NCBI RefSeq assembly: GCF_020171315.1
Contig: NZ_JAIUZP010000010.1
Location: forward strand, 124,001 to 188,000
DNA from: Pseudooceanicola nanhaiensis
GTDB lineage: Bacteria > Pseudomonadota > Alphaproteobacteria > Rhodobacterales > Rhodobacteraceae
Length of the DNA stretch: 64,000 bases
Direction: 5' to 3'
In this document: in pieces, positions 1-64,000 of the stretch
How positions within the stretch are numbered: position 1 is the first letter of the stretch
Layout of the letters: each line of letters opens with the position of its first letter
Notes under the pieces: generated by a model
Database searches by the model: none
What the model saw: the letters and a program-made list of their open reading frames with translations, nothing else
What the model was told of the DNA's origin: nothing
Position numbers and translations under genes: made by a program

Positions 1-1213
1 CGTCGCCGTCGACGTCGATGGTGGCGATGTTGTCGTCACCCGATTGCGTGGTGGTGCCGCTGTTGTTGTCGCCGACCAGAAGGATGTCGGCCGTGTTGTC
101 GTCACCATTCACATTGACCGACGCGTAGTTCGAGACGCCTTGCTGGTCGATGTCGCTGTCGTTGGTGTCGCCGGTCACGGTGACGTAGCCCACGTTGGCG
201 TCGCCGGTCTGCAGGGTCAGCGTCAGGTTGTCGTTGCCGCTGATGCTGGTGCTGGCGAAGTTGGTGTCGCCGGTCTGATTGAAACCGGTGATGTTGCGGT
301 CGCCGGTGACGGGGCTCAGGGCCACGACGTTGTCATCACCGATCTGGCCGACGCCAACCTGGCTCTGATCGCCGGAGACGACGATGCCGGTGGCGAAGTT
401 CGAGTTACCGGTTTGGGTGACGCCATATTGCGCGCGGTAGCCGCTCAGCGACAATTCGGTCTGGTTCCCGTTCCCGGTCTGCAGGATACGGCGCGCCGTT
501 GCGCCCGAGGCGGCCGCGTCGGGCTCGAAGTTCGGCACACCCACGCCAACGCCCGACATCGAGATCGTCGCGCTGTTGTCGTTGCCGCTCTGACGCAGCA
601 GTTGCAGCCGGTGCTGATAGCCGTCTTGCGTCACGACCGCGGTGTTGTCGCCGCCATCCTGGATGACACCGTTCAGGGTGCCGGTCCCCATGGCAACTTG
701 GTTGTTGTTATAGGAGGCGGTGCCGGTGGCCGTGTTCGTTTGGGTCACCGTGGCCTCGTTGCCGCCCGAACCGGTCTGGCGGACATTCGCGATGTTCGCG
801 TTCTCTCCGGTGGTCTGGGTGACGGTCGCGATATTGTCGTCGCCGCTTTGGGTCAGCACGTTGATGCTGTTCCCCGGGTCCGTGCCGGTGGCGGTGGTGC
901 GGGTCTGCGAGACGATGGCTTCATTGTCGTCACCGGTCTGGGAGACTTCTGCCGCCGCCATGTTGCTGCCGGCGCTGTTGTAGCCACCTACCTGGGTGAT
1001 GGAGAGTTCGTTGTCGTTGCCGGTCTGGGTCACGCCCCCGACAAGTGCCCCGTCCACGCCGGCGTCGGAGTCGTTGGCCAGCGATTGGTCGATCAGTGCC
1101 GCGTTGCCCGTGCCGTCCTGCGTCAGCAGCGCGTCGTTGTTGTCGGCCATGGCGGCCGCGCCGGTCAGGACGAGCGCGCTGCTCGAGGCCATCAGAATGC
1201 TCTTGATCTTCAT
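1..1213 (-). CDS. curlin-repeat secreted protein (partial, C-terminus beyond the left edge)
   Basis: The minus-strand frame opens at 1213 (MKIKSILMASSSALVL, signal peptide ending near AMA-DNN) and stays open to the window edge, about 404 residues. After the signal it is built from short repeats of the form Q-x-G-x-x-N-x-A-x-(3)-Q, for example QTGDDNEAIVSQ and QSGDDNIATVTQ, the hallmark of CsgA/CsgB-type curlin amyloid subunits. It is rich in Gln, Asn, Gly, Thr and Asp and has no Cys. It lies 71 nt downstream of a second curlin gene on the same strand, so the two are probably co-transcribed. It is much longer than enteric CsgA (about 150 aa). Role in extracellular amyloid or biofilm matrix is inferred. 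No csgE/F/G secretion gene is visible in the window. Confidence 0.85.
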   Translation of the reverse strand, partial: MKIKSILMASSSALVLTGAAAMADNNDALLTQDGTGNAALIDQSLANDSDAGVDGALVGGVTQTGNDNELSITQVGGYNSAGSNMAAAEVSQTGDDNEAIVSQTRTTATGTDPGNSINVLTQSGDDNIATVTQTTGENANIANVRQTGSGGNEATVTQTNTATGTASYNNNQVAMGTGTLNGVIQDGGDNTAVVTQDGYQHRLQLLRQSGNDNSATISMSGVGVGVPNFEPDAAASGATARRILQTGNGNQTELSLSGYRAQYGVTQTGNSNFATGIVVSGDQSQVGVGQIGDDNVVALSPVTGDRNITGFNQTGDTNFASTSISGNDNLTLTLQTGDANVGYVTVTGDTNDSDIDQQGVSNYASVNVNGDDNTADILLVGDNNSGTTTQSGDDNIATIDVDGD

Positions 1214-1284
1214 TGGTATTTTCCCAAATTTTTGTGGAAACAGAGGCCCGGGTCAGCAATCAGACCCGGGACAAGACTGGAAAC

Positions 1285-2649
1285 TTACTGGACGATGCCG
1301 GCGTTATTGCCGGTGCCGATCTGGCTGTAGGTGGTGCTGTTGCCATTGCCGAGTTGCAGCACGGCGACCTGGTTGTTGACGCCGTTCTGGCTGCCGGTGA
1401 TGCTGTTGTCAGAACCTTCCTGAAGCGTGCCGAAGGTATTGCCGCTGCCGATCTGGATCAGCTCGGCCACGTTCAGAACGCCAAACTGCCGGACCACGCC
1501 GCGCTCCCAGTTGGCGCTGAAGCTGGCTGCCACAAGGGCCTGTCCGGTCAGCGGATCGCCGTAAACCAGCCCGTCGCCGTTGTTGTTGCCGTCGATGCTG
1601 ACACTCGCATCGTTCGAAACGCCGTTCTGGTCGATCAGGAAGCTGTTGCCGGTGCTGTTGCCGCCGACGATTTCCACCTCGGCATAGTTGTCGTAGGACA
1701 GCTGGATGATGCCGACGGTATTGTCGTTGCCCTGGATCGCCGAGAGCTGGACCTCGTTTTCGTCGCCGTTCTGGTAGATGCCGACATTGGCGCGCTTGCT
1801 GTCGAGGTTGACGGCATTGACGGTGTTGTAATTGCCGAACTGCGAAATGCCGAACTGGTTCTCATCGGGCACCGGGATCGACGGGCGGCCATTGATGGTG
1901 AGCTCCATCTGGTTGCCGATGCCTTCCTGCACCAGGGTGGAACTGACTGCCCCGGTCACGGCGGCAAAGCCTGCCAGCGAACCGAGGCCGTTCTCGCTGC
2001 CCATGATGGTCGCGGTCATTACGTTCAGGCTGCCCGTCTGGCGCGCCGTCGCGATGCGGTTGAGGGTCCCGTCCTGCGTGAGGACCATGTCGTTCGTGTG
2101 GCCGTTCTGGCGGGCGAGGTTGATCCGGTTGGTATCACCGCCGGTCTGGGTGATCTCCATCTCGTTCTTGATGGCGCCGGGGGCGTTCACGTAGCTCTGG
2201 CTGATGTGGCGCACCACGTTGCTGTCCGAGGATTGCTCCAGGGTGGCGGAGTTCGTCGTCGCGGTGCCGGGCAGGAGGCTCGACAGGGCGCCGGAGCTCT
2301 GGTCCACGACCATCGCGACGTTGCCGTCGCCGAACTGGGTGATCTCCAACGTGTTGAGCGCGCCGTCCTGCAGGATCGAGCCGAAGTCGAGGCCCGGCCG
2401 CGCGCCGGCGTAGTTGCCATCGCCCGATTGCAGGATCGTCAGCGCGTTCTCGTCGCCGCGTTGCGTCACGCCGCTGGCCGGATCGTTGTACCAGCCCGCA
2501 AAGTTGTCGCTGCCCTGCGTCTGGTCGATCAGGGCGCTGTTGGCGCCGCCTTCCTGGAAGAGGAAGGCCGTGTTGTTGTCTGCGATTGCAGCAGAAGCCA
2601 TCAGCGCGATGACGCTTGCCGAACTGGCGATCAATGTAAGTGACTTCAT
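1285..2649 (-). CDS. curlin-repeat secreted protein
   Basis: Complete 454-aa protein. I chose the ATG at 2649 (MKSLTLIASSASVIALMASA) because it begins a classical signal peptide with cleavage near AIA-DNN; a longer in-frame start at 2760 would put non-signal sequence in front. The mature part has many curlin-like repeats (QxGxxNxAxxxQ, such as QSGDGNYAG and QNGDENEVQLSAIQ) spread over its length, with more degenerate spacers in the middle. It ends in QIGTGNNAGIVQ. As the first gene of a two-gene unit it may be the nucleator or an alternative subunit, but which one is structural cannot be told from sequence. Repeat content strongly supports a functional amyloid. Confidence 0.87.
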   Translation of the reverse strand: MKSLTLIASSASVIALMASAAIADNNTAFLFQEGGANSALIDQTQGSDNFAGWYNDPASGVTQRGDENALTILQSGDGNYAGARPGLDFGSILQDGALNTLEITQFGDGNVAMVVDQSSGALSSLLPGTATTNSATLEQSSDSNVVRHISQSYVNAPGAIKNEMEITQTGGDTNRINLARQNGHTNDMVLTQDGTLNRIATARQTGSLNVMTATIMGSENGLGSLAGFAAVTGAVSSTLVQEGIGNQMELTINGRPSIPVPDENQFGISQFGNYNTVNAVNLDSKRANVGIYQNGDENEVQLSAIQGNDNTVGIIQLSYDNYAEVEIVGGNSTGNSFLIDQNGVSNDASVSIDGNNNGDGLVYGDPLTGQALVAASFSANWERGVVRQFGVLNVAELIQIGSGNTFGTLQEGSDNSITGSQNGVNNQVAVLQLGNGNSTTYSQIGTGNNAGIVQ

Positions 2650-3423
2650 GACTGTCTCCAATGAATTGGCCATGTCGATGGCATGCAAAGATCGGGGCGC
2701 CGGAATCGGCACGCAAAAGGATTTCTCAAATTTCACTAGCCAGAAAATGCGTCCGACCACTGCGGCCGGCTAAAATCGGTTGACTGAGCGGAACTCCCTT
2801 TTCCCCAATGGCGCAGGCCAAATTGACCGGCCTCGAATTCGTAGCATGTTTGGTCCATTTCTCGACACATTTTTGCCCGCATTGGGCGCAGGCCAATAAA
2901 TCAGCATTTTTTGATATAAGTATGTGATTTAATGCGGCATCGTGCGCCTGATTGTTCCCGGTCAGCGGGGCAATCTGCCTGAAAAATGTCGAAAATGTGG
3001 CTCGAATTAATCAACCTGTGCGTGCATTTTTGATCCGATGGAAAACCAAGGGTAAATTCCATTCCCGAAAAATAGCGAATCGACAGCTAACTGATTCTCA
3101 AATCCTGCGTAATGGCGCCGCCCTGTTCAGGGGTGTTTTTGAGTGTCGAATTCCTTCCGGTAAAATGCCGGGATTGAGAATCGCGACAGCAGAAGGGCTT
3201 GGCGGCTGAAGCTGAAGTCGGGGCGTGGCGCCGCTCCGGCACGGGGGGCGCCCATGGCGGGGGCGGGGCGCAGTGCTCAGGATTGCGGCGGCGCGCCCGG
3301 CGGGTGCTGCGTCAACGGGGGCGCGCTCGTTTTTTCCTCTCCCAATCCGTTCGAGTATGGGTCACTCTCCCATCAAAGGAGGATGCCGCCATCACCGCAG
3401 AAGCCGCTCGACGCCTGACAGAG
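2650..3423. other. 774-bp intergenic region, AT-rich near the curlin genes
   Basis: Divergent promoter region between the curlin genes (minus) and ureD (plus). The part from about 2750 to 3170 is clearly more AT-rich than its surroundings (for example around 2900-2935 and 3060-3110), which suits a regulated curlin promoter or acquired DNA. The 12-mer GGCGCAGGCCAA occurs twice, at 2810-2821 and 2885-2896, in the same orientation and 75 bp apart; it may be a regulator site. From about 3190 the base composition returns to high GC. I see no convincing gene here; a plus-strand frame at 2952-3209 has no recognisable features. Confidence 0.5.
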
Positions 3424-4230
3424 ATGCTCCCGCGCGCGCAAAGAGCGCGCGGTGAACTCGTCCTGTCCGTCAAGCAGGCCCGGGGGCGGTCCCGTATTTC
3501 CGACCTGCGCGTCGGCGGCTCCCTCAAGGCGCTTTTCCCCCAGACCCGCGAAACGGCCCTGCAGGCGGTGTTCCTGAACACGGCCGGCGGGATCACCGGC
3601 GGGGACCGCTTCACGCTGAACGCAAGGGCAGAGGCGGGGGCGCATCTCGTGATGACGTCGCAGGCGGCGGAACGCATCTATCGTGCACAGCCCGGCGAGA
3701 CGGGGCGCATGATGACCCGTCTGGATGTCGCCGGTGGGGCGCGGCTGGACTGGCTGCCGCAGGAGACGATCGTCTTCGATCAGGCCCGCCTGCAGCGCCG
3801 GATCGACGTCTCGCTGGCCCCGGACGCCCGGTTCCTCGCCGTGGAACCGCTTCTGCTGGGGCGGCTCGCCATGGGCGAGCGTGTGAAAACCGCACATCTG
3901 GAAGACCAGTGGCGCATCCGGCGCGGGGATCGCTTGATCTTTGCGGACAATCTGCGCCTTTCGGGTCCGATCGAGGACATTCTCGCCCGCCCCGGTGTCG
4001 CGCCGGGCTGCCGGGCCATCGCCACGCTGATCTTCGCGGCCCCCGATGCCGACCTGAAGCTCGCCCCCCTGCGCGCGGCGCTGGGGCAGGCGGGTGCGGC
4101 CAGCCTCGTGCGGCCCGGATTGCTCTTCGCCCGCGCCATCGCGCCGGACGGATTTGACCTGCGCCGGAACCTGATCCCCGCGATCGAGGTTTTGTCCGGT
4201 ACCTCCCTGCCAAGAACATGGACGATCTGA
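3424..4230 (+). CDS. ureD: urease accessory protein UreD
   Basis: UreD is the scaffold that binds the urease apoenzyme and recruits UreF and UreG for nickel delivery. The protein shows the UreD pattern [12 protein letters not shown], then [11 protein letters not shown], then [19 protein letters not shown] and a C-terminal region with LRLSGPI. Starting at ATG 3424 gives 268 aa, the usual family length. A strong AAAGGAGG lies at 3376-3383, 40 nt upstream, and would fit a non-standard ATC start at 3391 (279 aa), so the start is uncertain. The frame stays open back to 3199, but that extension is low-complexity and unlikely. It is the first gene of the urease cluster and sits 1 nt before ureA. Confidence 0.88.
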
Positions 4231-4231
4231 C

Positions 4232-4534
4232 ATGCAACTGACCCCCCGGGAAAAGGACAAACTGCTGGTGGCCATGGCCGCCGAAGTGGCCCGCAAGCGG
4301 CTGGCGCGCGGCGTCAAGCTGAACCACCCGGAGGCGATCGCCCTGATCACGGATGCCGTGGTCGAGGGCGCCCGTGACGGCCGGACCGTCGCGGACATGA
4401 TGCAGGCCGGCGCCCAGGTGATCACGGCAGAGCAATGCATGGAGGGCGTGCCCGAGATGATCCACGAGGTTCAGGTCGAGGCGACGTTCCCGGACGGCAC
4501 CAAGCTCGTCACCGTCCACAATCCGATCCGCTAA
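4232..4534 (+). CDS. ureA: urease gamma subunit
   Basis: 100 aa, the standard UreA length. It begins [20 protein letters not shown] and contains [24 protein letters not shown] and the conserved C-terminal [22 protein letters not shown]. UreA is the small structural subunit of the cytoplasmic nickel enzyme that hydrolyses urea to ammonia and carbamate. It follows ureD by 1 nt, so the two are translationally linked. Confidence 0.97.
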
Positions 4535-4556
4535 CTGTCCGAGAAAGGAACAGAGA

Positions 4557-4679
4557 ATGCAGGAACTGATCCGGAAACTGGCAGAGGCCCTCGGCCTCGC
4601 ACCGCAACCGCAGCTCAGGCCGATCCCCGTGCGGGTGCCTGCGAAATCGCGCAACGACTTTCTTCAGGGCCGCAAATGA
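4557..4679 (+). CDS. 40-aa hypothetical protein between ureA and ureB
   Basis: A short frame, [17 protein letters not shown] to the end FLQGRK, begins 22 nt after ureA behind the ribosome site GAAAGGAACAG. It ends in an ATGA overlap with ureB (its TGA is 4677-4679, ureB ATG is 4676-4678). The tight operon fit and good ribosome site argue that it is translated, at least to couple ureB. The N-terminal 14 residues could form an amphipathic helix and the rest is Pro/Arg-rich. I do not recognise the family. It could be a leader for ureB coupling rather than a stable protein. Confidence 0.55.
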
Positions 4680-4981
4680 TCCCCGGTGAACTGTTCCCGG
4701 CCGAGGGCAGCCTGACGCTGAACTCCGGCAAGGAGGCGACCATCCTGATGGTCGCCAACACCGGCGACCGCCCGGTGCAGGTCGGCAGCCACTATCATTT
4801 CGCCGAGGCGAACGAAGCACTGGATTTCGACCGAGGCATCGCGCGCGGCATGCGGCTGGATATCGCGGCCGGGACGGCCGTGCGCTTCGAGCCGGGCCAG
4901 CGGCGCGAGGTCTCGCTGATCCCCATCGGTGGGGCGCGGAAAATCTATGGCTTCAATCAGAAGGTCATGGGCGACCTCTGA
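4676..4981 (+). CDS. ureB: urease beta subunit
   Basis: 101 aa, the normal length for a free UreB. It begins [18 protein letters not shown] and carries [41 protein letters not shown] and [10 protein letters not shown], all family signatures. It packs with UreA and UreC to form the (alpha-beta-gamma)3 enzyme. It overlaps the preceding 40-aa frame by 4 nt. Confidence 0.97.
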
Positions 4982-5020
4982 CAGAAAGGCGCCGCGCCCG
5001 AGGGGAGGGCGCGCGTTGCA

Positions 5021-5041
5021 TCGCGGCCGGACAGGCCGCGA
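5021..5041 (+). other. hairpin after ureB
   Basis: TCGCGGCC, loop GGACA, GGCCGCGA: a perfect 8-bp GC-rich stem in the 97-nt gap between ureB and the next gene. There is no U-run, so it is more likely an mRNA-stability or processing element within the operon than an intrinsic terminator. Confidence 0.4.
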
Positions 5042-5078
5042 CACCTGAATGACGAAGGGCAGATACGGAGGGACGGCG

Positions 5079-5552
5079 ATGTATTTCCTTGAAACGGCGA
5101 TGAGCCTGCAAACCGCGATGTTCGAAGCAGCGGCGCGCCAGTTGGAGCATAACCTGCGCACCGGTCGCAGCATGATGCGCACGGCGCTGCGCTCTCATCC
5201 GATGGTGCTGATGCAGACCCTCGCGGCAGAGGCCACTGCCGAAGCGCCCAAGCCTGCCCCGGCGCCGCGCGCCGCGCCCAAGCGCAAGCCCGCCGCCCGG
5301 ACCGCCCCCCGCAAGGTCGTCAAGCCGGCCGCCACGGCCCCCGCCGAGGCCGCGCCTGCCGCTGTGGCCACGCCGGAGCCCGCCAAGCCCGCGACCAAAC
5401 CCGCGGCCCGCAAGGCCAAGGCCACGGCCGCACCGAAGAGCCCCGCGAAGGCCAAGCCCGCCGCGACCCGGACAGCCGCCAAGTCGACGCCGCGCCGTCG
5501 CGCGCCTGCCGCGCCGCCCGCCATGCCGCCGAAGCCCTCGGATGACAGCTGA
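5079..5552 (+). CDS. Ala/Lys/Pro-rich protein between ureB and ureC
   Basis: 157 aa from ATG 5079, chosen because GGAGG sits 9 nt upstream; an ATG 30 nt earlier is in frame but has a poorer site. Residues 1-50 (MYFLETAMSLQTAMFEAAAR...) look like an amphipathic helical domain. Residues 60-157 are a low-complexity basic tail of Ala, Lys, Pro and Arg resembling histone H1-like or DNA/RNA-binding tails. I do not recognise a family. It lies in the same direction as the urease genes, 97 nt after ureB and 209 nt before ureC, so it may be co-transcribed. A urease role is not shown. Phasin-like or nucleoid-associated are possible alternatives. Confidence 0.65.
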   Translation: MYFLETAMSLQTAMFEAAARQLEHNLRTGRSMMRTALRSHPMVLMQTLAAEATAEAPKPAPAPRAAPKRKPAARTAPRKVVKPAATAPAEAAPAAVATPEPAKPATKPAARKAKATAAPKSPAKAKPAATRTAAKSTPRRRAPAAPPAMPPKPSDDS

Positions 5553-5761
5553 CCGTGTGACCCGGGCCCTGCGCGGATGGGGCCCCTTGGGGCAGTCCCT
5601 CCTGCCTGGTCCGTGGTGCTGCCCGCCCGGCGCGGCTCGACCCGGCCGATGCTCGAGGTGACACGTAAAACTGCCTCGCACGGCTGACCTTTCAGCGCCC
5701 CGAGGCCCCCAAGATATACTGCGGGCTCACCAGAGCGACCGCGACGCCCGAAGGAGACGAA

Positions 5762-7510
<1,749 letters not shown>

Positions 7511-7627
7511 GTCGCACCCCGAACAGGCAAACCGCAGCCACGAGAAACGGACAGATATGTCGGTCGAGCAAGAAAAAACGCGTTCTGCCGGGGCAGGGCG
7601 CAAAGAAATTTCCCGTTCATTTCGCAG

Positions 7628-7650
7628 TCGCAGCAAAATCCGTGCTGCGA
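7628..7650 (+). other. hairpin in the ureC - DUF1127 spacer
   Basis: TCGCAGCA, 7-nt loop, TGCTGCGA: a perfect 8-bp stem in the 257-nt spacer downstream of ureC. It may mark the 3' end or a processing site of the ureDABC message, with a new promoter further on for the DUF1127 gene. There is no U-run. Confidence 0.4.
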
Positions 7651-7767
7651 TGCAGCAAATGCATGGCGGGGCTGTCGCATTGGAGGTACTCATGTCACCG
7701 CTGCTGACCTACTTTGAAGACCAAGGGGAACACACCCGCAACCCAACGGACTTCAAAGAGGCACACA

Positions 7768-7980
7768 ATGGCAATCGCAACCAACGCTGCACCGGCACGT
7801 GGCAAACTGGACAACTTCTTCGCGGCTATCGGCCAGGGCTTCAACGCCTACCTGGAACGCCGCGCCCGCATCGACCAGATCCACGCGCTGAACGCGAAAT
7901 CGGACGACGAGCTGGCCAAGCTGGGCATCACCCGCGACGAGATCCCGGCCTACGTCTTCCGCGACCTGTTCTATCTCTGA
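7768..7980 (+). CDS. DUF1127 small protein
   Basis: 70 aa from ATG 7768, behind AAAGAGG. The C-terminal half, ERRARIDQIHALNAKSDDELAKLGITRDEI followed by YVFRDLFYL, matches the DUF1127 (YjiS-like) pattern: an Arg-rich helix, then L-x-x-L/K-S-D-x-x-L-x-x-LG-I-x-R-x-x-I. DUF1127 proteins in alphaproteobacteria are small, often stress-related and linked to RNA turnover. It lies between ureC and ureE, in the same direction and 37 nt before ureE, so it is probably co-transcribed with ureEFG. Its role here is unknown. Confidence 0.85.
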   Translation: MAIATNAAPARGKLDNFFAAIGQGFNAYLERRARIDQIHALNAKSDDELAKLGITRDEIPAYVFRDLFYL

Positions 7981-8017
7981 ATTCAGGTCGACCTGACTTT
8001 CGGATGGGGGGCACGGC

Positions 8018-8629
8018 ATGAGCCAGCTGCCCCCCGCCCGCTCCGTCCTGCGCGCCGTTGCTGCCGACACACCCGTCGCTGACACGGTCACGCTGGATTA
8101 CGAGGCTCGCTTCCTGCGCCGCAAGGTCCTGACGACCGAAGGCGGCGCCCGCGTCCTCGTCGATCTTCCCGAGACGCTCTCCCTCGACGAAGGGGATTGC
8201 TTCGCGAGGGAAGATGGCGCGCTGATCCGCGTCCTTGCCGCCCCCGAACCGCTGATCGAGATCCTGGCCGAGCCTTCCGCGCTCGTGCGCCTCGCATGGC
8301 ATATCGGCAACCGGCACACCCCCTGCCAGATCGAGCCGACCCGCCTGCTGATCCGCGAGGACCGGGTGATGGCCGACATGCTGTCGCGCCTCGGGGCCCA
8401 TATGCATCGCGTGACCGCCCCCTTCACGCCCGAAGGCGGCGCCTATGGCATGGGACGCACCCATGGCCACTCCCACGGCGATGATCACGGGCACAGCCAC
8501 TCCCATGACCACGGGCACAGCCATTCGCACAGTCACTCCCATGGGCACTCCCATGGGCATTCGAGTGGGCATTCCCACAGCCAAGCGCACGCGCATTCCC
8601 ACGACCACGACCACGATCATGACAACTGA
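8018..8629 (+). CDS. ureE: urease accessory protein UreE, nickel metallochaperone
   Basis: 203 aa. The N-terminal part (about 1-70) has the peptide-binding UreE fold ([27 protein letters not shown]). The central part carries [14 protein letters not shown], with the conserved metal-site His, and [19 protein letters not shown]. The last 55 or so residues are a striking His tail ([20 protein letters not shown] and on), typical of nickel storage or sequestration. It overlaps ureF by 11 nt. Confidence 0.96.
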
Positions 8630-9260
8630 CGCGGCCATGCTGCTGCACCAGTGGCTCTCTCCGGCTTTCCCGGTGGGGGCCTTCGCCTATTCCCACGGGC
8701 TCGAATATGCCGTCCACGCGGGCGAGGTTTCGGACCGCGCCACGCTGGAGGGCTGGCTGGAGACCGCGCTGCGGCTCGGGGCAGGGCGGTCGGACGCGAT
8801 CCTGCTCGCCCATGGCTACCGGGCCGATCCGGCAGAACTGGCCGAAATCGCCGAGCTTGCCGCCGCACTGGCTCCCTCCGCCGAACGCCTGCTGGAGACG
8901 GAGCAACAGGGCCGCGCCTTTGCCGAGACGGTCAATGCGCTCTACGGCTACGACCTGCCGCCGATGCCCTATCCGGTCGCGCTTGGCGCGGCGGCGGCCC
9001 GGCAGGGGCTGCCGCTGGCCGACACGCTTCGGCTCTACCTGCAGGCCTTCGCCGCCAACCTCGCCTCCGCCGCCGTGCGCCTCGTCCCCCTCGGCCAGAC
9101 CGACGGGCAGCGCGCAGTCATGGCATTGCTGCCGACCTGCGCCGCATTGGCGGCCGAGGCGGAAACCGCCCCGCTGGACGAGATCGGCAGCTGCGCGCTA
9201 TCCATCGACATCGCCGCCATGCGTCACGAGACGCAGGCGACCCGCCTCTTCCGGTCCTGA
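8619..9260 (+). CDS. ureF: urease accessory protein UreF
   Basis: 213 aa from ATG 8619 ([20 protein letters not shown]), which overlaps the end of ureE by 11 nt. Family motifs are [33 protein letters not shown] and the C-terminal [18 protein letters not shown]. All-helical UreF links UreD-bound urease to the GTPase UreG and gates nickel insertion. Open frame upstream of 8619 lies inside ureE and is not used. Confidence 0.95.
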
Positions 9261-9273
9261 AAGGAATTCGCCC

Positions 9274-9900
9274 ATGTCCTCGCCCCACGGTCCCCTCCGC
9301 ATCGGCCTCGGCGGCCCGGTCGGCGCCGGCAAGACGACGCTCACCGCCAACCTCTGCCGCGCGCTGCGCGATCACCTCTCCATCGCGGTGGTCACCAATG
9401 ACATTTACACGCAGGAGGATGCCGAGGCGCTGGTGCGCATGCAGGCGCTGACCTCGGACCGGATCATGGGCGTCGAGACCGGCGGATGCCCCCATACCGC
9501 GATCCGCGAGGATGCCTCGATCAACCTCGCCGCCATCGCTAAGCTGCGCGAGAGCTTCCCGGACCTCGACGTGGTGCTGGTGGAATCGGGCGGCGACAAC
9601 CTGTCGGCCACCTTCTCCCCCGAACTGGTGGACCTGACGATCTACGTCATCGACGTGGCCGCGGGCGAGGAAATTCCGCGCAAGGGGGGCCCGGCGATCA
9701 CCAAGTCCGACATCCTCGTCATCAACAAGACGGACCTCGCGCCCTACGTGGGCTCCGACCTCTCGGTGATGGAGCGCGACGCGAAGATCCAGCGCGGTGC
9801 GCGTCCCTTCGTCTTCACCAACCTCAAGACCGGGGACGGCCTGCCGCAGGTTCTCCGCCTGATCGAGGAGATCGGCGGCCTCACCCCGCTGCCCGCCTGA
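9274..9900 (+). CDS. ureG: urease accessory GTPase UreG
   Basis: 208 aa from ATG 9274, behind AAAGGAA. It has the P-loop [24 protein letters not shown], the nickel-binding [11 protein letters not shown] (Cys-Pro-His), [17 protein letters not shown] and [10 protein letters not shown]. It is a SIMIBI-class GTPase that drives nickel transfer from UreE to the active site. It starts 13 nt after ureF and ends the urease cluster. Open sequence upstream of 9274 is antisense or out-of-frame noise within ureF. Confidence 0.97.
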
Positions 9901-9902
9901 TC

Positions 9903-9967
9903 CATCCACTGTTCCCAAATATCCTCGGGGGGAGGGGCCTCTGGCCCCGGCGGGCAGACAGCCCCCC
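9903..9967 (-). repeat. hairpin-centred intergenic repeat, copy 1
   Basis: Read on the minus strand it runs GGGGGCTGTCTGCCC, then a stem-loop GGGGCC-AGA-GGCCCC, then CCCCCCGAGGATATTT, then GGGAACAGTGGATG. The same outer blocks occur at 19487-19563 on the other strand with a different central hairpin. It lies immediately after the ureG stop and 65 nt before trkH. It may act as a terminator-like or mRNA-end element, or be a small dispersed repeat. Confidence 0.7.
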
Positions 9968-10032
9968 GTCCCCCGCCCCTCCGCCCACGCGCCGCTTGAC
10001 CTTTCCCATCAACACCTCCAACCCTGCCCTTC

Positions 10033-11481
10033 ATGTTTGATATCAGACCCGTCGGATACGTGATCGGCCTGCTGGTGGCCTGCCTTGGCCTGACCATGCT
10101 GCCGCCCCTTGCGGTGGACATCGCCGAGGGCCGGGGCCACTGGCCTGTCTTCGCGGAATGCGCGGTGCTCACGCTGCTCTCGGGCACGGTTCTGGCGCTC
10201 GCCTGCCAGAACTCCAAGAAGGAGGGGCTGACGCTGCAGCAGACCTTCCTGCTGGCGACGCTGGTCTGGATTGCCCTGCCGCTTTTCGGGGCGCTGCCCT
10301 TCATGCTCGGCGCGACCGAGGCGCGCTTCGTCGATGCCTTCTTCGAGGCGATGTCGGGCATGACCACCACCGGCTCAACCGTCTTCTCGGGGCTCGACGA
10401 CCTGCCCAAGGGGCTGCTGCTCTGGCGCGGGATCCTGCAATGGCTGGGCGGCATCGGGATCATCGTCGTGGCGATGGTCTTCCTGCCCGAACTGCGCGTC
10501 GGCGGGATGCAGATCTTCCGCTCCGAGGCCTTCGAGACCATGGGCAAAATCCTGCCTCGCGCCACCGCAATCGCGGGCCAGATCTCGGTCATCTACGTGG
10601 GCATCACGCTGGCCTGCGCTTTCACCTATCTCGTCATGGGCATGGGCACCTTCGATGCCTCGGTCCATGCGCTGACCACGGTCTCCACCGGCGGCTTCTC
10701 GACCCGTGACGCCTCCTTCGGGGCCTTCTCGGGGCCGATGGAATACGCCGCCTCCTTCTACATGATCCTCGCCGCGCTGCCCTTCGTGCGCTACGTGCAG
10801 ATGATCAACGGCCAGGGCTGGGCGATGTTCTCGGACGTGCAGGTGCGCGGCTTTGCCTGGACGATCTTTGCCCTGACGGGGATGCTCTTCCTCGTGTTGC
10901 TGACGATCTTCCCGCACCACTGGGAGCAGAGCCTGCGCGAGGCGCTTTTCAACATCGTCTCGATCCTGTCGGGGACCGGCTTTGCCTCGGTCGATTACAT
11001 GGCCTGGGGCGGCTTCGCGATCACGCTCTTCTTCTTCGCGGGGCTGATCGGCGGCTGTGCAGGCTCCACCGCTTGTTCGGTCAAGATCTTCCGCTACCAG
11101 ATCCTGCTCTCCTCGCTGCGCGCGCAGTTCCGGCGCATCCACACGCCCCACGGCGTGTTCATCGCGCGCTACGACGGGCGCCCGATCCCCGAGGACGTGC
11201 TCTCCTCGGTGATGTCCTTCTTCGTCTTCTTCATCGTCTCGCTGGGGGTGCTGACCGTGGCGCTTGCCCTGACCGGGCTCGACTTTGTCACCTCCCTGAG
11301 CGGCGCCGCCACGGCCCTGGCCAACATCGGCCCCGGATTGGGCGATACGATCGGACCGGCGGGGAATTTCTCCACGCTCAACGACACGGCGAAATGGCTG
11401 CTGGCCATCGCGATGCTGGTGGGGCGGCTGGAGCTGATGGTGGTCTACGCGCTGCTGACGGTGAATTTCTGGCGCGCGTGA
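10033..11481 (+). CDS. trkH: TrkH family potassium uptake protein
   Basis: 482 aa integral membrane protein with about 10-12 hydrophobic segments. The four pore-loop regions are visible: TTTGSTVF near residue 112, TTVSTGGFST near 217, SGTGFASVDY near 320 and ANIGPGLGDTIGP near 433. GLIGGCAGSTACSVK is also a TrkH/KtrB signature. It forms the K+-translocating channel subunit and normally works with the cytosolic TrkA regulator, which is not in this window. Monocistronic as far as seen. Confidence 0.95.
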   Translation: MFDIRPVGYVIGLLVACLGLTMLPPLAVDIAEGRGHWPVFAECAVLTLLSGTVLALACQNSKKEGLTLQQTFLLATLVWIALPLFGALPFMLGATEARFVDAFFEAMSGMTTTGSTVFSGLDDLPKGLLLWRGILQWLGGIGIIVVAMVFLPELRVGGMQIFRSEAFETMGKILPRATAIAGQISVIYVGITLACAFTYLVMGMGTFDASVHALTTVSTGGFSTRDASFGAFSGPMEYAASFYMILAALPFVRYVQMINGQGWAMFSDVQVRGFAWTIFALTGMLFLVLLTIFPHHWEQSLREALFNIVSILSGTGFASVDYMAWGGFAITLFFFAGLIGGCAGSTACSVKIFRYQILLSSLRAQFRRIHTPHGVFIARYDGRPIPEDVLSSVMSFFVFFIVSLGVLTVALALTGLDFVTSLSGAATALANIGPGLGDTIGPAGNFSTLNDTAKWLLAIAMLVGRLELMVVYALLTVNFWRA

Positions 11482-11804
11482 GGGGGGGGCTGAGGCCCTC
11501 ATCACAACTGCAAAAACGCAGTCCCCTCGGAATGTTCCGCCCGGCCGTGAGGCCGGGCAGCGCCGACCCGCCCCCCCTGGGGCGGCGCTGCCCTAAGCGA
11601 AGGCCAGAGGTGGGCAGCAAGCACTTGGCAGGGGCTTCCACTCAAATCGCAAATGCACCGCGATCGGCGCGCTGCCCCAATCTGTCGCTCCTTGCGCAAG
11701 AGGGGGGGCTGGACGGTAGGTTTCCAGCGATGTGACCACCCTACCAACCGCCCCAACGAAAAAGGGCGGCCCGAAGGCCGCCCCGTCTCATCCCGCAAAC
11801 AGGC
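11482..11804. other. convergent intergenic region with strong inverted repeats
   Basis: This 323-bp stretch lies between trkH (plus) and the SPOR-domain gene (minus). It contains GCCCGGCC-GTGA-GGCCGGGC at 11539-11558, then GGCAGCGCCG ... CGGCGCTGCC at 11556-11592 with an extra inner CCCC/GGGG, which share bases and so are mutually exclusive folds, then a terminator at 11759-11783. GGTAGG and CCTACC also pair across 11716-11746. No gene was found. Confidence 0.55.
11759..11783 (-). terminator. intrinsic terminator of the SPOR-domain gene
   Basis: Read on the minus strand: GGGCGGCC, loop TTCG, GGCCGCCC, then TTTTTCG. A perfect 8-bp GC stem with a stable UUCG loop and a 5-T run, starting 22 nt after the stop of the gene ending at 11805. 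Confidence 0.88.
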
Positions 11805-13589
11805 TCACTTCCAGCAGGACACCAGCGCCGTCAGGCCCGTCGCCTGCGTCGTCAGGTCCTCCGGCGGCACCGCGGCGCTCGCGACGGAGGCTTCTACCGC
11901 CACGCCCGCCTGCGTGAGCGCCGCGCGCAGCGCGCTGCCATCCACGGCGAAGCTCACGTTCTCGGGCAACTGCCGGGTGCCATCGCCCGCAGGCAGCAGC
12001 ATCCCGACCACCGCGCCGCGCTCGTCCAGCACCGGGCCACCGGCATCGCCGGGGCGGGTCTCGAGCGCAAGGCGGCTCACGCCGGCCTCACCGTCGAGGC
12101 CGCGCACATCGGCCAGCTGGCCGAAGGTCAGCGTCGGCGCGCCCAGAACCCCCTCGTAGGAGTAGCCAGCCACCGCCACGGCGGATTGCAGCCGGGCCGG
12201 GCCCTCGGCAAAGGCGGCGACACCGATCGGGGCCAGCCGTTCCTCGGGCTCCAGCAGGGCGATCTGGCCGCTGGCATCGGTCGCCACGATCCGCGCGGGG
12301 TGGTCGTAGTCGAGGGTGATCCGACCACAGGCGGCCAGCGGTGCGGCGGCGGTGACCACGCGGCCCGCACCATCCACGAAGAACCCGGACTGCGACAGTT
12401 CGGGACGGCGGATTTCCAGCCCGCTGACAAGGTCGATGTCCTGCACCGCCTCGTTGCCCGCGGCGGCATCCAGCACGCCGGGCAGGCGGGCGAAGCTCGG
12501 GGTCATCTCCTGCAGCATCCGCTGGCGGCGGGTCTCGTCGTTCACGGGCCAGACGAGGATGAAGCCCTTGATCTGGCCGTCCTGCAGCGTCGCCTGCACA
12601 TAGGTCGTGATCTCGCTGTTGGTGCCCTCGATCGAGAAGCTGCTGCTGCCGCGTTCGCGCGGGCCCTCGACGGGCACGATCGCCAGCGTCTGCAGGATGT
12701 CATAGAGGCCGAAGAGCGTGTCTTGCGTGCCCGCCTGGGAAATCAGGACAACCTTCTGCGGGCCGCCGTCGGTGGCCTCGAAATGGACGAAGGGCGCCTC
12801 GTAGCGGTCGAAGGCCACCATGGCGGTGGGCATCTTCAGGGCGATGCCCGCGCGTTCGTCACGCACCACCTGCATGTCGAGGCCTTCGAGGATCGCGTAG
12901 TAGCTGCGCAGCAGCGCCTCCCGCTGGCGGGTGGTCAGCACGCCCGTCACCTCGTAGCCCTGCGCCGCCTGCCAGGAGGCCATGGCGTTGCGGGTGCCGT
13001 TGCCGAAGGCGCCGTCGATGGTGGAATTGTAGTGGCCTGCGTCGCGCAGCGCGATCTGCAGTTCCTCACGCTCGACCCGGGTCAGCAGCTGCTCGCTCTG
13101 GCGGGCCTGCCAGACGGTTTCCTCGACCGGGGCCGGTTCGGGCTCGGGCTCCACGACAGCCGGCGTCTCGGGCTGCTGCGGTTCCAGCGTCGTGGTGTCG
13201 ACCGTTTGCGCGGGGGCAGGGGCCACGGGCGCATCCTGTGTCAGGGCGCCACCGCCCACCGGGTAGAACCGGTCACGGTAGTTCGAGGTGAAGCCGACGT
13301 AGGAATCCCGGGGGATCTGGCCCCGTGCGCGCAGGGTGCGCAGCAGATCGCTCGCCTCCTCCTGCGAGTACGGGCCGAGCGCGATGGCGTACCAGCCGCT
13401 GCCGAGGGCAAAGCCGTTCACGTCGGGCAGACGGGCGGCATAGCCCCGGGCGACCTCGAGCGCACGGTTCAGGCTTGGCTGGGCCTCGATCTGCACCCAG
13501 GCGTCCTCCTGCGGAGCGACGGTCTGGGCCGCGGCCGGGCGCGCAAATAGCGTCACTGCCACGAGCAGGGTGAGAAGAATTCGGATCAT
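11805..13589 (-). CDS. SPOR / peptidoglycan-binding protein with a trypsin-like domain lacking the catalytic triad
   Basis: 594 aa, exported: signal peptide MIRILLTLLVAVTLFARPAAA-Q. In order: SPOR-like repeat (about 25-110), Pro/Glu-rich linker (about 115-160), peptidoglycan-binding domain (about 165-225; REELQIALRDAGHYNSTIDGAFG), a middle region (about 230-395), and an HtrA/trypsin-like domain (about 405-575). In that domain the usual motifs are changed: TNAHVV becomes TAAAPL, the Asp in D-L-A-L-L becomes Gln (GQIALLEP), and GNSGGP becomes GDAGGP. All three catalytic residues appear lost, so it is probably a non-proteolytic envelope protein. Two frames of alignment agree, but no structure was checked. 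Confidence 0.85.
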   Translation of the reverse strand: MIRILLTLLVAVTLFARPAAAQTVAPQEDAWVQIEAQPSLNRALEVARGYAARLPDVNGFALGSGWYAIALGPYSQEEASDLLRTLRARGQIPRDSYVGFTSNYRDRFYPVGGGALTQDAPVAPAPAQTVDTTTLEPQQPETPAVVEPEPEPAPVEETVWQARQSEQLLTRVEREELQIALRDAGHYNSTIDGAFGNGTRNAMASWQAAQGYEVTGVLTTRQREALLRSYYAILEGLDMQVVRDERAGIALKMPTAMVAFDRYEAPFVHFEATDGGPQKVVLISQAGTQDTLFGLYDILQTLAIVPVEGPRERGSSSFSIEGTNSEITTYVQATLQDGQIKGFILVWPVNDETRRQRMLQEMTPSFARLPGVLDAAAGNEAVQDIDLVSGLEIRRPELSQSGFFVDGAGRVVTAAAPLAACGRITLDYDHPARIVATDASGQIALLEPEERLAPIGVAAFAEGPARLQSAVAVAGYSYEGVLGAPTLTFGQLADVRGLDGEAGVSRLALETRPGDAGGPVLDERGAVVGMLLPAGDGTRQLPENVSFAVDGSALRAALTQAGVAVEASVASAAVPPEDLTTQATGLTALVSCWK

Positions 13590-13785
13590 GGAAAAGGGCC
13601 TCTGCTCAGCGTCTTTTTACAAGTGTTGATCCCGGTTCTACCAAATCTCCCCCCCTGCGCGACCAAATAATGCGTGAGCGGCTGATTGACCCGGACCGCG
13701 CCGCCCAATAGGTAGGGCGGCGACAATTTCCTGCGCGGTTGCGGCCTCTCCGGCCCCGCCGCGCCCCCGGTGAAGGTGGCATCAG

Positions 13786-14730
13786 ATGGTGGCAAGCAGC
13801 GACAAACCCCGCTCGTTCCAGGAGATCATCCTGCGGCTTCAGGGTTACTGGGCGTCCAAGGGCTGCGCGATCATGCAGCCCTACGACATGGAAGTCGGGG
13901 CGGGCACCTTCCACCCGGCCACCACGCTGCGCTCGCTCGGCTCGCGGTCCTGGGCGGCGGCCTATGTGCAGCCCTCGCGCCGTCCGACCGATGGCCGCTA
14001 CGGCGAGAACCCGAACCGGCTGCAGCATTACTACCAGTATCAGGTGCTGATCAAACCCAGCCCGCCGGACCTTCAGGACCTCTACCTCGGCTCGCTCGAA
14101 GCCATCGGCATCGACATGGAGATGCACGACATCCGCTTCGTCGAGGACGACTGGGAAAGCCCGACGCTCGGAGCATGGGGCCTCGGCTGGGAAGTCTGGT
14201 GTGACGGCATGGAAGTGTCGCAGTTCACCTATTTCCAGCAGGTCGGCGGCCATGACTGCCACCCCGTCTCGGGCGAGCTGACCTATGGTCTGGAGCGTCT
14301 GGCGATGTACGTGCTCGGCATCGACCACGTGATGGACATGCCCTTCAATGATCCGCAGGCGCCGATCGCGCTGAAATACGGTGATGTCTTCCGCCAGACC
14401 GAGCAGGAATATTCGCGCTGGAACTTCGACGTGGCCAACACCGAGATGCTGCTGAAGCACTTCGAGGAGGCCGAGGCCGAATGCGAGGCGATCCTGTCGC
14501 AGGAGTACGACGATCCCAAGACCGGCAAGCGCATCGTCATGGCCCACCCGGCCTATGACCAGTGCATCAAGGCCTCGCATCTCTTCAACCTGCTCGACGC
14601 GCGCGGCGTGATCTCGGTCACCGAGCGGCAGGCCTATATCGGCCGCGTCCGGGCTCTGGCCAAGAAATGCGCCGATGCCTTCGTGCAGACCGAGGCGGGC
14701 GGCTGGACCCCGGAGGGTACCGCCGCGTGA
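13786..14730 (+). CDS. glyQ: glycine--tRNA ligase alpha subunit
   Basis: 314 aa. It begins [19 protein letters not shown] and has [53 protein letters not shown] and [20 protein letters not shown], the signatures of the bacterial alpha2-beta2 class II enzyme. The alpha subunit carries the aminoacyl-adenylate site. The beta subunit, glyS, lies 2.5 kb downstream after three small genes. A GTGA overlap joins it to the next gene. Confidence 0.98.
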
Positions 14731-15260
14731 CCGGCAAGATCCTTGCCGCGGTCATCGTGATCTCGGCCCTGCTGGTGGGCGGTGGTGTCTACTACGCGCA
14801 GGTCTATGCCTTCTACGAAGACGTGGTGCCGAACGGTGTCGACGACGTGGTGCTGACCGCGCCGTCGGGCGCCGTGCAGCCCGTGGCCTATTCCGATTTT
14901 CGCGCCATCGACGCCGACAGTTCGCCGATCCGCTACCGCGCCTGCTTCATCCTTGATGAGCCGGTCGAGGGCCTCGGTTCACGCTTTCAGGCCTATCCCG
15001 CCGCCGACCCGCTGGTCGCGCCGGGCTGGTTCGACTGCTACGACGCCGAGGAGATCGGCGCCGCGCTGGAGAGCGGGCGGGCCAAGGCCTATCTCTCGCG
15101 CAGCGATCTCCACTACGGGATCGACCGGGTGATTGCCGTCATGCCCGATGGGCGCGGCTATGCGTGGAACCAGATCAACGCCTGTGGCGCCGTCGTCTTC
15201 GATGGAGAGCCGGCCCCCGCCGGTTGCCCAACGCCGCCCGAGAGCCCCGAGCGCCCCTGA
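14727..15260 (+). CDS. DUF6446-like single-pass membrane protein
   Basis: 177 aa from GTG 14727, which overlaps the glyQ stop in GTGA, so it is translationally coupled. One hydrophobic N-terminal segment (residues 5-25: [20 protein letters not shown]), then a periplasmic domain with conserved-looking [29 protein letters not shown] and [10 protein letters not shown]. Three Cys could form a disulfide. This gene between glyQ and glyS matches what I recall as the DUF6446 family in Rhodobacteraceae. Function unknown. Confidence 0.8.
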
Positions 15261-15499
15261 CGGCCGCCTGAGGACCCGGGTGCCGCAGCCGGGTGCAGCC
15301 GGGTGCCGCCGGGCGCCCGGTCCTGTCCGGCCCGATCCCCCGCAGGAGGGAACCGGTCAGGGCCCCCGATCATTGTCTCCCCAAGATCATCAGACCCGCA
15401 TGTGACGCGCAGGCCCTATCGCCGTCCGTTTGCCGTCCGTGTTCCGCGCATCCGCGCCCTGCCGCGCCCGACCCGGGCGCCGATCGGAGGAGACGTATC

Positions 15500-16372
15500 A
15501 TGTCCCAAGACCGCGCCCCCGCCTGGGTCGTGCCCGCCATGCGCTTTGGCTATTCCGCCCGTGGCCTTACCTATGCCCTGCTGGGCGGCCTCGTGTTCAG
15601 TGCCGCGCTGACCGGCGGGCAGACCGAGGATACCCAATCCGCCCTCGCCACCCTGCGCGGCGAAAGCTTTGGTCCGCTGCTGCTCTGGGTCCTCGGCGCG
15701 GGCTTTGCCGCCTATGCGATCTGGCGGTTCATCTGTGCCTTCATGGACCTTGAACGCCGGGGGCATGATCTGAAGGGGATCGTCGCCCGCCTGGGCCAGA
15801 CCTTCTCGGGCGGGGTGTCCGCCGGTCTGGCGGTGACCTCCGCCCGGCTTGCCATGGGCGCGGGCGGCGGGGGCGGCGACAGCGCCCGCACGCTGGCCTC
15901 GTGGTTGCTGCAACAGCCCTTCGGCAAGTGGCTCGTCATGGCGGCGGGGCTCGTGGCGATCGGGGCCGGAGGCTACTATGGCCTGAAGGCGCTGAAGGAG
16001 AAGTACAAGGCACACATGCGGGCCACCCCCACCAGCCGCAAGCTGGACCCGGTGGTGAAGGCGGGCCTCATCGCCCATGGCATCGTGATCGCGATCATCG
16101 GCGGGTTCCTTGTCTACGCGGGCTTGACCTCGGACCCCAGCGAGGCAGGCGGCATGACCACCGCCTTCGAGGCGGTGCGGGCCCAACCCTACGGGCAGGT
16201 CCTGCTGGCGGCGCTTGCGCTCGGCCTCGTGGCCTTCGCGGTCTATTGCTTCGTCGAGGCGCGTTACCGCGTCGTGCCCGCCCGTGCAGGCGACGATGTC
16301 ACCACGCTGGCCGCCCGCGCCCGGGCCAAGGCCGAGGGCGCAACCCGGCGGATGGCCTCCCAGATCGGCTGA
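15500..16372 (+). CDS. DUF1206 membrane protein
   Basis: 290 aa from ATG 15500, with GGAGGAGACGTATC upstream. Six predicted membrane helices in three pairs, each pair opening with a similar motif (FGYSARGLTYALLGGLVF; ARLGQTFSGGVSAGLAVTSA; KAGLIAHGIVIAIIGGFLVYAG), and A/G-Y-G-x-x-L-L/V-A-L/A-G motifs at pair ends, as in DUF1206. Role unknown; integral inner-membrane protein. It lies 239 nt after the DUF6446 gene. Confidence 0.85.
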   Translation: MSQDRAPAWVVPAMRFGYSARGLTYALLGGLVFSAALTGGQTEDTQSALATLRGESFGPLLLWVLGAGFAAYAIWRFICAFMDLERRGHDLKGIVARLGQTFSGGVSAGLAVTSARLAMGAGGGGGDSARTLASWLLQQPFGKWLVMAAGLVAIGAGGYYGLKALKEKYKAHMRATPTSRKLDPVVKAGLIAHGIVIAIIGGFLVYAGLTSDPSEAGGMTTAFEAVRAQPYGQVLLAALALGLVAFAVYCFVEARYRVVPARAGDDVTTLAARARAKAEGATRRMASQIG

Positions 16373-16552
16373 CGCACCGGGCGGGGCCTGTGCCCGGGGG
16401 GCAGGAGCCTGCGACCCGCGGAGTGCGCCATGGCCGCAGGCCGCAAAGCGCAAGAATGCTGGCGTGACGCGGCCCGATGCGGTAGGCGGCGCGGGAGGGA
16501 GAGCCGATCTGCCGCGCCTCCCGCTGACATCTGCACAGACCGGGGGCCTCTC

Positions 16553-17005
16553 GTGACCGTATCCAAACGTATCGTTCTTTCCAGCGACCACGCCGCGATC
16601 CCGCTGCGGCAGGCGATCGCCGCCCATATCACCGCGCAGGGCTGGGAGGCCGTCGACATCGGCCCCACCACGCCCGAGAGCACCCATTACCCCAAGCATG
16701 GCGCCGCCGCGGCGCGCAAGGTCGCCTCGGGCGATTGCCGTCTGGGGATCATCCTCTGCGGCACCGGGCAGGGGATCATGATGGCCGCCAACAAGGTGCC
16801 CGGCATCCGCTGCGGCGTCTGTTCCGACACCTTCTCGGCCAAGATGATCCGCGCCCACAACGACGCGCAGATCCTCTCCATCGGCGCGCGCGTCGTGGGC
16901 GAGGGGCTGGCGCTGGAGATCGTCGATGCCTTCCTGAACACCGAGTTCGAAGGCGGCCGTCACGCCACCCGTGTCGACATGATCGAGGCCCCCGAGGCCG
17001 AGTGA
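16553..17005 (+). CDS. rpiB: RpiB/LacA/LacB family sugar-phosphate isomerase
   Basis: 150 aa from GTG 16553 (V-T-V-S-K-R-I-V-L). It has the substrate loop SSDHAAIPLR, the PTTPEST and YPKHG segment and the catalytic Cys in ILCGTGQGIMMAANKVPGIR, then HNDAQILSIGARVVG. These are the RpiB signatures for ribose-5-P to ribulose-5-P in the pentose phosphate pathway. The upstream ATG at 16430 would add 41 poorly conserved residues and is not favoured. Confidence 0.92.
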   Translation: MTVSKRIVLSSDHAAIPLRQAIAAHITAQGWEAVDIGPTTPESTHYPKHGAAAARKVASGDCRLGIILCGTGQGIMMAANKVPGIRCGVCSDTFSAKMIRAHNDAQILSIGARVVGEGLALEIVDAFLNTEFEGGRHATRVDMIEAPEAE

Positions 17006-17192
17006 CGCCCCGGCAGGCGGCCTAACGCCCGCCTGCTACCCGGCCCACGCCCCCTGCGCGGGGCCCGGACACCCGCGAAGGGGCCGCAAGGGCGGGATTT
17101 TCCGCACCGGTCTCTGGACGCTCCGCGCCCCCTTCGCTATTCCCGACCGCAACGCGCCCGCAAGGCGCCCCACGCAGGCTGGATGAACCGAC

Positions 17193-19418
17193 ATGCCCGA
17201 TCTCCTGATCGAACTCTTCTCCGAGGAAATTCCCGCGCGGATGCAGGCTCGCGCCGCCGAGGACCTGAAGAAACGCGTGACCGATGGTCTCGTCGAGGCC
17301 GGTCTGACCTATGCGGGGGCCGCCGCCTTCCACACGCCGCGCCGCCTGACGCTGGCGCTGGACGGGCTGCTGGCCGAAAGCCCCACCCGGCGCGAAGAGC
17401 GCAAGGGCCCGCGCGTCGACGCCCCGGAAAAGGCGCTGGAAGGCTTCCTGCGTGGCGCAGGCGTATCGCGTGAGGACCTGAAGGTTCAGGACGACAAGAA
17501 GGGGCAGGTCTACGTCGCCGTGATCGAGACCCCGGGCCGCCCCGCGGCCGAGATCGTGGCCGAGGTGCTTGAGACGACGATCCGCAATTTCCCATGGCCC
17601 AAGTCGATGCGTTGGGGCGCAGGCCCGCTGCGGTGGGTGCGCCCGCTGCATTCGATCCTCTGCATCCTGACCGACGAGGCCGGCGCCTCTGTCGTGCCGA
17701 TGGAGATCGAGGGTATCAAGACGGGCAACAGCACCCGCGGCCACCGCTTCATGGCGCCCGCCAGCTTCACCGTCACCTCCTTCGACGACTACGCCGCCAA
17801 GCTGAAGCGCGCCTTCGTCGTGCTGGATGCGCAGGAGCGCGCGGATCACATCTGGCAGGAGGCCACCAACCTCGCCTTCGCGCAGGGCCTCGACGTGGTC
17901 GAGGACAAAGGCCTGCTGGCCGAGGTCGCGGGCCTCGTCGAGTGGCCGGTGGCGCTGATGGGCGAGATCGGGGCGGATTTCCTCGCCCTGCCGCCGGAGG
18001 TGCTGCAGACCTCCATGAAGGAACACCAGAAATTCTTCTCGGTGAAGAACCCCAAGACCGGGCGGATCGAACGCTTCATCACCGTGGCCAACCGCGAAAC
18101 CGCCGACAACGGCGTGACGATCCTCGCGGGCAACCAGAAGGTGCTGGCCGCGCGTCTGTCAGACGCCAAGTTCTTCTGGGAAAACGACCTGCGGATCGCC
18201 AAGGCTGGCATGACCGACTGGCTGGACCAGCTGGAAAACGTGACCTTCCACAACAAGCTGGGCAGCCAGGCCGACCGGGTGCGGCGCATCGCGGCGCTGG
18301 CGGGCGAGATCGCGCCCTTCGTGGGTGCGGACCCGGCGCTGGCCGAGCAGGCGGCCAAGGTCGCCAAGGCCGACCTCTCCTCCGAGATGGTCTATGAATT
18401 CCCCGAGCTTCAGGGCCTCATGGGCCGCTACTACGCCGAGGCCGCAGGCCTGCCGGCCGAGGTGGCCGAGGCCTGCGAGACCCACTACCAGCCGCTTGGC
18501 CCCTCCGACGCTGTGCCCGGCGGTGCCGTGGCACAGGCGGTGGCGCTGGCCGACAAGCTGGACACGCTGACCGGCTTCTGGGCCATCGACGAGAAGCCCA
18601 CCGGCTCGAAGGACCCCTTCGCGCTGCGCCGTGCCGCCCTCGGCGTGATCCGTATCCTGCTGGAATCGCAGGCTCGCATGGCGCTTGAGCCGCAATTCGG
18701 CGCACAGCTGGTGCGGCATGAGATCAAGCAGGCCGATGGCGCGGCAGCGGCGGAACTGGCCGCGCTGGAAGACCTCGTCGAGGAGATCGCCAAGCATGGC
18801 GTCTTCGGCGCGGCGCTGCGCACCGTGATGGACCGCCTCAACGGCGAGGCGCCGCTGCTCGACACGCTGAAGGCGCGCGTGCCGGATGCGGCTGCCGACC
18901 TGCTCTCCTTCTTCCACGACCGCCTCAAGGTGCACCTGCGCGATCAGGGGCTGCGCCATGACGTGATCGACGCCTGCCTCGCCATGCCGGGCAACGACGA
19001 CCTCGTCGGGCTGGTGAAGCGGGCCGAGGCGCTTGGCGCCTTCCTCGCCACCGAGGACGGCGTCAACCTGGTGCAGGGCTTCAAGCGGGCGAACAACATC
19101 CTGACCCAGGCCGAGGAGAAGGACGGCGTCTCCTACGAGTTCGGGGCCGACGTGAAATTCGCCGAGACCGACGAGGAGAAGGCGCTCTTTGCCGCGCTCG
19201 ACGGGGCCAAGGGCAAGATCGACGCGGCCGTGGCGGCGGAAGATTTCGAAGGCGCGATGCAGGTCATGGCCGACCTGCGCGCCCCGATCGACGGCTTCTT
19301 CGAGGCGGTGCAGGTGAACAGCGACAACCAGGTCGTGCGGCGCAACCGCCTGAACCTGCTGTCCACCATCCGTTCGACCGTTCTGGCGGTGGCCGACCTG
19401 ACCCGGATCGAGGGCTGA
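17193..19418 (+). CDS. glyS: glycine--tRNA ligase beta subunit
   Basis: 741 aa, longer than E. coli GlyS (about 690). It begins MPDLLIELFSEEIPARMQ, with FHTPRRLTL, GCFxMxW-like AGPLRWVRPLHSIL, EGIKTGNSTRGHRF, and the HD-like and anticodon-binding C-terminal part (DGVNLVQGFKRANNIL, NRLNLLSTIRSTVLAVADLT). It pairs with GlyQ; the beta subunit contacts tRNA. Starts 187 nt after rpiB. Confidence 0.97.
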   Translation: MPDLLIELFSEEIPARMQARAAEDLKKRVTDGLVEAGLTYAGAAAFHTPRRLTLALDGLLAESPTRREERKGPRVDAPEKALEGFLRGAGVSREDLKVQDDKKGQVYVAVIETPGRPAAEIVAEVLETTIRNFPWPKSMRWGAGPLRWVRPLHSILCILTDEAGASVVPMEIEGIKTGNSTRGHRFMAPASFTVTSFDDYAAKLKRAFVVLDAQERADHIWQEATNLAFAQGLDVVEDKGLLAEVAGLVEWPVALMGEIGADFLALPPEVLQTSMKEHQKFFSVKNPKTGRIERFITVANRETADNGVTILAGNQKVLAARLSDAKFFWENDLRIAKAGMTDWLDQLENVTFHNKLGSQADRVRRIAALAGEIAPFVGADPALAEQAAKVAKADLSSEMVYEFPELQGLMGRYYAEAAGLPAEVAEACETHYQPLGPSDAVPGGAVAQAVALADKLDTLTGFWAIDEKPTGSKDPFALRRAALGVIRILLESQARMALEPQFGAQLVRHEIKQADGAAAAELAALEDLVEEIAKHGVFGAALRTVMDRLNGEAPLLDTLKARVPDAAADLLSFFHDRLKVHLRDQGLRHDVIDACLAMPGNDDLVGLVKRAEALGAFLATEDGVNLVQGFKRANNILTQAEEKDGVSYEFGADVKFAETDEEKALFAALDGAKGKIDAAVAAEDFEGAMQVMADLRAPIDGFFEAVQVNSDNQVVRRNRLNLLSTIRSTVLAVADLTRIEG

Positions 19419-19486
19419 TCCGCCTCGGGCCCGGCCCCCTGCGGATCGGGTCACGCGCCAGGATTCTCCTGTTGAAACAGGGCAAT

Positions 19487-19563
19487 GGGGGCTGTCTGCC
19501 CCCCTTGTCCCGCGCTCTGCGCGCGGGACAATTCCCCCCGAGGATATTTCGGAACAATGGATG
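19487..19563 (+). repeat. hairpin-centred intergenic repeat, copy 2
   Basis: GGGGGCTGTCTGCCC, then a perfect stem TGTCCCGCGC-TCTGC-GCGCGGGACA at 19506-19530, then CCCCCCGAGGATATTT, then GGAACAATGGATG. It shares outer blocks with copy 1 (9903-9967, opposite strand), but the central stem differs in sequence while keeping the palindromic form. It lies 68 nt after glyS and 76 nt before the PPDK-like gene, so it may also terminate glyS. Confidence 0.72.
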
Positions 19564-19639
19564 ATCCCGGGGCAGCGCGGGGAGTTTTCCTTGCCTCGTG
19601 ACGCGCGGCGCGTATTCTGCGCCGAAAAGAGGTGCCGCA

Positions 19640-22189
19640 GTGCAGCAGCCCGAGATGACCCTGATCACCCCGACCGCGCCCCTGACCGTGGCGCAGCATG
19701 GCGGGCGTGCGAAATGCCTGCAGCGCCTTGTGCGCCTCGACCTTCCCGTGCCGCTGACGGTTGCACTCTCCTTCGACGAGGTGCACCGGATCGCCGCCGG
19801 GGAACTGCCTGACGTCAAGCGCCTGCTGGCGCCCTTCGGACCGGCGCCGCTGCTTTGCGTGCGGCCCTCCTCGGAGGACCCGGACTGGGGCGGGCCGGGG
19901 GCGGTGCTGAACATCGGCATCAATGACGATCGCCATGCCGCGCTCTGCGAGAAGCTGGGCGAACCGGCGGCGACGGGGCTCTACATCCGGTTCGTGCAGG
20001 CCTATGCGATCCACGTGGCCCGTCTCGACCCCGACATGTTCGACGGGCTGGAGATGGAGGGCCCGGAGGGGCTGAAGGCGGTGCTGGAGGCCTACGAGGA
20101 GGAGACCGAGGAGGTCTTCCCGCAGGATCCGGGCGTGCAGCTGGCGGCGGTTCTGCGCTCCATGGCGCGGGCCTGGGAGGGGACGACGGCCCGGCTGCTG
20201 CGGCAGGCCAAGGGCGCGCCCGCCGATGCGGGGCTTGGCCTCGTGGTGCAGGAGATGGCGCTGGGGCTGGGGCAGGGGGAATGCGGCTCGGGCGTGATCC
20301 AGCTGGTGAGTTCCGCCACCGGGCTGCCGAAGATCACCGGGCGCTACCTGAGCCAGAGCCAGGGTCGGGAAGCGCTGGCGGGCGGGGCCTCCTCGCTCTT
20401 CCTCGCGCGCGATCCGCGCGGGCCCTCGCTGGAGGAACTGGCGCCAGCGGCCTTCGACCAGCTGATCGCGCACACGCGGCTGATGCGGATCAAGCTGCGC
20501 GAGGAGATGCAGACCGAGTTCACCATCGAGAACGGGCAGGTCCATGTGCTGGACGGGGTGCGAATCCCGCGGTCGTCCCGTGCCGCGGTGCGGATCGCGG
20601 TCCAACTGGCGCAGGAGGGGATCATCCCTCGGCAGGAGGCGCTCCTGCGGGTCGAGCCGCGGGCGCTGAACGAGATGCTGCACCGGCAGGTGGACCCGGA
20701 CGCGCCGCGCGACGTCATCGGGCAGGGCATCGCTGCCAGCCCCGGCGCGGCCGCCGGACGCATCGTCTTCTCTGCTGCCGAGGCGCAGGCCGCGGCCGCC
20801 CGGGGCGAGCCCTGCATCCTCGTGCGCCGCGAGACCTCGCCCGAGGACATCCGGGGCATGCATGCGGCGGTGGCCGTGCTGACCGAACGCGGCGGGATTA
20901 CCAGCCATGCAGCGGTGATCGGCCGGGGCCTCGGCCTGCCCTGCGTGGTGGGGGCGAGCGACCTGAAGTTCAACCTGATCAAGGAACAGCTGACCGCCGG
21001 GGACGGTCGCCGGTTCCGCGCCGGCGACGTGATCACGGTGAATGGCACCAACGGGCAGGTGCTGGCCGGGGAGGCGCCCCTGCTGGAGGCCGCGCAGGAC
21101 GAGGCCTTCCAGGCGCTGATGACCTGGGCCGAGGCGGAGAGCGACATCGGTATCCGCGCCAACGCCGACACGCCCGCCGACGCGCAGACCGCGCGCAACT
21201 TCAACGCCGAGGGCATCGGGCTCTGCCGGACGGAGCATATGTTCTTCGAGGCGGACCGGCTGACGGTGATGCGCGAGATGATCTTTGCCGACCGGCCGGA
21301 GGACCGGCGCACCGCCCTGGACCGGCTGCTGCCGATGCAACGCGACGATTTCGTCGAGCTGTTCCGCATCATGCAGGGGCTGCCGGTCTGCATCCGGCTG
21401 TTCGATCCGCCGCTGCACGAGTTCCTGCCCTCCGACCGCAACGGGCTGCGCGAGCTGGCCGAGGCGCTGTCGCTGCCGCTCTCGACCGTGACCCGGCGGG
21501 TGGAGGGGATGGGGGAATACAACCCCATGCTGGGCATGCGAGGCGTGCGCCTCGGGATCACCATCCCCGAAATCTACGACATGCAGGCCCGCGCCATCTT
21601 CGAGGCGACGCTGGCGGCCAGCCGCGAGGGCGCCCCGGTGGTGCCCGAGATCATGATCCCGCTCGTCTCGGCCAAGCGCGAGGTGGAGCTGGTGAAGACC
21701 CGGATCGACGCCGTCGCCGCTGCCGTGCGAACCGAGCGCGGGCGCGACTTCACCTACCGGCTGGGCGTCATGGTGGAGACCCCGCGCGCCGCCCTGAGGG
21801 CGGGCGAGATCGCCCCCCATGCGGCCTTCCTGTCTTTCGGGACGAACGACCTGACGCAGATGACCTACGGGCTCTCGCGCGACGACGCGGGGCGGTTCAT
21901 GTCGGCCTATGTGCAGCAGGGGGTCTACCCCGAGGATCCCTTCCACACGCTCGACACCGAGGGTGTGGGAGAATTGCTCGAGATCGGGGCCGATCGCGGC
22001 CGTGCAGCACGAAAGGATCTTGTGCTTTCGATATGTGGTGAACACGGCGGTAACCCCGAATCAATCGCCTTCTGCCGGAAGGCCGGATTCAACTATGTGT
22101 CGTGTTCGCCTTTCCGGGTTCCCGTCGCCCGGCTTGCCGCGGCCCAACTGGCCCTGCGCTCGATTGGCGAAAATACGCCTACGAATTGA
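19640..22189 (+). CDS. pyruvate, phosphate dikinase-like PEP-utilising protein with altered ATP-binding half
   Basis: 849 aa from GTG 19640, behind AAAGAGG; ATG 19655 is an alternative. The C-terminal two-thirds is close to PPDK: phosphohistidine domain ERGGITSHAAVIGRGLGLPC, then the PEP/pyruvate barrel with GLCRTEHMFFE, RLFDPPLHEFLP, GTNDLTQMTYGLSRDDAG and catalytic CGEHGGNP. The N-terminal ATP-grasp half (about 1-330) is diverged: PPDK's GGKGANL reads GGRAKCL, the SMPGMMDT block reads GGPGAVLN, the GEYL segment reads GRYL and LQTR reads LDGV. So PEP chemistry looks intact but ATP use is doubtful. Ordinary PPDK with drift is the alternative. Confidence 0.85.
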   Translation: MQQPEMTLITPTAPLTVAQHGGRAKCLQRLVRLDLPVPLTVALSFDEVHRIAAGELPDVKRLLAPFGPAPLLCVRPSSEDPDWGGPGAVLNIGINDDRHAALCEKLGEPAATGLYIRFVQAYAIHVARLDPDMFDGLEMEGPEGLKAVLEAYEEETEEVFPQDPGVQLAAVLRSMARAWEGTTARLLRQAKGAPADAGLGLVVQEMALGLGQGECGSGVIQLVSSATGLPKITGRYLSQSQGREALAGGASSLFLARDPRGPSLEELAPAAFDQLIAHTRLMRIKLREEMQTEFTIENGQVHVLDGVRIPRSSRAAVRIAVQLAQEGIIPRQEALLRVEPRALNEMLHRQVDPDAPRDVIGQGIAASPGAAAGRIVFSAAEAQAAAARGEPCILVRRETSPEDIRGMHAAVAVLTERGGITSHAAVIGRGLGLPCVVGASDLKFNLIKEQLTAGDGRRFRAGDVITVNGTNGQVLAGEAPLLEAAQDEAFQALMTWAEAESDIGIRANADTPADAQTARNFNAEGIGLCRTEHMFFEADRLTVMREMIFADRPEDRRTALDRLLPMQRDDFVELFRIMQGLPVCIRLFDPPLHEFLPSDRNGLRELAEALSLPLSTVTRRVEGMGEYNPMLGMRGVRLGITIPEIYDMQARAIFEATLAASREGAPVVPEIMIPLVSAKREVELVKTRIDAVAAAVRTERGRDFTYRLGVMVETPRAALRAGEIAPHAAFLSFGTNDLTQMTYGLSRDDAGRFMSAYVQQGVYPEDPFHTLDTEGVGELLEIGADRGRAARKDLVLSICGEHGGNPESIAFCRKAGFNYVSCSPFRVPVARLAAAQLALRSIGENTPTN

Positions 22190-22344
22190 AAGCAGATTCA
22201 ACAGCTTGTCTGTGTAAACGCATCATGACGCAACGAGTTCCCAAGGTTTAAAAAGTCTCAAGACTCGACGGTATGGTCCATTTCCTTTAGGGCATCTCGA
22301 CGATTGCCGCCTTGGGGACCGCGGCTGCTTGGGATCGGGACGTG

Positions 22345-22959
22345 ATGCGACTGAAAATTCTGACGGCACTTCTCTGCGTTTTCGCAGGTGCAGCGACGGC
22401 TGAGACGGCCGTGAGCGGGCTCGTGAAGCAGGAGCAGACCTCGCTCAACAGGCTCTCCGAGGGCAAGCTGGGTGACCTGCTCAAAAAACCGGCAAAGTCG
22501 AAGGTGGAGTATTCCCGCGACTGGCTGGCGAAGCAGCCCAAGGCAGCAGGTGATGCCGAATGGCAGTGCCTGTCCGAGGCGCTCTACTTCGAGGCGCGCG
22601 GTGAGAGCGTGAAGGGCCAGTTCGCCGTGGCGGAAGTGATCCTGAACCGTGTCGACAGCCCCGACTTCCCGAACACCGTCTGCGGTGTCGTCAAGCAGGG
22701 CACCGGTCGCAAGTACGCCTGCCAGTTCACTTACACCTGCGACGGCAAATCCGATGCAATCCGCGAGCCCAAGGCCTACGTGAACGTCGGCAAGGTGGCC
22801 GAGGCGATCCTCGCCGGGGCCCCGCGCGAGCTGACCGGCGGCGCCACCTATTACCACACCCGCGCGGTGAACCCGAAGTGGTCGCGCAAGTTCGCCAAGA
22901 CGGCGACGATCGGTGTGCACTTCTTCTACAAGCCCCCCACGCGCGTCAGCGTGAACTGA
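22345..22959 (+). CDS. cell wall hydrolase (SleB-type)
   Basis: 204 aa from ATG 22345. Signal peptide MRLKILTALLCVFAGAATA-E. From residue 80 a Hydrolase_2/SleB domain: CLSEALYFEARGESVKGQFA, VAEVILNRVDSPDFPNTVCG, KYACQFTYTCDG and TYYHTRAVNPKWS. The Glu in EARGE is the expected catalytic acid of these lytic transglycosylase-like enzymes. It probably acts on periplasmic peptidoglycan. The 155-nt region before it is AT-rich and likely holds its promoter. A GTG codon directly precedes the ATG. Confidence 0.9.
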   Translation: MRLKILTALLCVFAGAATAETAVSGLVKQEQTSLNRLSEGKLGDLLKKPAKSKVEYSRDWLAKQPKAAGDAEWQCLSEALYFEARGESVKGQFAVAEVILNRVDSPDFPNTVCGVVKQGTGRKYACQFTYTCDGKSDAIREPKAYVNVGKVAEAILAGAPRELTGGATYYHTRAVNPKWSRKFAKTATIGVHFFYKPPTRVSVN

Positions 22960-23089
22960 TCGCCCTCGCGGCGCGGCCGCGCCCTGCGAAGGGGCGGGGC
23001 GCCACGCTGACGGCGGCGTATGGCCGGAGAGCGACGTGCCGGGGCCGGGTGCCCTTGCCAAGGCCGTCTCTTTCGCGCATTCAACGGCC

Positions 23090-24100
23090 ATGACCCCCTG
23101 TTACCGGCCAATCCCTTTTCAGGGCCTCGCCCGGCCCGGCACCGCAGTGCCCCTTGCCGGTGGCCCCCTGTTCTTTGATCGTGCCGAGCGGCTGCTGCCG
23201 GACGGCAGCCGGGAGCTGGTGCCGGTCTCCGAGATCCCCTCTGACCTGCTCGACCGCCTGACCGCGCCGCGCGCGCCGCTGGCAAGGATCGACTGGGCGC
23301 AGCCGCGGATCATGGGCATCCTCAACGTCACCCCTGACAGCTTCTCGGACGGCGGGCGCCACAACGACCTGCCGCGCGCCGTGGAGCATGCCCGCGCTAT
23401 GCAGGCCGCAGGCGCCGACATGCTGGACATCGGCGGCGAGAGCACGCGCCCCGGCGCAGACCCGGTGGACGTGGCCGAGGAAGAGGCGCGCACCGCCCCC
23501 GTGATCGCCGCGATCCGGGCCGAGACCGATGTGCCGATTTCCATCGACACCCGCCGCGCAGGTCCGGGCGTGGCCGCCATGGCGGCGGGCGCGGACCTGA
23601 TCAACGACGTGGCCGCGCTGCTGGACGATCCGGCGCTGGAAGAGGCCGTGGTGGCGCACCGCTGGCCGGTCAGCCTGATGCACATGAAGGGCACGCCGCA
23701 GACGATGCAGAAGAACCCGCGCTACGATCACGTGGTGCTGGAGGTCTTTGCCCATCTCGAGGCCCGCATCGCGGCGCTGGAGGCCAAGGGCCTGCCGCGC
23801 GCGTGCATCATGGTCGATCCCGGGATCGGCTTTGCCAAGACGGTGGAACACAACCTCGCGCTGCTGCGCGACATCTCGGTCTTTCACGGGCTGGGATGCC
23901 CGATCCTGCTGGGCGTGTCGCGCAAGCGGTTCATCGGCGAGATCGGATTGGAACCGGAAGCCCGGGCACGGTTCCCGGGCTCCATGGCCGTGGCACTGGC
24001 CGCCCTGGGGCAGGGGGTGCAGATGCTGCGGGTACATGACGTGGCCGAAACCGCGCAGGCGGTCCGGCTCTGGCAGAAAGTCACATTCGGGGGAGCGTGA
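23090..24100 (+). CDS. folP: dihydropteroate synthase
   Basis: 336 aa from ATG 23090. The pterin-binding barrel starts at [17 protein letters not shown], followed by [61 protein letters not shown] and [11 protein letters not shown], all FolP signatures. It condenses pABA with hydroxymethyl-dihydropterin pyrophosphate and is the sulfonamide target. An N-terminal extension of about 80 residues before the barrel is typical of alphaproteobacteria. It overlaps glmM by 1 nt (TGATG). Confidence 0.96.
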
Positions 24101-25443
24101 TGGGACGACAATTCTTTGGCACCGACGGCGTGCGGGGGCGGGCGAATTCCGCGCCCATGACGGCCGAGATGGCGCTGCGCATCGGCGCGGCGGCCGGGCG
24201 CTACTTCCGGCGTGACAACAGCCGTGCGCACCGGGTGGTGATCGGCAAGGACACCCGCCTCTCGGGCTACATGTTCGAGAACGCGCTGACCGCCGGGCTG
24301 ACCTCGACGGGGATGAACGTGCTGCTGCTCGGCCCGGTGCCGACGCCCGCCGTGGGGCTGCTGACGCCCTCGATGCGCGCTGACCTCGGGGTGATGATCT
24401 CGGCCAGCCACAACCCGGCCGAGGACAACGGGATCAAGTTCTTCGGCCCCGATGGCTTCAAGCTCTCCGACGAGGCCGAGGAAGAGATCGAACGTCTCGT
24501 GCTTGAAGGGGTCGAGCCCGCGCAGGCGCCGAACATCGGCCGGGCCAAGCATATCTACGACGGGCGCTTCCGCTACAACGAGCGGCTCAAGACGACGCTG
24601 CCGCACGGCATGCGCCTCGACGGGATCAAGGTGGTGATCGACTGCGCCAACGGCGCGGCCTATCGCACCGCGCCCGAGGTGCTCTGGGAGCTGGGCGCCG
24701 ACGTGATTCCGCTGGGGGTGGACCCCAACGGCACCAACATCAACGCCAAATGCGGCTCGACCCACCCGGAGGCCGCGGCGGCGGCCGTGGTGGCCCATGG
24801 CGCGGACCTCGGCATCTGCCTCGACGGGGATGCGGACCGGGTGATCCTGATCGACGAGACCGGCGCCGTGGCCGACGGCGACCAGATCATGGCGCTTCTC
24901 GCCGCCCGCTGGGCCGCGGAGGACCGTCTGAAGGGCGGGGCGCTGGTGGCCACCGTGATGTCGAACCTCGGGCTGGAGCATTTCCTCGAAGGCCGCGGCC
25001 TGCGTCTGGAACGCACCAAGGTCGGCGACCGCTACGTGGTGGAACGGATGCGCGCCGGGGGCTTCAATCTTGGCGGCGAGCAATCGGGCCATATCGTGAT
25101 GACCGACTACGCCACGACGGGCGACGGGCTGATGGCCGCGCTGCAGGTGGTGGCCGAGATGGTCCGCTCGGGCCGTCCGGCGTCGGAACTGGCCAAGCAG
25201 TTCGAACGCGTGCCGCAGGTGCTGAAGAACGTCCGCTATGCCGCCGGCTCCACCCCGCTGGAGGCTGCGAGCGTGCAGGCCGCCATCGCGGCGGGCGAGG
25301 GGCGTCTGGAAGGCAACGGCCGTCTGGTGATCCGCAAGTCCGGGACCGAGCCGCTGATCCGCGTCATGGCCGAGAGCACCGATGCCGTCCTGATGGAAGG
25401 TGTCGTGGACAATATCGTGGCGGCGGTCGAAGCGGCGGGCTGA
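24100..25443 (+). CDS. glmM: phosphoglucosamine mutase
   Basis: 447 aa from ATG 24100. It begins [16 protein letters not shown] and has the phosphoserine loop [17 protein letters not shown], the Mg2+ loop [14 protein letters not shown], the sugar-binding GGEQSGHIV and the C-terminal [12 protein letters not shown]. It turns GlcN-6-P into GlcN-1-P for UDP-GlcNAc and cell wall synthesis. It is coupled to folP by a TGATG junction, the usual folP-glmM pair. Confidence 0.97.
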
Positions 25444-25516
25444 GGCCGGCGCGATGAGTTGGTGACGGTGGCGTCCAGCCAAGGCCGGGCGGTGGGTCCA
25501 TGTCACGGGTGGGCGC

Positions 25517-26404
25517 TTATCCGGCGCGGATGCCCTCCAGCAGCGCCTCGGCTGCGCGGGTCCTGTGTCGTTCCGGATGCGAGAGCACGGCGAAGGGCCG
25601 CGCAGGACGCTGGGCCCATGTGACCCGCCGGATCGCCAGCCCGCGCGCCCGGGCCGCAGGCACCGCGCGGTGCGAGAGCATTGCCACCGCGCCGCCCGTA
25701 CCCACCCCGGCCAGCACCGCCTCGTTCGAGGGCAGGTCGAGCGCGACGGAGAGCTCCGCCGCCCGCAGGCCCATCGCCGCCAGATGCGCCTCGAAGACGG
25801 ACCGGGTGCCGGAGCCTTCCTCGCGCAGCAGCCATGTGAAGCGCCGGTAGTCCTGCGCGGTGAAGGCCTTCTGTCGCGCCGCCGGATGCTGGCGCGACAG
25901 CACCAGCACCAGCTCATCCCGCGCCACCACCTGCCGCCGCAGCGGGCTGTCGGGCAGATCACCTTCGATGAAGCCTAGGTCGGCTGTGCCCTCCTGCACG
26001 GCGGCAGCGGCCTGCGCCGTGTTGCCGACGGCGAGGGAAAGCGTGACCTCTGGGTGCATCTCGTGAAATCGCATCAGCCGGGGCGGCAGCCAGTAGCTGG
26101 CGACCGTCTGGCTGGCGAAGAGCCGCAGGCTGCCCCGCGTCTCGACCGAGAGATCGGCGAGCACCAGCGCCGCGGTCTCGGCCTGCGCCAGCAGGGCACG
26201 GGCGGTGGGCACGAAGGTCTCTCCCTCCTGCGTCAGCGCAATGCCGCGCCCGACCCGGTCGAAGAGCCGCACACCGTGCTGACGCTCCAGCGCCGCGATG
26301 GCGGAGGAGACGGCGCTCTGCGTCATGTTGAGCTGCGCCGCCGCGCGGGTGACATGGCGCAGCTCCGCCACGCAGAGGAAAATCCGGATCTGGTCGAGGG
26401 TCAT
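25517..26404 (-). CDS. LysR family transcriptional regulator (YeiE/CbbR-like)
   Basis: 295 aa from ATG 26404 (MTLDQIRIFLCVAELRHVTRAAAQL); the frame runs open to 26515, but residues before this do not fit. Winged helix-turn-helix at 1-60 (TRAAAQLNMTQSAVSSAIAALE), then a LysR substrate-binding domain. It is divergent from the YeiH-type exporter with a 103-bp gap holding AATCAAGATT at 26420-26429, a possible LTTR site. In enterics, yeiE (LysR) sits by yeiH, and YeiE controls sulfite tolerance, so the likely target is the neighbour. Confidence 0.93.
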   Translation of the reverse strand: MTLDQIRIFLCVAELRHVTRAAAQLNMTQSAVSSAIAALERQHGVRLFDRVGRGIALTQEGETFVPTARALLAQAETAALVLADLSVETRGSLRLFASQTVASYWLPPRLMRFHEMHPEVTLSLAVGNTAQAAAAVQEGTADLGFIEGDLPDSPLRRQVVARDELVLVLSRQHPAARQKAFTAQDYRRFTWLLREEGSGTRSVFEAHLAAMGLRAAELSVALDLPSNEAVLAGVGTGGAVAMLSHRAVPAARARGLAIRRVTWAQRPARPFAVLSHPERHRTRAAEALLEGIRAG

Positions 26405-26507
26405 GAGGAATTCATCGGCAATCAAGATTGAAATGACAAATACATTCGGTTGGAGTGATGGGTGGATGTGGATCATATTTCGGTTCAGCCCCCGGAAGGA
26501 GACCAGA

Positions 26508-27524
26508 ATGCCCATCCTCAGTCAGACCGGCCCTGTCGCGCGACCGGATGGGCTGCGGCGGTTGCTTCCGGGCCTCGCGCTGGTGCTGGGCCTCGCCCTC
26601 GCGGCGATGGTGCTGCAACGGGCCACGGGGAGTGCCGCGCTCAGCCCGATGGTGGTGGCGATGGTGGCGGGGATCGCCCTGCGCAACCTCGCGCCGCTGT
26701 CGCCCGCGCTGACCCCGGGGATTGCCTTTGCCATGCGCCGGCTGCTGCGGGGGGGCATCGTCCTGCTGGGCTTCCGCCTGACCTTCGGACAGGTGGCCGA
26801 GGTCGGCCTCTCCGGCCTTGCGGTCATCGCCGTGACGCTGGTGGCCACCTTCCTCTTTACCAAGGCGGCGGGGCGGATGCTGGGCCTCGACCGGCAGTTG
26901 AGCGAGCTGATCGCGGCGGGCACCTCGGTCTGTGGCGCCTCTGCTGTGCTGGCGGTCAACACGGTGACCCGGGGGCGGGACGAGGACGTGGCCTATGCCA
27001 TCGCCTGCGTCACGATCTTCGGCACGCTCTCGATGCTGGCCTATCCGCTGCTGGCGGGGCCTCTGGGGCTCGATGCCGCCGCCTACGGGCTCTGGACCGG
27101 GGCCAGCCTGCACGAGGTGGCACAGGCGGTGGGCGCGGGCTTCGCCCGGGGCGAGGCGGCCGGGCAGGTCGCCACCATTGCCAAGCTCAGCCGGGTGATC
27201 CTGCTGGCGCCGCTGATCTTCGCGCTCGGGGCCTATGCCCGGGCGAAGGGGCAGGGCGGGGGCGGGGCCGCGCCGGTGCCGTGGTTCGTCCTGGGCTTCG
27301 TGGCGGCCATCGCGGTGAACTCGCTGCTGCCGCTGCCCGCCGTGGCGCTGGAGGGGGCGCAGGGCGTCTCGACCCTGCTGTTGACCATGGCGCTGGCGGC
27401 GATGGGGTTGGAAACCCACGTCGGCCGCCTGCGGGCCAAGGGGCTGCGGCCACTGGCCCTCGGGGCGCTTGCGTGGCTCTTCGTCTCGGGGCTGGCGCTC
27501 GCGCTGGTGCTGCTCAGCCGGTGA
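26508..27524 (+). CDS. YeiH family putative sulfate/sulfonate-type exporter
   Basis: 338 aa from ATG 26508, with GGAAGGAGACC upstream. About 10 membrane helices. Family motifs: MVAGIALRNLAPLSP, GFRLTFGQV, AAGTSVCGASAVLAVNTVTRG, YGLWTGASLHEVAQAVGAG and a C-terminal AAMGLETHV. UPF0324/YeiH proteins are proposed sulfate exporters. Its 3' end overlaps the convergent EamA gene by 11 bp. Confidence 0.9.
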   Translation: MPILSQTGPVARPDGLRRLLPGLALVLGLALAAMVLQRATGSAALSPMVVAMVAGIALRNLAPLSPALTPGIAFAMRRLLRGGIVLLGFRLTFGQVAEVGLSGLAVIAVTLVATFLFTKAAGRMLGLDRQLSELIAAGTSVCGASAVLAVNTVTRGRDEDVAYAIACVTIFGTLSMLAYPLLAGPLGLDAAAYGLWTGASLHEVAQAVGAGFARGEAAGQVATIAKLSRVILLAPLIFALGAYARAKGQGGGGAAPVPWFVLGFVAAIAVNSLLPLPAVALEGAQGVSTLLLTMALAAMGLETHVGRLRAKGLRPLALGALAWLFVSGLALALVLLSR

Positions 27525-28431
27525 AGAGCCGTTTCAGCGCGCCCACCTGCGACAGGGCCACGCCCGCGAGGATCAGGGCGAGCGCGCCGAGCAGGCTGGC
27601 GGGCAGGGGCTCTGCCAGCAGGAGACTGCCCGCCAGAACCGACCAGATCGGCACCTGATAATTCACCAGCGTCAGGAAGGTCGGCCCCGCGTCCCGGATC
27701 ACCAGCACCCGCAGCAGGTTCATCGCGGCGGTGGAGACGACGGCGATGGACAGCAGCGCCAGCAGGGGCTTCAGGCCGACGTCAAAGGTGGGCAGCGGCT
27801 CGAACAGCAGGGCCAGCGGCAGGCAGGTGAGGGCCGCGGTCAGCGCCATGACGGTGGTCAGCCCGATCGGGTCGTGGGGCGGCAGGCGGCGGATCGAGAT
27901 CGAGTTCACCGCATAGCAGGCCGCAACGCCGAGGCAGGCAAGCTGCCCCCAGCGTTCCATGGCCGAGCCCGACCCCGAGAGGGGCCCGCCGCCCATCAGC
28001 ACCCAGACCCCCGCCACGCCCATCAGCACGCCGATGACCCGGCGCAGGTGCATCCGCTCGCCCGGCACGAAGACATGCGCCAGCGGCAGGACGAAGAGCG
28101 GCACCGCGGCCATGGCCGTGCCCGCGAAGGAGGAGGTCACATGCTGCTGGCCCCAGCCAAGCAGAAGGAACGGCATGGCCGAGCCGATGGCACCGAGCCA
28201 GAGATAGGTGATGACCCCGGTGCGGCGGTCGTCCTCGGGATCGAGTGTCAGGCGTCCGCCCCGGGCCTGCCAGAGGACGCCAGTAATGATCCCCGCAAGG
28301 GTCAGGCGCAGGGTGGCCAGCCAGAAGGGGGTGAACCCGGTCAGCGCCACCTCGATCAGCGAGAAGTTGGTGCCCCAGACAAAGCCGAGGATCGCAACCA
28401 TCAGCCAGCTGCGGCGGGGAATATCCTGCAT
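27514..28431 (-). CDS. EamA/DMT family transporter
   Basis: 305 aa, ten predicted membrane helices in two EamA repeats (about 10-145 and 160-300). Opens with MQDIPRRSWLMVAILGFVWGTNFSLIEVAL; the second repeat contains LACLGVAACYAVNSISIRRL. Substrate unknown; relatives export metabolites or amino acids. It starts 163 nt after the ilvC stop on the same strand, with the ilvC terminator between them, so it is separately transcribed. Confidence 0.9.
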   Translation of the reverse strand: MQDIPRRSWLMVAILGFVWGTNFSLIEVALTGFTPFWLATLRLTLAGIITGVLWQARGGRLTLDPEDDRRTGVITYLWLGAIGSAMPFLLLGWGQQHVTSSFAGTAMAAVPLFVLPLAHVFVPGERMHLRRVIGVLMGVAGVWVLMGGGPLSGSGSAMERWGQLACLGVAACYAVNSISIRRLPPHDPIGLTTVMALTAALTCLPLALLFEPLPTFDVGLKPLLALLSIAVVSTAAMNLLRVLVIRDAGPTFLTLVNYQVPIWSVLAGSLLLAEPLPASLLGALALILAGVALSQVGALKRLFTG

Positions 28432-28530
28432 GATCGGGGCTCCTCTCCGCCGTCGTCTTTCCAGCGCCGCGGGCCGGGCGAAAGGGCAAAGCGGGGATGG
28501 CCCACTGCGGGGTGGGGGCCATGCGCCACG

Positions 28531-28562
28531 AAAAAGGGCCCGGTCGCGCGGACCGGGCCCTT
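28531..28562 (-). terminator. intrinsic terminator of ilvC
   Basis: Read on the minus strand: AAGGGCCCGGTC, loop CGCGC, GACCGGGCCCTT, then TTT. A perfect 12-bp stem followed by T residues, 33 nt downstream of the ilvC stop. Confidence 0.93.
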
Positions 28563-28594
28563 CCTGTCTGTCCTCCGGCCGGGGCCGGACGGGA

Positions 28595-29695
<1,101 letters not shown>

Positions 29696-29705
29696 TCAAA
29701 TCTTG

Positions 29706-29734
29706 TAGAAATTGATTGATATGGTAGATTTCTA
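29706..29734. promoter_or_regulatory. inverted repeat in the ilvC/lrp divergent promoter
   Basis: TAGAAAT at 29706-29712 and ATTTCTA at 29728-29734 are perfect inverted arms with 22-bp centre spacing, about two helical turns, in the most AT-rich part of the 147-bp spacer. A candidate Lrp/AsnC operator; inferred from position and symmetry only. Confidence 0.45.
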
Positions 29735-29764
29735 TTCGTCAGAATTGGATATGTGTGAAGATCA

Positions 29765-30220
29765 ATGCTCGACGACACCGACAGGCGCATTCTGCGCCAG
29801 TATATGGCAGATCCGGCGATCCGGGCCGCGGAGCTGGCCACGCGGACCGGGCTCAATGCCGCGACCTGCTGGCGCCGGATCGAGCGGCTGAAGGAACGCG
29901 GCATCCTGCGGGGCAGCCGCGCGGTGATCGACTGGCGCAAGCTGGGCTACGAGGTGGAGGTCTCGCTGCGCATCTCCCTCGACAAGTCGGTGCCGCGGGC
30001 CTTCGACGAGTTCGCCGCAGAGGCCCGGCTGATCCCCGAGGTGATGGAGATCCAGACCCTGCTGGGGCAGGTGGACATCCGCATCGGCCTGATTGCCCGC
30101 GACATGGCCCATTATCAGGAGATCTATCGCAACCGCATCCTGACCTTGCCGCATATCACCGAGCTGGACGCGCTGATGCATGTCGCCCGGATCAAGACCG
30201 ACGAGACGGTGCCGGTGTGA
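29765..30220 (+). CDS. Lrp/AsnC family transcriptional regulator
   Basis: 151 aa. N-terminal helix-turn-helix with LDDTDRRILRQYMADPAIRAAELATRTGLNAATCWRRIERL and a C-terminal RAM (AsnC) ligand-binding domain from about residue 65. It starts 147 bp from ilvC on the opposite strand and is followed 28 nt later by a second Lrp-type gene. No clear ribosome site is seen near ATG 29765. Confidence 0.93.
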   Translation: MLDDTDRRILRQYMADPAIRAAELATRTGLNAATCWRRIERLKERGILRGSRAVIDWRKLGYEVEVSLRISLDKSVPRAFDEFAAEARLIPEVMEIQTLLGQVDIRIGLIARDMAHYQEIYRNRILTLPHITELDALMHVARIKTDETVPV

Positions 30221-30248
30221 TGCAAGCTGTGAGCCGGAGGAGCAGAGC

Positions 30249-30716
30249 ATGAGCGCCCCCGTGATCGACCTCGACGAGACCGACCGCGCCATCCTGCGCG
30301 CGCTTGTGGAGGATGCGGAGCAGAGTTCCGGCACGCTGGGCAAGCGGCTCGGCCTGTCGCAGCCCGCCACCTGGCGGCGGATCAAGCGGATGGAGGAGGC
30401 GGGCGTCATCCAGGGCCGGCGGCTGGACCTCGACTTCGCGGCGCTCGGCTTTGGCGTGACGGTCTTCCTCGGCGTGAAGCTGGGCCGGACCCGGCGCGCA
30501 GGCATCGAGGATTTCGAGCGCGCGGTCTCGGCCATCCCGGAGGTGCAGACGGTTGAGCACGTGCTGGGGCTCTACGACTACCGCCTGCGGGTGACGGCGC
30601 GGGACATCCCCGATTTCGAGCGCGTGCTGCGGCGGCGGATCATGACGCTGCCCGGCGTGGGGAGCGTGGATGCGAACGTGATGCTCTCGGAGGAGCGGCT
30701 GCCGGGGCCGATCTGA
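30249..30716 (+). CDS. Lrp/AsnC family transcriptional regulator (second copy)
   Basis: 155 aa from ATG 30249, behind GGAGGAGCAG. Helix-turn-helix IDLDETDRAILRALVEDAEQ, GLSQPATWRRIKRMEEAG, then an AsnC-type effector domain (HVLGLYDYRLRVTARDIPDF). It is clearly related to, but not a recent copy of, the preceding regulator. Paired Lrp proteins often form mixed or sequential control; the target is unknown, with ilvC and local genes likely. Confidence 0.93.
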   Translation: MSAPVIDLDETDRAILRALVEDAEQSSGTLGKRLGLSQPATWRRIKRMEEAGVIQGRRLDLDFAALGFGVTVFLGVKLGRTRRAGIEDFERAVSAIPEVQTVEHVLGLYDYRLRVTARDIPDFERVLRRRIMTLPGVGSVDANVMLSEERLPGPI

Positions 30717-31062
30717 GGGGGCGGGTGAAGCGGGAGTCCTTCGCCCCAGCCACGAAGCCGCGCATTGCCGGCGCGCGCGGGGGCGATCCGAAACTCTCTG
30801 GCGAGCAGTTTATGGCAGCCAAGCATATCGTGTCCCGTCGAGGGACCGCCCAGCCTCGCCAAATCGCCGCCGCGTGGGGGCGCGCCGGCGATGCGCGGCG
30901 GCCTGCGGCCTTGTTCCGCGCGGGTGGCAGTCGGGAAGGGCATGTGCCGCGATCGTCGGAGATGAAGAGTTTGGCTCTCCGCTCTCCGCTCTTTGGTCCT
31001 TGATCCAGTCCTGAACCTCACGGATCAAAGCAGCCGAACGCGGCCGGGATGCGACCCGCGCC
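30717..31062. other. convergent intergenic region with a long inverted repeat
   Basis: 346 bp between lrp (plus) and trmD (minus). GCCGCGCATTGCCGGCGCGC at 30757-30776 and its inverted partner at 30880-30899 pair over 20 bp with one mismatch; the flanks GGCGAT and GGCGAG also recur in mirrored order, suggesting an older, decayed element. No gene was found. Confidence 0.5.
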
Positions 31063-31860
31063 TTACCCCTTCCGCTTCGCCTCGTAGGCCTCCCAGAGGT
31101 CGGGACGACGCTGGCGGGTGATCTCTTCGCTGGTCTGCTGGCGCCATTGCGCCACCTTGGCGTGGTTGCCTGAGGTCAGCACCTCCGGGATCGTCAGCCC
31201 CTGCCATTCGGCCGGGCGGGTGTATTGCGGATGCTCCAGCAGGCCGTTGGAGAAGCTCTCCTCCACCGCCGACTCCGCATTCCCCAGCACGCCGGGCAGC
31301 AGCCGCACCGTGGCGTCGATCATCGCCTGCGCGGCCAGTTCGCCGCCGGTCATGACGAAATCGCCGAGGCTCACCTCCAGCACGTTGTAATGATCCAGCA
31401 CCCGCTGGTCGACGCCCTCGAACCGGCCGCAGATCATGGTCAGCCCGTCGGCCCGCGCAAAGGTCCGCGCCATCTGCTGATCGAACCGCCGCCCGCGCGG
31501 CGAGAGGTAGATCAGCGGCCACGTCCCGCGCGTCCCGCGCATCGTGTCCTCGATCGCGCGGCCCAGCACGTCGGCGCGCAGCACCATGCCCGCGCCGCCG
31601 CCCGCGGGCGTGTCATCCACGTTGCGGTGCTTGCCTTCGCCGTAGGGGCGCAGGTCGGTCGTTTCCAGCTGCCACTTGCCGTCCTTCAGGGCCTTGCCGG
31701 TCAGGCTCTCCCCCAGCACGCCGGGAAAGGCCTGCGGGAACAGCGTGATGATCCGGGCAGTCCAGATGCCCGCCAGCCGCGGGTTGCTGCTGAGCAGTTC
31801 CTGCGGTTTCAGGCTGGCTTGAATCGATTTGCGGCCGTGGGAGCGGGGTGTCTCTGTCAT
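31063..31860 (-). CDS. trmD: tRNA (guanine37-N1)-methyltransferase
   Basis: 265 aa. SPOUT/trefoil-knot enzyme using SAM to make m1G37. Motifs: ARIITLFPQAFPGVLGES, DTPAGGGAGMVLR, IYLSPRGRRFDQ, MICGRFEGVDQRVLDHY, VSLGDFVMTGGELAAQ and LLPGVLGNAES. An N-terminal extension of about 30 residues before the core, starting at ATG 31860, is unlike E. coli TrmD. It is the last gene of the rpsP-rimM-trmD block; rplS does not follow. Confidence 0.96.
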   Translation of the reverse strand: MTETPRSHGRKSIQASLKPQELLSSNPRLAGIWTARIITLFPQAFPGVLGESLTGKALKDGKWQLETTDLRPYGEGKHRNVDDTPAGGGAGMVLRADVLGRAIEDTMRGTRGTWPLIYLSPRGRRFDQQMARTFARADGLTMICGRFEGVDQRVLDHYNVLEVSLGDFVMTGGELAAQAMIDATVRLLPGVLGNAESAVEESFSNGLLEHPQYTRPAEWQGLTIPEVLTSGNHAKVAQWRQQTSEEITRQRRPDLWEAYEAKRKG

Positions 31861-31952
31861 GGCGCGCTGATAGGACGTTTCGCGGGCTTTGCAAAGCGCC
31901 TCGCGCCCGGCTCAGGGGGCGCGGGCCCCCTTGTGCGGCAGGCGTGGAGCGC

Positions 31953-32738
31953 TCAGCCCTCCTGCGACTGGCGGATCAGCCGCTTCTTGCGCCGCTTGAG
32001 GGTCTCGCCGTCCCAGTCGCTCCGGTTCATCTGGAGCAGCCGGGTCAGCACCTCCCCGGGCAGGGAGGGGTTGGCGGGCGGCTGGGGGACGATCCGCGCG
32101 CGCAGGGCGTCGGGCAGGGCGACGAGGTCGAGGAGCGGGGCGAGCGGCCCGAGGGGGAGGTGGCCCACCTCCTCCAGCGCCGCACGGTGCAGAGGCAGGG
32201 GGGCGATCGCTTCGGCCACCGCATCGGCCACGGCGGCAAGGTCCGCATGGGGCAGCGCCCGCTGGCGATAGCTGTCTAGGTCCAGCCGCATCCGCGTGGC
32301 CTGCAGGTGCTGCGCGTGGCAGCTTTTCACCCAGGCCTCGGGGCTGCGGGTGGAGAGGTAGACGACAGGCTCCGCCGTGGGCTGCGCCAGATGCAGGCTC
32401 TCGGTCAGCAGGGCCAGCAGCTCGGGGGCAGCGTCGTAGCTGGTGAGGCCGCGGCGGAAGGGCATATGCCCGGCCAGATCTTCGGCCGAGATCAGCAGGG
32501 GACGCGGATCAGAGGCATCGAGCGCGCCGAACGCCTCCTGCGCCTCGTAGCGCAGAAGCCCGCGGTGCAGATCGTCGCGATGTTCGGAAAAGGCGCGGCA
32601 GGCCTCGGTCAGGGGGCGGATGTCGGGCTTCAGCCAGATCCGCAGGGCCGGCGCCAGCAGGTCCCGGTTGGCGGCAAGCGCTGCCTGCACGCTGGAGGTC
32701 CCGGTCTTGTGGAACCCGGCGTGCAGCACGACGCGCAT
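31953..32738 (-). CDS. sulfotransferase-like protein inserted between rimM and trmD
   Basis: 261 aa. The N-terminal HAGFHKTGTSSVQAALA has the 5'-phosphosulfate loop, and LLISAEDLAGHM the 3'-phosphate loop region, of PAPS-type sulfotransferases. A later VYLSTRSPEAWVKS fits that fold. The acceptor is unknown. It starts 3 nt after rimM on the same strand and lies in the ribosomal block, so it is probably co-transcribed with rimM. The C-terminal stretch ends in a basic tail (LKRRKKRLIRQSQ). Confidence 0.75.
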   Translation of the reverse strand: MRVVLHAGFHKTGTSSVQAALAANRDLLAPALRIWLKPDIRPLTEACRAFSEHRDDLHRGLLRYEAQEAFGALDASDPRPLLISAEDLAGHMPFRRGLTSYDAAPELLALLTESLHLAQPTAEPVVYLSTRSPEAWVKSCHAQHLQATRMRLDLDSYRQRALPHADLAAVADAVAEAIAPLPLHRAALEEVGHLPLGPLAPLLDLVALPDALRARIVPQPPANPSLPGEVLTRLLQMNRSDWDGETLKRRKKRLIRQSQEG

Positions 32739-32741
32739 CGC

Positions 32742-33245
32742 TCAGAGCAGCCCCTCGGGCGGATCGGCGATGATGCGGCCGCTCTCCAGATCGACCGTGG
32801 GCACCACGGCGAGGGTGAAGGGCAGCAGGATGGATTGCTTGAGACCCGGGCCCATCACCTCGAGCAGGTCGTCGGCGCCGTGGTTCAGCACCGCCTTCAC
32901 CTTGCCCAGAACGGTGCCGCCGGTGTCGAGCACCGTCAGGCCGATCAGGTCGGAATGGTAATATTCGTCGTCCGGCAGGTCGGGCAGCCGGTCGCGGGCA
33001 ACATAGAGCCGCACGCCCTTCAGGGCATCGGCCTGTTCCTTGGTGGCCACGCCGCCCAGACGGGCGGCGAAGCCGTTGGTGATCGGGCGGGTCAGCGTGA
33101 CCGAGAAGGTCCGCGCACCATCCTCGGTCGAGAGGGGAGCGTAATCCGCGATGTCGGAGGGCTCGGCGCAGTAGCTTTTCAGCCGCACCTCGCCATTGAC
33201 GCCGAAGGCGCCGCCGATGGAACCGACACAGATCATCTCATCCAT
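32742..33245 (-). CDS. rimM: ribosome maturation factor RimM
   Basis: 167 aa from ATG 33245 ([25 protein letters not shown]). N-terminal RimM barrel (about 1-85), then a PRC-barrel (about 95-165; [24 protein letters not shown]). It helps 16S/30S head assembly by binding S19. In-frame sequence extends to 33296, but the ATG at 33245 has a GAGAGAG site. Confidence 0.95.
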
Positions 33246-33279
33246 TCTGCTCTCTCCGCCCACAGGCCGGTCATGTGAC

Positions 33280-33411
33280 CTAGCACAGGATATCATGCAG
33301 CGCGCCGGTGACGCGCAAGCAGCGTTCGGCCTGCTGATTTTTCTCCCAGATGACCCCCGCCACGAAGGCGAGGGCCATGAGGATCAGGAACCGGACGGGC
33401 CGGAACAGCAT
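33280..33411 (-). CDS. 43-aa single-pass membrane peptide between rpsP and rimM
   Basis: Minus-strand frame [20 protein letters not shown] followed by [20 protein letters not shown] and ILC. Residues 6-21 form a hydrophobic helix, with a basic start (RPVR) and a Cys-bearing tail. It starts 17 nt after the rpsP stop and ends 34 nt before rimM, in the same direction. Good hydrophobic pattern and operon position suggest it is real. I believe similar small proteins occur at this place in other Rhodobacteraceae, but could not verify. Function unknown. Confidence 0.7.
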
Positions 33412-33428
33412 GACCTAACCCCAGCAGA

Positions 33429-33794
33429 TTATTCTGCTGCGGCTTCCTCGGCGGCTTCGGCTGCCTTGGCGGCCTTGGCTTCTGCGCGCTCTTGAGCGGC
33501 CTTGCCGGGGGTGCCTTTTTTCGGGTTCGAGCGGGTCTTCTTCTCGACGACGCCAGCCGCTTCGAGGAAGCGCGACACGCGGTCGGTCACCTGGGCGCCC
33601 TGGCCGATCCAGTACTGGATGCGCTCGACGTCCATTTTCACGCGCTCTTCGCTGTCTTTCGGCAGCAGCGGGTTGTAGGTGCCCAGCTTCTCGATGAAGC
33701 GGCCATCGCGCGGCATGCGCGAGTCAGCTGCGACGATGCGGTAGAAGGGGCGCTTCTTGGAGCCGCCGCGGGCGAGACGGATTTTCATAGCCAT
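33429..33794 (-). CDS. rpsP: 30S ribosomal protein S16
   Basis: 121 aa. Begins [26 protein letters not shown], with [13 protein letters not shown] and [14 protein letters not shown], then a long Lys/Ala/Glu-rich C-terminal tail (about 40 residues) beyond the usual 80-aa core. The ATG at 33794 is chosen because AAAGGAG lies 8 nt upstream; MKIRL at 33788 is the alternative. The tail is common in alphaproteobacterial S16. Confidence 0.97.
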
Positions 33795-33852
33795 GTGAGT
33801 ATCTCCTTTGAATGGCGTGGTATGACGGGACCTGGTCCTGGACAGGCCGCCG

Positions 33853-34173
33853 TCAGGATTGGTGTTTCTTGTGGTGGCGAATGACTTCCTGAATGATGAA
33901 GTTCAGGAATTCCTTGGCGAATTCAGGATCCAGGTCGGCCTGAACCGCAAGCTCTTGAAGGCGCGCGATCTGGGTTTCCTCGCGCGCGGGATCGGAGGGC
34001 GGAAGGTCGTGGACGGCCTTCAGCCTGCCCACGCCCTGCGTGTGCTTGAACCGTTCCGCCAGCGTAAAGACGAGGATCGCGTCCAGCCGGTCGATGCTGG
34101 CGCGGTGCTCTTTCAGAAGCTCGGCTGCGCGGGCAGCCGTTTCGGCGGTGAGGTCGGTGCTGTGGTCAGTCAA
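33853..34173 (-). CDS. AroQ-type chorismate mutase
   Basis: 106 aa from a TTG at 34173 whose codon overlaps the stop of the preceding GNAT gene (TTGACTGA). Helical AroQ pattern: [34 protein letters not shown], and the C-terminal [21 protein letters not shown], with Arg14-like, Lys39-like and Glu positions recognisable. It converts chorismate to prephenate for Phe/Tyr. Upstream in-frame sequence belongs to other genes and was not used. The start is unusual but the junction geometry favours it. Confidence 0.85.
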
Positions 34174-34768
34174 GGGCGTAACCTTCGGGTTTGAACAAAG
34201 GGTCGGTATAGGACGCGATCTCGAGCGCGATGCCGTCCGCGATCTGGGACGAGACCAGATCGGCAGGCGCAGGATGGCGGTAGCAGACGTCGTTGCCGTC
34301 CACCGTGGCGGCGCCATCGTCGCGTTTCGCCCCCAGCCGTTCGGCGAGGCGAATCGAGTCGAGATTCTTGGGGTCGATGTAACTGACCGCGCCGTCCCAG
34401 CCCAGCGTTTCATAGAAATAGCGCCGCGCCGCGTGGGTCGCCTCCAGCGCATAGCCGCGGCCTGCGACCTCGGGCCAGATGATCCAGGCGATCTCGCGCT
34501 CGGGCCACTGGGCGGGGAACCAGCCACCGGCCATGCCGAGGGTGCGGCCGCTCTCGCGGTCGTGGATCATCCACATGCCATAGCCCCGGATCTGCCAGTG
34601 GCCGATCTCGGCCGCGTAGAGCATCCAGGATTCATAGGGGTTCAGCGGCCCGCCCATGAAGCGCGAGCGGTAGGAGGAGAAGGTCGCCTTGAAGTTCGGG
34701 TAATCCTGCGGCTCGGGGCCGCGCAGGATCAGGCGTTTCGTCTCCAGCACGGGGATCGTCGTCGTCAT
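34166..34768 (-). CDS. GNAT family N-acetyltransferase (GNAT 6 of 6)
   Basis: 200 aa. RimJ/RimL-like: VLETKRLILRGPEPQDY, then MAGGWFPAQWPEREIAWIIW, and the acetyl-CoA loop VAGRGYALEATHAARRYF, then IDPKNLDSIRLAERLGA. It has a longer C-terminal tail (about 25 residues) than its siblings. Its ATG overlaps the preceding GNAT stop in ATGA, and its stop overlaps the TTG of the chorismate mutase. Substrate unknown. Confidence 0.92.
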   Translation of the reverse strand: MTTTIPVLETKRLILRGPEPQDYPNFKATFSSYRSRFMGGPLNPYESWMLYAAEIGHWQIRGYGMWMIHDRESGRTLGMAGGWFPAQWPEREIAWIIWPEVAGRGYALEATHAARRYFYETLGWDGAVSYIDPKNLDSIRLAERLGAKRDDGAATVDGNDVCYRHPAPADLVSSQIADGIALEIASYTDPLFKPEGYALD

Positions 34769-35271
34769 GCGGCGGCCTCCTCGTGGTAGCGGTAGACCAC
34801 GTCGCCCACGTCGAAGATGACGGCGGCGGGGTCCAGCGTCGCGCCCAGCCGTTCCGCAAGGCGGATCGAGCGGGTGTTGTCGCGGTGGATATAGCTGACC
34901 AGCGTGGCCGCGTTCGGCTGGGCAAGGGCCCAGTCCCGCGCCAGCACGCCCGCGGCATAGGCCAGGCCGCGGCCCTCGAAGCCGTCCAGCAGGAACCAAC
35001 CCAGTTCTCGTTCCGGGAAGTGCGGCGGCTGGGTCACGGCAATCTGGCCCGCAAGCACGCCGTCGGGCGTCTCGATGGCCCATCCGCCCTGCCCGACAAG
35101 GTCCCAGGATCCCACTTCGGAGGCAAAGCCGTACCAGGCGCTGCTCGCATCGGCGGGCAGGTCCATGTACTGCGCACGCGGCGACCGGAAGAACGTCCAG
35201 TAGGCATCGAAGTCCGACTGGCGGTGCGGGCGCAGGGTGACGTTGTCCGAGGTGAGAAGGGGGGCGCTCAT
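34765..35271 (-). CDS. GNAT family N-acetyltransferase (GNAT 5 of 6)
   Basis: 168 aa: LLTSDNVTLRPHRQSDFDAY, GWFLLDGFEGRGLAYAAGVL, SYIHRDNTRSIRLAERLGA. The acetyl-CoA-binding E-G-R-G-L-A is present. It is the most diverged of the six at its N-terminus (RSPRAQYMDLPADASSAWYG). ATGA overlaps on both sides. Confidence 0.92.
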   Translation of the reverse strand: MSAPLLTSDNVTLRPHRQSDFDAYWTFFRSPRAQYMDLPADASSAWYGFASEVGSWDLVGQGGWAIETPDGVLAGQIAVTQPPHFPERELGWFLLDGFEGRGLAYAAGVLARDWALAQPNAATLVSYIHRDNTRSIRLAERLGATLDPAAVIFDVGDVVYRYHEEAAA

Positions 35272-35813
35272 GCACGCTCCTTCCGGGGATCGGGGTGACG
35301 GTAGATCAGCACCGGCGTGTCGAGCACGGTCGATTCCCGCTCCACGACGCAGCCCATCCGCTCCGCCAGTTTGCGCGAGCGGATGTTGTCCGGGTGGATC
35401 TGGCTGATCAGCGGCGCCATGTCCCAGGCCTCGGCGGCATAGGCACGCGCGGCGACCGCGGCGTCGTGGGCAAGGCCCTTGCCCTCGGCGCCCTCGAACA
35501 TGTGCCAGCCCAGCTCGGGCTCCGGCCAGAGGGTCTCGTGGTGGTAGATCACGCCGATGCGGCCCACGGGCAGGCCGGTGGCGCGTTCCTCGACGGTCCA
35601 GAAGCCATAGCCGCGCAGCGCCCAGTGGCCGAGCACGGCGAGGAAACCCTGCCACGCGCCCCAGCGGTCCACGGGGCCGCCGATGAATGCCTTGCGGTCG
35701 GAGGCCTCGAAGGCAACGACGGTCTCGAAGTCGCTTTCCTTGGGGCCGCGCAGGATCACCCGCTCGGCCTCGACCACGGGGATCGCCGGGAAGAGATCGG
35801 GGACGCGGCTCAT
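35268..35813 (-). CDS. GNAT family N-acetyltransferase (GNAT 4 of 6)
   Basis: 181 aa: VVEAERVILRGPKESDFET, then FIGGPVDRWGAWQGFLAVLG, RIGVIYHHETLWPEPELGWH, acetyl-CoA loop MFEGAEGKGLAHDAAVAARA and IHPDNIRSRKLAERMG. Same RimJ/RimL layout as its neighbours. ATGA overlaps on both sides. Confidence 0.93.
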   Translation of the reverse strand: MSRVPDLFPAIPVVEAERVILRGPKESDFETVVAFEASDRKAFIGGPVDRWGAWQGFLAVLGHWALRGYGFWTVEERATGLPVGRIGVIYHHETLWPEPELGWHMFEGAEGKGLAHDAAVAARAYAAEAWDMAPLISQIHPDNIRSRKLAERMGCVVERESTVLDTPVLIYRHPDPRKERA

Positions 35814-36352
35814 GCGTAGGCCTCCATCCCGCCCTCGGCGAGGTCCTCGGGCGCGGGGTGGCGCCAGACCTGAAGCGCGCCCCAGCGTTCGTGGGTGAAA
35901 TCGCTGTCATGCCACGCGCCGAGCCGTGCGCAGACCCGGGCGGAGGGCGTATTGGCGGGCTTCACGAGGCTGATCAGCGTGGTCAGGCCGACCTCGCCAT
36001 AGGCATAGGCGCGCGCGGCGGCACCGGCCTCGGTGGCATAGCCCTTGCCCTCGGAGCCCTCGAAGAGGTCCCAGCCCACTTCCGGCTCGGGGAAGCCTTC
36101 GGGGCACCAGAGGCCGACCATGCCGATGGTCCGGCCCGAGGCGGTCTCATCCACGATCCAGCGGCCGAAGCCGCGCAGCTGCCAGTGGCCGATCTCGGTC
36201 GCCAGCTGGCGCCACGTCAGTTCGGCGGTCATCGGACCGCCCACGAACTTGGACCGGTCGGAGGCATAGAAGGCCGTCAGCGTGTCGAAGTCCGACAGCG
36301 CAGGGGCGCGCAGCGTCAGCCGTTCGGTCGTGAGCGTCGGGATCGTGATCAT
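35810..36352 (-). CDS. GNAT family N-acetyltransferase (GNAT 3 of 6)
   Basis: 180 aa from ATG 36352. TLTTERLTLRAPALSDFDT, KFVGGPMTAELTWRQLATEI, LWCPEGFPEPEVGWDLFEGS then EGKGYATEAGAAARAYAYG, and VKPANTPSARVCARLGA. Close in layout to the neighbouring GNATs. ATGA overlaps on both sides. Confidence 0.93.
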   Translation of the reverse strand: MITIPTLTTERLTLRAPALSDFDTLTAFYASDRSKFVGGPMTAELTWRQLATEIGHWQLRGFGRWIVDETASGRTIGMVGLWCPEGFPEPEVGWDLFEGSEGKGYATEAGAAARAYAYGEVGLTTLISLVKPANTPSARVCARLGAWHDSDFTHERWGALQVWRHPAPEDLAEGGMEAYA

Positions 36353-36879
36353 GCTGCCCCCTTGGCCATGATGGCCACCAGATCGAAATCGTAATGCACC
36401 CAGTCCGGGTAGTTTGCCGCGCTGTAGCCCAGCACGCCGCCCAGCTTCTCCGCCAGCCTGCGGGAGCTCTGGTTGGCCTCGTGGGTATGGGCCGCAACGG
36501 CGGTCCAGCCACAGTCCTGCGCAAGGTGGCGGATCACCTCGCTCCCTGCTTCCATCGCAAGGCCACGGCCCGCGTCGGCATCGGACCAGAGGGTCCAGGT
36601 CAGCTCGGGCCCCACGGCGGGGTCGTGGTTGACGGGCCCGAAGAAGCCCATGGGCCGGTCGCTGCCCGGCTCGGCCATGATGTAGCGCCCGAAGCCGCGC
36701 GCCTCCCAATGGCCGAGGAAGGCGAGGAACTTCTCGGTCGCGGCACGGGTGGTCATCGGGCCGTTCAGATAGGTCATCCGGTGCCCGGTAGCGAAGGCCA
36801 GGTAGGCGGGCATGTCGCCCGCCACGGGACGACGCAGCACCATCCGGGCGGTGCGCAGGGTTTCGGCGGTGGGGGTCAT
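36349..36879 (-). CDS. GNAT family N-acetyltransferase (GNAT 2 of 6)
   Basis: 176 aa from ATG 36879 (MTPTAETLRTARMVLRRPV); a GTG two codons earlier is also in frame, but the ATGA overlap favours the ATG. MTYLNGPMTTRAATEKFLAF, FGPVNHDPAVGPELTWTLWS, acetyl-CoA loop ADAGRGLAMEAGSEVIRHLA, then THEANQSSRRLAEKLGG. The arm near the acetyl-CoA loop is more variable than in the others. Confidence 0.92.
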   Translation of the reverse strand: MTPTAETLRTARMVLRRPVAGDMPAYLAFATGHRMTYLNGPMTTRAATEKFLAFLGHWEARGFGRYIMAEPGSDRPMGFFGPVNHDPAVGPELTWTLWSDADAGRGLAMEAGSEVIRHLAQDCGWTAVAAHTHEANQSSRRLAEKLGGVLGYSAANYPDWVHYDFDLVAIMAKGAA

Positions 36880-37403
36880 GCGCACTGCCCTCCCGGGGCG
36901 TGGCGCCAGATCCGCATGTCGCCGGTCATCGGGTGGTTGAACAGCCCCTCGCGGGTCGCGCCAAGGCGGATCGCCATGTTGGTGGAGGGCGCGTTGTCGT
37001 CGCCCACCAGCGAGATGCAGGAGGACCAGCGGAGATCGTCAAAGACCCAGTCCAGCACGCGCCGGGCCGCTTCGGTGGCATAGCCGCGCCCCTCGCAGCC
37101 TTCCAGCAGGTGCCAGGTCAGCTCCGGCTCGGGCCAGTTGCGGGGATACCACGGGCCGACGAGGCCGAGCGGCACGCCGGTGGCCTTGTCGAGCAGGGCA
37201 AAGTGGCCGTAGCCGCGCAGGTGCCAGTGGCCCACGATCGTCGCCACCGACCACCAGGCCGCCTCGTCCGTGGACTGGCCGACGAAGCGCGGCGCGCCTT
37301 CCATCAGGAAGGCGGCAGTGGCGTCGAAGCCGGGGCCGACGGGGGCCACGAGGCGCAGGCGCTCGGTCTCCAGCTCGGGGTGGACGGGGGCCACGTGTTT
37401 CAT
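36876..37403 (-). CDS. GNAT family N-acetyltransferase (GNAT 1 of 6, first of the series)
   Basis: 175 aa from ATG 37403, behind GGAAGAGG. PELETERLRLVAPVGPGFDA, RFVGQSTDEAAWWSVATIVG, GPWYPRNWPEPELTWHLLEG then CEGRGYATEAARRVLDWVF, and DDNAPSTNMAIRLGATRE. It is the first GNAT of the chain, 81 nt downstream of ffh on the same strand. Overlaps the next gene in ATGA. Confidence 0.93.
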   Translation of the reverse strand: MKHVAPVHPELETERLRLVAPVGPGFDATAAFLMEGAPRFVGQSTDEAAWWSVATIVGHWHLRGYGHFALLDKATGVPLGLVGPWYPRNWPEPELTWHLLEGCEGRGYATEAARRVLDWVFDDLRWSSCISLVGDDNAPSTNMAIRLGATREGLFNHPMTGDMRIWRHAPGGQCA

Positions 37404-37484
37404 GCGCGCACCTCTTCCGGCCCGGTCGCGCGGAGCGAACGGGGGCTTGTCGCCGTGGAGGAGGGGAGGGCGCGCAGCATCGGT

Positions 37485-39017
37485 TTACTTCTTCTTCCCG
37501 AAGCCGCCGAGACCGCCGAGGCCCGGCAGGCCGCCGGCGCCACCGAGGCCGCCCAGACCACCGGGAAGGCCGCCGGGCAGACCCTTGGCCGCGCCCATCT
37601 GCTTGGCCGCCGCTTCCAGCGCCTTGGGGTCCATCTGGCCGGGGTCCATGCCCTCGGGCATGCCGCCCTTGCCGAACATCTGGCGCATGGCCTGTTTCAT
37701 CATGCCGCCTTTGCCCATCTTGCCCATCTTCTTCATGACGTCGGACATCTGGCGCTGCATCTTCAGCAGCTTGTTCAGCTCGGACACTTCCAGCCCGGCA
37801 CCGGCGGCGATGCGCTTCTTGCGCGAGGCCTGCAGCAGCTGCGGGTTGGCGCGCTCCTTCTTGGTCATCGACTGGATCAGGGCGATCTGGCGGCGGATCA
37901 TCTTGTCGTCGTAGCCGGCTTCCTGCACCTGCTTGGACATTTTGCCCATGCCGGGCATCATGCCCATGATGCCTTCCATGCCGCCCATCTTCATCATCTG
38001 CTCAAGCTGCATCTTCAGGTCGTTCATGTTGAACTGACCCTTCTGGAAGCGCTTCATCATCCGCTCGGCCTGTTCGGCCTCCAGCGTGGCTTGCGCCTTC
38101 TCGACCAGCGCGACGATGTCGCCCATGCCGAGGATGCGGCCCGCGATGCGTTCCGGCTCGAAGGTCTCGATGGCCTCCATCTTCTCGCCGAGGCCGACGA
38201 AGCGGATCGGCTTGCCGGTAACGGCGCGCATCGAGAGCGCGGCACCGCCGCGGCCGTCGCCGTCCATCCGGGTCAGCACGACGCCGGTGACGCCGATCTT
38301 CTCGTCGAATTCCTGTGCCACCTCGACGGCGACCTGACCGGTCAGGCCGTCGACTACCAGCAGGGTCTCGCGCGGGTTCACCACGTCGCGGACGTCGGCG
38401 GCCTGCTGGATCAGCTCCTGGTCGATGTGCAGCCGGCCCGCGGTGTCGAGCATGTAGACGTCATAGCCGCCGAGGGCCGCCTGCGTCTTGGCGCGCTTGG
38501 CGATCTGCACCGGGTTCTCGCCCTTGACGATCGGCAGCGTATCGACGCCGATCTGCTGGCCGAGGATCTGCAGCTGCTCCATGGCCGCCGGGCGGTTGAC
38601 GTCGAGCGAGGCCATCAGCACGCGCTTGCCCTCGCGCTCTTTCAGGCGCTTGGCGAGCTTACCGGTGGTGGTCGTCTTGCCCGAACCCTGAAGGCCGACC
38701 ATCAGGATCGGCGCGGGCGGGTTGTCGATCTTCAGCTTGCCGGGGTCTTCGGCACCGGTCAGCGTGGCGACCAGTTCGTCATGGACGATCTTCACGACCT
38801 GCTGGCCGGGGGTGATCGACTTGGTCACCGCAGCGCCAGTGGCCTTGTCCGTCACCGCCTTGATGAAGCTGCGCGCCACGGGAAGCGACACGTCAGCCTC
38901 CAGCAGGGCGACGCGCACTTCGCGCAGGGCGGTTTTGACGTCCTCCTCCGACAGAGACCCCTGTTTTGTGAGCCGGTCGAAGACGCCACCAAGGCGTTCG
39001 GACAGATTTTCAAACAT
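37485..39017 (-). CDS. ffh: signal recognition particle protein Ffh (SRP54)
   Basis: 510 aa. N domain (about 1-95), GTPase G domain with MVGLQGSGKTTTTGKLA, DVNRPAAMEQL, DTAGRLHID and TRMDGDGRGGAALS, then the Met-rich M domain (MMKRFQKGQFNMNDLKMQLE, MGGMEGIMGMMPGMGKM, SRKKRIAAGAG). The C-terminal 40 or so residues are Gly/Leu/Pro-rich and not part of the usual core. Delivers nascent membrane proteins to FtsY. Confidence 0.98.
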   Translation of the reverse strand: MFENLSERLGGVFDRLTKQGSLSEEDVKTALREVRVALLEADVSLPVARSFIKAVTDKATGAAVTKSITPGQQVVKIVHDELVATLTGAEDPGKLKIDNPPAPILMVGLQGSGKTTTTGKLAKRLKEREGKRVLMASLDVNRPAAMEQLQILGQQIGVDTLPIVKGENPVQIAKRAKTQAALGGYDVYMLDTAGRLHIDQELIQQAADVRDVVNPRETLLVVDGLTGQVAVEVAQEFDEKIGVTGVVLTRMDGDGRGGAALSMRAVTGKPIRFVGLGEKMEAIETFEPERIAGRILGMGDIVALVEKAQATLEAEQAERMMKRFQKGQFNMNDLKMQLEQMMKMGGMEGIMGMMPGMGKMSKQVQEAGYDDKMIRRQIALIQSMTKKERANPQLLQASRKKRIAAGAGLEVSELNKLLKMQRQMSDVMKKMGKMGKGGMMKQAMRQMFGKGGMPEGMDPGQMDPKALEAAAKQMGAAKGLPGGLPGGLGGLGGAGGLPGLGGLGGFGKKK

Positions 39018-39498
39018 GGCGGCCCTCCGTCAGGTCCGTTAATTCTACGATAGCCGCGATATCGTTACCGACAGCTCAAACGACAAGCGCCCCCGTGGGC
39101 GAACACTCGCTGACGGGGGGGCGATCCCGACGCGCCGCCGGGACCGGAAGTTGTCTCACTTCCGGAATTTGGGCCTGAGCTACGCCGCGCAGGCCCAAAT
39201 GTCAAGTTTCAAGGGGCATTCTGCCCGGAGGTCCGGGCGATTTGATGACGCCTCCCCGGGGGAGGCCCGCCGGTCGCGGATCGGGGCCATCTCGGTCTCC
39301 TGCGATCCTGTTGCGGCGGTGCGCCCTCCCGGGTCGTGCCGTCTGGCCTTCCGCGGCTGCAGCCAGCCTGTCGAAGACCCCCGCGATGCGCAGCCGGTTG
39401 ACCTGTTCCGAGGTCGCTGCGCCGTCGCGGCGTGTTCGCGCGATGATCATTGCGGGGCGTCGCGCGTCGTCCGGACCGTGCGATCTGCGGTGACCGTC
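39018..39498. other. structured 481-bp region upstream of ffh
   Basis: No gene is evident. Three adjacent inverted repeats: GCCCCCGT ... ACGGGGGGGC at 39089-39122; CCGGAAGT-TGTCTC-ACTTCCGG at 39144-39165, perfect 8 bp; and ATTTGGGCCTG ... CAGGCCCAAAT at 39167-39200, perfect 11 bp with a 12-nt loop. Another palindrome, CCTCCCCGGGGGAGG, lies near 39251. Could be terminators for the small gene upstream, the ffh leader, or a small RNA. Confidence 0.5.
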
Positions 39499-39696
39499 TC
39501 AGACCGGCAGTGCCGGGCCATCGCCCATGTGGGCACGGGGCAGATCGGGTTCATTCTCGGCCGCGGCCTCGCTGACCTCTTCGTGGCCTTGCTGGAAGCG
39601 GGCCGGGCACCATGCCTTGGCCAATGCGCCCCAGTAGATCATCCAGGGGTTCATCGTGCAGGCGGCTTCGAACCAGGGATTGGTGTGTCTGGTCAT
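39499..39696 (-). CDS. 65-aa hypothetical protein
   Basis: Starts at ATG 39696, with a strong GAGAGGAGG 8 nt upstream. MTRHTNPWFEAACTMNPWM then IYWGALAKAWCPARFQQGHE, followed by an acidic tail. The two NPW motifs and the helical N-terminal half are notable. The strong ribosome site supports translation. I do not recognise the family. The frame is open upstream to 39882, but that part lacks a site. Confidence 0.6.
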   Translation of the reverse strand: MTRHTNPWFEAACTMNPWMIYWGALAKAWCPARFQQGHEEVSEAAAENEPDLPRAHMGDGPALPV

Positions 39697-39956
39697 GTCG
39701 GCCTCCTCTCTGAACACATCACATAGATGGGGATTGCGCGCCCGCGCGTGTAGGGGAGGGGACGAAAAACTCGGCGCGCGGGGGCCCTCGACCGGGGGTG
39801 TCATGTGCAGGGTTGCAGAGGTTTCCCTTGCATCTCCGCACAGATGGCGCATTGATGCCGGAAAAGGTTCCTCACCGCACATCCATTCCGGCGCGGGGGT
39901 AGGGACCGGAACGCAGACGCAGGGTCCGGCCAGCGGCCGGGCGCAGAGGCTTCACG

Positions 39957-40847
39957 ATGGACAACTGGGACGAGATCAGAACGGCATTTCAGGTGGCGCG
40001 GCTTGGCACCGTGTCGGGTGCGGCAGAGGTGCTGGGTGTGCACCACGCCACCGTCATACGCCACATCGACGCGCTGGAGCAGCGGCTGGGGGTGAAGCTC
40101 TTCCAGCGGCACGCGCGCGGCTACACGGCGACCGAGGCCGGGCAGGACCTGCTGCGGGTGGCGCAGGCCACTGACGATCAGTTCAGCCAGCTGGCCGGGC
40201 GGCTGAAGGGCCGCGGCAACGAGGTCTCGGGAGAGCTGGTGGTGACCACGCTGAGCGGGTTGAGCCAGCTGCTGGTGCCCGTGATGGCGGAGTTCCAGAA
40301 GACCTACCCGGATGTGCAGCTCAGCTATCTGACCTCGACGCGGCTGTTCCGGCTGGAATACGGCGAGGCCCATGTGGCGATCCGTGCGGGCGCTGTGCCG
40401 CAGCAGCCCGATAACGTGGTGCAGCCCTTCCTGACGCTGAAGTACAAGATCTACGGCTCGCGCGAGTATATCGACCGCCACGGCATGCCCGAGGGCTTCG
40501 ACGATCTGGTGAAGCACCGCTTCGTCGGGACCGACAACAGCCAGAGCCGCGCGCCCTTCGCCCGCTGGATGAGCGAGAACATCCCGGCGCGGCAGGTGGT
40601 CTTCCGCTCGGGTGACCTGACCTCGGTTCGGCAGGGGATCCTGTCGGGCGTGGGGCTGGGCTTCCTCGCGGATTACGAATGCGGCACCCACCCGGAGCTG
40701 GTCGAGGTCTATGCCGCGCCCGATGAATGGGCGACCTCGCTCTGGCTGGTGACCCACATGGACCTGCACCGCACCACGAAGGTGCAGACCTTCCTGAAGT
40801 TCCTCAAGGATCAGACCAAGCACCTGCGCGCGGCTGCCCCGGAATGA
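39957..40847 (+). CDS. LysR family transcriptional regulator
   Basis: 296 aa. Helix-turn-helix at 1-60 (WDEIRTAFQVARLGTVSGAA then EVLGVHHATVIRHIDALEQR); effector domain follows from about 90. It overlaps the next gene, an EamA exporter, by ATGA, so the two form an operon. Autoregulation and control of the exporter are likely. Ligand unknown. Confidence 0.93.
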   Translation: MDNWDEIRTAFQVARLGTVSGAAEVLGVHHATVIRHIDALEQRLGVKLFQRHARGYTATEAGQDLLRVAQATDDQFSQLAGRLKGRGNEVSGELVVTTLSGLSQLLVPVMAEFQKTYPDVQLSYLTSTRLFRLEYGEAHVAIRAGAVPQQPDNVVQPFLTLKYKIYGSREYIDRHGMPEGFDDLVKHRFVGTDNSQSRAPFARWMSENIPARQVVFRSGDLTSVRQGILSGVGLGFLADYECGTHPELVEVYAAPDEWATSLWLVTHMDLHRTTKVQTFLKFLKDQTKHLRAAAPE

Positions 40848-41782
40848 GCGTCGCCCCGCAGGAGGCAGGAGACAAGGGCAGGGGGCTGGCGATGAGCGAG
40901 ACCCTGCGCGGTCACCTCGCCATGCTGCTCTTCTCCATCCTCGTGGCGGGCAGCTTCTCCCTTGGCGGGCTGGCGGCGCCGCATGTCTCGGCGCTGGCAC
41001 TGAACGCGGTGCGCTTCATGCTGGCGGTGACGCTGCTGGGGATCGCGGCGATGCTCACCACCGGGCTGCCGCGCAGCGCCCTTGCCGCGCCCTGGCGCTA
41101 TCCGCTGCTGGGGGGCATCTACTCCCTCTACTTCGTGCTGATGTTCGTGGGGCTGAAGACCGCGCATCCGGTGTCGGCCTCGGCGGTGTTCACGCTGATG
41201 CCGCTGATGGCGGTGGTCACCGGCTGGCTGATCATGCGGCAGGTGGCGGGGCCGAAGGTCCTTCTGGCGCTGCTGGTGGGCGCGCTCGGGGCGATCTGGG
41301 TGATCTTCCGCGGAGACCTGTCCGCTTTGGCGCGGCTCCAGATCGGCCGCGGAGAGGCGATCTACATGCTGGGATGCGTCGCCCATGCGACCTACACGCC
41401 GATGGTGCCGCGATTCAACCGGGGCGAGCGTCCGCTTGTGTTCTCCTTCTGGGTGCTGGTGGCGGGGGCGACGATCATCACCCTGATCGGCTGGCGCGAC
41501 ATCCTCTCCACCGACTGGGCGGCGTTGCCGGCCATCGTATGGATAACAATCGTCTATACCGCTGTTTTCGCGACGGCGATCACCTTCGTGCTGATGCAAT
41601 ACGCCTCGCTGCGCCTGACCGCGGCAAAGGTCCTCGCCTACACGTACCTCACCCCGACCTGGGTGATTCTGTGGGAGCTCGCCCTGGGCCACGGGGCGCC
41701 GCCGCTGCTCTCGATCGGTGGAATACTGCTCAGTTTCGTGGCAATTTCGATGCTCTTGCGCGGAGATCGCCGCCGAGCCTAG
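40844..41782 (+). CDS. EamA/DMT family transporter
   Basis: 312 aa from ATG 40844, which overlaps the LysR stop; a downstream ATG at 40892 (MSETLRGHLAML) would give 296 aa and fits the usual start of these proteins better. About ten membrane helices in two repeats. Substrate unknown; relatives export metabolites. Its end overlaps the convergent ArsR gene by 4 bp. Confidence 0.88.
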   Translation: MSVAPQEAGDKGRGLAMSETLRGHLAMLLFSILVAGSFSLGGLAAPHVSALALNAVRFMLAVTLLGIAAMLTTGLPRSALAAPWRYPLLGGIYSLYFVLMFVGLKTAHPVSASAVFTLMPLMAVVTGWLIMRQVAGPKVLLALLVGALGAIWVIFRGDLSALARLQIGRGEAIYMLGCVAHATYTPMVPRFNRGERPLVFSFWVLVAGATIITLIGWRDILSTDWAALPAIVWITIVYTAVFATAITFVLMQYASLRLTAAKVLAYTYLTPTWVILWELALGHGAPPLLSIGGILLSFVAISMLLRGDRRRA

Positions 41783-42147
41783 GCGGTTTCGTCCGTTTCA
41801 GGCGCCTCGGGCAGCTCGCTGGCAAGGAACCGCTCGAAGGCCTCGAGGTTGACGGGCTCGAACTGGCCGAATCCCTGCATCCAAACCGAAGCAACTCGCA
41901 GCGCGTCAGGCTCGATCTGGCACCATTTCACCCGCCCGCGCTTGTCCTGGCTGATCAGCCCGGCCCGCGTGAGGATGGTCAAATGCTTGGAAATAGCGGC
42001 CAAGGACATCTCGAAGGGTGCCGCTACGTCAGTCACGGCCATGTCGTCTTCCAGCAACATCTGCAGGATCTGGCGCCGCGTCGGGTCTGCCAGGGCCGCG
42101 AAAATCACGTCCAGATCGGGGGCCTGCTGAGGGGTGGCTGCGTTCAT
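41779..42147 (-). CDS. ArsR family transcriptional regulator
   Basis: 122 aa from ATG 42147 (MNAATPQQAPDLDVIFAALA). Winged helix-turn-helix: DPTRRQILQMLLEDDMAVTD, FEMSLAAISKHLTILTRAGL, ISQDKRGRVKWCQIEPDAL. No CXC metal-box is seen near the recognition helix, so it is likely a non-metal ArsR (SdpR-like). The frame is open upstream to 42225, but that stretch does not fit. Confidence 0.9.
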   Translation of the reverse strand: MNAATPQQAPDLDVIFAALADPTRRQILQMLLEDDMAVTDVAAPFEMSLAAISKHLTILTRAGLISQDKRGRVKWCQIEPDALRVASVWMQGFGQFEPVNLEAFERFLASELPEAPETDETA

Positions 42148-42338
42148 ATTCCGGTTAAGCCTTGAGCCAAAATCCCCGTCAAGCGTTAAACTTAGGCCAA
42201 ACGGTGCCGTATTCTGGCCACACATGGCGAAATTCCGCCGGATTTTGCTGCGCTTGCAATTTTAGCGGCAACAAGGCATGTAATTTAGCATTGGTAAAAC
42301 GCACCCCTGAACGCATTTTGGAACGGAGTTTTCCCCCT

Positions 42339-42869
42339 ATGCAACGCGCTCGCAAGCTTCTTGCCTCCATCGCCGTCGCCGCGGCACTTCCCACGGCCTC
42401 CATGGCCCAGGATCCCTGCGGCGCGGTCGTGTACTTCCCGAACGACGTCTCGGCCCTGAACAGCGATGTTCAAACTGCCGTTCAGCAGGTGATGGCTCAG
42501 GCCCCCACCGCAACGGTTGACGTCACCGGCTACGCCGACGCCGTTGGCGCCGCATCGTACAACGCTGTCCTCTCGGGCAAGCGCGCCACCAACGTGGCCA
42601 ACTACATCAAGGAAGTCGCACCCGGCGCGACCATCAACCAGGTCATCGCCGGCGGCGAGATCGCAGGCACCGGTTCCAACCCGGTCGACCGTCGTGTTGA
42701 AATCCGCCTGCCGGGCTGTACCGCTGCTGCACCGCTGCCCGGTGGCCTGAGCGCCGCAACCATGGCCGCACTGGCCGCGGGCGCTGCCGTCATCATCCTG
42801 CTGACCGACGACGACAGCTCGGACACCACGACCACGACCACCACCACGACCGGCGCCACCGGCTCCTGA
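42339..42869 (+). CDS. OmpA-family protein with C-terminal membrane segment and Thr tail
   Basis: 176 aa from ATG 42339. Signal peptide MQRARKLLASIAVAAALPTA-SMA, then an OmpA-like domain (about 30-125; VVYFPNDVSALNSDVQTAVQ, ADAVGAASYNAVLSGKRATN, NPVDRRVEIRLPGC), then a hydrophobic helix (about 138-155; LSAATMAALAAGAAVIILL) and an Asp/Ser/Thr tail with a run of nine Thr. The membrane helix after the OmpA domain is unusual. An intrinsic terminator follows at 42961. Confidence 0.85.
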   Translation: MQRARKLLASIAVAAALPTASMAQDPCGAVVYFPNDVSALNSDVQTAVQQVMAQAPTATVDVTGYADAVGAASYNAVLSGKRATNVANYIKEVAPGATINQVIAGGEIAGTGSNPVDRRVEIRLPGCTAAAPLPGGLSAATMAALAAGAAVIILLTDDDSSDTTTTTTTTTGATGS

Positions 42870-42960
42870 TCGTGACTGCCTGAGGGCACCGGGGTTAATT
42901 CAACCGACAAGTTGAATATGCCCCCGGACCGCCCGGAACGGCCACACCAGACGAGATTGG

Positions 42961-42990
42961 AAAACCCCGCCCGGAAACGGCGGGGTTTTT
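42961..42990 (+). terminator. intrinsic terminator after the OmpA-like gene
   Basis: AAAACCCCGCC, loop CGGAAAC, GGCGGGGTTTT, then T: a perfect 11-bp stem and T run, 92 nt after the stop and before atpI. Confidence 0.93.
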
Positions 42991-43084
42991 CTGTGTTTTA
43001 ACAGTGGGTTATGCTGCGGCAATCTAGCGTTTACGGCTTATTGACTCGCACCCCCTCACCGCATAGCAACGTCGCAACGAACCG

Positions 43085-43456
43085 ATGGGGACCCCAGTGA
43101 GCGATCAAGACCGCGAGGCGCGCATGGCAGCGCTTGAGGCCAAGATCGCCGCCGCCAAGAAAGCGGTGGAACCTCCTGCTCCTTCGGAAAGCCATTACAA
43201 TCAGGCGCAGGTCGCCTGGAGGATGGTGACGGAACTTGTGGCCGGGCTTGGGCTCGGCTTCGCGATCGGCTTCGGACTGGACACCCTCTTCGGGACCAAG
43301 CCCATCCTGCTGGTCGTATTCACGATGCTCGGCATGGCCGCCGGCGTGCAGACGATGGTCCGCACCGCGCGCGAGCTGGAGCGAAAGAACGCGGCCGAAA
43401 CGGCCGGAACGGACGACGAGAGCGGGCAGAGCCCGCGAGACGGTGAGGGACACTGA
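43085..43456 (+). CDS. atpI: AtpI/AtpZ family F0 assembly protein
   Basis: 123 aa. Two membrane helices ([20 protein letters not shown] and [18 protein letters not shown]) with the family's [10 protein letters not shown] loop between them; charged ends. A GTG at 43097 is an alternative start. First gene of the F0 operon, 2 nt before atpB. AtpI helps assemble the c-ring. Confidence 0.9.
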
Positions 43457-43458
43457 CA

Positions 43459-44217
43459 ATGGCGACGGAAGCGGCACACGACGAAGGCAGCTCTCTGGTT
43501 TTCCACCCGATGGATCAGTTCATGGTCAAGCCGCTGTTCGGCGATGGCCCGGTCCACTGGTACACGATCACCAACGTGACCTTCTGGATGGCGATCACCG
43601 TGCTGGGCGTTCTGGCGCTGCTGGTGCTGACCACCTCCAAGCGTGCCACCGTTCCGAGCCGCGGCCAGTCGATGGCGGAACTGTCCTACGGCTTCATCTA
43701 CAAGATGATCGAGGACGTGACCGGCAAGGACGGCCTGAAGTACTTCCCCTACGTGATGACGCTCTTCATGTTCATCGTGTTCTCGAACATGCTGGGCCTG
43801 CTGCCGCTGTCCTTCACCACCACCAGCCACATCGCCGTGACCGCCGTTCTGGCGCTGCTGGTCTTCGGCTTCGTGACCATCCTCGGCTTCGTGAAGCACG
43901 GCACCCATTTCCTCGGCCTCTTCTGGGTCACCGCGGCACCGCTGCCGCTGCGCCCCGTGCTGGCCGTGATCGAGCTGATCTCGTACTTCGTGCGTCCCGT
44001 CAGCCACTCCATTCGTCTTGCCGGTAACATGATGGCAGGCCACGCGGTGATCAAAGTCTTCGCAGGCTTCGCCGCCATCGCCGCCGTCTCGCCGGTCTCG
44101 GTCATCGCGATCACCGCCATGTACGGCCTCGAGGTCATGGTGGCCTTCATTCAGGCCTACGTGTTCACGATCCTGACCTGCGTGTACCTCAAAGACGCGC
44201 TGCACCCGGCACACTGA
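43459..44217 (+). CDS. atpB: F0F1 ATP synthase subunit a
   Basis: 252 aa, five to six membrane helices. Contains the conserved half-channel helix [20 protein letters not shown] (essential Arg in IRLAGN) and [20 protein letters not shown]. Starts [20 protein letters not shown]. Proton half-channels at the c-ring interface. Confidence 0.97.
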
Positions 44218-44335
44218 CCCTTTACCGCGGGGCGGGCCTCGGTCCGCCGCGCAGGCAGCCTGGCTGCCAGAACGATCACCGGCGGACCCTTCCGTCAGAA
44301 CAAAGACTTCCAATTCCATCGTAAGGAGAGACATC

Positions 44336-44572
44336 ATGGAAGGCGATATCGCAGAACTCGGCAAGTACATCGGTGTTGGTCTGACCGCCATCGGCATGGG
44401 CGGCGCAGCAATGGGTGTGGGCAACGTGGCAGGCAACTACCTGTCGGGCGCGCTCCGCAACCCCTCGGCCGCTGCTTCGCAGACCGCCACCCTCTTCATC
44501 GGCATGGCCTTCGCAGAAGCCCTGGGGATCTTCTCGTTCCTCATCGCTCTGCTGCTGATGTTCGCCGTCTGA
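44336..44572 (+). CDS. atpE: F0F1 ATP synthase subunit c
   Basis: 78 aa, two-helix hairpin. GxGxGxG-like [19 protein letters not shown] in helix 1, polar loop RNPSA, and the proton-carrying Glu in [27 protein letters not shown] precedes the ATG. Confidence 0.98.
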
Positions 44573-44650
44573 TCCTGCAGGACCATCCTTACGCGCGGGT
44601 GGGTTCCTGAGCGGACCCACCCGTAGTAATTAAGGTTCCAGGGGGACGAC

Positions 44651-45223
44651 ATGGCAACAGAAACGCACACTGCCGAAGGCCAGGGGCTGGCGGACGCGAC
44701 GGGGATTGCGGGCGATCACGCCGGTGCATCCGCCGCGGGCATGCCGCAGCTGGACCTGTCGCATTTTCCGAACCAGATTTTCTGGCTTCTGGTCACGCTC
44801 GTCGTGATCTACCTGGTGCTGTCCCGCATCGCGCTGCCGCGCATCGGGGCCGTTCTGGCCGAACGGGCCGGCACGATCACCAATGACATCGCCGCCGCCG
44901 AGGACCTGAAGCAAAAGGCCGTCGAGGCCGAGGACGCCTATAACAAGGCCCTCGCAGACGCCCGCGCCGAAGCGAACCGGATCGTCGCCGAGACCAAGGC
45001 TTCCATCCAGGCAGACCTGGACGAGGCCATCGCCAAGGCTGACGCCGAGATCGCCGCCAAGGCCGCCGAGAGCGAAAAGGCAATTGCCGACATTCGCGCC
45101 GGTGCGCTGGAAAGCGTTCAGATCGTCGCAAAGGATACCGCTGCCGCCATCGTTTCCGCCCTGGGCTTCGAGCCGAAGGCAGAGCAGATCGACGGTGCCG
45201 TGGACAGCCGGGTGAAGGGGTAA
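44651..45223 (+). CDS. atpF': F0F1 ATP synthase subunit b'
   Basis: 190 aa. Soluble N-terminal lead (about 35 residues), one membrane helix ([20 protein letters not shown]), then a long coiled coil of the peripheral stalk (about 75-175; [20 protein letters not shown]). The second, divergent b-type subunit is typical of photosynthetic and related alphaproteobacteria. Confidence 0.95.
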
Positions 45224-45227
45224 GGAC

Positions 45228-45791
45228 ATGCGCAAACTTGCACTGACCACCACCGCCGCCGCCCTGCTGGCTTCGCCTGCAATGGCTGCCTCGGGTCCGT
45301 TCTTCTCGCTGCACAACACGAACTTCGTGGTGCTGCTGGCCTTTATCCTGTTCGTCGCGGTCCTTGTGTACTTCAAGGTGCCCTCGACCATCGGCGGCCT
45401 GCTCGACAAGCGTGCCGAAGGGATCAAGTCCGAGCTCGACGAAGCGCGCAAGCTGCGGGAAGAGGCCATGGCCCTGCTGGCCTCCTACGAGCGCAAGCAG
45501 AAAGAGGTCGCCGCCCAGGCAGAGCGTATCGTCGCTTCCGCCAAGGACGAGGCCACTGTCGCCGCTGAACAGGCCAAGAAGGACCTGCAAGTCTCGATCG
45601 CGCGCCGCATGGCCGCTGCCGAGGAGCAGATCGCTTCCGCCCAGGCCAGCGCCGTGAAAGAGGTCCGCGACCAGGCTGCTGCCGTGGCCGTCGCCGCGGC
45701 CCGCGAAGTGATCGCCGAGCAGATCACCGCGACCGAGGCCAACAAGCTGATCGACTCTGCGATCGGCGAGGTCGAGGCCAAGCTGCACTGA
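45228..45791 (+). CDS. atpF: F0F1 ATP synthase subunit b
   Basis: 187 aa. Short N-terminal hydrophobic stretch that looks like a signal (MRKLALTTTAAALLASPAMA), then a membrane helix (FVVLLAFILFVAVLVYFKVP) and a long charged coiled coil. Starts 4 nt after b'. Last gene of the F0 operon; the terminator follows at 45817. Confidence 0.95.
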   Translation: MRKLALTTTAAALLASPAMAASGPFFSLHNTNFVVLLAFILFVAVLVYFKVPSTIGGLLDKRAEGIKSELDEARKLREEAMALLASYERKQKEVAAQAERIVASAKDEATVAAEQAKKDLQVSIARRMAAAEEQIASAQASAVKEVRDQAAAVAVAAAREVIAEQITATEANKLIDSAIGEVEAKLH

Positions 45792-45816
45792 GCCCCAGGT
45801 TTCAGTCACCAGTCAT

Positions 45817-45845
45817 AAGACCCGGCCCCCGTGGCCGGGTCTTTT
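45817..45845 (+). terminator. intrinsic terminator after atpF
   Basis: AAGACCCGGCC, loop CCCGT, GGCCGGGTCTT, then TT: a perfect 11-bp stem with T run, 25 nt after the stop. It could also end the convergent thioesterase, whose stop lies 13 nt away, since the opposite strand has AAGACCC... and a T run of only two. Confidence 0.9.
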
Positions 45846-45858
45846 CGTTTGGGCGCCC

Positions 45859-46293
45859 TCAGGCCGGGGTGCGCAGCGCCAGGGCTTCCAGCTGGGCGCG
45901 GATGGCGCCGCTGATCGGTTCCGGCCGCCGGGTCTCGTCCGACACTTGCACCATGATCGTGCGCCCCGTGGCGCAGCAGGTGCCGTCCCGATAGATCGCG
46001 TGGGCCATGACGACCGAGGAGGTGCCGATCTTCTCGACCGCGGTGCAGATCGTGATCTCGTCCGGCCAGAGCAACTCGTGCCGGAAGCCGATCTGAAGGT
46101 CGGCCACCACGAAGGAGGTGCCGCCCTCCAGAACCCCTGTCCGGGCATTGTAGAGCATGTGGGCGCGCCCCTCTTCGAGGAGGGAGGCGTAGACGGCGTT
46201 GTTGATATGGCCCTGCCGGTCGGTGTCGCCATAGCGCAGACGGCTGGCAAGCTGGTGCGGGAAGGCCGCCTGGGGGGGAGGAAGCTGTTTCAT
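45859..46293 (-). CDS. acyl-CoA thioesterase (4HBT hotdog family)
   Basis: 144 aa from ATG 46293 (MKQLPPPQAAFPHQLASRLR). Hotdog motif YGDTDRQGHINNAVYASLLE, with the catalytic Asp in the YGDTD segment and N/Y-A-x-Y region typical of 4HBT thioesterases. Cleaves an acyl-CoA; substrate unknown. In-frame sequence before 46293 lacks the fold. Confidence 0.9.
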   Translation of the reverse strand: MKQLPPPQAAFPHQLASRLRYGDTDRQGHINNAVYASLLEEGRAHMLYNARTGVLEGGTSFVVADLQIGFRHELLWPDEITICTAVEKIGTSSVVMAHAIYRDGTCCATGRTIMVQVSDETRRPEPISGAIRAQLEALALRTPA

Positions 46294-46437
46294 CCCTCTC
46301 CGATAGGCAGCGCCGGGGGAGGGGGCAACCCGGTCCTTGCTGTTTCGCCGCGTCCCTGTGTGGCCACGCAGGGCGGATGCCCGCCGCAAGGGCAGCCGCC
46401 CTTGGCGGGCCGGTCATGGATGTGCTATCTCGTCCGC

Positions 46438-46449
46438 GTTAGCGCTAAC
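46438..46449. promoter_or_regulatory. palindromic GTTAGCGCTAAC operator upstream of gap
   Basis: A perfect 12-bp palindrome 67 nt upstream of the gap start codon, within the promoter region. Its form, with a central CG and A/T-rich ends, resembles LacI-family operators. No LacI-type gene is in the window. Confidence 0.6.
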
Positions 46450-46516
46450 GAATCTCGCATGGGGATGCGGGAAGGCGCCGGCCCCGGGGGAGGGGCCGCG
46501 CAGCGGAGGAAGAAAA

Positions 46517-47587
46517 ATGACCGGCACAGCGACTTCGGGAACAGTGAAACTTGCGATCAACGGCTTTGGCCGGATCGGGCGGATGGTCCTGCGGGCCTGG
46601 ATTGAATCCGGGCGGCAGGACGTGGAGATCGTGGCGATCAACGATCTGGGCCCGATCGAGACCAACGCCCATCTTTTGAAATACGACAGCGTCCACGGGC
46701 GCTTCCCGGCCGAGGTCGAGGTGCGGGAAACGGCGATCATCGTGAACGGCCACGAGATCCGGGTGACGGCAGAGCGTGACCCGGCCGCCCTGCCATGGGC
46801 GGACGTGGACATCGCGTTGGAATGCACGGGGCGCTTTACCAAGCGCGAGGCTGCGGCGGCGCATCTGAAGAACGGATCGGCCAAGGTGCTGATCTCGGCC
46901 CCGGGGGAGGGCGCCGATCGCACGGTGGTCTTCGGGGTGAATGATGCGGAGCTGACGCGGGACGACGTGGTGGTCTCGAACGCCTCCTGCACCACCAACT
47001 GCCTTGCCCCCGTGGCCAAGGTGCTGGACGCGACCTTCGGGATCGAAACCGGCTACATGACCACGGTGCACGCCTATACCGGGGACCAGCCCACGCTGGA
47101 CACGCTGCACAAGGACCTCTACCGCGCCCGGGCTGCTGCCATGTCGATGATCCCGACCTCGACCGGGGCCGCCAAGGCGGTGGGCCTCGTCCTGCCGCAG
47201 CTCAAGGGCAAGCTCGACGGCTCGGCCATCCGGGTGCCGACGCCCAATGTCTCGGTCGTGGATCTGACCTTCATGCCAGCCCGGCCTGCCACGGTGGAGG
47301 AGGTGAACGCCGCCATCCTCGCCGCAGCCAATGGCGCGATGAAGGACGTGCTGGCCGTGACGGAGGAGCCGCTCGTCTCCATGGACTTCAACCACCAGCC
47401 CGCCAGTTCCACCTTCGCCACCGGGCAGACCCGCGTGACCGAGGGCGGCATGGTCCGCGTGCTGAGCTGGTATGACAACGAATGGGGCTTCTCCAACCGG
47501 ATGCTCGACACCGCCACCGCCATGGCCGCCACGGGCTTCCCGGCCTGGCAGGTCGCTGCCACCGCCACGGGCGACCAAGAATTTTAA
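46517..47587 (+). CDS. gap: glyceraldehyde-3-phosphate dehydrogenase, type I
   Basis: 356 aa from ATG 46517, behind GGAGGAAG. NAD-binding [15 protein letters not shown], then the active Cys158 in [54 protein letters not shown] and [15 protein letters not shown]. It is longer than common GapA (about 335 aa) at both ends. It has a likely operator upstream and two AT-rich palindromes over its 3' end. It may be one of several GAPDHs. Confidence 0.96.
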
Positions 47588-47624
47588 GCAGAATTCTTGG
47601 GAAATTTCTTACTTAAGAAATTTC
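47575..47624 (+). other. two tandem AT-rich palindromes at the 3' end of gap
   Basis: CCAAGAATT (47575-47583) pairs perfectly with AATTCTTGG (47592-47600) across the gap stop codon. Next, GAAATTTCTTA (47601-47611) pairs perfectly with TAAGAAATTTC (47614-47624). These are AT-rich in a very GC-rich region. They could end or protect the gap mRNA, or be regulator sites for cueR, which starts at 47715. Confidence 0.6.
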
Positions 47625-47714
47625 GGCGCCCGGCGGCGGGGGGTAAACCTTCCCCGGACTGGAAGCCCGGCGCACGGGCGCCTATATCAGGGTCAGGCGG
47701 TCAGGGAGACATCC

Positions 47715-48110
47715 ATGAACATCGGCGACGTGGCAGAGGCCAGCGGGCTTTCGGCAAAGACCATCCGCTACTACGAGGACATCGGGCTGATCCGGCCCGG
47801 CCGCGGTGAGAACGGCTATCGCCGGTTCTCGGACACGGACCTGCACAAGCTCAGCTTCCTGTCGCGCTCGCGCTCGCTGGGCTTTTCCATCGACGATTGC
47901 CGCGCCCTGCTGGCGCTCTACGAGGACCGGGAGCGCGCCAGTGCCGACGTCCGCGCGGTGGCGCAGCAGAACCTCGCCCGGGTCGAGGCCAAGATCGCGG
48001 AGCTGGAGGGCCTCAAGGCCACGCTCTCCGACCTCATCGGCAAATGCCACGGCGACACGCGGCCCGATTGCCCGATCCTCGCCGATCTCGCCGCCGCGCC
48101 ACAATCTTGA
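47715..48110 (+). CDS. cueR: CueR-type MerR family copper-responsive regulator
   Basis: 131 aa from ATG 47715. Helix-turn-helix MNIGDVAEASGLSAKTIRYY then EDIGLIRPGRGENGYR, MerR coiled coil, and the metal-binding pair in KCHGDTRPDCPIL: the Cys-x7-Cys spacing typical of CueR copper loops. Activates copper export genes, which are not in the window. Confidence 0.9.
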   Translation: MNIGDVAEASGLSAKTIRYYEDIGLIRPGRGENGYRRFSDTDLHKLSFLSRSRSLGFSIDDCRALLALYEDRERASADVRAVAQQNLARVEAKIAELEGLKATLSDLIGKCHGDTRPDCPILADLAAAPQS

Positions 48111-48185
48111 CCTGACCCGGCCCTTGCCGCGCCTTTCTCCCCGGTCACACTGCCACCGGGGAGCAATCGAAGACGTGGGTGGGCC

Positions 48186-49775
48186 ATGACAGACAGCGGG
48201 CAGTTCGATCTTTTCATCATCGGTGGCGGCCTTCACGGCTGCGCCATTGCGCGCGACGCCGCCGGGCGGGGCCTCTCGGTCGCCCTGGCCGAGAAGGGCG
48301 ATCTGGCCAGCGGCACTTCCGGGGCCAGCGGCAAGCTGCTGCAGGGCGGGGTCGGGGACCTCGAAACCCTCCGCTTCGCCGAGATTCGCGAGGCCCTGCA
48401 GGAGCGCAACACGCTGATGCAACTGGCCCCGCACCTGGCCCGTCCCCTGCGCCTCGTGCTGCCGCTGACCCCCGACGCCCCGATGGCGAGCCCCAGTGCC
48501 GCCACCAAGCTCTTCTCGACCTTCCTGCCCTGGCTTGGCACCCGCCGCCCCAACTGGATGATCCGCATGGGGCTGCGCCGCTATGACCGGATGGGGGGCG
48601 GGGTCCTCGAGTCCCCCGCCGAGGTCGATCTGACCAACGTCCTGGGCCGCATCCTGCGCCGCCGGCCCGGCGTGGCCTACGAGATCACCGAGGCGATGGT
48701 GGACGACGCCCGCCTGACCGTGGCCACCGCCGTGGATGCCGCCGCCCGCGGCGCGCAGGTGATGACCCGCACCGCCGTCACCGCCGCCCGGCGCGAAAAC
48801 AACCACTGGCGCATCACGCTGGAGGATCAGCAGACCGGCGCCACGCGCGACGTGACCGCAAGCGCCGTGATCAATGCGGCGGGACCCTGGGCCGGGCAGA
48901 TGCTGGCCCAGGCCTTCAAGCGCCCGCCGAAGCAGCCCACGCGCCTGCTGCGCGGTAGCCACGTGGTGACCCGCAGGCTCTACGATCACGATCGCGGCTA
49001 TATCTTCGAGGGGCCGGACCGCAGCCTGCTCTACATCCTGCCCTTCGAGGAGGATTTCACCCTGATCGGCGCCAGCCGGGTCGAACATATCGGCCCGGAC
49101 GTCCCCGCGGCCTGCAGCCGCGACGAGGCCGAGTTGCTCTGCGACCGCGTGACGGCGCTGCTCGACCGCGAGGTGACGCCCGAGGATGTCCTGTGGAGCT
49201 ACTCCGGCCTGCGCCCGCTGCCCTACGAGGAGGAAGAGGGCACCGCCACGGGATGGCGCCAGCCGGAGCTTGCCCTGGCCGAGGGGCCGGGGGCACCGCT
49301 GCTGAGCGTCTTCGGCGGCAGGATGACCACCCACCGCCGTACGGCCGAGGCCGCCGTGGACCGGATCAGCGCCTCGCTGGAACGCGCCACGCAGGGCTGG
49401 ACGGCCCGCGCTGCCCTGCCGGGGGGCGATCTGCCCGCCAATGGGCTGGAGAGCCTGATCTCGCGCCTGCGCCGCCGCTACAGCTTTGTCAGCGAAGGCT
49501 GGGCGCGGCGGCTGGTGACCAGCTATGGCACCAAGGCCTTCGAGGTTCTGGGCGACGCGGTGCATCTTACCGACCTCGGCCGCGATTTCGGCGCGACGCT
49601 CTTCGAGCGTGAGGTCCGCTGGCTGATGGAGCAGGAGTTTGCCCAGACCGCCGAGGATGTCCTCTGGCGCCGGGGCAAGCTGGGCCTGCGGATGAGCCCT
49701 GGCGAGGTCTCGGCCCTGCAGGGCTGGATGAGCGCCGCTCAGACCCCCGCCACGCCGGAGACCGAGGTCGCCTGA
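48186..49775 (+). CDS. glpD: glycerol-3-phosphate dehydrogenase, FAD-dependent
   Basis: 529 aa. FAD motif FDLFIIGGGLHGCAIARDAA, SGTSGASGKLLQGGV, VINAAGPWAGQMLA, SYSGLRPLPYEEEE and the C-terminal cap (VTSYGTKAFEVLGDAVHLTD). It oxidises glycerol-3-P to DHAP at the inner membrane and feeds electrons to quinone. It starts 75 nt after cueR. Confidence 0.94.
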   Translation: MTDSGQFDLFIIGGGLHGCAIARDAAGRGLSVALAEKGDLASGTSGASGKLLQGGVGDLETLRFAEIREALQERNTLMQLAPHLARPLRLVLPLTPDAPMASPSAATKLFSTFLPWLGTRRPNWMIRMGLRRYDRMGGGVLESPAEVDLTNVLGRILRRRPGVAYEITEAMVDDARLTVATAVDAAARGAQVMTRTAVTAARRENNHWRITLEDQQTGATRDVTASAVINAAGPWAGQMLAQAFKRPPKQPTRLLRGSHVVTRRLYDHDRGYIFEGPDRSLLYILPFEEDFTLIGASRVEHIGPDVPAACSRDEAELLCDRVTALLDREVTPEDVLWSYSGLRPLPYEEEEGTATGWRQPELALAEGPGAPLLSVFGGRMTTHRRTAEAAVDRISASLERATQGWTARAALPGGDLPANGLESLISRLRRRYSFVSEGWARRLVTSYGTKAFEVLGDAVHLTDLGRDFGATLFEREVRWLMEQEFAQTAEDVLWRRGKLGLRMSPGEVSALQGWMSAAQTPATPETEVA

Positions 49776-49865
49776 CTGCGGCAGATCGCTGCCGCCTGAC
49801 CGCGGTGGACGACTGCACCCTGACCGCGGTGGGCTGGTGGCAAATGGCCCGGAATTTCCTTTCAG

Positions 49866-49905
49866 GACAGCCCCCTGCGGCGCAGACCGCCCGCAGGGGG
49901 CTGTC
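49866..49905. other. perfect 15-bp inverted repeat after glpD
   Basis: GACAGCCCCCTGCGG (49866-49880), 10-nt loop, CCGCAGGGGGCTGTC (49891-49905), 90 nt after the glpD stop. No T run, so it may be a Rho-linked end, a mobile remnant or an mRNA-stability element. Its outer end GGGGGCTGTCTG also begins the dispersed repeat seen at 9903 and 19487. Confidence 0.6.
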
Positions 49906-50035
49906 TGATGCTGCCTTGCGCAGCGGCAAGGCCGCGCGACGTGACGCCATGCGATCTGGGGCTGGCAAGTCGCCGCGCCCGGTCCTAGTCTCGCGCAACC
50001 CCCATCTCCCAGCGGGCACAGGAAAGGTCGGCGAC

Positions 50036-51313
50036 ATGGCAGGCACGGCAGGCGGCAACGGCAATCTCTGGTCGGCGACGGCCGGCGCGGCGGTGGACAC
50101 ATCCCCGCTGACGCAGGACCTGACGGTCGATCTGGTCGTTGTCGGTGGCGGGTTCACGGGCCTCTCCGCGGCGCTGCACGCGGCAGAGCAGGGCGCCTCG
50201 GTCTGCCTGCTGGAGGCCGAGGAGATCGGCCACGGCGGATCCGGCCGCAACGTGGGCCTCGTCAACGCGGGGCTCTGGCTGCCGCCCGGCGACGTGGCCA
50301 AGATCATGGGCGAACGCCCCGGCGCGCGGCTGAACGCGGTGCTGGCGGGCGGGCCGGACATGGTCTTTGACCTGATTGCCCGGCACGACATCGCCTGCGA
50401 GGCGGTGCGTAATGGCACGCTGCACTGTGCCCATGCGGCCTCTGGCATGCGCGATCTTGAACGGCGCCACGCCCAGCTGACCCAGATCGGCGCGCCGGTC
50501 AGCCTGCTGTCGGCCGAGGACGCCCGCGCCCGCACCGGCAGCCCGGCGGTTCACGGCGCGCTCTTCGATCCCCGGGCGGGCACCGTGCAGCCCAAGGCCT
50601 ATGCCCGCGGACTTGCCCGGGCCGCCATGACGGCGGGCGCGCGGATCGTGCAGGGCCAACCAGCCGGCAAGCGTCAGTCCACCGGTGACCGCTGGATCGT
50701 CGAGGCGGGAGGCCACAAGATCACCGCGCGGGCGCTGATCGAGGCCACCAACGCCTATGGCCAGACGCCCGGACGGTTCACGCCGATGCATTACTTCCAG
50801 ATGGCCACCGCGCCGCTGCCCGAGGACCTGCTGAAGGACATCCTGCCCGGGCTGGAAGGCTGCTGGGATACGGCGCTCGTCATGTCCTCCTTCCGGCGCG
50901 ATGCGGCGGGGCGGGTCATCGTTGGGGGCATCGGCGCACTCGACCATGCCGCCAGCGGGGTGCACGGGGCCTGGGCGCGGCGCAAGCTGGGCCGGCTCTT
51001 CCCGCAGCTCGCCGGGCAACCGCTGGAGCACGCCTGGCACGGGCGCATTGCCTCGACGGCGGATCACCTGCCCAAGATCGAGCGCTTCGGCGTGCGCGGC
51101 TATGCGGCCTACGGCTACTCGGGGCGCGGGATCGGGACGGGCACGCTCTTCGGCAAGGTGCTGGCGCAGGCGGCGCTGAGCGCGGAAGAGGCGGCGCTGC
51201 CGCTGGTGCCGGTCCCCGCCTACGCGGAGAAGATGACCGGCGCGCGGGCGCTCTACTACGAGAGCGGCGCGGTCACGATGCATGGGCTGGAACTGGCGGG
51301 CCTCAAGCGCTGA
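50036..51313 (+). CDS. FAD-dependent oxidoreductase (DAO/PuuB-OrdL type)
   Basis: 425 aa from ATG 50036, behind GGAAAGG. After about 25 residues: LVVVGGGFTGLSAALHAAEQ (dinucleotide fold), GHGGSGRNVGLVNAG, FDPRAGTVQPKAYARGLARA, and the C-terminal GYAAYGYSGRGIGTGTLFGK. Layout like amine oxidases of putrescine and related amines (gamma-glutamylputrescine oxidase). Substrate unproven. Confidence 0.85.
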   Translation: MAGTAGGNGNLWSATAGAAVDTSPLTQDLTVDLVVVGGGFTGLSAALHAAEQGASVCLLEAEEIGHGGSGRNVGLVNAGLWLPPGDVAKIMGERPGARLNAVLAGGPDMVFDLIARHDIACEAVRNGTLHCAHAASGMRDLERRHAQLTQIGAPVSLLSAEDARARTGSPAVHGALFDPRAGTVQPKAYARGLARAAMTAGARIVQGQPAGKRQSTGDRWIVEAGGHKITARALIEATNAYGQTPGRFTPMHYFQMATAPLPEDLLKDILPGLEGCWDTALVMSSFRRDAAGRVIVGGIGALDHAASGVHGAWARRKLGRLFPQLAGQPLEHAWHGRIASTADHLPKIERFGVRGYAAYGYSGRGIGTGTLFGKVLAQAALSAEEAALPLVPVPAYAEKMTGARALYYESGAVTMHGLELAGLKR

Positions 51314-51345
51314 GACCCCGGTTCAGGCGGGGGCAGCGTCGCGCC

Positions 51346-51822
51346 TCAGGCGATGAGCGTCGCCGCCCGGCCGCCACTTGCGGCAATGGCATCGGCGGGC
51401 GCAAGCGCCACCATCAGCCCGCGCTGCCCGCCGTTCAGCACGATCTCCTCCGCCGCCGCCATGGCGCTTGCCTCGAAGAGCACCGGCACGCGCTTCTTCT
51501 GGCCGAAGGGGCTGATCCCGCCGGTGCGAAAGCCGGTCAGCCGTTCTGCCTTGGCCGGGTCCATCATCTGCGCCGACTTGCCGCCAAAGCCCGCCGCGAC
51601 CCGCTTCATGGAGAGGCTCTGGTCCGAGGGGATCACCGCACAGCAGGGCTTTCCGTCGACCTCTACCATCAGGGTCTTGAGGACGCGGGCGGCCTCCACC
51701 CCGATGGCCTCTGCCGCGTGGAGGCCGATCTTGTCCTGCCCCGCGACGTACTCATAGGCGATCAGCCGGAAGGGGACCTTCGCCCGCTCCAGCGCAATGG
51801 TGGCCTGTGTGCCCTTGCTCAT
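51346..51822 (-). CDS. ybaK: Cys-tRNA(Pro)/YbaK-type deacylase
   Basis: 158 aa from ATG 51822. YbaK/ProX fold: ATIALERAKVPFRLIAYEYV, KIGLHAAEAIGVEAARVLKT, AVIPSDQSLSMKRVAAGFGG, TGGISPFGQKKRVPVLFEAS. Hydrolyses mischarged Cys-tRNA(Pro). It follows the DUF4186 gene with an ATGA overlap. Confidence 0.92.
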   Translation of the reverse strand: MSKGTQATIALERAKVPFRLIAYEYVAGQDKIGLHAAEAIGVEAARVLKTLMVEVDGKPCCAVIPSDQSLSMKRVAAGFGGKSAQMMDPAKAERLTGFRTGGISPFGQKKRVPVLFEASAMAAAEEIVLNGGQRGLMVALAPADAIAASGGRAATLIA

Positions 51823-52175
51823 CCGCGATACCCCATTTCCCGGTCGATCCAGCGCAGGATCACCTGCACCACCTCTGCCTGTTCGGCGTCGCTCAACGCC
51901 CGCCCGGCCGCAAGCCCGTGCCATTTCGCAAGACAGCCCCGGCAGCAGCAGGCCGTGGCGTGTTGCGCGACGAAAACCGGATGGCCGCGCATCGGGGTTT
52001 GCTTGCCGTCGTTGATTGGCTGCGCGGGCGCCAGCCGGTCGCGGATGAAGTCCTGCGCATGGGAGAGGATCACCGCGCGGCCCTTCTGATCCGCATAGGC
52101 CCGTTCCCTGGGGCCAAGGTGAAACCGGCTGCGGAAGGGGGACCGCGCCAGACGGGCGAAGAGCGCGTCGCTCAC
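51819..52175 (-). CDS. DUF4186 family protein
   Basis: 118 aa from ATG 52175. RSRFHLGPRERAYADQKG, IRDRLAPAQPINDGKQTPMR, HPVFVAQHATACCCRGCLAK then WHGL, and RWIDREMGYRG: the DUF4186 pattern with a CCC-R-G-C cluster that could bind metal. It overlaps neighbours on both sides by ATGA (YigZ upstream, ybaK downstream). Function unknown. Confidence 0.85.
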   Translation of the reverse strand: MSDALFARLARSPFRSRFHLGPRERAYADQKGRAVILSHAQDFIRDRLAPAQPINDGKQTPMRGHPVFVAQHATACCCRGCLAKWHGLAAGRALSDAEQAEVVQVILRWIDREMGYRG

Positions 52176-52519
52176 AGCCCCTCCAGATAGATGCGCACGG
52201 CCTCCTGCACATGGCGGAACCGATCCCCGCCCAAGTGCTTGCCGCCGTACCAGCGGGTCACCACGACGATATGATCGTAGAGGCCCTCGCGTTCCAGCAT
52301 CCGCAGGATTACCATGCCCGCGCCGCTTTCGCCGTCATCGTTCTTGATCGGCGCGTCGCGGGTCAGCAGGCCCCATGTGTTGTGGGTCGCCTTAGCGAAC
52401 TTCTTCTTCCGGCACAGCGCCTTGATGAAGGCCTTGGCCTCCTCCTCGGAGGTGCAGGGCCCGCCGGAGACGGCGTATTTCGACCCCCGGTCGGAGATGA
52501 TGTTCTCGATCACGCGCAT
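52172..52519 (-). CDS. YigZ/IMPACT family protein (UPF0029 N-terminal domain)
   Basis: 115 aa. SKYAVSGGPCTSEEEAKAFI, KATHNTWGLLTRD, NDDGESGAGMVILRMLERE, and VVVTRWYGGKHLGGDRF, the UPF0029 signature. Shorter than E. coli YigZ (about 205 aa) because the C-terminal domain is absent. First gene of a three-gene overlapping unit. Confidence 0.9.
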   Translation of the reverse strand: MRVIENIISDRGSKYAVSGGPCTSEEEAKAFIKALCRKKKFAKATHNTWGLLTRDAPIKNDDGESGAGMVILRMLEREGLYDHIVVVTRWYGGKHLGGDRFRHVQEAVRIYLEGL

Positions 52520-52627
52520 GGGGAAAGGGGGTAGGGCAGCGCGCCGCCGGGATCAAGGGCGGGCGGATCGCGGCGCCGGTCCGGGGCTGTGGGGGGCTGG
52601 GGCCATGGGGCGCCAGTGCGCCGCCGC

Positions 52628-53542
52628 TCAGCCCTGCGCCAGCGGGCGGAACCGGACCTCGCCCACCAGCCAGTCCCGGAAGGCCGCCACAAGGGGCGCG
52701 TCGCCGTGCCCCTCCGGCGTGACGATCCAATAGGCGAGGTCGGTGGCGTGGGGCTGATCCAGCATCACCTTCAGCGCGCCGCTCTCCAGCTCGGCCTCGA
52801 TCAGGTATTGCGGCAGCAGGGCATAACCCATGCCCGCAAGGGCCGCCTCGATGGTGAGGGAGAACTGGTCCATCCAGTGCCCGCGCAGCGCCTCCGCCCC
52901 CTCGATCCCCTGTGCCGCGAACCAGTCGGGCCAGAGCCCGGGCCTTGTGGTCAGATGCAGCAGGTCGCGGCCGATCAGGTCCTCGGGGCGGGCGACGGGC
53001 GGGCCGTCGCGCAGGGCGCCGCCTGCCACGGGCAGGACGATCTCGGAACAGAGGTAGGTGCAGCTGCCGCCGGGCCAGAGCGGCTGACCGAAGTGGATCG
53101 CAAGGTCACAGCCGCTGCGGGAGAAGTCGAAAAGCTCGCGCTTGGTCGTCAGGTCGACGCGCAGGCCGGGATGCGCCGCGAGGAAGCCGGGCAGGCGCGG
53201 CATCAGCCAGCGGCTGGCAAAGCTGGGCAGGGCGTTCACCGCCAGCACCGCCTCGCCCGCGGGTCCGGCGAGCGCATGGCGCATGGTGGCCTGCGACAGC
53301 GAGAGCAGCCGTTCGACCTGTGGCAGCAGGCTGCGGCCGGCCTCGGACAGCACGACCCGGCCGCGCAGCCGGTCGAAGAGCACCTTGCCGGTCTGGTCCT
53401 CCAGCTCCTTTATCTGGCGGCTGACCGCGCTCTGGGTCAGGTGCAGCTCCTCGCCCGCGCGGGTGAAAGAGCCATGGCGGGCCGCAGCCTCGAAGGCCTG
53501 AAGGATGCGCAGATCGGGAACAAGGCGGCGGGGGGCGGTCAT
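52628..53542 (-). CDS. LysR family transcriptional regulator (GcvA-like), divergent from amaB
   Basis: 304 aa from ATG 53542 (MTAPRRLVPDLRILQAFEAA). Helix-turn-helix ARHGSFTRAGEELHLTQSAV, SRQIKELEDQTGKVLFDR, effector domain after about 90. In-frame sequence up to 53656 is Pro/Arg repeat translated from a tandem DNA duplication and is probably not part of the protein. It probably controls the dehydrogenase gene on the other strand. Confidence 0.92.
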   Translation of the reverse strand: MTAPRRLVPDLRILQAFEAAARHGSFTRAGEELHLTQSAVSRQIKELEDQTGKVLFDRLRGRVVLSEAGRSLLPQVERLLSLSQATMRHALAGPAGEAVLAVNALPSFASRWLMPRLPGFLAAHPGLRVDLTTKRELFDFSRSGCDLAIHFGQPLWPGGSCTYLCSEIVLPVAGGALRDGPPVARPEDLIGRDLLHLTTRPGLWPDWFAAQGIEGAEALRGHWMDQFSLTIEAALAGMGYALLPQYLIEAELESGALKVMLDQPHATDLAYWIVTPEGHGDAPLVAAFRDWLVGEVRFRPLAQG

Positions 53543-53578
53543 GACGGGCCTGCGGATGGCTGGGGGCAGGGGAGGGCT

Positions 53579-53626
53579 GGGACGGTCGGGGCGGGGGCGG
53601 TTGGGACGGTCGGGGCGGGGGCGGTT
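53579..53626. repeat. exact 24-bp tandem duplication
   Basis: A 24-bp unit beginning GGGACGGTCGGGGCGGG occurs twice head-to-tail (53579-53602 and 53603-53626), followed by a partial third GGGA. It lies in the divergent LysR/amaB promoter region and could change spacing by slippage. Confidence 0.85.
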
Positions 53627-53681
53627 GGGATAGGGGATCAGACTAGCGGAGGTCATGCGAAACCGGAATGCCCCCTTGCCG

Positions 53682-53703
53682 ATTCATGGTTCGAAATTCA
53701 TGG
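53682..53703. promoter_or_regulatory. direct repeat ATTCATGG in the LysR/amaB promoter
   Basis: ATTCATGG at 53682-53689 and 53696-53703, 14 bp apart and 75 nt before the amaB start codon. It may be a regulator-binding site; inference from position only. Confidence 0.35.
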
Positions 53704-53777
53704 GCCGCGCTGGTAAGGTCGCGCCAAATCGACATTGGACCTGCGCACGCAGGTCAGATCACCACAGGAGAGCCCGG

Positions 53778-55301
53778 ATGCTGACCCAGAGCCTCGACAG
53801 CCTGACCAAACAGACGATGGAAAACTGCGGCGCCACCGCCGCGCTGGACGTGCAGGGCGGCATGGCCGTCGTCTCGCCCGTCACCGGCGAGACGGTCGCC
53901 AGCCTCGCCGTGCACAGCGCCGCCGATGCGCAGGCGATGATCGACACCGCCAATGCCGCCTTCCGCAAATGGCGCATGGTGCCCGCGCCGCGCCGTGGCG
54001 AACTCGTGCGCCTCTTTGCCGAGGAGCTGCGCGCCGCCAAGGAAGACCTTGGCCGCATGGTCTCGATCGAGGCGGGCAAGTCGCCGTCCGAAGGTCTGGG
54101 CGAAGTGCAGGAGATGATCGACATCTGCGATTTCGCGGTCGGCCTCTCGCGTCAGCTCTACGGCCTGACCATCGCCACCGAACGCCCCGGCCACCGGATG
54201 ATGGAAACCTGGCACCCGCTGGGGGTGGTGGGCATCATCACCGCCTTCAACTTCCCCTGCGCGCCCTGGTGCTGGAACTCGGCGCTGGCGCTGGTCTGCG
54301 GGGACCCGGTGCTGTGGAAACCCTCCGAGAAGACCCCGCTGACCGCGCTCGCCTGCCAGGCGGTGCTGGACCGCGCGATCGCACGCTTCGGCGAGGATGC
54401 GCCCGAGGGGCTGAGCCAAGTGCTCGTCGGTGGGCCCGAGGTGGGCGAGGTGATGGTCGACAGCCCCAAGGTGGCGCTGATCTCGGCCACCGGCTCGACC
54501 CGCATGGGCCGCATCGTGGGCCCCAAGGTCGCGGCGCGCTTCGGCAAGTGCATCCTCGAACTGGGCGGCAACAACGCGGGCATCGTCTGCCCCTCGGCCG
54601 ATCTGGACATGGCCCTGCGCGCGATCGCCTTCGGGGCCATGGGCACCGCCGGCCAGCGCTGCACCACCATGCGCCGTCTCTTCGTGCACGAAAGCGTCTA
54701 TGACCAGATCGTGCCCGCGCTGAAAAAGGCCTATGCCTCGGTCACCGTCGGCAACCCGCTGGAGAGCGCGGCGCTTGTCGGTCCGCTGATCGACAAGGCG
54801 GCCTTCGACGGCATGGGCATGGCGCTGGAAGAGGCCAAGGCGCTTGGCGGCACCGTGCACGGCGGCGAGCGGGTCGAGGTCGGCCCTGACACCTCCTACT
54901 ACGTGAAGCCCGCCATCGTGGAGATGCCGGAGCAGGGCGGCCCCGTCCTGCGCGAGACTTTCGCGCCGATCCTCTACGTGATGAAATACAGCGACTTCGA
55001 CGCCGTTCTGGAAGACCACAACAACGTCGGCGGTGGGCTGTCCTCCTCGATCTTCACCACCGACCTGCGCGAGATGGAGACCTTCCTCTCGGCGCGGGGC
55101 TCGGACTGCGGGATCGCCAACGTGAACATCGGCACCTCGGGCGCCGAGATCGGTGGCGCCTTCGGTGGCGAGAAGGAGACCGGCGGCGGCCGCGAGAGCG
55201 GCTCGGACGCATGGCGCGCCTACATGCGCCGGGCGACGAACACGATCAACTACTCCAAGGAACTGCCGCTGGCACAGGGTGTCGTCTTCGACATCGGCTG
55301 A
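53778..55301 (+). CDS. amaB: aldehyde dehydrogenase, ALDH7/AmaB type (aminoadipate semialdehyde dehydrogenase)
   Basis: 507 aa from ATG 53778, behind CAGGAG. GVVGIITAFNFPCAPWCWNS (ALDH7-like FNFP), NAD motif ALISATGSTRMGRIVG, general base Glu in ILELGGNNAGIV, catalytic Cys in TAGQRCTTMRRLF, and FGGEKETGGGRESGSDAW. These features suit the antiquitin family that makes 2-aminoadipate in lysine breakdown. Other betaine-aldehyde-type roles are possible. LysR is divergent. Confidence 0.9.
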   Translation: MLTQSLDSLTKQTMENCGATAALDVQGGMAVVSPVTGETVASLAVHSAADAQAMIDTANAAFRKWRMVPAPRRGELVRLFAEELRAAKEDLGRMVSIEAGKSPSEGLGEVQEMIDICDFAVGLSRQLYGLTIATERPGHRMMETWHPLGVVGIITAFNFPCAPWCWNSALALVCGDPVLWKPSEKTPLTALACQAVLDRAIARFGEDAPEGLSQVLVGGPEVGEVMVDSPKVALISATGSTRMGRIVGPKVAARFGKCILELGGNNAGIVCPSADLDMALRAIAFGAMGTAGQRCTTMRRLFVHESVYDQIVPALKKAYASVTVGNPLESAALVGPLIDKAAFDGMGMALEEAKALGGTVHGGERVEVGPDTSYYVKPAIVEMPEQGGPVLRETFAPILYVMKYSDFDAVLEDHNNVGGGLSSSIFTTDLREMETFLSARGSDCGIANVNIGTSGAEIGGAFGGEKETGGGRESGSDAWRAYMRRATNTINYSKELPLAQGVVFDIG

Positions 55302-55323
55302 CCCCGCGCAGATCGCAAAAGGG

Positions 55324-55355
55324 AAAGGGCCGCCCGGATCGGGCGGCCCTTTCGC
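55324..55355 (+). terminator. intrinsic terminator after amaB
   Basis: AAAGGGCCGCCCG, loop GAT, CGGGCGGCCCTTT: a perfect 13-bp stem, 22 nt after the stop, with a short T run. Symmetric, so it may also work from the other strand. Confidence 0.87.
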
Positions 55356-55452
55356 GTTCGGAATGTCCGGATTTGGCAAGCCGATGCGCAGGGCAAAAGG
55401 CAGTTGAACGGCCCTGAGGGCAGGTCAGACGGGCTGATGTGAGGGGGGAAGC

Positions 55453-55526
55453 TGGAGCGGGTAGCGGGAATCGAACCCGCACGACTAGCTTGGAAGGCTA
55501 GGGCGCTACCATTACACCATACCCGC
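55453..55526 (-). tRNA. tRNA-Gly (anticodon TCC)
   Basis: On the minus strand: acceptor stem GCGGGTA pairing with TACCCGC, D arm containing TAATGGTAGC, anticodon stem CCTAG/CTAGT-like arm around loop CTTCCAA (TCC anticodon), T arm GCGGGTTCGATTCCCGC, and an encoded 3' CCA. All arms pair. It reads GGA/GGG codons. Confidence 0.95.
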
Positions 55527-55646
55527 GCTCCGAGGACGTGATGTAAGTCACCCGGCGGCGGTGGTCAACCGGCTTGGCACGCCAGAGGCGCATTGCGCAG
55601 CGGAACCGGCGCCGGCCGGGGACAGGCCATGCGAGGCCGGCTGGCA

Positions 55647-57410
55647 TCAGTGGTGCGGCATCTCTGCCGAGGAGGGCTTCAGCGGCAGGTCCTCGTGCAG
55701 CGGCACCGCCTGCCGTTCGATCATCCGGTGGATCTGTGGCCGCCCGGGGCCCCGGTGCAGCGCCAGCAGCGCCTCGTAGCCTTCAAGGTCGGACTTGGTG
55801 CGGCGGGCATTGTGGCGCAGGTAATCGTTCCACGTGGCGACGTGGAACCGTTCGCGCCAGAGGTCTGGGTTCTCCAGATCGCGCAGCAGCGACCAGTTGC
55901 GCGCGCCATCCCGGATACGGACCCGGCGGCGCCGGTGGATCGCGCCGAGGAAGTCGTCCACGTCCTTCTCGTCGATGATGTAGTCGATCATGATCACGAT
56001 GGGGCCCGACCGCGCCTGCAGGTCCAGCCGCAGCTCCGGCTCGCGGAAGGTGTTGAGCGGGTCGAGGTCGAGCGCGGCGAATTCCCCCAGCCCGATCCAG
56101 CGCCCCACCAGCGCGCCCATCAGCAGCAGGGCCGCCGCCAGCAGCAGCGCGGTGCTGACGGAATGCGCCTCTGCGAAGAGGCCCCATGTCCAGGCCCCAA
56201 GGGCCATGCCGCCGAAGGTCGCCGTCTGGTAGAAGGACAGCGCCCGCCCCACGACCCAGCGGGGCGTGGAGAGCTGCACCGACACGTTGAAGAGCGACAG
56301 TGCCAGCACCCAGCAGGCCCCGGCGATCAGCAACCCGATGGCCGAGATGGCGATATGCGTCCCGAGGCCGAGGATCACCATGCCTGCGGAGAACCCGAGG
56401 AAGGCCGCAACCACGATCTGTTCGTTGCGATAGCGACTGCGCAGCCGACCGTTCAGCAGCACGCCCCCGATCGCCCCCAGCCCGAAGAAGCCGAGCAGCA
56501 GGCCGTAGGTGAAGGCCGTGCCGTTCAGCACGTCGCGGGCCACCAGCGGCAGCAGCGCCATGGCGGAGGAGGCGGCAAAGCCGAAAAGACAGCTGCGCGC
56601 CATCACCTTCAGCAGGTGGGGCGACATGGACATGTAGCGCAGCCCGGCCCCAAGCGCCTGTGGCAGTGGCTCGCGCGGCAGGCGTTCGGTCTTGGCGGGC
56701 GGCTTCCACAGCCACAGGGCGATCAGGTTCGGCAGGTAGGTCACGGCGTTGAAGGCAAAGGCCGCCGCCGCCCCGGCAAGGGCCACCAGCAGGCCGCCTA
56801 GGGCGGGGCCGACGGAGCGCATGAGGTTGAACCCCATGGAGTTCAGCGACACGGCCGCCGACAGATGCTCGCGCCGGACGATGTCGCCCATGCTGGCCTG
56901 CCACGACGGGTTGTAGAGCGCCATGCCGCAGCCGATGGCGAAGGTGAAGCCGAGCAGGCCCCAGGGCCCCAGCAGGTCCATGTAGGCGCAGACGGCAAGC
57001 CCTATCGAGACCGCCAGCATGAAGGCCTGCGCGCTCATCAGGATCGTGCGCCGGTCGAAACTGTCCGCAAGCGCCCCCGCGATCAGCGAGAAGACCATGA
57101 TCGGCAGCGTGTTGGAGGCCTGCACGAGGGCCACCATGTCCGAGGTGCCGGCCAGCGAGGTCATCAGCCAGCCCGCGCCGACCATCTGCACCAGCCCGCC
57201 GAGGTTCGACACCTGCGAGGCGAGCCAGAGCGAGCGGAAGGTGCTGTTCCCGAAGGGCGCGAACGTGTTGCTCTTGGGTTCTATCGGACTGCTCCGGATG
57301 ACGGACGCGGGCGGCCTGCCCGGGGGCAGAGCGGCGCGGCGCGCGGTTGTGGGGGATGGGTCTCCTCGGGGAGCATAACGCACGGTTCGGCAGAAAGGTG
57401 CAAGGGGCAT
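55647..57410 (-). CDS. MFS transporter (EntS/MFS_3 type) with C-terminal cytoplasmic domain
   Basis: 587 aa if started at ATG 57410; the first 45 residues are poorly supported and the start could lie further in. About 12 membrane helices from residue 55 (FRSLWLASQVSNLGGLVQMV; SFDRRTILMSAQAFMLAVS), then from about 470 a soluble domain (IVIMIDYIIDEKDVDDFLGA, ATWNDYLRHNARRTKSDLEG) of the ferredoxin-like ABM type seen in MFS_3 proteins. Relatives include the enterobactin exporter. Substrate unknown. Confidence 0.85.
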   Translation of the reverse strand: MPLAPFCRTVRYAPRGDPSPTTARRAALPPGRPPASVIRSSPIEPKSNTFAPFGNSTFRSLWLASQVSNLGGLVQMVGAGWLMTSLAGTSDMVALVQASNTLPIMVFSLIAGALADSFDRRTILMSAQAFMLAVSIGLAVCAYMDLLGPWGLLGFTFAIGCGMALYNPSWQASMGDIVRREHLSAAVSLNSMGFNLMRSVGPALGGLLVALAGAAAAFAFNAVTYLPNLIALWLWKPPAKTERLPREPLPQALGAGLRYMSMSPHLLKVMARSCLFGFAASSAMALLPLVARDVLNGTAFTYGLLLGFFGLGAIGGVLLNGRLRSRYRNEQIVVAAFLGFSAGMVILGLGTHIAISAIGLLIAGACWVLALSLFNVSVQLSTPRWVVGRALSFYQTATFGGMALGAWTWGLFAEAHSVSTALLLAAALLLMGALVGRWIGLGEFAALDLDPLNTFREPELRLDLQARSGPIVIMIDYIIDEKDVDDFLGAIHRRRRVRIRDGARNWSLLRDLENPDLWRERFHVATWNDYLRHNARRTKSDLEGYEALLALHRGPGRPQIHRMIERQAVPLHEDLPLKPSSAEMPHH

Positions 57411-57573
57411 GCATTCCGCGCGGAGGCAGGCGTGCGGAAATCGGCACGCCGCGGCGAGGCGCGGCCGCGCGGGGTCGGCCTGTCGGTCTTCATGCGCTGA
57501 GATGAGGGCGCGCGCAGGAGGGCACCTGCGCGCAAGGGATTGAAATGGCGGGCGTCTGGCCCGCCGGGGCCGG

Positions 57574-58563
57574 TCAGGCCGCGTCGTTCAGGTGGCAGGC
57601 GGCCTGATGCTCCGCTGCGACCTGCTTCAGCACCGGGGCCTCCTTGCGGCAGCGGTCGAAGGCCAGCGGGCAGCGGGTGTGGAAGCGGCAGCCGGCGGGC
57701 GGATTCAGCGGGCTGGGCACGTCGCCGGGGATGATCCGCCCGGCCTCCAGCCGCCGCTTCGGGTCGGGCACGGGGACCGCGTCCAGCAGGGCGCGGGTAT
57801 AGGGGTGGCGGGGCTGCGCGAAGAGGCTGCGCTTCTCGGCGAGTTCGACGATCTGGCCAAGGTACATCACCGCGATCCGGTGCGAGATATGTTCCACCAC
57901 CGCAAGGTCATGGGCCACGAAGAGCAGGGCGATGCCATGCTCCCGCTGCAGCTTGGTCAGCAGGTTGATCACCTGCGCCTGCACCGAGACATCGAGCGCC
58001 GAAACCGCCTCGTCGCAGACGATGATCTCTGGCTGGAGGCCGAGGGCCTTGGCGATCACCAGACGCTGGCGCTGCCCGCCCGAGAACTGGTGCGGGAAGT
58101 TGTCCATCTGGTCGCGCCGCAGACCCACCTGCCGGAAGAGATCGGCGATGATCTCGCGGGTGACCGGGCGGCCGAAGTTGCGCAGCGGCTCCGCCACGAG
58201 GTCGAAGGCCCGCATCCGCTGGTTCAACGAAGAATAGGGATCCTGAAAGATCGCCTGAAGGTTCTGGCGATGGGCCCGCATCTCGCCCCGCTCAAGGTGG
58301 GTGATGTCGGTGTCGCCCAGCAGGATCTTGCCCCGCGTCGGCTCCACCAGCCGCAGGATCGAGCGGCCCACGGTCGACTTGCCGCAGCCGCTTTCCCCCA
58401 CGAGGCCCAGCGTCTCGCCCCGGCGCAGGGTGAAGCTGACATCGTCGGCGGCGTGGACATATTGCACCTGCCGCCCCAGCATCCCCTTGCGGACCGGGTA
58501 GTGGACGGTCAGCCCCTCGACGCTGAGAACGGTATCCTGTGAGGTTTGCGCGGCATCAAGCAT
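57574..58563 (-). CDS. dppF: oligo/dipeptide ABC transporter ATP-binding protein (DppF-like)
   Basis: 329 aa. Walker [10 protein letters not shown], signature FSGGQRQR, Walker [13 protein letters not shown], and the oligopeptide-type C-terminal loop ([12 protein letters not shown]). It overlaps dppD by 8 nt and pairs with it as the ATPase heterodimer for the permeases on the other strand. Confidence 0.93.
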
Positions 58564-59644
58564 CGGCCGTCTCCTTGGTGTCGGCCAGCAGGCGCTGGTA
58601 TTCGTAGCAAGCGGTCTTGCGGTCGCTGCCGGTGCCCATCGGGTCGATGGAGGTCAGCGGCGGCGCGGTCTCGCGGCACTTGGGCTGCACGTAGGGGCAG
58701 CGGTCGGCAAAGCGGCAGCCGGCGGGCATCTCGGTCAGGGCGGGCACCTGTCCGGGCAGCTCCGGCAGCGGCGCGGTCTCTGCCTCGATCGGGCGTCCGG
58801 GATCGGGCAGGCGCGGGATCGAGTTGAGCAGCCCCTTCGTGTAGGGATGCAGCGGGCGTTCGAAGATCTCGGCGACCGAGCCGCTTTCCACGACCTCACC
58901 TGCGTACATGACGCAGACCCGGTCGCAGGTCTCGGCCACGACGCCGAGGTCGTGGGTGATCATCAGTACACCCATCCCCAGTTCCTTCTGGAGGTCGGCG
59001 ATCAGTTGCAGGATCTGCGCCTGGATCGTCACGTCGAGCGCGGTGGTCGCCTCGTCCGCGATCAGCAGGGCCGGGCGGCAGGCGAGCGCAATCGCGATCA
59101 TCACCCGCTGCCGCATCCCGCCGGAGAGTTCGAAGGGAAACTGCTTGAGGCGCCGTTCCGGTTCGGGGATCCGCACGAGGCGCAGGATCTCGAGGATACG
59201 TTCACGGGCGGCCTCGCCGCGCAGGCCCTGATGGCGGCGCACCGCCTCGCCGATCTGCCAGCCGATCCGCAGCACCGGGTTCAGGCTGGTCATCGGCTCC
59301 TGGAAGACGATCCCCATGGCATTGCCGCGCAGCTCGCGCATCCGGGCTTCGCTGGCGCCGACCAGTTCCTCGCCCAGAAGGCGGACGGACCCGGCCGCGA
59401 TCTTGGCGTTGCGCTTGGGCAGCAGTTGCAGGATCGATAGCGCCGTGACGCTCTTGCCCGAGCCGCTCTCGCCCACGAGGCCGAGGGTTTCGCCACGGCG
59501 GATCTCGAAGGAGACGTTCTGGATTGCGGCGACCGGTCCCTTGGCGCCCGAAAAGTGGGTCTCGAGCCGATGCACCGAGAGGACCGGGGCCGCGCCCGCG
59601 TCACTGGCGACGGGGGAGGGGCCCGGGACTGTACCCTCTGCCAT
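58556..59644 (-). CDS. dppD: oligo/dipeptide ABC transporter ATP-binding protein (DppD-like)
   Basis: 362 aa. Walker [10 protein letters not shown], signature LSGGMRQR, Walker [33 protein letters not shown], and the C-terminal [14 protein letters not shown] iron-sulfur-type Cys motif of oligopeptide ATPases. First gene of the ATPase operon; the binding-protein gene is divergent. Confidence 0.93.
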
Positions 59645-59897
59645 GCTGTAGTTCCTTCGCGTATTGGCCGGGCAAGTGCTGGCTTTTCCAGCAGAGATGT
59701 CCGGATGTCATGAATTTCTTGTCCTTCGTACAATAAGTGTCTTTTCTTGGAATCAAAAAACGATCAACTCTCGGTCATGTAGGCAATTATACCAGTTTTT
59801 GCCTTGTAAATGATCAGTCTTCGCCGGTCATCGGCGGCGGATTTTGACGTATTGTTTGCGTCATGTGAAAAAGACACAATTCAACAGGGAGCCACCA
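59645..59897. promoter_or_regulatory. divergent AT-rich promoter region of the split dpp operons
   Basis: 253 bp between dppD (minus) and the binding protein (plus). The stretch at about 59700-59820 is AT-rich and suits two divergent promoters. A TTGT...ACAA imperfect palindrome sits near 59717-59736. No regulator gene adjoins. Confidence 0.5.
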
Positions 59898-61484
59898 ATG
59901 GCTGTACAAAGTCTGAAGAAGACTGTGGCCGGAACCGTACGCATGGCGCTTGCCGCAGCGGCACTCGCGGGCGGTCTGACCGCCCCGGCGCTTGCGCAGG
60001 ACAAGGTCCTGAACGCCGTTCCTTATGCTGACCTCCGGAATCTCGATCCTGTCTGGACAACTGCGATCATCACGCGCCACCACGCCTACATGATCTACGA
60101 CACGTTGTTCGCCATGAACTCCAAGCTGGAGCCGAAGCCCCAGATGGTGGGGGACTACTCGATTTCCGATGACGGGATGAGCTATTCCTTCACGCTGCGC
60201 GACGGTCTGACCTTCCACAACGGCGATCCGGTCACCACCGCCGATGTCGTCGCCTCGATCAAACGCTGGGAAGCGCGCGACAACGCGGGCGGGGCGCTGG
60301 CCAATGCGACCGAGAGCCTGACCGCAATCGACGACAAGACCTTCGAACTGAAGCTGGCCTCGCCCTTCGGCCTCGTGCTCGACACGCTGGCCGGTCTCTC
60401 CGGCCCCTTCATCATGCCCGAGGCGGTCGCCCAGACCGATCCCTTCGAGCAGGTGAAGGACTACACCGGCTCCGGTCCCTTCGTCTTCAACGAGGCGGAA
60501 TGGGTGCCCGGCAACAAGGTCGTCTATGACAAGTTCGAGGGCTACGTGCCCCGCGATGAACCCGCCGACGGCGCAGCCGGTGGCAAGGTGGTGAAGGTCG
60601 ACCGCGTGGTCTGGTCCTACCTGCCCGATCCCGCAACTGCGCTGGCCGCGCTGCAGACCGGCGAGATCGATTTCTGGGAAGCCCCGCCCGCCGACCTGCT
60701 GCCGGTGGTCGAAGCCAACCCCGACACCGAGGCCGGTGTGCTCGATCCCTTCGGCCTGATCGTGATCCTGCGTCCGAACCACCTCTACCCGCCCTTCGAC
60801 AAGAAGGAAGCGCGGCAGGCGATGATGTATGCGGTCAAGCAATCCGACTACATGACCGCCATGGTCGGCAACCCCGACTACTGGCAGGAATGCCCCTCGC
60901 TGATGATGTGCAACACGCCGATGGAAACCAGCGCCGGCGGTGGTGAGATCATGCTTGAGAGCGACATGGACAAGGCGAAGGAGCTGATGTCCTCGGTCTA
61001 TAACGGTGAGACCGTCGTCGTCATGCACCCGACTGACCACCCCTCGGGCCCGACCGCCCTGCTGACCGCCGACCTGCTGCGCCAGATGGGCGTGAAGGTC
61101 GAACTGCAGGCGATGGACTGGGCGACGCTGACCTCGCGCCGGTCCTCCAAGAACGCACCGGAAGACGGCGGCTGGAGCATCTTCCACACCCGCACGGGCG
61201 TGGGCTCTGCCTCGCCGATCTCGCACTCGGGCGTCGCTGCCGGTGAAACCGCTTGGTTCGGCTGGCCGCAGAACGAGGAAGTCGAGGCCCTGCGCGCCAA
61301 ATGGGCGGCAGAACCCGATCAGGCCAAGCGCTTTGCCATCATGGAAGAGCTGGAAACGCTGATGATGGACACCGCGCCCTTCGTCATGCTGGGCCAGATC
61401 ACCTCGCCCTCCGCATGGCGCTCGAACGTGTCGGGGATGCTGTCCTCGCCGGTGCTCGGCTTCTGGAACATCGAGGTCGAATAA
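59898..61484 (+). CDS. peptide ABC transporter substrate-binding protein (family 5)
   Basis: 528 aa from ATG 59898, with CAGGGAGCC upstream; an in-frame TTG at 59844 is not favoured. Signal peptide to about residue 34 (LAAAALAGGLTAPALA-QDK), then SBP_bac_5 motifs: NAVPYADLRNLDPVWTTAII, YSFTLRDGLTFHNGDPVTTA, DYTGSGPFVFNEAEWVPGNK. Periplasmic receptor for peptides or a nickel/opine-type solute. An intra-operon hairpin follows. Confidence 0.93.
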   Translation: MAVQSLKKTVAGTVRMALAAAALAGGLTAPALAQDKVLNAVPYADLRNLDPVWTTAIITRHHAYMIYDTLFAMNSKLEPKPQMVGDYSISDDGMSYSFTLRDGLTFHNGDPVTTADVVASIKRWEARDNAGGALANATESLTAIDDKTFELKLASPFGLVLDTLAGLSGPFIMPEAVAQTDPFEQVKDYTGSGPFVFNEAEWVPGNKVVYDKFEGYVPRDEPADGAAGGKVVKVDRVVWSYLPDPATALAALQTGEIDFWEAPPADLLPVVEANPDTEAGVLDPFGLIVILRPNHLYPPFDKKEARQAMMYAVKQSDYMTAMVGNPDYWQECPSLMMCNTPMETSAGGGEIMLESDMDKAKELMSSVYNGETVVVMHPTDHPSGPTALLTADLLRQMGVKVELQAMDWATLTSRRSSKNAPEDGGWSIFHTRTGVGSASPISHSGVAAGETAWFGWPQNEEVEALRAKWAAEPDQAKRFAIMEELETLMMDTAPFVMLGQITSPSAWRSNVSGMLSSPVLGFWNIEVE

Positions 61485-61503
61485 GACCTTCCGGACCAAA
61501 GTC

Positions 61504-61530
61504 AGGGCCGGGGCCTTCGGGTCCCGGCCC
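61504..61530 (+). other. intra-operon hairpin after the binding-protein gene
   Basis: GGGCCGGGGCC, loop TTCG, GGTCCCGGCCC: an 11-bp GC stem with one G-U pair, 20 nt after the stop and 54 nt before dppB. Such stems often keep the binding-protein mRNA more abundant than the permease mRNA. Confidence 0.6.
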
Positions 61531-61583
61531 ATCTCCAAGACCCCTTAAAGACCCTTTTCAAGACAACGGACGCGATACTGCCC

Positions 61584-62531
61584 ATGCTCGGCTACATCCT
61601 GCGACGCCTTCTGGCGACGATCCCCGTACTTTTCGTCGTCTCGGTGCTGATCTTCATGCTTCTGCACCTTGGCCCCAGCGATCCCGCCGCCGTCATCGCG
61701 GGCGACTTCGCACAGCCCGAGGACGTGGAGAAAATCCGCGTCCAACTCGGCCTCGACCGGCCGCTCTACATCCAGTTCGGGGATTGGATCCTCGGCGTGC
61801 TGCAGGGCGATCTGGGCTCCTCGATCTATTCCGACATGCAGGTCTCGGCGCTGATGATGCAGCGGATCGAACCGACGCTGTCGCTGACCATCACCACCAT
61901 CAGTTTCGCGATCCTCGTGGGCGTGCCCGCGGGCACCTTCGCCGCGTGGCGGGCCGGCAGTCTCTTTGACCGGGGCGTGATGATGACCGCCGTCATGGGC
62001 TTCTCGCTGCCGGTCTTCGTGCTGGGCTACGTGCTGGTCTATCTCTTCGCGCTCAAGGCGCAGATCCTGCCGGTGCAGGGCTACAAGCCGATCTCGGGCG
62101 GGCTCTGGCCATGGCTGCGCTCGCTGATCCTGCCGACGCTGTCGCTGGGGATGATCTATGTCGCGCTGATCGCCCGGATGACCCGGGCCAGCGTGATCGA
62201 GATCCTCGGCAACGATTACATCCGCACCGCGCGCTCCAAGGGGCTTTCGACCCCGCCGATCCTGATCTTCCACGCGCTCAAGAACGCCGCCATCCCGATC
62301 GTCACCACCATCGGCGTGGGCATCGCGATGCTGATTTCCGGCGTCGTGGTGACCGAGACGGTCTTTGCCCTGCCGGGGCTGGGGCGGCTGACCGTCGATG
62401 CCATCGTGCGCAAGGACTACCCCGTGATCCAGGCGATGCTGCTGGTCTTCACCGTGGCCTATGTCCTGATCAACCTGCTGGTCGATCTCAGCTATTCGCT
62501 GTTCGATCCGCGCATCAAATACCAGAAGTGA
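61584..62531 (+). CDS. dppB: peptide ABC transporter permease (DppB-like)
   Basis: 315 aa with about six membrane helices. Opens MLGYILRRLLATIPVLFVVS; DLGSSIYSDMQVSALMMQRI; permease loop DYIRTARSKGLSTPPILIFH; FALPGLGRLTVDAIVRKDYP. It is followed 7 nt later by dppC. Confidence 0.95.
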   Translation: MLGYILRRLLATIPVLFVVSVLIFMLLHLGPSDPAAVIAGDFAQPEDVEKIRVQLGLDRPLYIQFGDWILGVLQGDLGSSIYSDMQVSALMMQRIEPTLSLTITTISFAILVGVPAGTFAAWRAGSLFDRGVMMTAVMGFSLPVFVLGYVLVYLFALKAQILPVQGYKPISGGLWPWLRSLILPTLSLGMIYVALIARMTRASVIEILGNDYIRTARSKGLSTPPILIFHALKNAAIPIVTTIGVGIAMLISGVVVTETVFALPGLGRLTVDAIVRKDYPVIQAMLLVFTVAYVLINLLVDLSYSLFDPRIKYQK

Positions 62532-62538
62532 GCCCGCG

Positions 62539-63423
62539 ATGAGCGATCAGACCTCCCCCGCCGCCCCCCGGTCCGTGCTGGCGCCGCTGCGTGCCGTGCC
62601 CGCCTTCGTGGCCGAGAACATCTGGCTCTCCATCGGGATTTTCCTGCTGGGCGGGCTGGCGCTGCTGTCCTTCGGGGCGCCGCTCTTCACCGCCTTCGAC
62701 CCTGTCGCGCTGAACGTCACCCAGCGGCTGAAACCCGCGACCGAGGGCCAGCCCTTCGGCACCGACCTGATGGGCCGCGATGTCTTTGCCCGGGTGCTCT
62801 ACGGCGGGCGCATCTCGCTCACCGTGGGGCTGACCGTGGCCTTTGTCGCGTCGTTGGTCGGGCTGATCGTCGGCATCGCCGCCGGGCTGATCCGCTGGGT
62901 CGACGTGGTGGTCATGCGGGTGATGGACGGGCTGATGGCAATCCCCTCGGTGCTGCTGGCCATTGCCTTCATGGCGCTGGCGGGCTCGTCGATCCGCAAC
63001 ATCGTCATCGCGATCACCATCCCCGAGGTGCCCCGCGTGGCGCGCCTTGTGCGGGGCATCGTGATGAGCGTGCGCGAACAGCCCTTCGTCGAGGCCGCAG
63101 TGGCCGCCGGCACACCCGACAAGGCCCTCGTGCTGCGCCATATCCTGCCCAGCACCCTGACGCCGCTGGTGGTTCAGGCCACCTATATCTGCGCCTCCGC
63201 GATCATCTCCGAGGCCTACCTCAGCTTTCTCGGCGCAGGCACGCCGCCGGAAATTCCCAGCTGGGGCAACGTGGTGGCCGAAGGCCGCTCGATGTTCCTC
63301 GTCAATCCGGGGCTCGTGCTCTATCCCTCGCTCTTCCTCGCGGCGACGGTGCTTGCGGTGAACATCGTGGGCGACGGTCTGCGTGACCGGCTCGATCCGC
63401 AGATGACCAAGGCGCTGCGCTGA
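62539..63423 (+). CDS. dppC: peptide ABC transporter permease (DppC-like)
   Basis: 294 aa, about six membrane helices. FGTDLMGRDVFARVLYGGRI and the EAA-type loop QPFVEAAVAAGTPDKALVLR, then ISEAYLSFLGAGTPPEIPSW. Second permease; it forms the channel with DppB. Confidence 0.95.
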   Translation: MSDQTSPAAPRSVLAPLRAVPAFVAENIWLSIGIFLLGGLALLSFGAPLFTAFDPVALNVTQRLKPATEGQPFGTDLMGRDVFARVLYGGRISLTVGLTVAFVASLVGLIVGIAAGLIRWVDVVVMRVMDGLMAIPSVLLAIAFMALAGSSIRNIVIAITIPEVPRVARLVRGIVMSVREQPFVEAAVAAGTPDKALVLRHILPSTLTPLVVQATYICASAIISEAYLSFLGAGTPPEIPSWGNVVAEGRSMFLVNPGLVLYPSLFLAATVLAVNIVGDGLRDRLDPQMTKALR

Positions 63424-63453
63424 CGCGCGCCCTGCGTCGCACCTGTGACGGTC

Positions 63454-63478
63454 GTCCTGCGGGCCCGCCCCGCAGGAC
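63454..63478 (+). terminator. hairpin after dppC (possible terminator)
   Basis: GTCCTGCGGG, 5-nt loop, CCCGCAGGAC: a perfect 10-bp stem 30 nt after the stop. No T run, so Rho-dependent ending or transcript-end protection is possible. Confidence 0.5.
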
Positions 63479-63526
63479 CGCGAAGGACAGCTTGCCATTC
63501 CGGGGACGTCATCCTAGCCTGCCTCT

Positions 63527-63538
63527 GAACGCTCGTTC
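63527..63538. promoter_or_regulatory. palindrome GAACGCTCGTTC, possible TetR-type operator
   Basis: GAACG-CT-CGTTC is a 5-bp inverted repeat, 20 nt upstream of the SDR start, in the promoter or 5' leader. TetR-family regulators often bind such sites. No such regulator is in view. Confidence 0.4.
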
Positions 63539-63557
63539 GAAAAAAGGAGGGGAGGCC

Positions 63558-64000
63558 TTTGACGTTGGAGCAGCACAGGCAGCAATCCGTTATGCAATGG
63601 CCCGGCGTCGCCGGGAAGACCGCGCTTGTCACCGGGGCCTCGTCCGGGCTTGGGGCGCATTTCGCCGCTCTGCTGGCCGGGCAGGGGGCGCATGTGATCG
63701 CCGCCGCCCGCCGGGAGGATCGGGTCGCGGCGCTCTGCGACCGGATCGCGGCGCAGGGCGGTTCGGCCGAGGCGATGGCGCTGGACGTCGCCGACCCGCA
63801 GGCCGTCGCGGCGGCGCTCACCGGCACGCCCATCGACATCGTGGTGAACAACGCGGGCGTCTCGACCTCGGCCCCGGCGCTGGAGCATGACGCGGCCACC
63901 ATCGACCGGATCATCGACACCAACCTCAAGGGCGTCTTTCACGTCGCAAGGGAGGCGGCCTCAGGCATGATCGCGCGCGGCAGTGGCGGGGTGATCGTCA
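63558..64000 (+). CDS. SDR family oxidoreductase (partial, runs off the right edge)
   Basis: At least 147 residues from TTG 63558, behind AGGAGG at 63545-63550; ATG 63591 (MQWPGVAGKTALVTGASSGL) is the alternative but lacks a strong site. NAD(P) motif TGASSGLG, LDVADPQ, the NNAGVS motif and DTNLKGVFHVARE, all classical SDR features. The catalytic Tyr-Lys lies beyond the edge. Substrate unknown. Confidence 0.88.

Follow-up and report, generated by a model that had tools for sequence, protein, structure and literature searches.

Within the window, the whole 64,000-nucleotide stretch analysed, six intact tandem GNAT acetyltransferase genes occupy positions 34166-37403 of the minus strand, between ffh and a chorismate mutase (CM) gene (Table 1). 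Each has an ATG start, a TGA stop and no internal stop codon, and at all five internal junctions the stop of one gene overlaps the start of the next in an ATGA (stop/start distance −4), exactly at the positions where an earlier note on this DNA had placed these overlaps. We found that all six proteins match Pfam Acetyltransf_3 (PF13302; 74.8–101.2 bits, cut-off 25.4) and that they are 27–43% identical in pairwise comparison over the alignment. The acetyl-CoA loop that the same note had described is kept in each of them, as G-[RK]-G-[YL]-A. When the window was compared with a near relative (L031), five orthologue pairs gave dN/dS values of 0.04–0.39, the highest (0.39) being that of GNAT2; five of the six genes are under purifying selection in this comparison with one genome.

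Table 1. Features of the ffh-to-CM region, with positions in the window
Feature	Position	Strand	Description
Rfam 'ffh sRNA' RF01793	39082..39135	minus	55.1 bits (gathering 35); just upstream of ffh
ffh (signal recognition particle protein)	37485..39017	minus	upstream of array; ORF, named from sequence
ffh-GNAT1 bridge	37400..37480	minus	26-codon mini-ORF; starts 4 nt after ffh stop; ATGA with GNAT1
GNAT1, class M	36876..37403	minus	175 aa; PF13302 74.8 bits
ATGA junction GNAT1/GNAT2	36876..36879	minus	
GNAT2, class G	36349..36879	minus	176 aa; PF13302 76 bits
ATGA junction GNAT2/GNAT3	36349..36352	minus	
GNAT3, class F	35810..36352	minus	180 aa; PF13302 101.2 bits
ATGA junction GNAT3/GNAT4	35810..35813	minus	
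GNAT4, class C	35268..35813	minus	181 aa; PF13302 83.9 bits
ATGA junction GNAT4/GNAT5	35268..35271	minus	
GNAT5, class E	34765..35271	minus	168 aa; PF13302 77.9 bits
ATGA junction GNAT5/GNAT6	34765..34768	minus	
GNAT6, class A	34166..34768	minus	200 aa; PF13302 95.9 bits
Chorismate mutase (CM)	33853..34173	minus	probable TTG start; NCBIfam NF006691 147.3 bits, TIGR01795 116.3 bits

The CM scores exceed the cut-offs of both NCBIfam models. Provided that CM starts at the TTG, it overlaps GNAT6 by 8 nt, TTGACTGA (34166-34173), and in 98 of 171 loci of the family the final GNAT gene closes with TTGACTGA. Neither this overlap nor the 26-codon mini-ORF is mentioned in the earlier note. On the other side of the array, ffh has a relative at 82% (tblastn) in locus L254, and the RF01793 element is a candidate leader of the ffh transcript, with which it would be co-transcribed. 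A sequence scan, which alphaproteobacterial promoters may escape, found neither promoter-like nor terminator-like sites on the minus strand inside the array; the overall totals were one promoter-like and four terminator-like sites, compared with 0.6 and 3.2 in shuffles.

The array across Rhodobacteraceae

Related loci were anchored by tblastn on ffh, which was possible for 200 of the 201 sequences collected. Eighty named loci are the top-ranking CM matches. Of the 292 genomes of the family that have CM, only the better half of the list supplied the 120 regions fetched, so that distant members are under-sampled. L001–L030 (short flanks, part refetched), L097 (no ffh) and 21 duplicates were dropped. 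Start codons beside gaps were chosen automatically; the class E start in L031 was set upstream of the likely one.

In the 179 deduplicated loci the number of GNAT copies between ffh and CM ranged from 0 to 12, with eight loci holding none. The array proteins constitute one family: 552 of them, from 171 loci, fall within a clade of 556 (support 0.96; the tree leaves out four array ORFs of odd length, and its deep branches have low support). The six window genes, in the order M-G-F-C-E-A, belong to six classes that are common to other genera: class M (8 loci, support 1.0), G (21 loci, 0.0), F (45 loci, 0.966), C (57 loci, 0.897), E (55 loci, 0.571) and A (109 loci, 1.0). Class order is kept across genera in 598 of 640 ordered pairs, and class A, always near CM, closes the array in 104 of its 109 loci. 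The window departs from the usual order in that its class E gene follows class C (E stands before C in 28 cases and after it in 1). For classes A–F, there were fewer class changes on the ffh-region tree than in 100 shuffles.

The duplication of the GNAT genes is thus old and Rhodobacteraceae-wide, and not special to this genome. The earlier note had read the series as tandem duplication followed by divergence and expected a lineage-specific expansion; the tandem origin holds, and the expansion particular to this genome does not. A recent expansion was rejected since identity exceeds 60% in just 3 of 836 within-locus pairs (median among array proteins about 39%) and the classes cross genera. 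Recombination between paralogues was likewise rejected as a rule: the classes of the N- and C-terminal halves agree in 430 of 552 genes, with 112 unclear, 2 other and just 8 discordant, suggesting that it is rare at this resolution. Outside the family, no match to ffh, CM, rpsP, rimM or trmD was found beside 16 relatives in the stretches fetched from 14 genomes, and a tandem GNAT pair occurred in 1 of the 16 stretches. A literature search with thin coverage of subscription journals found no published account of a GNAT array between ffh and CM.

Junction geometry and bridging mini-ORFs

When the 385 internal array junctions were compared, 346 proved to be overlaps of 4 or 1 nt, 17 more lay within −14 to +10, 16 were gaps spanned by a mini-ORF that overlaps each neighbour and 6 were open, although the loci are related and neither these counts nor those of the bridges below are independent. 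The stop/start distance is therefore −14 to +10 at 363 of 385 junctions, where the criterion for coupled operons is about −8 to +10 nt. ATGA is commoner than chance would give: in a comparison made with one crude gene caller it stood at 145 of 252 array pairs versus 84 of the 1,236 remaining same-strand neighbour pairs of the 179 loci. An SD-like motif precedes 216 of 275 ATGA starts versus 532 of 3,300 in-gene positions, and GC stands directly before the ATGA in 202 of the 275. This geometry supports the earlier suggestion that the genes may form one coupled translation unit. In L031, GNAT4 (class C) has shrunk to a 25-codon in-frame remnant that keeps an ATGA at both ends.

We found that gaps at the edges of the array are frequently closed by short ORFs that reach both neighbours. 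Mini-ORFs bridge 46 of 69 ffh-GNAT1 gaps (23 unbridged) and 30 of 37 GNAT-CM gaps (7 unbridged), compared with 36 of 603 other gaps under a lenient rule and 10 of 450 under a strict one; the rules are unequal, since start windows follow from where the domain lies for array genes and from the longest ORF for the non-array control, and the CM window is the widest. Further downstream, bridges were found in 18 of 168 CM-rpsP and 9 of 103 rpsP-rimM gaps, and in 5 of 18 rimM-trmD gaps, the last a point against a bridge excess. Inside the array, 18 of the 24 gap junctions with room for a bridge have one, and the two other frames gave 0 of 24 and 1 of 24. When only the gaps were dinucleotide-shuffled, with their lengths and the flanking gene ends left as they are, a mean of 9.8 of 24 and a maximum of 16 (1,000 runs) were still bridged, so that a good part of the internal signal comes from frame and overlap rather than from gaps free of stops.

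The 62 bridging peptides from internal and ffh-GNAT1 gaps form 49 similarity groups, so most of them do not derive from one inherited sequence. A single dispersed repeat behind the bridges was not found, a recurring DNA element being present in a minority only; likeness to GNAT ends was seen in 10 of 61 bridge peptides of at least 12 aa versus 5 of 610 shuffles. Bridged gaps reach about 330 nt and include true genes (NIPSNAP, PF07978; 70.4 bits for the one of four tested), and bridges occur in four of the eight loci without any GNAT. The mini-ORF of the window has no Pfam match. It is equal in length in L031, with nine differences distributed 1/5/3 over codon positions 1/2/3, third positions thus not being favoured, and its RNA fold beats shuffles (z −2.55; 2 of 200 as good).

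A putative translation relay and its alternatives

Judging from the sequences, we consider it reasonably probable that an old array of tandem GNAT paralogues, inserted between ffh and CM in Rhodobacteraceae and subject to frequent loss and gain, is held by selection as a closed termination-reinitiation chain that begins with ffh, passes along the GNATs and ends with CM. The units would share one mRNA and encode active enzymes, and a ribosome ending one cistron would begin the next at the start codon overlapping that stop. Selection would keep the chain of stop/start overlaps closed, so that loss of a paralogue or gain of a spacer would persist mainly if a short in-frame ORF overlapped both neighbours. 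A related reading, which we hold at rather less than even confidence, is that the relay is selected as such: the ffh-to-CM stretch would be kept continuously translated in Rhodobacteraceae, with unrelated short ORFs recurrently closing gaps even in loci that have lost every GNAT. In that case the GNATs would serve as cargo and links alike, and translation of CM, or of whatever lies behind it, would depend on that of the signal recognition particle protein.

Arguments for coupling through overlapping codons mostly draw on individual gene pairs. This one locus supplies junctions in their hundreds that can be compared between members of a bacterial family, and if natural deletions and spacers are taken as experiments, a distance rule and a frame rule become testable by evolution. 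What appears to be new is the apparent relay that links ffh, the GNATs and CM, with its bridging mini-ORFs. According to the accessible text of Huber et al. 2023 (PMC10666635), genes of E. coli and Haloferax must overlap or lie very close together for reinitiation to occur. Known termination-reinitiation pairs, as far as that text and that of PMC6728339 describe them, likewise have ATGA or TGATG overlaps and a short-distance requirement, but they do not have up to 12 chained paralogues, housekeeping flanks and bridging mini-ORFs. Short ORFs whose role is to bring a ribosome to the gene behind them are described, in the available portions of two reviews (PMC12548453, PMC8876359), for MIRUs of mycobacteria and for ORF-11 and attC ORFs of integrons. 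The MIRU ORF is coupled to its next gene at −4, as the window mini-ORF is to GNAT1; these elements are repeats or recombination sites, whereas the array bridges are mostly unrelated in sequence.

The same junctions could be read in other ways. Selection against untranslated GC-rich mRNA might protect transcription from Rho, letting it reach CM and the ribosome-maturation genes, with the efficiency of reinitiation at each GNAT of little weight. Untranslated RNA does load Rho in bacteria (PMC12548453, in its accessible part), and both the long bridged gaps with their true genes and the bridges in loci without GNATs would fit. We nevertheless regard this as rather unlikely, since the exact −4/−1 overlaps exceed what polarity needs and 150 of 168 same-direction CM-rpsP gaps are unbridged, although these gaps are short (median 46 nt) and may be too short to matter for polarity. 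That the overlaps are a mere by-product, each duplicated unit bringing its own junction and high-GC ORFs extending easily, agrees with the frequent GC before ATGA, as expected of one copied junction, and with the many bridges that survive shuffling. This also seems unlikely: the junctions have stayed while the proteins diverged, the bridge sequences differ, the other two frames yield almost no bridges, and the ffh-GNAT1 and GNAT-CM gaps are bridged though they are not products of duplication. Co-translation of subunits for the stoichiometry of a heteromeric GNAT complex would accord with the enrichment of short overlaps (30.4% versus 6.8% of E. coli pairs, in the part of PMC10666635 available); the copy number of 0–12 and the shifting class content fit an obligate fixed complex badly, and we think such a complex very improbable.

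RimJ/RimL-like acetylation of ribosomal proteins, which the earlier note suggested in view of the rpsP/rimM/ffh setting, would explain the placement beside rpsP and rimM. The genomic setting and the common Pfam domain speak for it, and Foldseek does find RimJ and RimL structures (3igr, TMq 0.70; 1s7l, 0.72). In spite of this, the NCBIfam models for RimJ (PRK10809) and RimL (PRK10151) matched none of the six window proteins at E 0.001, E. coli RimJ and RimL scoring 427.3 and 369.6 bits as positive controls, and the tree partner of E. coli RimJ is L233, a different protein encoded by this genome (support 0.96). Other structures, 2FSR and PA3944, are closer (TMq 0.84–0.87). Membership of RimJ/RimL was rejected on these grounds, and the ribosomal explanation of the placement is improbable.

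Enzyme identity and likely substrates

The best sequence match, with a profile of the six genes, was 2FSR, an acetyltransferase of Agrobacterium tumefaciens C58 (E 3.3e-46), which was also the best fold match to the GNAT3 model (mean pLDDT 96; Foldseek TM 0.84/0.89, 41% identity). Together with 3JUW and PA3944 it is among the nearest solved relatives of the window GNATs. PA3944 is alike in fold to GNAT3 (TMq 0.86–0.87), yet 24–25% identical, and is presumably a single gene, unlike the array. Among the 552 array proteins the G-x-G-x-A loop has its residues in 542 (G), 530 (G) and 531 (A). A near-invariant Glu (551 of 552) occupies the column of PA3944 E102, anchored in the alignment by the E102A entry 7kpp, and the serine of an NxxS motif (516 of 552) coincides, by residue counting, with the catalytic S148. 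PA3944 of Pseudomonas aeruginosa is a serine-dependent GNAT acting on polymyxin, according to the accessible part of PMC8072286.

Our guess, put at slightly under even confidence, is that the array enzymes transfer acetyl to amino groups, either on small molecules or on peptides, each class having its own acceptor. Ribosomal proteins, the targets suggested earlier, would be a poor guess, with 2FSR, 3JUW and PA3944 all nearer than RimJ or RimL. As to the six different substrates suggested in the earlier note, a search for class-specific residues yielded one column alone that passed a strict test. The locus points to a large set of enzymes, hardly any of them named, that keeps one place in the chromosome and in which copy number varies between related species and order stays.

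Composition and age of the GNAT array

In the window sequence, all six ORFs lie at the coordinates given in the earlier note, and all five ATGA junctions match its description exactly. All six genes were assigned to the GNAT domain PF13302, with pairwise identities of 27-43%. Their G+C (0.66-0.72) and third-position G+C (0.86-0.92) were similar to those of ffh (0.66 and 0.90), and thus bore no mark of recent arrival. The window's genome held 11 PF13302 matches, six of them in the array, and when it was searched with a six-gene profile the E-value worsened from 1.8e-67 to 1.5e-6 at the next match.

Features with coordinates (window location G000:C10:124001-188000)
Feature	Coordinates	Strand	Remark
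GNAT1 (next to ffh) to GNAT6 (next to chorismate mutase gene, CM)	34166-37403	-	array
Mini-ORF	37400-37480		window's own bridge
Sulfotransferase-domain gene (PF17784)	31953-32738	-	32.6 bits; between rimM and trmD
5_ureB_sRNA match (RF02514)	5954-6241	-	124.4 bits vs 40; possibly merely conserved urease coding sequence
Bridge ORF between classes E and B, locus L032	6733-7891 region of L032

A search of family genomes found CM in 292 of 296 Rhodobacteraceae. The locus sample comprised 80 named loci, 120 further genome stretches and the window; ffh and CM occurred together in 200 sequences, and 179 loci were left once duplicates were dropped. GNAT genes numbered 0 in 8 of these, 1 in 16, 2 in 52, 3 in 40, 4 in 24, 5 in 27, 6 in 6, 7 in 4, 9 in 1 and 12 in 1. 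A class-wide search gave matches at 1e-20 in 33 of 144 genomes, three of the 33 being Rhodobacteraceae, and the stretches fetched around 16 matches outside the family (14 genomes) contained none of ffh, CM, rpsP, rimM and trmD. The largest array in the sample, L207 in genome G058, carries 12 GNAT ORFs from ffh to CM. Two of them have an unusual length, 107 aa and 276 aa, and two adjoining pairs are 71% and 66% identical; it is a possible candidate for ongoing expansion.

A FastTree phylogeny was built from the 552 array proteins plus 24 further sequences. Every array protein fell inside one clade of 556 (support 0.96), with weak support at many deep branches. The four non-array members were L252, an extra-array copy from the same family; L242 and L243, single-copy alphaproteobacterial proteins; and L235, a protein of the window's genome that matches weakly and is perhaps wrongly placed. 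Paralogue classes were defined as tree clades in which each locus is represented roughly once, so that near-uniqueness is built into the definition while position was unused; the 13 classes cover 490 genes and 62 fall outside. Ordered class pairs agreed in 598 of 640 cases, and class A stood at the CM end of the array in 104 of 109 loci. Classes A-F showed 13-31 presence changes on the flanking-gene tree, each below the minimum of 100 shuffles. The agreement in order and the fewer class changes than in shuffles indicate that the array is an old paralogue set with frequent loss and gain, and not a fresh expansion; the lineage-specific expansion proposed earlier is not supported for this genome by the phylogeny, in which classes and order are common to many loci.

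The closest named locus was that of Maritimibacter alkaliphilus SY-2-18 (L031; CM identity 99%, flanks 88-96% at the DNA level). Its class string is M-G-F-E-A against M-G-F-C-E-A in the window; GNAT4 is absent and its position is taken by an in-frame remnant of 25 codons, bounded by ATGA on both sides. The dN/dS values between the two were 0.08 (GNAT1), 0.39 (GNAT2), 0.04 (GNAT3), 0.12 (GNAT5) and 0.07 (GNAT6). L038, recorded under the same species name, has a CM identity to the window of 79% rather than 99% and one GNAT (class D) rather than five, and the naming of these records may be mistaken.

Junctions and bridging mini-ORFs

Among 385 internal junctions there were 275 ATGA, 32 TGATG, 26 GTGA, 10 TAATG and 3 TTGA. 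When direct junctions were defined by a stop/start distance of -14 to +10, slightly wider than the range of Huber et al. 2023 (PMC10666635), 363 were direct, 16 were bridged by a mini-ORF and 6 were open. A Shine-Dalgarno-like motif preceded 216 of 275 ATGA starts compared to 532 of 3300 in-gene positions.

Internal gaps were counted as bridged when an ORF overlapped the upstream stop with its start and the downstream start with its end. This held for 18 of the 24 gap junctions with room, against 0 and 1 in the other frames of the same gaps. Shuffling the gap letters (length and ends kept; 1000 runs) gave a mean of 9.8 bridged and a maximum of 16, so the effect is due partly to frame and overlap and partly to the absence of stops. 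Under the strict rule, 10 of 450 other gaps were bridged (real frame open in 35, another frame in 69). Between ffh and the first GNAT, 171 loci comprised 100 direct, 46 bridged and 23 open junctions and 2 gaps >600 nt; from the last GNAT to CM, 134 were direct, 30 bridged and 7 open. The eight GNAT-less loci had 1 direct, 4 bridged and 3 open. The lenient-rule controls gave 36 of 603 other gaps bridged (27 of these among the 242 shortest), 18 of 168 for CM-rpsP, 9 of 103 for rpsP-rimM (63 longer gaps set aside) and 5 of 18 for rimM-trmD. Fisher tests on the bridge counts were extreme, but counted related loci as independent.

The window's own mini-ORF differed from that of SY-2-18 at nine sites (1/5/3 by codon position), compared to 5/2/21 for GNAT1 and 1/1/30 for GNAT3. 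The frame is kept; the peptide, to judge from so few differences, is apparently not conserved. The mini-ORF RNA folded better than 198 of 200 shuffles, with the bases beside the GNAT1 start paired; a start that opens only upon mini-ORF translation would fit this predicted fold.

The 62 bridge peptides (46 + 16) formed 49 similarity groups. GNAT-end likeness was found in 10 of 61, against 5 of 610 shuffles, and two of the ten matched via an N-terminal extension in L073 that itself bears a recurring intergenic element. A pattern search for this element, around AAATAYYCCCGCCGGAGGC, gave 20 matches in loci totalling 2.37 Mb, every one on the CM strand and zero within the window. They lie in the ffh-array gaps of L072, L073, L076, L098, L100, L109, L153, L158, L184 and L202 and elsewhere; one frame of the element translates to KYSRRR. 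In L088, L091 and L099, the last 11 residues of the ffh-to-first-GNAT bridge are the same, or nearly the same, as those of a GNAT C-terminus, as though a GNAT had exchanged its front part. In L094, L117, L167 and L192 the place of this bridge is filled by a real gene (110-112 aa), which in L117 encodes a NIPSNAP protein (PF07978, 70.4 bits) with overlaps at its ends. The E-to-B bridge ORFs of L032, L037, L065 and L095 form one similarity group; in the two that were folded, from L032 and L037 (z -1.73 and -3.11), perfect palindromes such as AAGCGCCTTCGAAGGCGCTT occur in runs. These bridges may be palindromic repeats that stay in frame by chance.

The best-supported reading is that the GNAT array is old and varies in copy number, and that it forms part of a translation relay leading from ffh to CM, in which the proposed role of the mini-ORFs would be ribosome delivery. 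Ribosome-delivering mini-ORFs are already known from MIRUs and integron ORF-11, as described in two reviews (PMC12548453, PMC8876359). The rivals to this relay are that the arrangement serves protection from Rho or the assembly of a complex, or that it is a plain by-product.

Predicted activity of the array enzymes

The GNAT3 structure model had a mean pLDDT of 96, and Foldseek ranked 2FSR, 3JUW and PA3944 on top, followed by RimJ/RimL structures (TMq 0.70-0.74). PA3944 is described in PMC8072286 as having a serine nucleophile and E102 in substrate recognition. Of the 552 array proteins, 516 have Ser and 551 have Glu at the equivalent columns, and each of the six from the window carries both residues; judging from these kept residues, the array enzymes are probably active. 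By analogy with the nearest characterised relatives, we would guess that their acceptors are small molecules or peptides.
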